The notes below the pieces were generated by a model. The model was not told the origin of the DNA. It saw only the letters and a list, made by a program, of their open reading frames with translations, and made no database searches. From IMG/VR virus record IMGVR_UViG_3300006921_000074, positions 1-31,713 of that record: DNA of 31,713 nucleotides. One strand, 5' to 3'. Positions 1-31,713 of the stretch are shown one piece after another; the stretch's first letter is position 1, and every line of letters begins with the position of its first letter. This stretch comes from a virus. A program made the position numbers and the translations under genes.

Positions 1-8226: not shown

Positions 8227-10125
8227 TTATTCTATTATGTTTAAATTTAATAAACCTTTTTTATCACCTTTTAAAGCTCCTCTTAAATTAAATTTAAAGT
8301 TTGAAAAATTTGTTCTACCAGCAGCAAGCTCTCTTACGTACTCTTTATTTTTACCAGAATGTAGCTTCATTAAGTCACCCCATTCTCTTTTTGTAACAGC
8401 AACCATTTTTCCTTTGTTTTTACCTTCCACAGCCGGTACAATAGCATATGTGTTTTTATCGTATGGAATCTCAACGTCACCTGCTGGATAGTTTGATTCC
8501 AAGTTTTGTAAAGCGTTGTACTGTGTTGGTTGCAATTCCACCTTTTTACCACCAGAAACTTCTTCCATCTTATCTAAATATGAAATAACGTTGTTACCTC
8601 TAGCTATGTAATTTCTGTCAGACTCTACCCACGATCCGCTTCCGTCACCACCACCTTTGTTCCACCAATACCACGTTCCATTTTCTTTTTTAATAGCCGT
8701 GCCATTCATAGTGTTTAGTTCTGGTATATTATCTTCGCTACTATTCAGAGCGTCTATAGTTGGTTGGACTCTTCTTTTGAAGTCATTTGGATATAACCAT
8801 TCTTTATTAAACATTCTTCTTCCGGTTGTACCATCATCCCAATTACCGTACTGACTATCGTTATTACCTCCTCCACCGCCACTATTATTTCTTCTTTCAT
8901 TTGCTTTGTCTTCTTTTTGAAGATACTTTCCGTAAGCATTGTTCTGGTAACCTTCTACAGATTCTGAAACCATGTCAACAAGTTCTACTCTACGTGGACT
9001 TCCCTTTGAAAAATCCTCACCTTTCATTTGTTCTAATAAACCTTGAAATTTAGCATACTGAGCTTGCTCTTCAGCTGTTCCTTGCGCATTACCAGGTTCA
9101 GCGCCACCATCAACCAAAAGTTTATACGCGGGTGTTACTCTTGTTAATTCACCATTTTCACCTATCATGGTTACTTGTCCACCAAATAAAAAACTTCTTA
9201 CCTGGTTTTCATTTGCTTTAGAAAACCTACCGTTTAACTCCATCTTTAGTTTAGAAGTAGATTCTTGATCTATTTCAAAACCATCTAATCCAGATTGCTC
9301 GTGCTTAGTTAATAGATCCATGTAACCATCTTGTAAAGAATCATCTTGCTCTCCAGGGAACTTAACCCTTGAAAATAACGTTGCTTCTAATTCTGGTGCT
9401 TCTTGTTGGCTTGCCCAATCTTCGTACGAGGGCATTTGATTATCTTCAACTCCTTCGCCACCTAATTCATTCATTGCTTTTTCGTACGCTTCTTCACTAG
9501 TATCAGCTTCAGCTTGAGACATGTAATATATTTCTCCTGTTTCATCATCTATAGATAAATTCTCTAACATAGTACCGTTTGCTAATCTAACACCGTTAGT
9601 AAACTCAGGCTCTGTAGCACCAGCATTCCAACCCGTAACAGCAGTGTTATTAAAAGGTTTTTCACCAAGCTCTATCATACCATTATCAACTTGCTTTTGC
9701 ATTTGTTCTTGCACGGCTAACAAGCCTTTTTTCATGGTATTCATTTTGTGAAAAGCCATGTCCATCATTAATTGACCCTCGTTTTTTCTTTTTCTAGTAA
9801 GGCCTTTAGTAGACATTCTAGCACCTTTGTCATATTCAGCTTTGTACAAATCTAAACTAGCCTGCATTTTAGGAGTTAATTGGCCGCCTAACTTTTCTAT
9901 CTCCATTTGTATCTGAGAATTACTAGCTCTTCCTAATGTTTTTAAACCTTTAAGCTCAGCGTGATTTTGCTTGTATCTATCTATAACATAAGAACCGGCT
10001 TTCATAAATAGTTGATCAATTAAGTCAACTCTACGGTCCTTATTAACATTTTCAGCATCGATCTGAGAATTGTAACCTGCACGGTACAACCCTTCCATAT
10101 CTATTATGTTTTTAGTATTTGCCAT
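8227..10125 (-). CDS. Putative internal virion protein (632 aa), unrecognised
   Basis: The start is ATG in an AATAATATGG context, 15 bases after the stop of the 263-residue gene. The 632-residue product is hydrophilic and mostly helical in its first ~180 residues, which are rich in Lys, Gln and Met. The middle is acidic (about residues 200-310), and a Gly/Asn-rich linker follows near residues 410-430 (NNSGGGGGNND). A Trp-rich stretch (GTWYWWNKGGG) follows. No signal peptide or membrane segment is visible, and I recognise no catalytic motif. It lies between a Gln/Ala-rich protein and the Gly-zipper protein. That set of three or four consecutive proteins resembles the internal-core/ejection block of podoviruses, so a virion-internal role is inferred from position only. 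Nothing suggests a tape-measure protein: there is no long regular coiled coil and no tail sheath or tube genes nearby. Confidence 0.7.
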   Translation of the reverse strand: MANTKNIIDMEGLYRAGYNSQIDAENVNKDRRVDLIDQLFMKAGSYVIDRYKQNHAELKGLKTLGRASNSQIQMEIEKLGGQLTPKMQASLDLYKAEYDKGARMSTKGLTRKRKNEGQLMMDMAFHKMNTMKKGLLAVQEQMQKQVDNGMIELGEKPFNNTAVTGWNAGATEPEFTNGVRLANGTMLENLSIDDETGEIYYMSQAEADTSEEAYEKAMNELGGEGVEDNQMPSYEDWASQQEAPELEATLFSRVKFPGEQDDSLQDGYMDLLTKHEQSGLDGFEIDQESTSKLKMELNGRFSKANENQVRSFLFGGQVTMIGENGELTRVTPAYKLLVDGGAEPGNAQGTAEEQAQYAKFQGLLEQMKGEDFSKGSPRRVELVDMVSESVEGYQNNAYGKYLQKEDKANERRNNSGGGGGNNDSQYGNWDDGTTGRRMFNKEWLYPNDFKRRVQPTIDALNSSEDNIPELNTMNGTAIKKENGTWYWWNKGGGDGSGSWVESDRNYIARGNNVISYLDKMEEVSGGKKVELQPTQYNALQNLESNYPAGDVEIPYDKNTYAIVPAVEGKNKGKMVAVTKREWGDLMKLHSGKNKEYVRELAAGRTNFSNFKFNLRGALKGDKKGLLNLNIIE

Positions 10126-10140
10126 ATTATTTTTTTGTAA

Positions 10141-10932
10141 TTACCAACCAAAGGTTCTTTGTCCCCAGTTTTTATTAGCTTCTTTATTTGCGGCATCAGC
10201 AGCGTCTTTTCCAGATATTAACTGTAACATTCCTTGTTGATGTTGTAATTGTGTATTTCTAAAATCATTAGCAGCTTGGTATTGCAACGCTTGATTTGCC
10301 GTGGATGCAGATTGATTTGATTGTGCTGCTGCTAATTGTCTACCAGCCAATGCTTCTGCCGCAGCATTTTTAGCTGTTTGTTGATCTGAAGCGCCTTGCA
10401 TTTTCATTTGTTCAGCCGCGCTTTGACCTTGCATTTGCATTTCTCTTCTTCTTTGCACATCTTGTGCGCCAGCAACTCTAGCTTGTTGATTAGCTGATTC
10501 TTGTTGACCTATGCTAGCTGACGCTTGTTGTCTTCGTTGTGAACCTGCATTAGCCATAGCTTGGATATTACCAGCGTTAAAACCACCACCACCTCTCATT
10601 GCATCTAGCATGTTAGCTTCTTGTTGCATACCCATTTGTTTTTCAAACTGAGCTTGTCCTTGATTTACAGTAAGATCTTCTGCAAAATTCTCCATGTTCA
10701 TATTTGCAAAAGCATTCTTTGAATCCGCAAACATGTTTTCAAACTTTTGTCCTTCTGCTCTTTTAGCGCCTATACTTGTAGGTCCTTTAACGTCAATTTG
10801 CTTCATATCTTTACCCATGGCCTCAAAATCTTTCATAGCATCATCAAAAGCTTTACTTGTAAAAGGAGATTTTTTAGGGTTTTTATAAGGACTTGTTTTA
10901 TATCTAAACGGTGTTGGTTTGTTTATCTTCAT
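10141..10932 (-). CDS. Small Gln/Ala-rich putative internal virion protein
   Basis: This 263-residue protein has a basic, Pro/Lys-rich N-terminus (KPTPFRYKTSPYKNPKK). From about residue 85 a long helical region follows, dominated by Gln, Ala and Met (for example QQARVAGAQDVQRRREMQMQ), with a short GGGG break near residue 115. The C-terminus ends in NWGQRTFGW. Small Ala/Gln-rich helical proteins at the head of the ejection block are typical of podovirus internal virion proteins (compare T7 gp14), so this may be the first ejected protein or an adaptor for the inner core. The similarity is in composition and place, not in a recognised motif. It lies 43 bases after the 556-residue gene, one of the larger gaps in this stretch, and that gap is simply AT-rich. 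Confidence 0.7.
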   Translation of the reverse strand: MKINKPTPFRYKTSPYKNPKKSPFTSKAFDDAMKDFEAMGKDMKQIDVKGPTSIGAKRAEGQKFENMFADSKNAFANMNMENFAEDLTVNQGQAQFEKQMGMQQEANMLDAMRGGGGFNAGNIQAMANAGSQRRQQASASIGQQESANQQARVAGAQDVQRRREMQMQGQSAAEQMKMQGASDQQTAKNAAAEALAGRQLAAAQSNQSASTANQALQYQAANDFRNTQLQHQQGMLQLISGKDAADAANKEANKNWGQRTFGW

Positions 10933-10975
10933 AATTGTATTTTGTTATTTTATTATTACAGTTTTTACGTGTTTT

Positions 10976-12646
10976 TTAAGCGTTGTTAGTTATAGTTAGG
11001 AATCTATCAACGTTAAGATACAGCGTTCTAGTGTAATCACCTATGTTGTTTACTTCAATTTCACCGGTTATAGTAATTATTTTAGCAGCATTAGTAAACG
11101 TTAACGTTTGTCCATTTTGAACTTTATGACCACCAGGTGTTAATGTTAAGTTTGTACCAGTACTACTAGCTATTGTTGTAACAATTGGATCACCACCACT
11201 GTTATCAATATTAACACCGCTAACAACGCTGACATCATCCATTATACCATCTTTATTGTCCACGTCAAAATCATTTAAAGCAGCAGAACCAGTAGCACTA
11301 ACATCATCAATAGTAGCTGTAATAATATTAGCGTCTAGTATTTCTGCTTTTAAATTTGTAAATATTATTTCACCAGCCCTACTTGTTTCTTTTATAGCTT
11401 GAATACCTTGATTTAAAAAAGAATAATTAGTGGCTGTAAATTCAGCCCCTATAGGTGTTGAGAAACATATGTTACCAGCCTGACTAGTAATTTTACCATT
11501 TGTATCAAAAGTTGGTACGCCTGTAGGTTCTATAGCTTTTAAGTTTGCAAGTGGTAAATTTTTTTCAACCATTTCAAAGCCACAATCTTTATCTACGTAT
11601 TGCTGTATAGTTGTGTTTCTTGTGTAAGACCCAATAATAGAACCACCGCCATTTGAAGAAGGATGCACCATTGATCCAGGTCTTATGTCTATTATATTAT
11701 TAGCAGGGAACCTATAACGTCTAGGCGGTGTAAAAGTTAATGTTGTATCGTTTGCTACAGTTACGTTTTCCGATACAGTAAACACTTTTGCGTTTGAACC
11801 AACATCAACGTGTGTAATAGTAACAGCGTTGTCTTTTGTTTTAGCATCTAGCTCAGTATTACCGGTTACTCTATCTCCAACAGCCCAAAAAGTACTTCTA
11901 TCATCAACCATAGTAATGTTTGTACCTTCACTAACCCCACCACTAGAGCCAACGTCTTTTGTGCTTCTAGCTGATCCATCAAATTGATCTTCACCTGGTA
12001 TTGCTGAATGAGCAGAAATACCTACAACTGATGCGGTTAAAAAGTCATCAGGTAGTGGTTGTCTGTTTATTCTTATAGCATCTTTTGCGTCACCAGTTAT
12101 AGTTAGTGTAAAATTATTTTTAAAAGAACCTCTAGCACTAACAGATCCTACGGTTACAGCTGACATAGTTGGCCAAGCTGATGGTTCGTTAGCGCTATAC
12201 GGCTGTACAAACCAACTTATAGCAGGGCCTTGTGCAATTGTTTTAACAAGGTTTACACCGTTAGAACCAATAGAAGAGTTGTCATCAACAGCGCCTACGT
12301 AACCGCTGTCTTCAAATCTTACTTCTTGATATGGAACATGTTTAGTTGTAACACAATTATCTGATATAGCTGTTAATGTTAATGTAAGACTATCAAATGA
12401 TTTTCCAAGACTAACAGCGTCTCTAAAAACTATATAGTTATCGTGTTTTTCTTTTAGCATTTCTACTCTAAGTACTTTTCTTGTAGATGATATAGATCTT
12501 GATTTAAAATCGTAGTAACCATACAAGCTTTTTACTTCCAGCTCAAACTTAGCGCCAATATCACCTACTATATTAAAAGTTCTTCTTTCGCCACTAACCA
12601 ATACACCAGATGTATCTATGTTAAACTCTTTTATAAACTTTATCAT
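10976..12646 (-). CDS. Beta-rich tail or surface structural protein
   Basis: This 556-residue protein has high Thr, Ser, Val, Asn and Gly content and no signal peptide. The N-terminal ~120 residues (GERRTFNIVGDIGAKFELEV and onward) look like a compact beta domain. Later parts have Ig-like or beta-sandwich character, with runs such as FTLTITGD, VFTVSENVTV and TLTLTPG, and an Arg-rich turn PPRRYRFPANNIIDIRPGS. It directly follows the small 129-residue virion protein and precedes the internal-protein block. This fits a tail fibre, head fibre or other virion surface component. Assignment as a virion structural protein is moderately safe from context; the exact position on the particle is not known. 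The start context is AT-rich (ATTAAAATG), with no Shine-Dalgarno sequence. Confidence 0.7.
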   Translation of the reverse strand: MIKFIKEFNIDTSGVLVSGERRTFNIVGDIGAKFELEVKSLYGYYDFKSRSISSTRKVLRVEMLKEKHDNYIVFRDAVSLGKSFDSLTLTLTAISDNCVTTKHVPYQEVRFEDSGYVGAVDDNSSIGSNGVNLVKTIAQGPAISWFVQPYSANEPSAWPTMSAVTVGSVSARGSFKNNFTLTITGDAKDAIRINRQPLPDDFLTASVVGISAHSAIPGEDQFDGSARSTKDVGSSGGVSEGTNITMVDDRSTFWAVGDRVTGNTELDAKTKDNAVTITHVDVGSNAKVFTVSENVTVANDTTLTFTPPRRYRFPANNIIDIRPGSMVHPSSNGGGSIIGSYTRNTTIQQYVDKDCGFEMVEKNLPLANLKAIEPTGVPTFDTNGKITSQAGNICFSTPIGAEFTATNYSFLNQGIQAIKETSRAGEIIFTNLKAEILDANIITATIDDVSATGSAALNDFDVDNKDGIMDDVSVVSGVNIDNSGGDPIVTTIASSTGTNLTLTPGGHKVQNGQTLTFTNAAKIITITGEIEVNNIGDYTRTLYLNVDRFLTITNNA

Positions 12647-12659
12647 TTTAATATTTTTA

Positions 12660-13049
12660 TTATTGACTACTTATAGCTACTGAAGATCCAACAGCAAACA
12701 ACTCTGCTTCAATCTTACTATTATTAAACATTTTAGCCTCTGCGTAATATCCAGTAATACCAGAGGTATTTGCTTGTTTGTTTTTAGAAAACATCATAAA
12801 ACCGTTAGAAGCAATAACTGGCACTGGCATAGTTCCATGATTAACTATTAATGATATTGGTATTGAAGAGTCTAAGCCATCACCATTAACAACAGAGTGA
12901 ACTGTACCAATATATACTAAACCAGACATGTTGCCTAAAAATAATGTGTTTGCAGAGTCTTGAGCTATTGTAGACGTGGTGTATATATCATCACCTACAT
13001 CACAAGATATGTTTATTGGATCGTTAAAAGTTATTTGTACAAAAGCCAT
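12660..13049 (-). CDS. Small virion-associated protein (129 aa), function unknown
   Basis: This 129-residue, beta-rich protein starts MAFVQITFNDPINISCDVGD and ends with a stretch containing GYYAEAKMFNNSKIEAELFAVGS. I associate proteins of this general form with the structural clusters of marine phages, but no function is known to me. No signal peptide, membrane segment or catalytic motif is visible. It sits 22 bases downstream of the giant tail protein and 13 bases upstream of the 556-residue protein, so it is probably co-expressed with them and may be a decoration or tail-fibre-associated subunit. The function is inferred from position only. Confidence 0.7.
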   Translation of the reverse strand: MAFVQITFNDPINISCDVGDDIYTTSTIAQDSANTLFLGNMSGLVYIGTVHSVVNGDGLDSSIPISLIVNHGTMPVPVIASNGFMMFSKNKQANTSGITGYYAEAKMFNNSKIEAELFAVGSSVAISSQ

Positions 13050-13071
13050 ATGTTTTTATTTTAAGTTTATT

Positions 13072-16000
13072 TTATAAGGGTAAAAGCAATGGTCCACCTA
13101 CGCCCGTACCTCCACCGCTATGTGTCCCGTCACAGATAGTGCAGTCACCAGATCCACCTTGGTTTACTGGCGTTATCTCACAACAACTACCATCGTCCCA
13201 CATAGCTCCAGAGTCATAGCTTTTTTTACCAGCTTGATAAGCAGGATTTGGAGCTTGGAGTAAACCACCTATGCTAGATGGGACAGGGCAGGCCCACGGT
13301 TTAGTACATCCACCAACCATAACGTCTGTGTGTCCGTAAGCGCTAGGATGAGCTTGTCCTTGGTTAAAACCTGAGCAATTAATAATATTGGAGTTAGGGC
13401 TATTAAAATAATTAACTCTAAAACTAGGATATGTATTTGGATAATTTGGGAAACACGAAAATCCAGTAGCCGCGTAATCATCCGGAAACACACAGCATTC
13501 AGACCATATATTATCGTTTATTCTCCAATCACTACAACCAGATGATATAGATGCAGTACCAGCAGCCAGAGTGCTATCTGCCATTTCATATTCTTCATTA
13601 CCACTAGAGTTACCACATCTATTTTTAGGGCTAAAGTCACCAGTGTAATTACCACTTTCATCCCAACCGTTGTTGAAAAACTTTTGGAACCTCTCGCCAT
13701 CATCACCGGTGGTACCACCTTGATAACCACTAACAGGTGCTGGATTACCAGTACATGTTTGACAAGCTTGACCACCTTCAGTATAGCTTATACCACCAGT
13801 AGACGTTGGAGGTCCAATTACATTGTACGGGTTGCTTGGCCCACCAGGAGCGTTTTGATCTGCTTTTTGCATTATATGTATTTGACCCGTTGCTGGGTTA
13901 TATTTTTGAACACCAACGCCTACATATATTGGATTCATAGGAGAATCGTTGTTACGTCTATAACCTATAGCATCAAAATTTAAAGCGTAAGGATGTAAAC
14001 AACCAGAAATCCTACAACATGAATTTTGAACAGCTGGATCCCAATTATTAAAACTACCATACTTATTAATATCACCCCCACCACCTACAACTGTATTTGC
14101 TGAAGCTTGTAATGGGTTAAGACTATTGTCATCATAAAAATCTGTTTCAACCGGCCAAGTTGCAGTAGAACTAAAACTGTTTTGGGCAAAAGTAGCAAAC
14201 TCTGTCCAATTTTCATTGTAATTAAATGGATGTGTGTTAGATGCTGTTATAGCATTTCCATGATAAGTAGTCATAGTAAATACACGCGTGTTAGCGTTGA
14301 CAAAGTTATAAGGACCAGCTGTGTTAATACCTTCGTGGTATTTGTACCAATAATCAATAGTTATACTATCACTACCTTGGTTGTCTACGCAACCAGCACC
14401 GTTTCTTTCGCCAACTAAAGGTGATTGAGCATTACTGTTTACAGTATGAGTTGTTGCTATACCATCTTTAGGTATACACATTGTTTGGTCATGAGTGTTA
14501 ACGTCAAAACCAATGTTACCAGTTGGTGTTACTTTATACTGACTCCATCCTTGCACGTCGTAAGGATTACCTAGAGAACCAGAGCCATAATTATAGTTTT
14601 CAAACTCGTCTCCCGCTATGTTTGTAAAGTTTTCGTGTAAACAACCTTCTATTATAGGATAACAACAACTACCGTTATCAGTAGTAGCACTAGCGTCATA
14701 GTTTGTAGCTGATGAATCCGTACAGCCACCTGGAAGTGTAACATGTGAAGCAGCAGCAGGGTTATAATTGTAAGCACTAGGGTCTGTACAACCTTGAGCA
14801 TAGGTACAACCACAGTTAGGACCAGACGTTCCGCTTGGACACGCTGTGGCTAAGGGATCGTGATTTGTAGCCGCAAATCCCCAAGCTGTTCCACTACTAG
14901 GGTCTATACAACCACTACCTAGATCATAAACAAAAAGACCAAACTGATCAGTAGTATAAGATGGATCATTACAAAGCGTGTTATTAGACCAGTTAGTAGC
15001 AAGCCCAAGATTATTATGACCTGGGTTAGCACCACCAGTATTGTATAAACCAGTGGTATCATCCATACATCCAAACACTGGTATGTTACAACTACCATCA
15101 TCTACACAGGCCGCTGGGTCATAATTAGTAGCTGTTGGATCTGTACACCCAGCAGTGTAACAGCAAGACCCATTATCAGTGTTAACGTCTACAGCAGGAT
15201 TATTGACCAAAGGTATAAAATTAAGCGCGGTTGGATCCATACAACCTAAAATTACTGGTAAACAACAATCGTTATCGTTATTAGTGTTATAACCAGCGTC
15301 ACCTGGTAACCCGGTTGAATTACAAGGTGTGTTTGCTAGTGGATCAAAATTAAAAGTACCAAAGCTAAGATTCACTGTAAAACTTCCAAATGAATAATTC
15401 CCACTAAAGTTTGATGGGCCCAATGGAATCATACAACCTTGAACAATATACACGCAGGTATCAAACATTACTTGTGGATTACCGCCATAAACACCGTCCA
15501 TTATACTACCACCAATACCGGGCATAACAGAATATGTGTTTGGTAAAGGTCCACATTCTTGACTCATTTGACCAATGTAATTAGCTGGAGAAGTGTAAAT
15601 AGCACTTACATCTAAACAGCTTATAGGCATTCCATTTACCTCTAATTGATTTGCAGCTGTTGGATCTAAACATCCATCATACACGCAAGACCCGTTATTA
15701 GCTGCAACCGAAGCACTATAATTAGCGGCGCTAGGATCATTACAACCACAAACACCAGCGCAGTAACTAGCACAATCGTGACATGTTGCGTTAGCATCAT
15801 AGTTAGCGTTATTAATATCCATACAGCCATACACGCAAGGGATACATGAACCATCATCAAAGCAAGCTGCTGGATCGTAATTTGTAGAACTAGGATCTGT
15901 ACATCCAGCTACGTAGCAACAAGATCCGTCATCAACTGTCCATAACGCATTGTAATTAAAAGCGGTTGAATCAGTACATCCTTCGTATAAACAAGACCCG

Positions 16001-19000
16001 TCGTCAAGAACACCTATTATAGAACCTAAAGTATAATTACTTGCAGTTGAATCTGTACAACCACTCGGAAGAGCTGTACATGTTCCTGCTGTATTAGCGT
16101 TTGGATCATAGTTAAATACATCATAACCAAAATATGGTCCACCAGCAGCTTGATAACAAGCGCCTGGAGAAACCGCAGAAGGCCAACTTGGATCACCAAC
16201 AACGCTTTGATTTGGAGGAGCGCACATTCCATAAACATCAGATGATGCAGCTGGAGAGTTTATAACATTTGCCGTCATACATCCAGTTATAAAAGGCACG
16301 CAACAATTTGGACCAGCAGTACCATTAGCAACACCTAAATCATCTTGACAAGGAACGTTACAACCAGAACTACTACAATTATTAAACATCGTGGGATCAG
16401 TACAACCAACAATTAAACAGCTTCCATCATCAACATTAGCGTTTACGTTGTAATTAGTAGCGCTTGAATTCATACACCCAGGAACAGCTATTGTAGCGCA
16501 ACTTCCGTCGTCTGTAGTTGCTGCTGGGTTATACTCCACATACAAAGGATTTGTACAACCTGGTACTATAGCTGTTATAGAAAAACTAGCTACTGTGCCT
16601 AAGCCTTGAAATGAAAACTCACTTTCACTAAGATGAGAAAAACCACCTTTTTCTATACCTGTTATATAATTAAACCATTTGTTTTCTTTGTTTATAAACT
16701 CAGCAATAGCACCATCCTGCATGTCTGTTTGTATATTCGCCATATACCAACCGTCTTTATCTGACAAGTTGTAAAAATCTTTATCTGTATGGTTGAATCC
16801 TAAAGAATCTGTGTACTGAACAAATTTATTAACCTTAGATTGTGATCCTTCGTAATTAAATGTGTTAAACGTTTTTACTGAACCAGGATCGTCGTTAAGC
16901 AAAACAGTTATACTTGATTGCCCGTATTGACCATAAAAAGTATTTCTATCAACATCATGTGAGTTATGGAAATAAGCTTTACCATTTTTAAATGTAAAGT
17001 ATTTATCAGAAACACTTAAACCGCTTTCCATTTCTAAAAAAGATTTAAAACTTATCCAACCTTTATTTTCTTCTTTAAACGATACAACAACCGGTGTTTT
17101 ATAATAACCACCACCCGCTTGCTCTGATGTAAAACCAATTTTTAAGTTGTATTCATTGTTTCTAGTATCGTAGTTACCCATAATATCTACGTCAACATCT
17201 TCTTGGGTACTACCACCGTAATCACTTAATGAATCACCAGTTCTTATATTTAAAGCATCTTTAAACCAGTCTTTCATTCCGTAATCAGATATAGGTGTTA
17301 AACCATCTTGAGACAATCTTAATACAACGCTTCTCTGTTTGTCTGTAAAATAAGCTCTATAAGATTCTGATGCAAATGATTCTGGGTTTTTAGATATACC
17401 ATAATCACCACTAAAAGGTATTGTTTGACCAAGAACATTTGGTGTTGCAATCAACTGTGGGTTTCCATCAGCATTAAACACTGCGTCTTTGTTTGCTAAT
17501 ATTTTTAAAACTTTATCTTCACAAAACGTAACTAAATCTGTGTCTCTTGAAAATAATTTTTGAATACTACCATATGTTGGGTTTATATCTTTAGTTATCT
17601 TTTCAGCTTGTATAAATTGATTTAAATTGTTTACACCAGTAATAGAATTATATATACCAGAATATATTAAACCAGTTTCTCTACGTTCTTCTTTGTATTG
17701 TTCTGCTAGTGTTGTTGAGGCTTTAACACCATTTAACATGTATGGTAAATTAAAGTTATCTCTAATTCTATTTGATTCTACTCCGTTGGCAAAAGAATAA
17801 GCGTTAAAGTAAGGTAAACCAAATTTAACTTTTCTTCCTAAAAATGATCTAAATGCTAAATTGTTTTCACTTGTATTTATTCTTAAAGCATGAGACTTGT
17901 TTAACGTTGGGTAAACACCAGGGTTTAAATAATAAGCATCTATTATATAATCAATACTTATAGGTTCAACCTTAGTTCCATCTGGCTTTTCAACCACTAT
18001 ATCAAAAGGAGTGGCTGTTAAATCATCACCAGCAGGTGTAGCTGCTGCTGTACTAGTCGTTATACCACTTACTACTACCCAAGAGCTATCAACTAACAAC
18101 ACGGGTCCAAGACTACCACCTGGATCTAATATAACATTATCAACAACGAGAGGACTTGTGATTATTATTGGCGCAGCTGTTCTTTCTGTTATAATAGAGT
18201 TATAAGAAAATAATGTTTGCAACGATGTTTTTGATAAACCTACATTAGCGCTATCAATTTTAAGAGGATTTAATCCACCAACCTCGTAATATATGTCTAG
18301 CTCAGGTTGTTCTTTTGGCTCTGTCTCCCATACCGCTGGAAAATCAGGCATTACCTCTTCTCTATCAACTCTTTCAATCCACTCTAGTGTATAACCAACA
18401 GCGTACATGGTATTTCTACTATGAACCTGACTAGAGCCGTAATTGTTAAAGTTTTGCTGTTGTGATTGCATTTTTTCATAATTATCACAATATGTTGGTG
18501 ATACCATGTTCATGCTGGCTTGTCTAAAAGTAACATCAGACCCAGGTTCAAAAGGGTTTGTTAAAGGTCCACCAATATTACCAGGGATTTCAAGTGTTTT
18601 TAAAGGCCATTTATAACCAACTAAATAAACTTTATATTTGTTTAAACTAGTTATATATTCTATTTCTGATATAACTAAATATTGACCTGCTAATTGACCA
18701 CTATGTGATGTTGGTGATGTTGGCATACTATTAGTAACACTATTACTAACGTAATGAGTAACAATCATGCCTGGTCTTAATTGAGCTTCTATGTTACCAT
18801 TGTCAACATCTATGCCAACAATAGCATCAAGCATAATCCAACAATTATCAACAGTACTAGTGCTACCAGTCATACTAGCTGAAGTACCAGCGGATATAGG
18901 TAAGGTTATATTATTACCACCATCTATAGGTCCTAATGTATTTTTCACTGGATCCCAACCACTACCCATTTTAGGTGTTACATGTAAGTAATAGTATTTG

Positions 19001-22000
19001 TTAAAATTAGCTGGATAAGCTGCTGCGGAATCATTTCTACCAACACCGTTTAGTGGGCTTGCACTTGTTTCTACCGGGTGTACATATCTATTTATATTCC
19101 ACTCCCTAACGTTAGGACCAACCGTGTATACAGTTTGTGTTGGATCTTCTTTCCATCTAAACTGAGCGCCAGGTTTCATTTTGTTAACAAAATCAGCTTG
19201 ATGAGGATAATTTGGAGATCCATCACTAATGTTAAAATGCTCAGTGTTAGAAGAAGGATTTTCTGACCATATAGGGCCAAACGAAAGATTTATTCTACAG
19301 TAGTCAGGACCATGGTAATTTTCAATTCCACCACCAACCCAACCTCCTTCTGGTTGATCACCCATTTTAGAATAATTATTTGCGCCAGTTAGATCACCAA
19401 CTTCATTACCTACTAAATTTCTACCTCTATATCTACCATTATCTATAAACCAAACCTCATGCTTTTGATCTGGCTTGTATATATCATTTCCATATTTACC
19501 AGGCTCTTCGGCTGTCCACTCAAAACCGTCTCCAGGGTAAAAATGACCATTAACACCTTCTATATCTAAATCAGCACCTAAATTAGATCCTAAGGCGATT
19601 AGCGAGTTACCCATGAAATCTGTACCGGTTGTTTTCCAATGAAAATCTACAAACCAAGCCCAGAACTGTGTTTTTCTCCACCATCCAGTTGTAACACCAC
19701 CTTGACGTGTTGTGTCCATGGTGCCAGCCGCTTGCACATTAGCAGCAGTATCATGTGGCGCGGGTCCAGCTGGTGTATCGTTGTAATAATCATAAAATTG
19801 ATCGTATTCACCTGTTGCTGTTTGAGTAAAAAAGTTACCAGCGCCTAAACCGTGGTATGTTGGCAGACCAATAGCGTAATGCGGTGCTTGACTAGCTCCT
19901 AAATCCTGTACTGCGTTCCATATCTGAACGCTACCTCCAGCAAAATTAGGATCGTGCATTGACTCGTCTAAAAGATATATAGGCTTTTTAGCCATTATTC
20001 TATAATCATTAGCGCTTGCAGTGTCAAAATCTTTTGTTACATATCTATTAAATGTACCATCGTTATAAATTTTTACAAAAAACCTACCATCAAACTGTGG
20101 TCTATTTTCAACCGCATACTTCCAAAACCTTATTTCAGTAGTTTCTAGTATCTTTGTAGAAGCAGCACCAGTCGCGTCATCAGTAATAAAATTTACATCA
20201 TCGTTAAACAGCCCATCTATTGTTATGTAATAATAAGAATCACCCATTGTAACTGTACCACCTATTTCATAGTCGCATTTTATACTCGTTATTCTATATC
20301 TAGCTGAAACTTCATCTTCAGCAGCCAATCTAAAGTCAACCCAAAGTTCTACGCCAGGTCGTATTAAGTTATGTAAATCACCTCCACTATCAGAATAAAA
20401 TGGCTCGTACTTAACTTTAAATTTATAACCTCCAGTTTCAGGAGCACCAACCATAGTGCTACCAAAAAGATCTACAGCGCCACTACCACTTGTAGTGTGG
20501 ACTTTAGTAGAAATCAAAAGTTTTGTTGTTTTTACATAATCAGGCGCTTCGCTTTCTATGGCTAACACTTTATATCTAGCTCTTTCGCTAACAATATTAT
20601 CTGATCCTGTACCTTTTTTTAATATTAAAAAAGTATCTATATCAAGTTTATTTCTATCTGAAGAAGAGAACGCTAACCAAACATTACCATCTGCTGCATC
20701 ATAAAAACGATCCATAGCCATGTTGTAATACTCACCAGATGTTTCTTTTATATAAAACTTAAAATAAGCCATATTGTTTGGCCCAATAGGATTTGAAAAA
20801 GAAACACTCAGTTGATTACCTGTGAGCGCGTAAGATTTGTCTAGTTTTATAGAACCAGTATTATTAGATAACACTGGCGTTTCTCTACCATAAGCGTCTA
20901 CAAACACAACGCCTAATTGATATTCTCTAAGTGATTTTATAGTTTTTATTGGGGATGGTATACTGTTCGGTTTTTGTTGAACAGATATTTCGAATTTAGG
21001 TTGCCAGTAAGGTATGTTGTTGTCATATGGATTACCTTCTCTTAAGTTAAATTGCTGTAGATAATTAGCGTAAACAATTCTATTACCAGTCACTTCTTGA
21101 CCAAGAGCTTTTCTTGGAACATAATCCCAAGATCTTAAAAGCTGGTTAGAAGGCGTTAAAGATTTTATTGTTTCAGATGTTAGATAGTAAGATCCAAGAT
21201 CCCATTCATTAAGAGCTCCTAAAACATTAGATTTAGGCGTGTCCTTAGGGCTAATAGTTTCTACCACGTAAACATTGGTCGAAGTGTCTTCTTTATAAAG
21301 TATATCTATTTCTACAACATCTAAAGGTATATCAAAAGGAACTAATCCGTCCAAAAGTATGTCTTGAATTTTATTCGTCATACCTAGATTATAACCTTTT
21401 TGTGGATGGTTATCAAAAGCACTAGGTAAAAATGCTACTTCAGACCATGGTGCAAAAATTGAATATTCACCGTCTTCATATTTATATCTATAAGAAAATC
21501 TAGGAAACTTAAACTCATATAGTTTTGTTTCATCGTCAAATAAATCAATAACATAATTTAAATTACCAGCTCCAAAACCACCAATAGCAGATGGTGGAAA
21601 ACCGTTTATTGATTCTATTTCTACAGCAACTTTAGATCTATCTATACCCCAAACAGTAAAGTTTGCAGAGCTAGAACCGTATGAACCCGTTGTATCTTGA
21701 GTAAAGTTAGTAACGTCTACATCTAATGGAAGTGCTATGGGATCTTGGAAAGTAACAATTTTACCTTTTATACGGTAATCTCTAAGCGGCGTTGTAGGCG
21801 CCACGCCATCGTCATCAAATTCTTTTATAACTACAGTGTCACCAATGTTCCACTCTAAAGTAAAATCTGGATTACCATCTATATCGGTGTTTATACTCAT
21901 ATGTATTATATCACCAATTTGATACGGAGAAAAATCGTAATTGTTACTTACATCTGGAATTGGTGTGGCTGCATAAATATCACCAGGAACAAACAAAGAA

Positions 22001-22731
22001 GATGTGTTTGACAAAGTCCCAGGATCGTCGGTAACGTTTATGATACCAGCATATTGTTTTGAATCATCTCTACCTTTTATAGTATTAAACTGTAACGCTA
22101 ACGGTGTTGATGGTCCTCTTTTAATTACACAAACATGTTTTTCTTCTATTTGTGTAGTGGTAATATTACCAGTGTCTTTGTTCACTAACCAAGTATGCGC
22201 TGTTCCTGTTGAACCTGTACCAGCTATACTTCTTGGTATATTTATTTTTTTTGGTTCACCATAATTGTCTGTCCAAAAAAGTAAATCATCTAAAATATTT
22301 ATACCCGTTATTTGTTTTACGTAATCCGAGCTACTAGTTGGAACAGTACCTTCATCTCCAAAACCTAAAACACGTTTAGCGCCAGATCTACTAGAGTGGC
22401 TAAATAAATCAACAAAAATAGCTTCAATATTTTTATTGTTTACACTTTTTCTTAATATACAATCTTTATCTGAGCCATGAACAAACCAATACACATAATC
22501 ATTTTTTTCATCACCAATAGTAGCTACAGTAACTGCGTTGTTTGGCATTACAAAAGTAGAATTATGATGTAGTATATTTCCAAGTATGTTTTGAGCTGTA
22601 CCAACGTTTGACCCTTCTGACGTTGACACTTGTATATTCATAGCATCTCTATACTCTCCATTTGGAACAATTCTCTCGTCGAGATCTTTGTTCATTTTCC
22701 CACTAGAAAACTGGTGTTTAATATCAGGCAT
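13072..22731 (-). CDS. Giant tail hub/stabilisation protein fused to a Cys-rich repeat adhesin-like region
   Basis: This 3219-residue protein is the largest in the window. The N-terminus carries KMNKDLDERIVPNGEYRDAM followed by NIQVSTSEGSNVGT and NILGN, a signature I associate with phage tail hub/stabilisation proteins (the functional place of T7 gp12 or P22 gp10). Residues ~1-2040 are mainly beta-rich, with no membrane segment; near residue 1889 a block with GWISFKSFLEMESG and YFTFKNGKAYFHN also fits this tail family. From about residue 2058 to 3184 the protein turns into an array of roughly 20 Cys-containing units with the core GC(T/M)D(P/S)...NYDP...DDGSC, interrupted by insertions of up to ~200 residues. 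The end is a short Gly-rich tail (GGGTGVGGPLLLPL). Such repeats are otherwise frequent in secreted proteins of Bacteroidota; their function is not established. I infer a tail hub with an attached surface or receptor-contact region. It is a single unbroken frame. Confidence 0.8.
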   Translation of the reverse strand: MPDIKHQFSSGKMNKDLDERIVPNGEYRDAMNIQVSTSEGSNVGTAQNILGNILHHNSTFVMPNNAVTVATIGDEKNDYVYWFVHGSDKDCILRKSVNNKNIEAIFVDLFSHSSRSGAKRVLGFGDEGTVPTSSSDYVKQITGINILDDLLFWTDNYGEPKKINIPRSIAGTGSTGTAHTWLVNKDTGNITTTQIEEKHVCVIKRGPSTPLALQFNTIKGRDDSKQYAGIINVTDDPGTLSNTSSLFVPGDIYAATPIPDVSNNYDFSPYQIGDIIHMSINTDIDGNPDFTLEWNIGDTVVIKEFDDDGVAPTTPLRDYRIKGKIVTFQDPIALPLDVDVTNFTQDTTGSYGSSSANFTVWGIDRSKVAVEIESINGFPPSAIGGFGAGNLNYVIDLFDDETKLYEFKFPRFSYRYKYEDGEYSIFAPWSEVAFLPSAFDNHPQKGYNLGMTNKIQDILLDGLVPFDIPLDVVEIDILYKEDTSTNVYVVETISPKDTPKSNVLGALNEWDLGSYYLTSETIKSLTPSNQLLRSWDYVPRKALGQEVTGNRIVYANYLQQFNLREGNPYDNNIPYWQPKFEISVQQKPNSIPSPIKTIKSLREYQLGVVFVDAYGRETPVLSNNTGSIKLDKSYALTGNQLSVSFSNPIGPNNMAYFKFYIKETSGEYYNMAMDRFYDAADGNVWLAFSSSDRNKLDIDTFLILKKGTGSDNIVSERARYKVLAIESEAPDYVKTTKLLISTKVHTTSGSGAVDLFGSTMVGAPETGGYKFKVKYEPFYSDSGGDLHNLIRPGVELWVDFRLAAEDEVSARYRITSIKCDYEIGGTVTMGDSYYYITIDGLFNDDVNFITDDATGAASTKILETTEIRFWKYAVENRPQFDGRFFVKIYNDGTFNRYVTKDFDTASANDYRIMAKKPIYLLDESMHDPNFAGGSVQIWNAVQDLGASQAPHYAIGLPTYHGLGAGNFFTQTATGEYDQFYDYYNDTPAGPAPHDTAANVQAAGTMDTTRQGGVTTGWWRKTQFWAWFVDFHWKTTGTDFMGNSLIALGSNLGADLDIEGVNGHFYPGDGFEWTAEEPGKYGNDIYKPDQKHEVWFIDNGRYRGRNLVGNEVGDLTGANNYSKMGDQPEGGWVGGGIENYHGPDYCRINLSFGPIWSENPSSNTEHFNISDGSPNYPHQADFVNKMKPGAQFRWKEDPTQTVYTVGPNVREWNINRYVHPVETSASPLNGVGRNDSAAAYPANFNKYYYLHVTPKMGSGWDPVKNTLGPIDGGNNITLPISAGTSASMTGSTSTVDNCWIMLDAIVGIDVDNGNIEAQLRPGMIVTHYVSNSVTNSMPTSPTSHSGQLAGQYLVISEIEYITSLNKYKVYLVGYKWPLKTLEIPGNIGGPLTNPFEPGSDVTFRQASMNMVSPTYCDNYEKMQSQQQNFNNYGSSQVHSRNTMYAVGYTLEWIERVDREEVMPDFPAVWETEPKEQPELDIYYEVGGLNPLKIDSANVGLSKTSLQTLFSYNSIITERTAAPIIITSPLVVDNVILDPGGSLGPVLLVDSSWVVVSGITTSTAAATPAGDDLTATPFDIVVEKPDGTKVEPISIDYIIDAYYLNPGVYPTLNKSHALRINTSENNLAFRSFLGRKVKFGLPYFNAYSFANGVESNRIRDNFNLPYMLNGVKASTTLAEQYKEERRETGLIYSGIYNSITGVNNLNQFIQAEKITKDINPTYGSIQKLFSRDTDLVTFCEDKVLKILANKDAVFNADGNPQLIATPNVLGQTIPFSGDYGISKNPESFASESYRAYFTDKQRSVVLRLSQDGLTPISDYGMKDWFKDALNIRTGDSLSDYGGSTQEDVDVDIMGNYDTRNNEYNLKIGFTSEQAGGGYYKTPVVVSFKEENKGWISFKSFLEMESGLSVSDKYFTFKNGKAYFHNSHDVDRNTFYGQYGQSSITVLLNDDPGSVKTFNTFNYEGSQSKVNKFVQYTDSLGFNHTDKDFYNLSDKDGWYMANIQTDMQDGAIAEFINKENKWFNYITGIEKGGFSHLSESEFSFQGLGTVASFSITAIVPGCTNPLYVEYNPAATTDDGSCATIAVPGCMNSSATNYNVNANVDDGSCLIVGCTDPTMFNNCSSSGCNVPCQDDLGVANGTAGPNCCVPFITGCMTANVINSPAASSDVYGMCAPPNQSVVGDPSWPSAVSPGACYQAAGGPYFGYDVFNYDPNANTAGTCTALPSGCTDSTASNYTLGSIIGVLDDGSCLYEGCTDSTAFNYNALWTVDDGSCCYVAGCTDPSSTNYDPAACFDDGSCIPCVYGCMDINNANYDANATCHDCASYCAGVCGCNDPSAANYSASVAANNGSCVYDGCLDPTAANQLEVNGMPISCLDVSAIYTSPANYIGQMSQECGPLPNTYSVMPGIGGSIMDGVYGGNPQVMFDTCVYIVQGCMIPLGPSNFSGNYSFGSFTVNLSFGTFNFDPLANTPCNSTGLPGDAGYNTNNDNDCCLPVILGCMDPTALNFIPLVNNPAVDVNTDNGSCCYTAGCTDPTATNYDPAACVDDGSCNIPVFGCMDDTTGLYNTGGANPGHNNLGLATNWSNNTLCNDPSYTTDQFGLFVYDLGSGCIDPSSGTAWGFAATNHDPLATACPSGTSGPNCGCTYAQGCTDPSAYNYNPAAASHVTLPGGCTDSSATNYDASATTDNGSCCYPIIEGCLHENFTNIAGDEFENYNYGSGSLGNPYDVQGWSQYKVTPTGNIGFDVNTHDQTMCIPKDGIATTHTVNSNAQSPLVGERNGAGCVDNQGSDSITIDYWYKYHEGINTAGPYNFVNANTRVFTMTTYHGNAITASNTHPFNYNENWTEFATFAQNSFSSTATWPVETDFYDDNSLNPLQASANTVVGGGGDINKYGSFNNWDPAVQNSCCRISGCLHPYALNFDAIGYRRNNDSPMNPIYVGVGVQKYNPATGQIHIMQKADQNAPGGPSNPYNVIGPPTSTGGISYTEGGQACQTCTGNPAPVSGYQGGTTGDDGERFQKFFNNGWDESGNYTGDFSPKNRCGNSSGNEEYEMADSTLAAGTASISSGCSDWRINDNIWSECCVFPDDYAATGFSCFPNYPNTYPSFRVNYFNSPNSNIINCSGFNQGQAHPSAYGHTDVMVGGCTKPWACPVPSSIGGLLQAPNPAYQAGKKSYDSGAMWDDGSCCEITPVNQGGSGDCTICDGTHSGGGTGVGGPLLLPL
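13180..16560 (-). repeat. Degenerate Cys-rich protein repeat array (about 20 units)
   Basis: On the minus strand the frame encodes successive units such as GCTDSTAFNYN, GCTDPSSTNYD, GCMDPTALNF, GCTDPTATNYD and GCTDSSATNYD, most ending in DDGSC or DNGSC followed by another Cys. Typical units are ~20-25 residues (about 63-75 bases), but several are stretched by long insertions (for example between the GCLHENF and GCLHPYA units). At DNA level the plus strand shows recurring blocks such as ggatctgtaca and ccatcatc. The units are similar but not identical, so this is an old, diverged coding array and not a recent exact duplication. The acidic Asp/Asn-rich ends could bind calcium, which is inference. 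Confidence 0.85.
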
Positions 22732-22735
22732 TTAA

Positions 22736-24100
22736 TTAATGTTTTATTTGTTTCGACTTACCTCTTAAAATTTGAGTAATTTCTTCTAGCTTGATACTAG
22801 ATAATCTTAATTTTGCAGTTCTAACAGCCGCAAATCTTTCTTTTTTATATCTCGCCACTAAACCCTCTGGAACGTTCATGGTGCTAGATAATATAGCGTG
22901 AGCAACCCATTTGTACATAGCTTCTTCTGCAAACTTATGAACTTTCATTTCTTTGTTACTTCCTAAAGTATCACTTATGTAATCTAGTACTATTGTTTTA
23001 CCTACTAAATCAGAGCTAAAATGAATTTTACCAGAATCACAATCTATGTAAAAATTACCATTTACATTAGCGTATTGTGGATCAAGGCCGTATCTTGATA
23101 TGTCTTCAACATCAAAACTTTCAACAGTTCTGTTATTCTCACTAGCGCGATCAACACCCCTGTACTTAGTCCAAGTATCTGAGTCTGGGTTTTCATCACA
23201 AAATATACCCACCGTGTCATAAGCAGTTGTGTAACCGGCGATCGCATCTTCGCTTAAAGATATAACTACAGCGGCTCCAGAAACGGGGTTGGTATCAATA
23301 GCGGTAACTAAAGTTCCAACAGGAAAATTAGGATGGTATATTTTCATACCAACTTTTACTTGTGAAATGTTAGCGTCTAAACCTCCAGTCACAAAACTAG
23401 TTATCATTTTTTCACTTATTGTTATATTACCTAACGATGTTAAATAAAACGGTTCGTTATCAATAGCTAGTTCACCATTAGCGTATGTAAAGTTTAATAG
23501 TTGGTTTCCTGTAAAACTTGCCGTAGCGGGACCACTCATTGTTAAAGTAGTTATACCATTACTTACAGTATTTGATACCACAGTAAAACCATTTAAACCA
23601 GTGTTATCCATAGCTCCTTGTAAAGTCATGTCTGGTAGAATATTTGGATATTCACCGTCTAAAACAATATCATTGCTAGTATTTGTTACACTAGTTGCTG
23701 TAGCTAAAACTTCATAGCCACCATTTTCATTTATAAATTTAGGTTTTGGATTTGACGTTCTCGTCGTTGGATGTATTCTACGTTTTATTCCGTCGGCTGC
23801 AACCCAAGAAACTTTTACGTAGTTAACATAGTCTTGTGGTAAGACCATTTGTAAGTTTGGTTGTAGTGTTATTTCTTGCGATTTACATGATTTAAACGTA
23901 TCAAAAGATAATTCTTGCAAGGCTCTTTTAGCGTGAAACTGTACTTCATAGGCGTTTACTCTAGGTATAACTTTATTATCACCAACATAAGCTATCATAA
24001 ATTGATCTATAACGTCAGATAAAGATGTAAATTGATACTCTCCGTAATTATCATTAATGTTACTATAATAATTTCCCGGTGTTTGTGTTATTAATGCCAT
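22736..24100 (-). CDS. Putative neck/tail structural protein (454 aa)
   Basis: This 454-residue protein starts at ATG, three bases after the preceding stop (TAATATATG). The N-terminal third contains AYEVQFHAKRALQELSFDTF and LPQDYVNYVKVSW, a pattern I associate with structural proteins of marine phages next to the neck genes. The middle is beta-rich and repetitive in Thr/Ser/Gly, with an insertion-like domain (about residues 130-300). The C-terminal ~80 residues are helical and basic (VARYKKERFAAVRTAKLRL ... RGKSKQIKH). It lies between the 230-residue adaptor candidate and the giant tail hub, the place expected for a nozzle or tail-tube protein that connects the two. The specific role is inferred from gene order. 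Confidence 0.7.
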   Translation of the reverse strand: MALITQTPGNYYSNINDNYGEYQFTSLSDVIDQFMIAYVGDNKVIPRVNAYEVQFHAKRALQELSFDTFKSCKSQEITLQPNLQMVLPQDYVNYVKVSWVAADGIKRRIHPTTRTSNPKPKFINENGGYEVLATATSVTNTSNDIVLDGEYPNILPDMTLQGAMDNTGLNGFTVVSNTVSNGITTLTMSGPATASFTGNQLLNFTYANGELAIDNEPFYLTSLGNITISEKMITSFVTGGLDANISQVKVGMKIYHPNFPVGTLVTAIDTNPVSGAAVVISLSEDAIAGYTTAYDTVGIFCDENPDSDTWTKYRGVDRASENNRTVESFDVEDISRYGLDPQYANVNGNFYIDCDSGKIHFSSDLVGKTIVLDYISDTLGSNKEMKVHKFAEEAMYKWVAHAILSSTMNVPEGLVARYKKERFAAVRTAKLRLSSIKLEEITQILRGKSKQIKH

Positions 24101-24103
24101 ATA

Positions 24104-24796
24104 TTATACTTTTTCTGATTGTTGAATACCTTGCTCCATGCCTTGTGCAAATTGAGCTATATCGTTTCTTTGGATAGCAGCGCCGCTTAGTTTTAGTATT
24201 TTATATACCAGCTCTGTTTCTTCTGAATCATGAAGTTCAAAGTTTGTTGTTTTAGCTGGATTAGGATCGTATAGCGCTTTATTGTTTATAACTACATATC
24301 CCCAGTTTGCTGAAATAGGTTTTCTAACAAAAGAAACCACCACATCATTGGCTGAAATCGCTGGTTGCAAACGTATTTGATTGTTTAATATATCAAAAAC
24401 TGGCCGTTGTTGATTTGGTGCTGTTAATCTTGATTTTGTTATTCTAGATACTTGATCTTTTGTTAGTTGATCAGCCTCTCTAGCTCCATTTCTAATATAA
24501 ACTTTACCTAATTTATATAGGTTAACTGGAAAATTAACTATACCATTAACAGCTGATAAGGTTAATTCTGTTTTAAATACTCCAAGTTTTTCGTCTAGTA
24601 TTCTTGACATATCAGCATACTCTTCGCTATTACCTGGAGTTCTGTTAAAGTAATTAACATCGTTCATATATTGATCTAGTATTTCTAATTGAGCTTGATT
24701 AGCAAATAAATTAAACTCTTGTGGTGTTATATAACCTCTTTGTTCTTTGTTGGCTAGCGCCAAAACTCTTTGATATACTGTATCTATAAGTACCAT
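24104..24796 (-). CDS. Putative head-tail adaptor/neck protein (230 aa)
   Basis: This 230-residue protein has a helical N-terminus (VYQRVLALANKEQRGYITPQ, then EFNLFANQAQLEILDQYMND), a central beta-rich part and a helical C-terminus (HDSEETELVYKILKLSGAAI). This layout, helical bundle plus beta domain, and its length near 200-230 residues match ring/adaptor proteins that dock under the portal (compare T7 gp11 or P22 gp4). It starts one base after the stop of the 55-residue gene (TAATATG) and is followed three bases later by the next structural gene, so the three are tightly coupled. I am fairly sure it is a virion connector component; the exact ring is inferred. Confidence 0.7.
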   Translation of the reverse strand: MVLIDTVYQRVLALANKEQRGYITPQEFNLFANQAQLEILDQYMNDVNYFNRTPGNSEEYADMSRILDEKLGVFKTELTLSAVNGIVNFPVNLYKLGKVYIRNGAREADQLTKDQVSRITKSRLTAPNQQRPVFDILNNQIRLQPAISANDVVVSFVRKPISANWGYVVINNKALYDPNPAKTTNFELHDSEETELVYKILKLSGAAIQRNDIAQFAQGMEQGIQQSEKV

Positions 24797-24797
24797 A

Positions 24798-24965
24798 TTA
24801 TTTGTTTAAGTAGTTATAAGGAAATAATTTATTCAAATTATCTCTTCTTTGGTCACAACCACAATCTTTACCCGTGGCTTTACTAATTTTTTCTACAACT
24901 TTTTTTATACCAGTTGCTTTTGTTATTTTTTCAATAGTATCTCCTAGTCCTTTTGATTTTTTCAT
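24798..24965 (-). CDS. Small 55-residue protein with CxC motif, conserved-looking
   Basis: An ATG at 24965-24963 opens a 55-codon frame ending in TAA at 24800-24798. The product begins MKKSKGLGDTIEKITKATGI, continues with a second similar helix (KKVVEKISKATGKD), then CGCDQRRDNLNKLFPYNYLNK. The two Lys-rich amphipathic stretches (EKITKATGIKK and EKISKATGKD) look like a short internal duplication. The CGC pair (Cys35, Cys37) could bind metal. It fills the gap between the UUCG hairpin and the adaptor gene, and its stop lies one base before the adaptor start, as in the other coupled genes here. Its coding character, including a Lys-rich but non-random composition and the gene-packed context, argues that it is real. 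I have a memory of similar small proteins beside structural genes in Bacteroidota phages; no function is known. Confidence 0.8.
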   Translation of the reverse strand: MKKSKGLGDTIEKITKATGIKKVVEKISKATGKDCGCDQRRDNLNKLFPYNYLNK

Positions 24966-24983
24966 ATTGAATTTTTAATAAAT

Positions 24984-25003
24984 GGCCACCCCGAAGGGCA
25001 GCC
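24984..25003 (-). terminator. UUCG-loop hairpin after the 277-residue gene
   Basis: On the minus strand GGCTGCCC, TTCG, GGGTGGCC form an 8-bp stem (two G-T wobbles) closed by a C(UUCG)G tetraloop, 9 bases after the stop of the 277-residue gene. The following bases are AT-rich (ATTTATT) but not a clean T run. It could be a weak terminator, an attenuator or an mRNA 3'-end stabiliser ahead of the 55-residue gene. Confidence 0.65.
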
Positions 25004-25012
25004 ATATATTTG

Positions 25013-25846
25013 TTAATTTAACCTTTTTTCTATATTAGAATAGATTTCCATACCTTCATCAGTTTTAAACCAATGAGCTAACGCGGTATATGGATGCTCG
25101 TCAAATGGTATTGTCATTATTTTTCTACCATTAGATCCCCATAAAAAGTTTCTTTGATCCGTAGACAATCTTAGTACACCAGCCTCAACAGCTTTAATAC
25201 CAAAGTTTCTTAATATAACGTTTTCATCATCTGCTAATTCTAAGAACAGTTTAGGATTAGTACGAGCAAACACTAGTAAATCTCTTTTAACTTCCTTAGA
25301 ACTCATTTCTGATACCTCAGAACCTTTCTCTACACGCATAATAGCTTCAGCCGTGTCTATATCTAAATTTCTAGCAGCTATTAAAGCATCTACCTGTATA
25401 TTTAAAACATCTATTTCTTCAGCTGCAATAGCAGATGGTTTAAACTCATAATATAAAGTATCTTTATCTGGGTGATACAAAGACAATAGTTTTTGTAGAA
25501 CAGTTTTTTCTTTTTCTACAAATAAACTTCCTGATCTAAATACAATGTGAGATAGTCTTTGGTCTCCTTTCATTTCGTCTACAAAAGATGTTGTTTGGTT
25601 TTGACAATACTTAAGCTCTCTTTCATAACCTTTTTCTTTATCAAACCAATAAATGTTAGCTGCTTTTATTGATCTTGATATTGGTTTGTTATTACCGGTT
25701 AAGTAATATACACGATCTTTTATTTCCCACTCGTTAGTAGGTTTTAATCTTTCTGTTGTGGTTGGTTCTTCTATATATGTTTCTTCAACCATTGTTTCTT
25801 GTAATTGAGGTTCTTCTACCTCAACTTTTTTTGTTTTCTTTGCCAT
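25013..25846 (-). CDS. Unrecognised protein following the major capsid gene (277 aa)
   Basis: This 277-residue protein has a basic start (MAKKTKKVEVEEP), then an acidic Glu/Thr-rich stretch to about residue 35. The remainder is globular, with mixed helices and strands: a distinctive NNKPISRSIKAANIYWFDKE segment near residue 52, and a helical C-terminal half (DLLVFARTNPKLFLELADDE, AHWFKTDEGMEIYS). No enzymatic motif, signal peptide or membrane segment is visible. It directly follows the capsid gene but is separated from it by a terminator, and it is followed by a second hairpin, so it sits between two transcription-control points. A capsid-associated or auxiliary structural role is plausible by position; the sequence itself does not show it. 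Its start region shares a 19-base sequence with that of the scaffold gene. Confidence 0.75.
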   Translation of the reverse strand: MAKKTKKVEVEEPQLQETMVEETYIEEPTTTERLKPTNEWEIKDRVYYLTGNNKPISRSIKAANIYWFDKEKGYERELKYCQNQTTSFVDEMKGDQRLSHIVFRSGSLFVEKEKTVLQKLLSLYHPDKDTLYYEFKPSAIAAEEIDVLNIQVDALIAARNLDIDTAEAIMRVEKGSEVSEMSSKEVKRDLLVFARTNPKLFLELADDENVILRNFGIKAVEAGVLRLSTDQRNFLWGSNGRKIMTIPFDEHPYTALAHWFKTDEGMEIYSNIEKRLN

Positions 25847-25857
25847 AATATAATATA
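25839..25857 (-). promoter_or_regulatory. AT-rich start-region element shared with the scaffold gene
   Basis: The 19 bases tttgccataatataatata (plus strand) across the start of the 277-residue gene are repeated exactly at 28662-28680 across the start of the scaffold gene. On the minus strand this reads TATATTATATTATG plus the start of MAK. It may be a translation-start enhancer in a host that ignores Shine-Dalgarno sites, or a promoter -10 region. Confidence 0.4.
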
Positions 25858-25860
25858 TAA

Positions 25861-25906
25861 TAAAATTAATAAAAATAAAGGGTCGAGGCCGAAGCCCCGA
25901 CTCTTT
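25861..25906 (-). terminator. Rho-independent terminator of the major capsid gene
   Basis: On the minus strand AAAGAGTCGGGGC, TTCG, GCCTCGACCCTTT form a 13-position stem with one A-C mismatch and one G-T pair, capped by C(UUCG)G. A U-rich tail (TTTATTTTTATTAATTTTA on the minus strand) follows. It begins 13 bases after the capsid stop. The orientation of the UUCG loop and the T tract both match minus-strand transcription. This is the best terminator in the window. Confidence 0.85.
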
Positions 25907-25919
25907 AAAATAATTGTGC

Positions 25920-27425
25920 TTACTTCATCAACATAAAGTTGTTAGCACCTTGTGTAACTAAACATCTTTCAGTTAAGAAGTGCATTTGCATCGCGTCAAG
26001 CGCTGATGTAGCTGCACCAACAGAACCAGTAACCCATGATTTCATTTTTCTATCATCAGTTTGTGAAGCTCTGTATCTAACATGTAAGAAAGGACGTTTA
26101 AGGTTCTTTCCTAATGATTGATCATAAACAGTAGACGTACCAGCTGGAACCATAATACCTCTGATAGCGTTAGCGCCAGCAGTAGCATTAATACCACCTC
26201 TTGTAGCTTTGTCGTTTAAGTATCTAAAGTCAGACTTGTAGAAATCGTAAGATCCACGTCTGAAACCAGAGAAACCTAAGTTTAATGCCATATCTTCAGA
26301 GTTGTCGAACACTCCGTAAGAAGTACCACCAGCTCCGTAAGAATTCATAGAAGCTAACATGTCATCTATAGCAAGAGAAGTTCCTCTATTTACAAACATC
26401 ATGTTTTCTTCAATAGCACCTTGAGAATCAAACTCAGCTAAGATGTCATCGAACTCAGCTAAATCAGTAGCTGCGCTAACACCTTGAATACCAGAAGTAA
26501 TATTACCTCTTGATTCAATAGCAGCGAATAAACCTTCAGTACCAACATCAGTAGCGGCAGCTGATCCGTTTAACCAAGCAGAACCATCTAAGTCAGAAGT
26601 ACTATCTGTTTTTTCTGCTTCAAGCATTGCCATTTCAATATAGTCATTAAAACGAGCTCTAGTATCAGACTCAGCTTTTAAGTACCATAAGTAACCTGAT
26701 TTACCATCTTCAGACGCAACTTCAACCCAACCAATTCTTGAAACGTCAGATCCAGATACTTCGTAGTAATCTTTCATTATAATTGGTTTGTTAGAGAACG
26801 TAGTGAAGTCTGGCTCGTTAGCACCTCTAGTATCAACTTGAGTTCCAGTACTTGTTCTGTAGCTATCTGCTTTACCGAATTCAGAACCAAAAACTAATAT
26901 AGTTGATAACCCAGCTCCAGGTCCATTTTGTAAATCAACTCTACCGTTGTTGTAAGGAGCTACGTCTATAGTTGTTGCACCTACAGCACCAACTAAACAT
27001 TTAACAACTCCGTTTACAGAGTCAGAAACGATAATCATATCGTTAACTCTTATAGAGTGACCAGCAGCGTTTAATGCTCTACCATCAATGTCAGTAGTAA
27101 GTGTAATTCGTGAAGACGCACCACCCGCAGCTCCCATAACTACACCACCTGCTGTAGCTACAGTTCCTTTATAAGATAAGTGTAATCTACCTTGCTCTGA
27201 CCAAATAACTTGATCAGCAGTCATAGATTCTTCAGCCCCAACTTGAGATAAGAAACCTGAAATAGTTCTAGGTCCGAAAACCTCAGCTTCTTTCTCCATT
27301 AGGTCTGGTACATATTGTTGTCCCCAACCGCCTGCGCCGTTAAGGTCTAAGTAATTTGTTGCTAGCGTTTGCTTAAAAGGAGCAGGAACGCTATTTAACA
27401 AAGCACCAGGATTTGATATTGCCAT
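25920..27425 (-). CDS. Major capsid protein (probable HK97 fold)
   Basis: This 501-residue protein is of typical capsid size and follows the probable scaffold gene. The N-terminal region has the segment VFGPRTISGFLSQVGAEESM followed by WSEQGRLHLSY, which I associate with major capsid proteins of marine tailed phages. The body is Gly/Ala/Ser/Thr-rich with balanced charge. The C-terminus ends LTERCLVTQGANNFMLMK, also typical of such capsid proteins. A region near residues 95-165 resembles an inserted beta domain, possibly surface exposed. The gene order portal, scaffold, capsid is the standard head module. The gene is followed by a strong terminator, which would let it be expressed as the end of a transcript at high level. 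No sign of truncation. The fold is inferred from family knowledge. Confidence 0.85.
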   Translation of the reverse strand: MAISNPGALLNSVPAPFKQTLATNYLDLNGAGGWGQQYVPDLMEKEAEVFGPRTISGFLSQVGAEESMTADQVIWSEQGRLHLSYKGTVATAGGVVMGAAGGASSRITLTTDIDGRALNAAGHSIRVNDMIIVSDSVNGVVKCLVGAVGATTIDVAPYNNGRVDLQNGPGAGLSTILVFGSEFGKADSYRTSTGTQVDTRGANEPDFTTFSNKPIIMKDYYEVSGSDVSRIGWVEVASEDGKSGYLWYLKAESDTRARFNDYIEMAMLEAEKTDSTSDLDGSAWLNGSAAATDVGTEGLFAAIESRGNITSGIQGVSAATDLAEFDDILAEFDSQGAIEENMMFVNRGTSLAIDDMLASMNSYGAGGTSYGVFDNSEDMALNLGFSGFRRGSYDFYKSDFRYLNDKATRGGINATAGANAIRGIMVPAGTSTVYDQSLGKNLKRPFLHVRYRASQTDDRKMKSWVTGSVGAATSALDAMQMHFLTERCLVTQGANNFMLMK

Positions 27426-27445
27426 AATTTTGTTTTTTTAAATTT

Positions 27446-28669
27446 TTATTTGTTTTTATTTCTAATTTTAAACTTAAAGTCTTCAGTAGTGTCGCCAAGC
27501 ACTCTTACTTTAATTCCACCAGATTCAATTTCACTATGTCCTTGTCTAGGTGTCATATCAACATTTTTAGCTTTTTCAATACTATCTTTCATAGCATCGG
27601 CTTTTCCTTGTTCATAAAAGTGATTAGCTATAGCATCGGCATTGGTAGCTGTGTATAAAGATTTGTGAAACTCTTTAGCATCTTTGAGGTGATTGTTTTT
27701 ATCCAAAAACTTTTTGAAAAAATTATCACTATTGCTCTGAGCTTCCTTTACAGAATCTACATCTTTTACATTAAACCTAAACTTTTTGTCTCCAACGTTG
27801 TATTCAAAACCTTTGAATTTTTCGTTAAAAAGACTGCTTGTTTTGTTTTCAAAAGTAGATCGCTGAGCCTTTGTTTTTGCTTCATTTTCTTTTGACTCTT
27901 TGTTATATCTATTAAAGAAATCCATAGCTTTCTGCTGCTCAGTTGTGAGTTTACTTCCAGCTTTAATTTCTTCATAGTATTTGGACTTTTGCCCGTCCAA
28001 GTGGCTTTTAGCGTTGGCAACTTGCTCTTTTAACGCTAGTTTTTTTCTTCGTATATCTCTATCTTCGTCGACTTCTTCGTCGTAAGAGAATTGATCTTCC
28101 ATAAGGAAGTTAATTTCTTCATTATTTAAATGAGGTTTTGTTTGTGAATAATATTCATAAAGTAAACTTTTATCATCTAAGTCACTATAATCTCTATTAA
28201 GTTTAACATAATCATTTATATCTCCACCTGTTTCGCTCATAAAGTCTACGAGCTTTTGTATATTTTCAGGTAAAGGTTCTCCTGTTGTTTCGGCTTCAGT
28301 TACTGCCTCATCAATTTGCTCAGCTACTTCTTCAACTTCTTCATCAGTAACTTCTTCTATTGCTGGAGTTTCTTGTGCTTCTGTTTCCGGCTGTACTTCT
28401 TCTTGTTCTTGTGGGGCGTTGGCATTTTCAGACTCTGCAACCACTCCGCTGTCGTCAGCGTTGTCTTTTTTAGTTTCATTTTCTTCTGGTTTTATTGGTT
28501 TAGTTAAATCAACCTTAGTTATAGACTCTTCTTCAATAACAGGTTTTGCTTTCATTTTTTCTTTAACCTCAGTAATATTTCCTTTTGTTTCTTTACCTTT
28601 TGGTTGTTGTTCTTTTACTTTTAATTTTCCAACCTCGTTGTCAACGATTGGTTTTTCTTTTTTTGCCAT
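27446..28669 (-). CDS. Probable scaffolding protein
   Basis: This 407-residue, strongly charged protein has a Lys-rich start, then a Glu-rich stretch (about residues 60-150, for example QEEVQPETEAQETPAIEEVT). A helical, coiled-coil-like middle follows (KLALKEQVANAKSHLDGQKS ...), and the C-terminus is basic (DFKFKIRNKNK). An acidic, helical body with a basic C-terminus, between portal and capsid genes, is the usual form of a phage scaffold, whose C-terminal positive charges bind the capsid protein. There is no recognisable protease triad, so a fused maturation protease is not supported. The start is ATG, and its surroundings repeat those of the 277-residue gene. Confidence in the role is good from context and composition, but scaffolds have little sequence signature. 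Confidence 0.75.
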   Translation of the reverse strand: MAKKEKPIVDNEVGKLKVKEQQPKGKETKGNITEVKEKMKAKPVIEEESITKVDLTKPIKPEENETKKDNADDSGVVAESENANAPQEQEEVQPETEAQETPAIEEVTDEEVEEVAEQIDEAVTEAETTGEPLPENIQKLVDFMSETGGDINDYVKLNRDYSDLDDKSLLYEYYSQTKPHLNNEEINFLMEDQFSYDEEVDEDRDIRRKKLALKEQVANAKSHLDGQKSKYYEEIKAGSKLTTEQQKAMDFFNRYNKESKENEAKTKAQRSTFENKTSSLFNEKFKGFEYNVGDKKFRFNVKDVDSVKEAQSNSDNFFKKFLDKNNHLKDAKEFHKSLYTATNADAIANHFYEQGKADAMKDSIEKAKNVDMTPRQGHSEIESGGIKVRVLGDTTEDFKFKIRNKNK

Positions 28670-28680
28670 AATATAATATA
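28662..28680 (-). promoter_or_regulatory. AT-rich start-region element shared with the 277-residue gene
   Basis: Second exact copy of the 19-base sequence seen at 25839-25857, covering the scaffold start codon and the 11 bases before it. Eight of the 19 bases lie in or near the coding start (both proteins begin MAKK), so part of the match reflects shared codons. The upstream AATATAATATA part is the unexplained portion. Confidence 0.4.
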
Positions 28681-28695
28681 ATAATAGTTAATAAT

Positions 28696-31113
28696 TTACT
28701 CCATGCTTACTGGACCTAAATCAAAGCTACTGCTGTTTAAAGCTTGGCCGCTTTCAAAATTTTTAGGTGGTTTTCCAGTTTGCCTTTGATCAATCATCTC
28801 GCTTTGTTGAGACGCTTGAATCTTTGTTCTTTCATCTTTACGATCTTCTTTTTCTTTCTCTCTTAATTGTACACCTTGAACCTCCATGCCTTTTAGTTGC
28901 ATATTCATTTGGTGTTCAAATAATAATATTTCTTTTTTCATTTGATGATCTGAGTTTGATTTTTTAAAATCAAGCTCTGCTTTTATTTGTTCTAATTGAG
29001 CTTGTGATTGCATCATCATTTGGTTTTTTTGCATTTCAGCTTGAGCCTGTGCTTGAGCGGTTTGTTGCTGAGCTTGAGATTGAGCTTGTATATTTTGTTG
29101 TTGTAATTGCTGATCTCTATCTTGTTTTTTCTTTCTTCTTATTTTCAACAACTGATTAGCAAACTTAATATTGTTAACATTTCTAAGGTCAATAGCATCT
29201 TCAAGCTCTATACTTTGTTGTTGCAATGCCATTTGTATATTATTTTCTAGCATCATTTTTTCTTCATCATCAGGTAATAGCTCTATAAATATACCAAAGT
29301 CATACAAATGTAACTCAGACATTTCTTCTAAAGTCGCAACGTTGTGAGCTCCTATAGCTTGAATGAAAGCATCTTTAGTAGGTGAATACTCTATAATATC
29401 AGATATTCTAAGAGATAAACACTCACATGTTTCAGATGTTAAAAATAAACCAGCGTCTAATATATGTCTTGTTGCTGTGTTACTATTTGCGGCTGCTAAT
29501 TTTTGCACGCCTACCAAAGCGTTTTTATCTGGCATACTACCATCTCTAGCCTCATTAAGACCAGTTACATCTCTTATCATTTGCAGATAATAGTTATAAT
29601 TACCTATAAGAGCTTGCATTTTTTGACCACCGCTACCACTAGATATTTCTTGAATAGGTATCTTACCTGGATTCATATCACCATCAGAAGTAAAACTCCT
29701 TCCAATAACAGAACCTGTTTGGAAGAACATGTTTAAAGCTTCCTGTGGATTGTAGTTAGTTCCATTACCTAAATCAACCTCTGCTAAACCATCCGCATCT
29801 AAGTAAACACCATCAGGCACCATACGTGACATTACTTGTTGTAACTTTAAATGTGTTAACTGTATCATATCAGCAAAACCAGTAATTCTACTAACTATAG
29901 ATTCAATTTTACCGTTGTACATTCTAGGCGCAACAATAGCATAGTTCATTTTAACTTTAGTATAATCACTTTTAGGTCTTATCATGTTTCTTGACATTTC
30001 CCATTTAAGTAATTTTTCAGAACCAAGAACCATAGCGCCATCAAACAAACATTCTATAGTTCTAGAAATTCTACTATAACTACCTTCTTTATTTTGTGGT
30101 GGATTATAATTATCGTCTTTGTTTATTATTTTATCAGCTCCAGTGCCAGTTTCTTTTACCTTATAAACTTCATTCATGTAAGTTTTAAAATTAAAATATA
30201 AAACTTGAACTTTGTTATTATCGTTCTCTTGATTTGAGTGTCTAATAGAACTATTGTTTCTATTAAAAGTTCTTTTTCTAACTACTTCTTGTAAATCTTC
30301 TTCTGTTAAATGTGGAAATTGTTTTGCTAATTCATTTATAGGTAGTTCTTTAACCTCACCAACATAATATATATCTTCAAAATAAGGAGAGTCAGAATGT
30401 GAATACACTAGGTCTGCTGGATCAACATAATCTATTACAACACCTTCAGATGTGTTAAATGAAGTTTTTACAGCACCAATACCTAAAACCGCTAAATCAT
30501 AATAAAAACGTTTTTGTACTAAATCGTAATTATTGCCTCGCATTAAAACGTTTAAAGCTTGTTCCTCTGCTATTTCTACAGCTTGTTTGTATGTTAGCTG
30601 CATGTGTAGTTTTAATTCCTCTTCTGTTTCTGGTATTTTATCAGGATCATTTTCTTCTAAAGAAATACCAAAAGCTTGACTAGCTGCTTTATTAAATTCT
30701 TTTGACCTCATGTCTCTTAATAAAGATTCCATGTATTCTGTTCTTTTTTCAACACCAAATGGATCTTGAGAATAAGCTTTTATATCGTACATTCTGTTTG
30801 TCATACCATTTACCACGATATCAACAAATTTAGAAATTATTGGAACTGGTGTCCAGTCTAAATTTAAGTAAGACAAGTCACCGTTTATAGATAGTTCGTC
30901 TTTATATTTTTGTGTAGATTGTTCTCCTCTAGCATATAATCTTAAATTATGAAAATTATTGCTACTGGTTTTATGTCTATTGTGTGTTTTGTCATTATTA
31001 AACCATTCAGCCGCTATAGCTTTTCCAACTTTTAAACCATAGTCGTGGCTCAACTTTTCAGCATCGCTAACGGTTTGACTTGGAAAAAAACTTCTAATAC
31101 CAGAGTGTGCCAT
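28696..31113 (-). CDS. Portal protein
   Basis: This 805-residue protein starts two bases after the terminase stop. The N-terminal half has the segment LNLDWTPVPIISKFVDIVVN, then GMTNRMYDIKAYS, which I associate with portal proteins of this phage type, and the body is of mixed alpha/beta type without membrane segments. From about residue 660 to 770 it becomes an extended Gln/Ala/Met-rich coiled coil (QQQNIQAQSQAQQQTAQAQA ... EMQKNQMMM), then a short disordered end (SSSFDLGPVSME). A long helical C-terminus is common in portals with an internal barrel. Its place between terminase and scaffold is canonical for the DNA-packaging vertex. Size (~90 kDa) is at the upper end for portals, close to those of podoviruses. 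No frame damage is seen. Confidence 0.85.
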   Translation of the reverse strand: MAHSGIRSFFPSQTVSDAEKLSHDYGLKVGKAIAAEWFNNDKTHNRHKTSSNNFHNLRLYARGEQSTQKYKDELSINGDLSYLNLDWTPVPIISKFVDIVVNGMTNRMYDIKAYSQDPFGVEKRTEYMESLLRDMRSKEFNKAASQAFGISLEENDPDKIPETEEELKLHMQLTYKQAVEIAEEQALNVLMRGNNYDLVQKRFYYDLAVLGIGAVKTSFNTSEGVVIDYVDPADLVYSHSDSPYFEDIYYVGEVKELPINELAKQFPHLTEEDLQEVVRKRTFNRNNSSIRHSNQENDNNKVQVLYFNFKTYMNEVYKVKETGTGADKIINKDDNYNPPQNKEGSYSRISRTIECLFDGAMVLGSEKLLKWEMSRNMIRPKSDYTKVKMNYAIVAPRMYNGKIESIVSRITGFADMIQLTHLKLQQVMSRMVPDGVYLDADGLAEVDLGNGTNYNPQEALNMFFQTGSVIGRSFTSDGDMNPGKIPIQEISSGSGGQKMQALIGNYNYYLQMIRDVTGLNEARDGSMPDKNALVGVQKLAAANSNTATRHILDAGLFLTSETCECLSLRISDIIEYSPTKDAFIQAIGAHNVATLEEMSELHLYDFGIFIELLPDDEEKMMLENNIQMALQQQSIELEDAIDLRNVNNIKFANQLLKIRRKKKQDRDQQLQQQNIQAQSQAQQQTAQAQAQAEMQKNQMMMQSQAQLEQIKAELDFKKSNSDHQMKKEILLFEHQMNMQLKGMEVQGVQLREKEKEDRKDERTKIQASQQSEMIDQRQTGKPPKNFESGQALNSSSFDLGPVSME

Positions 31114-31115
31114 AC

Positions 31116-31713
31116 TTATTTTTTAATTATTCTTGAATTATTTCCAGCGTTACTATATTTGGAAATATTTATATTTAACTTTGGTTTTTCAACCTTAGCA
31201 TTTGGCGCGTATAAATGCCTGTTGTTAGCCATAATAGCTAATCCAGAACTTATTGATGCGTCAAACTTTGTTCTTTTATTTATATCGAATTTAGCCCAGT
31301 CATTTAAAAGTGAATTAAAATATAAATCACCAAAGCTACCATCTTGTTTCATGCCTACATGATCTTGTATATACATTTCAATTGCTGCAGCGTGAGCTTG
31401 TTTTATATCTTCGCTAGAGTTAGGTATACCACCCACTTCCTTTTCTGCTGTAGATAACTTGTTCCAAACTTTATCAGGTCTATTCATACTAAAACCCCTA
31501 TATCCTCTACGTCTCAAATAATACAAGAGACGAGGTTTATTATTCTCTGCAAGTATAGGCATCCCGTAAAATACTAATGCCATTAGAACGTCTTCAAAGA
31601 ATATTTCAGCTGTAGGTGGTCTTGATAAGTATTCTAAAAAAAAGCTATTCGCAGGAGCGTCCTCCATACTAAACCTGGTTAAGCCGTGTAATGCTCCTTT
31701 AGAACCTTCTCCA
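31116..31713 (-). CDS. terL: Large terminase subunit, C-terminal nuclease part (5' end outside window)
   Basis: The frame is open to the window edge: upstream of the first internal ATG (31667) it reads GEGSKGALHGLTRFS with no stop, so the gene starts beyond 31713 and only ~198 residues are visible. The visible part holds RPPTAEIFFEDVLMALVFYG, PRLLYYLRRRGYRGFSMNRP and the end motif KFDASISSGLAIMANNRHLY. The acidic residues in IFFEDV and the Asp in FDAS fit metal-binding positions of the RNase-H-like nuclease domain that cuts packaged DNA. The ATPase half is not in the window. It is directly followed by the portal gene (TAAGTATG), the usual packaging pair. The identification is by motif style and gene order and is fairly secure; the gene symbol is a functional label. 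Confidence 0.8.
   Translation of the reverse strand, partial: GEGSKGALHGLTRFSMEDAPANSFFLEYLSRPPTAEIFFEDVLMALVFYGMPILAENNKPRLLYYLRRRGYRGFSMNRPDKVWNKLSTAEKEVGGIPNSSEDIKQAHAAAIEMYIQDHVGMKQDGSFGDLYFNSLLNDWAKFDINKRTKFDASISSGLAIMANNRHLYAPNAKVEKPKLNINISKYSNAGNNSRIIKK

Follow-up and report, generated by a model that had tools for sequence, protein, structure and literature searches.

The window, that is, the whole 31,713-nucleotide stretch of viral DNA analysed here (IMG/VR record IMGVR_UViG_3300006921_000074), carries a set of genes of crassvirus type, comprising a portal gene (phrog_6547), a terminase gene (phrog_6681) and genes matching phrog_13704, phrog_13977 and phrog_14543. The product of the phrog_13704 gene is probably the major capsid protein. 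Also encoded is a 3219-residue protein with a C-terminal array of short cysteine-containing units (Table 1).

Table 1. Coordinates of the features discussed; positions refer to the window unless a record handle (L) is given.
Feature	Position	Strand	Evidence or remark
Portal protein, crassvirus type	28696..31113	-	phrog_6547, E 7e-152
Virion structural (head and packaging) protein	25920..27425	-	phrog_13704, E 1e-94
Crassvirus muzzle (tail nozzle) protein, 3219 aa, C-terminal repeat array	13072..22731	-	PF25729, phrog_14478, fold match 7qok
Muzzle body, conserved, aa 1-2044	16600..22731	-	79 IMG/VR relatives; 31% identity to Cellulophaga phage phi38:1
crAss_MUZ_C domain, aa 1928-2023	16663..16950	-	PF25729, E 1.7e-8
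Array of 15-19 GC..DDGSC units, aa 2051-3183	13183..16581	-	Inserts of up to ~200 aa between recognisable units
First unit, sub-type GCTNPLYVEYNPAATTDDGSC	16498..16581	-	Also in phage T9SS-type proteins and host proteins
Best-preserved run, three consecutive units, aa 2216-2296	15844..16086	-	
Three-unit segment used for AF2	15760-15981		Opens with units 2 and 3 of the best-preserved run
N-terminal 232 aa of a signal-peptide protein of ~365 aa, outer-membrane-barrel-like	1..696	-	Homologues in relatives
Homologues of the 365-aa protein	L349 11167-12247; L350 11166-12260; L351 10430-11527; L352 10622-11713; L354 11547-12623		
Phage DDGSC repeat genes	L144 1719-4484; L350 13423-15723; L351 13937-15823; L352 6680-8557; L353 13438-17301; L354 13709-16576		Signal-peptide-like start and array
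Outer-membrane-like, 94-aa, 109-aa and DDGSC genes together	L363 (G410:C32:5000-24000) 9501-14186		
Muzzle split in two adjacent ORFs	L013 8001-17200; L061 7998-16823		Array on the second ORF
Small ORF with array	L066 13579-14418		Overlaps muzzle end
Marine group III euryarchaeote protein	L257 2030-5497	-	7 regular units
518-aa frame of Marine virus AG-345-P14	L364 3586-5139	+	MH319765; three units
Viral proteins of ~570-630 aa	L127 7492-9243; L105 883-2763; L139 7949-9697; L179 4992-6764; L181 6627-8333		Two units near residue 330-400

The carrier of the array is a crassvirus muzzle (tail nozzle) protein, homologous to gp44 of phicrAss001. Its crAss_MUZ_C domain scores above the Pfam family cut-off, the frame matches phrog_14478 (E 1e-119), and other Flavobacteriaceae phages match its body in addition to phi38:1. 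An AF2 model of residues 1625-2044, made with an alignment from 48 relatives, has a low pLDDT (53); compared with the whole PDB, it best matched the phicrAss001 muzzle entries 7qok (Z 9.8) and 7qol (Z 9.7), followed by nozzles and tail proteins of podoviruses (phages Pa223, VP1, GP4 and T7). Profile and single-sequence searches of the PDB with the muzzle sequence gave no match, and the counterpart there was seen by fold alone. Given that residues 14-418 of the model align to residues 118-1343 of the 1361 residues of gp44, the array starts about where gp44 ends. The initial annotation had described the carrier as a tail hub, a name which in crassviruses designates gp38/gp39 (PMC10172136); it is instead the muzzle. 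Pfam revealed neither PF18962 nor CHU_C in this frame and no BACON family among its matches up to E 1, and no signal peptide was apparent by eye. A search of host genomes with the muzzle profile returned no match, a result that says little as a positive control was absent.

The array is confined to the C-terminal part of the protein. Of its 81 cysteines, 74 lie after residue 2056, and the motif [DN][DN]GSC occurs 10 times in this tail compared with 0.02 expected from shuffles (maximum 1), an enrichment of approximately 400-fold, and is absent from the residues preceding 2056. With a profile made from relatives, 15 units were detected at i-E<0.001 and 19 at i-E<0.05, whereas each of 200 shuffled tails yielded at most 3. 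The initial placement at 13180-16560, with about 20 degenerate units, was thus borne out, as was the wide variation in their spacing: intervals of 22-28 aa make up half of the total, and 42% are longer than 35 aa, so that many units contain long loops or have other sequence between them. The unit comprises 21 aa, GC[TM]DPTAxNYDPxATxDDGSC, with two cysteines, and 159 distinct units of relatives gave the consensus GC[TM]D(P/S/A)(T/N/S)AxNY[DN]PxA[TN]xDDGSC. The commonest spacing is a linker of 5 aa (186 cases), i.e. a period of 26 aa. At the DNA level, TRF found no tandem repeat. No model in Pfam, PHROGs or NCBIfam matched the repeat region, and the literature searched contained no description of the DDGSC motif.

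Structure prediction, which had been suggested as a check, was applied to the unit: the AF2 model of the three-unit segment (62 aligned rows) has a pLDDT of 91, reaching 95-96 over the first two units. Each unit would be closed by a disulfide between its own two cysteines, as suggested by their number per unit and by the extracellular use of the module. One counterpart was identified in the PDB, a lone unit of perforin-2/MPEG1 (6u23 and 6u2k; sequence search E 3e-4), which was also the sole, weak Foldseek match of the unit model (E 3.5, 21 columns, rmsd 0.9 A). In MPEG1, this unit is located where the EGF-like domain meets P2, which corresponds to a hinge or spacer.

The same unit is common in surface proteins of marine Flavobacteriales. 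A codon-level pattern of the unit was found in at least 100 stretches of genome contigs among the matches listed, mostly from marine Flavobacteriales; Saprospiraceae, Candidatus Neomarinimicrobiota and a few archaea also appear among them. Within the order to which one marine Flavobacteriales MAG belongs, 55 of 148 genomes carry arrays at E<=1e-10, often in 20 or more places, compared with 9 of 198 genomes sampled across Bacteroidota that match the three-unit profile, the phylum count being made at the looser cut-off of E<=1e-6. Example host array proteins have signal peptides, and some carry T9SS sorting domains. As had been expected, secreted proteins of marine Bacteroidota thus often contain the unit, and the profile search of host genomes that had been proposed did reveal similarity to host proteins. 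This includes a sub-type, GCTNPxYxEY...DDGSCxTL, common to the window muzzle (aa 2058), phage secreted proteins and host proteins, which supports a common ancestry of the modules, with transfer possible in either direction.

Units were also observed in other settings. The euryarchaeal protein carries its regular units beside cupredoxin and PKD domains. The only GenBank phage record matching the array is MH319765, classed in Kyanoviridae, in which Ig-like repeats, identified by eye, follow the three units. Among the viral proteins with two units, that of L127 has no signal peptide by eye.

Many viral contigs matching the unit pattern encode separate proteins, 600-1400 aa long and containing up to 27 units, that have a signal-peptide-like start. 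Part of these proteins carry PF18962 or CHU_C, and some combine a T9SS sorting domain with a MAM domain. A crassvirus portal is present in 20 of the 48 records with such proteins. Conversely, of 39 related records selected by their muzzle, at least 23 have a separate repeat gene, a count of non-muzzle open frames of which several are partial at contig ends and some may match through the units alone. PF18962 scored above its cut-off in 9 of 50 records, and also in L103, L119, L354, L196 and L130, so that a recognisable T9SS tail is established for a minority; the T9SS tail of many homologues falls below this cut-off, and signal peptides were judged by eye.

The neighbourhood of the repeat gene is partly conserved. 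In the typical order, a large protein of 2-3.4 kaa is followed by a 365-aa outer-membrane-like protein, a 93-aa membrane protein, a 107-121-aa secreted protein, a few variable genes and the repeat gene. This order is kept, with variants, in 4 of the 6 records examined; G010 has only part of it, and the 365-aa gene is interrupted in one of the six. The 365-aa protein ends in Phe, like an outer-membrane barrel, and is 84-89% identical among phages, compared with 44-74% for the adjoining large protein. It had no match in Pfam, PHROGs or GenBank phages. In relatives, this protein opens the segment leading to the repeat gene. As the window stops within its gene, any repeat gene that this phage may have would lie just beyond the edge. 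Equivalent genes are found together in L363, part of a contig of 43 kb from a Flavobacteriales bin in which no crassvirus muzzle was detected; judged by eye, the contig seems to belong to another phage type.

The history of the array was followed among 79 IMG/VR loci with a muzzle body, 55 of which have complete muzzles and were used for a presence tree. At least 3 units were found in 28 of these, 1-2 in 7 and none in 20, the body being intact without units, and unit number ranges from 0 to 23. For the tree, the window was hand-labelled with 13 units; the profile gives 12 to 19 depending on search settings, which leaves its class unaffected. Array presence requires 8 changes, at least 4 of them forced by well-supported branches, compared with 18.7 in shuffles; the array has therefore been gained or lost several times, yet its presence is clustered. 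The sister L001 has a body identity of 71-73% and an array identity of 57%, mostly collinear and with one block replaced. In the more distant pairs, the array has diverged faster than the body, with body and array identities of 81 and 66%, 76 and 37%, 72 and 52%, and 71 and 57%, whereas pairs with at least 86% body identity have similar or nearly identical arrays. Such faster divergence would be expected for a surface-exposed part. Some relatives have fn3 domains mixed into the array. In L013 and L061, the muzzle itself is divided between two reading frames, and in L066 the array occupies a frame of its own.

These data qualify the initial proposal of ongoing gain and loss. The range in unit number and the forced changes agree with it, whereas the collinearity of arrays in close relatives does not, and rapid turnover was rejected at short range on the same grounds. 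The best explanation is that the clade has gained or lost units on several occasions, but slowly. Acquisition of host modules, which had also been suggested, left no compositional trace of a recent event: GC3 is 0.229 in the array, 0.201 in the muzzle body and 0.18-0.26 in the neighbours, and the higher GC of the array stems from codon positions 1 and 2. The proposed check for positive selection likewise showed no sign of it on average. Selection on the array is on average purifying (dN 0.24-0.37, dS 1.0-1.9, dN/dS <0.4 on average), these values being averages without site models and with saturated dS.

With regard to function, we infer with moderate confidence that the array supplies the nozzle with host-type modules of putatively adhesive or reach/spacer function. 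On this reading, the marine crAss-like phage bears the array as an accessory appendage at the C-terminus of its hexameric muzzle, with modules drawn from a pool common to host surface proteins and phage-encoded secreted proteins. The disulfide within each module would form after release from the cell. Since gp44 is a hexamer, there would be six array chains per nozzle, presumably hanging as long strings of rigid beads from the propeller region. They may make a first, multivalent contact with the surface of marine Flavobacteriales, or hold the nozzle there, while the crass-fold tip triggers ejection. The link to the host, the shared YxEY sub-type, the faster divergence of the array and the BACON precedent (see below) all speak for an adhesive role. 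On the other side, the core of the nozzle has its C-terminus close to the barrel, in the propeller region and away from the cell-contacting distal tip, and the array lacks an arms-race signature, given its dN/dS and the collinearity in close relatives. The propeller-side position is an argument against direct triggering and a point in favour of a tether or collar. As half of the clade lacks arrays (20 muzzles with none and 7 with 1-2 units), the array is dispensable for the core function of the muzzle.

In a distinctly less probable reading, the array serves as a passive coat or disulfide-stapled spacer, which stiffens or shields the nozzle and carries insert loops, while the units themselves bind nothing specific. 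The hinge or spacer position of the solved homologous unit in perforin-2 speaks for a structural role and against one in binding. The occurrence of units in very different proteins, the average purifying selection and the admixture of fn3 domains in some relatives are in line with this, and the inserts, with about 42% of window intervals above 35 aa, could be the active parts. Nevertheless, a passive spacer would not need a unit that is otherwise specific to host surfaces, and Ig and fn3 domains are open to phages.

The second repeat gene raises further possibilities. One host-type module could be used twice, as an appendage of the nozzle and in a phage-encoded protein that the type IX secretion system (T9SS) of the host would export to the surface of the infected cell, within a gene set common to different phage types, the second copy blocking or decoying the contact made by the first; we regard this as rather unlikely. 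It also appears unlikely that the muzzle array sticks homotypically to host proteins built from the same units, with the secreted phage protein competing for them and causing superinfection exclusion. This would account for the sharing of units between the muzzle, host T9SS proteins and the secreted phage protein (at least 23 of 39 records, with a T9SS tail in some), for the gene order kept in 4 of 6 records with variants and partly in the others, and for the recurrence of the genes in another phage type. However, co-occurrence of the two arrays is limited to some of the records; several others have the secreted protein and no muzzle units. Moreover, muzzle and secreted units are barely more alike within a record (0.444) than between records (0.432; 4 records, permutation p 0.045), which gives no clear signal of matched co-evolution, and self-association of the units is hypothetical. 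Finally, near-neutral accretion of a promiscuous marine module with little function, at a C-terminus where extensions are tolerated, would fit the scattered occurrence of arrays on the tree, with its roughly 8 changes, the arrays on a separate ORF (L066) or split muzzle (L013 and L061) and the units in other marine phages, but is improbable in view of a dN/dS well below 1 over the array, the maintenance of cysteines and motif, and arrays mostly collinear at 71% body identity.

The closest known relative of the carrier is phicrAss001 gp44 (PDB 7qok and 7qol; PMC10172136), which has a homologous body with propeller region and MUZ_C domain. In contrast to the window muzzle, gp44 comprises approximately 1360 residues and stops where the array starts, and the length variation of muzzles described in PMC10172136 concerns insertions in the IG2 and crass domains rather than a C-terminal repeat array. 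Perforin-2/MPEG1 shares a 21-aa stretch fitting the unit consensus and a weak local fold match; its unit is single-copy in an animal pore-forming immune protein, and any relation by descent is hypothetical. The DDGSC-array secreted proteins of marine Flavobacteriales (for example L255 and L277) have the same unit, the 26-aa period, the YxEY sub-type and inserts within units. They differ in having signal peptides and often T9SS tails, both of which are absent from the window muzzle. Cryophage likewise encodes proteins with T9SS sorting domains, for which competition or superinfection exclusion was proposed (PMC7468147). Nevertheless, it is a different phage, and its cargo comprises endoglucanase, GH39 and PA14 domains, with no DDGSC arrays reported. 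As far as the literature searched goes, one module in both the virion and a secreted protein of the same phage has not been described, and the linked gene, resembling T9SS cargo, makes a role in surface remodelling or superinfection exclusion directly testable.

The closest precedent is that of the BACON domains, which form tandem repeats in crAssphage tail-associated proteins and are common to host surface proteins; host-surface binding was proposed for them, and T9SS-tailed proteins lie nearby in one phage cluster (PMC6949934). In both cases, tandem domains of host-Bacteroidetes type are found in or near crAss-like tail proteins. BACON is a beta-sandwich domain, to which the window unit, with its 21 aa and two cysteines, is unrelated. 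Furthermore, the DDGSC units are fused to the muzzle itself, come from a marine rather than a gut phage, and also build a separate secreted phage protein. The window thus provides a second, independent case of a crassvirus tail protein with surface modules of host-Bacteroidota type, here on the nozzle and linked to one particular lineage of marine hosts, and it does so with a unit that has no database model and yet is frequent in marine Flavobacteriales, and is also found in Neomarinimicrobiota, Euryarchaeota and perforin-2.
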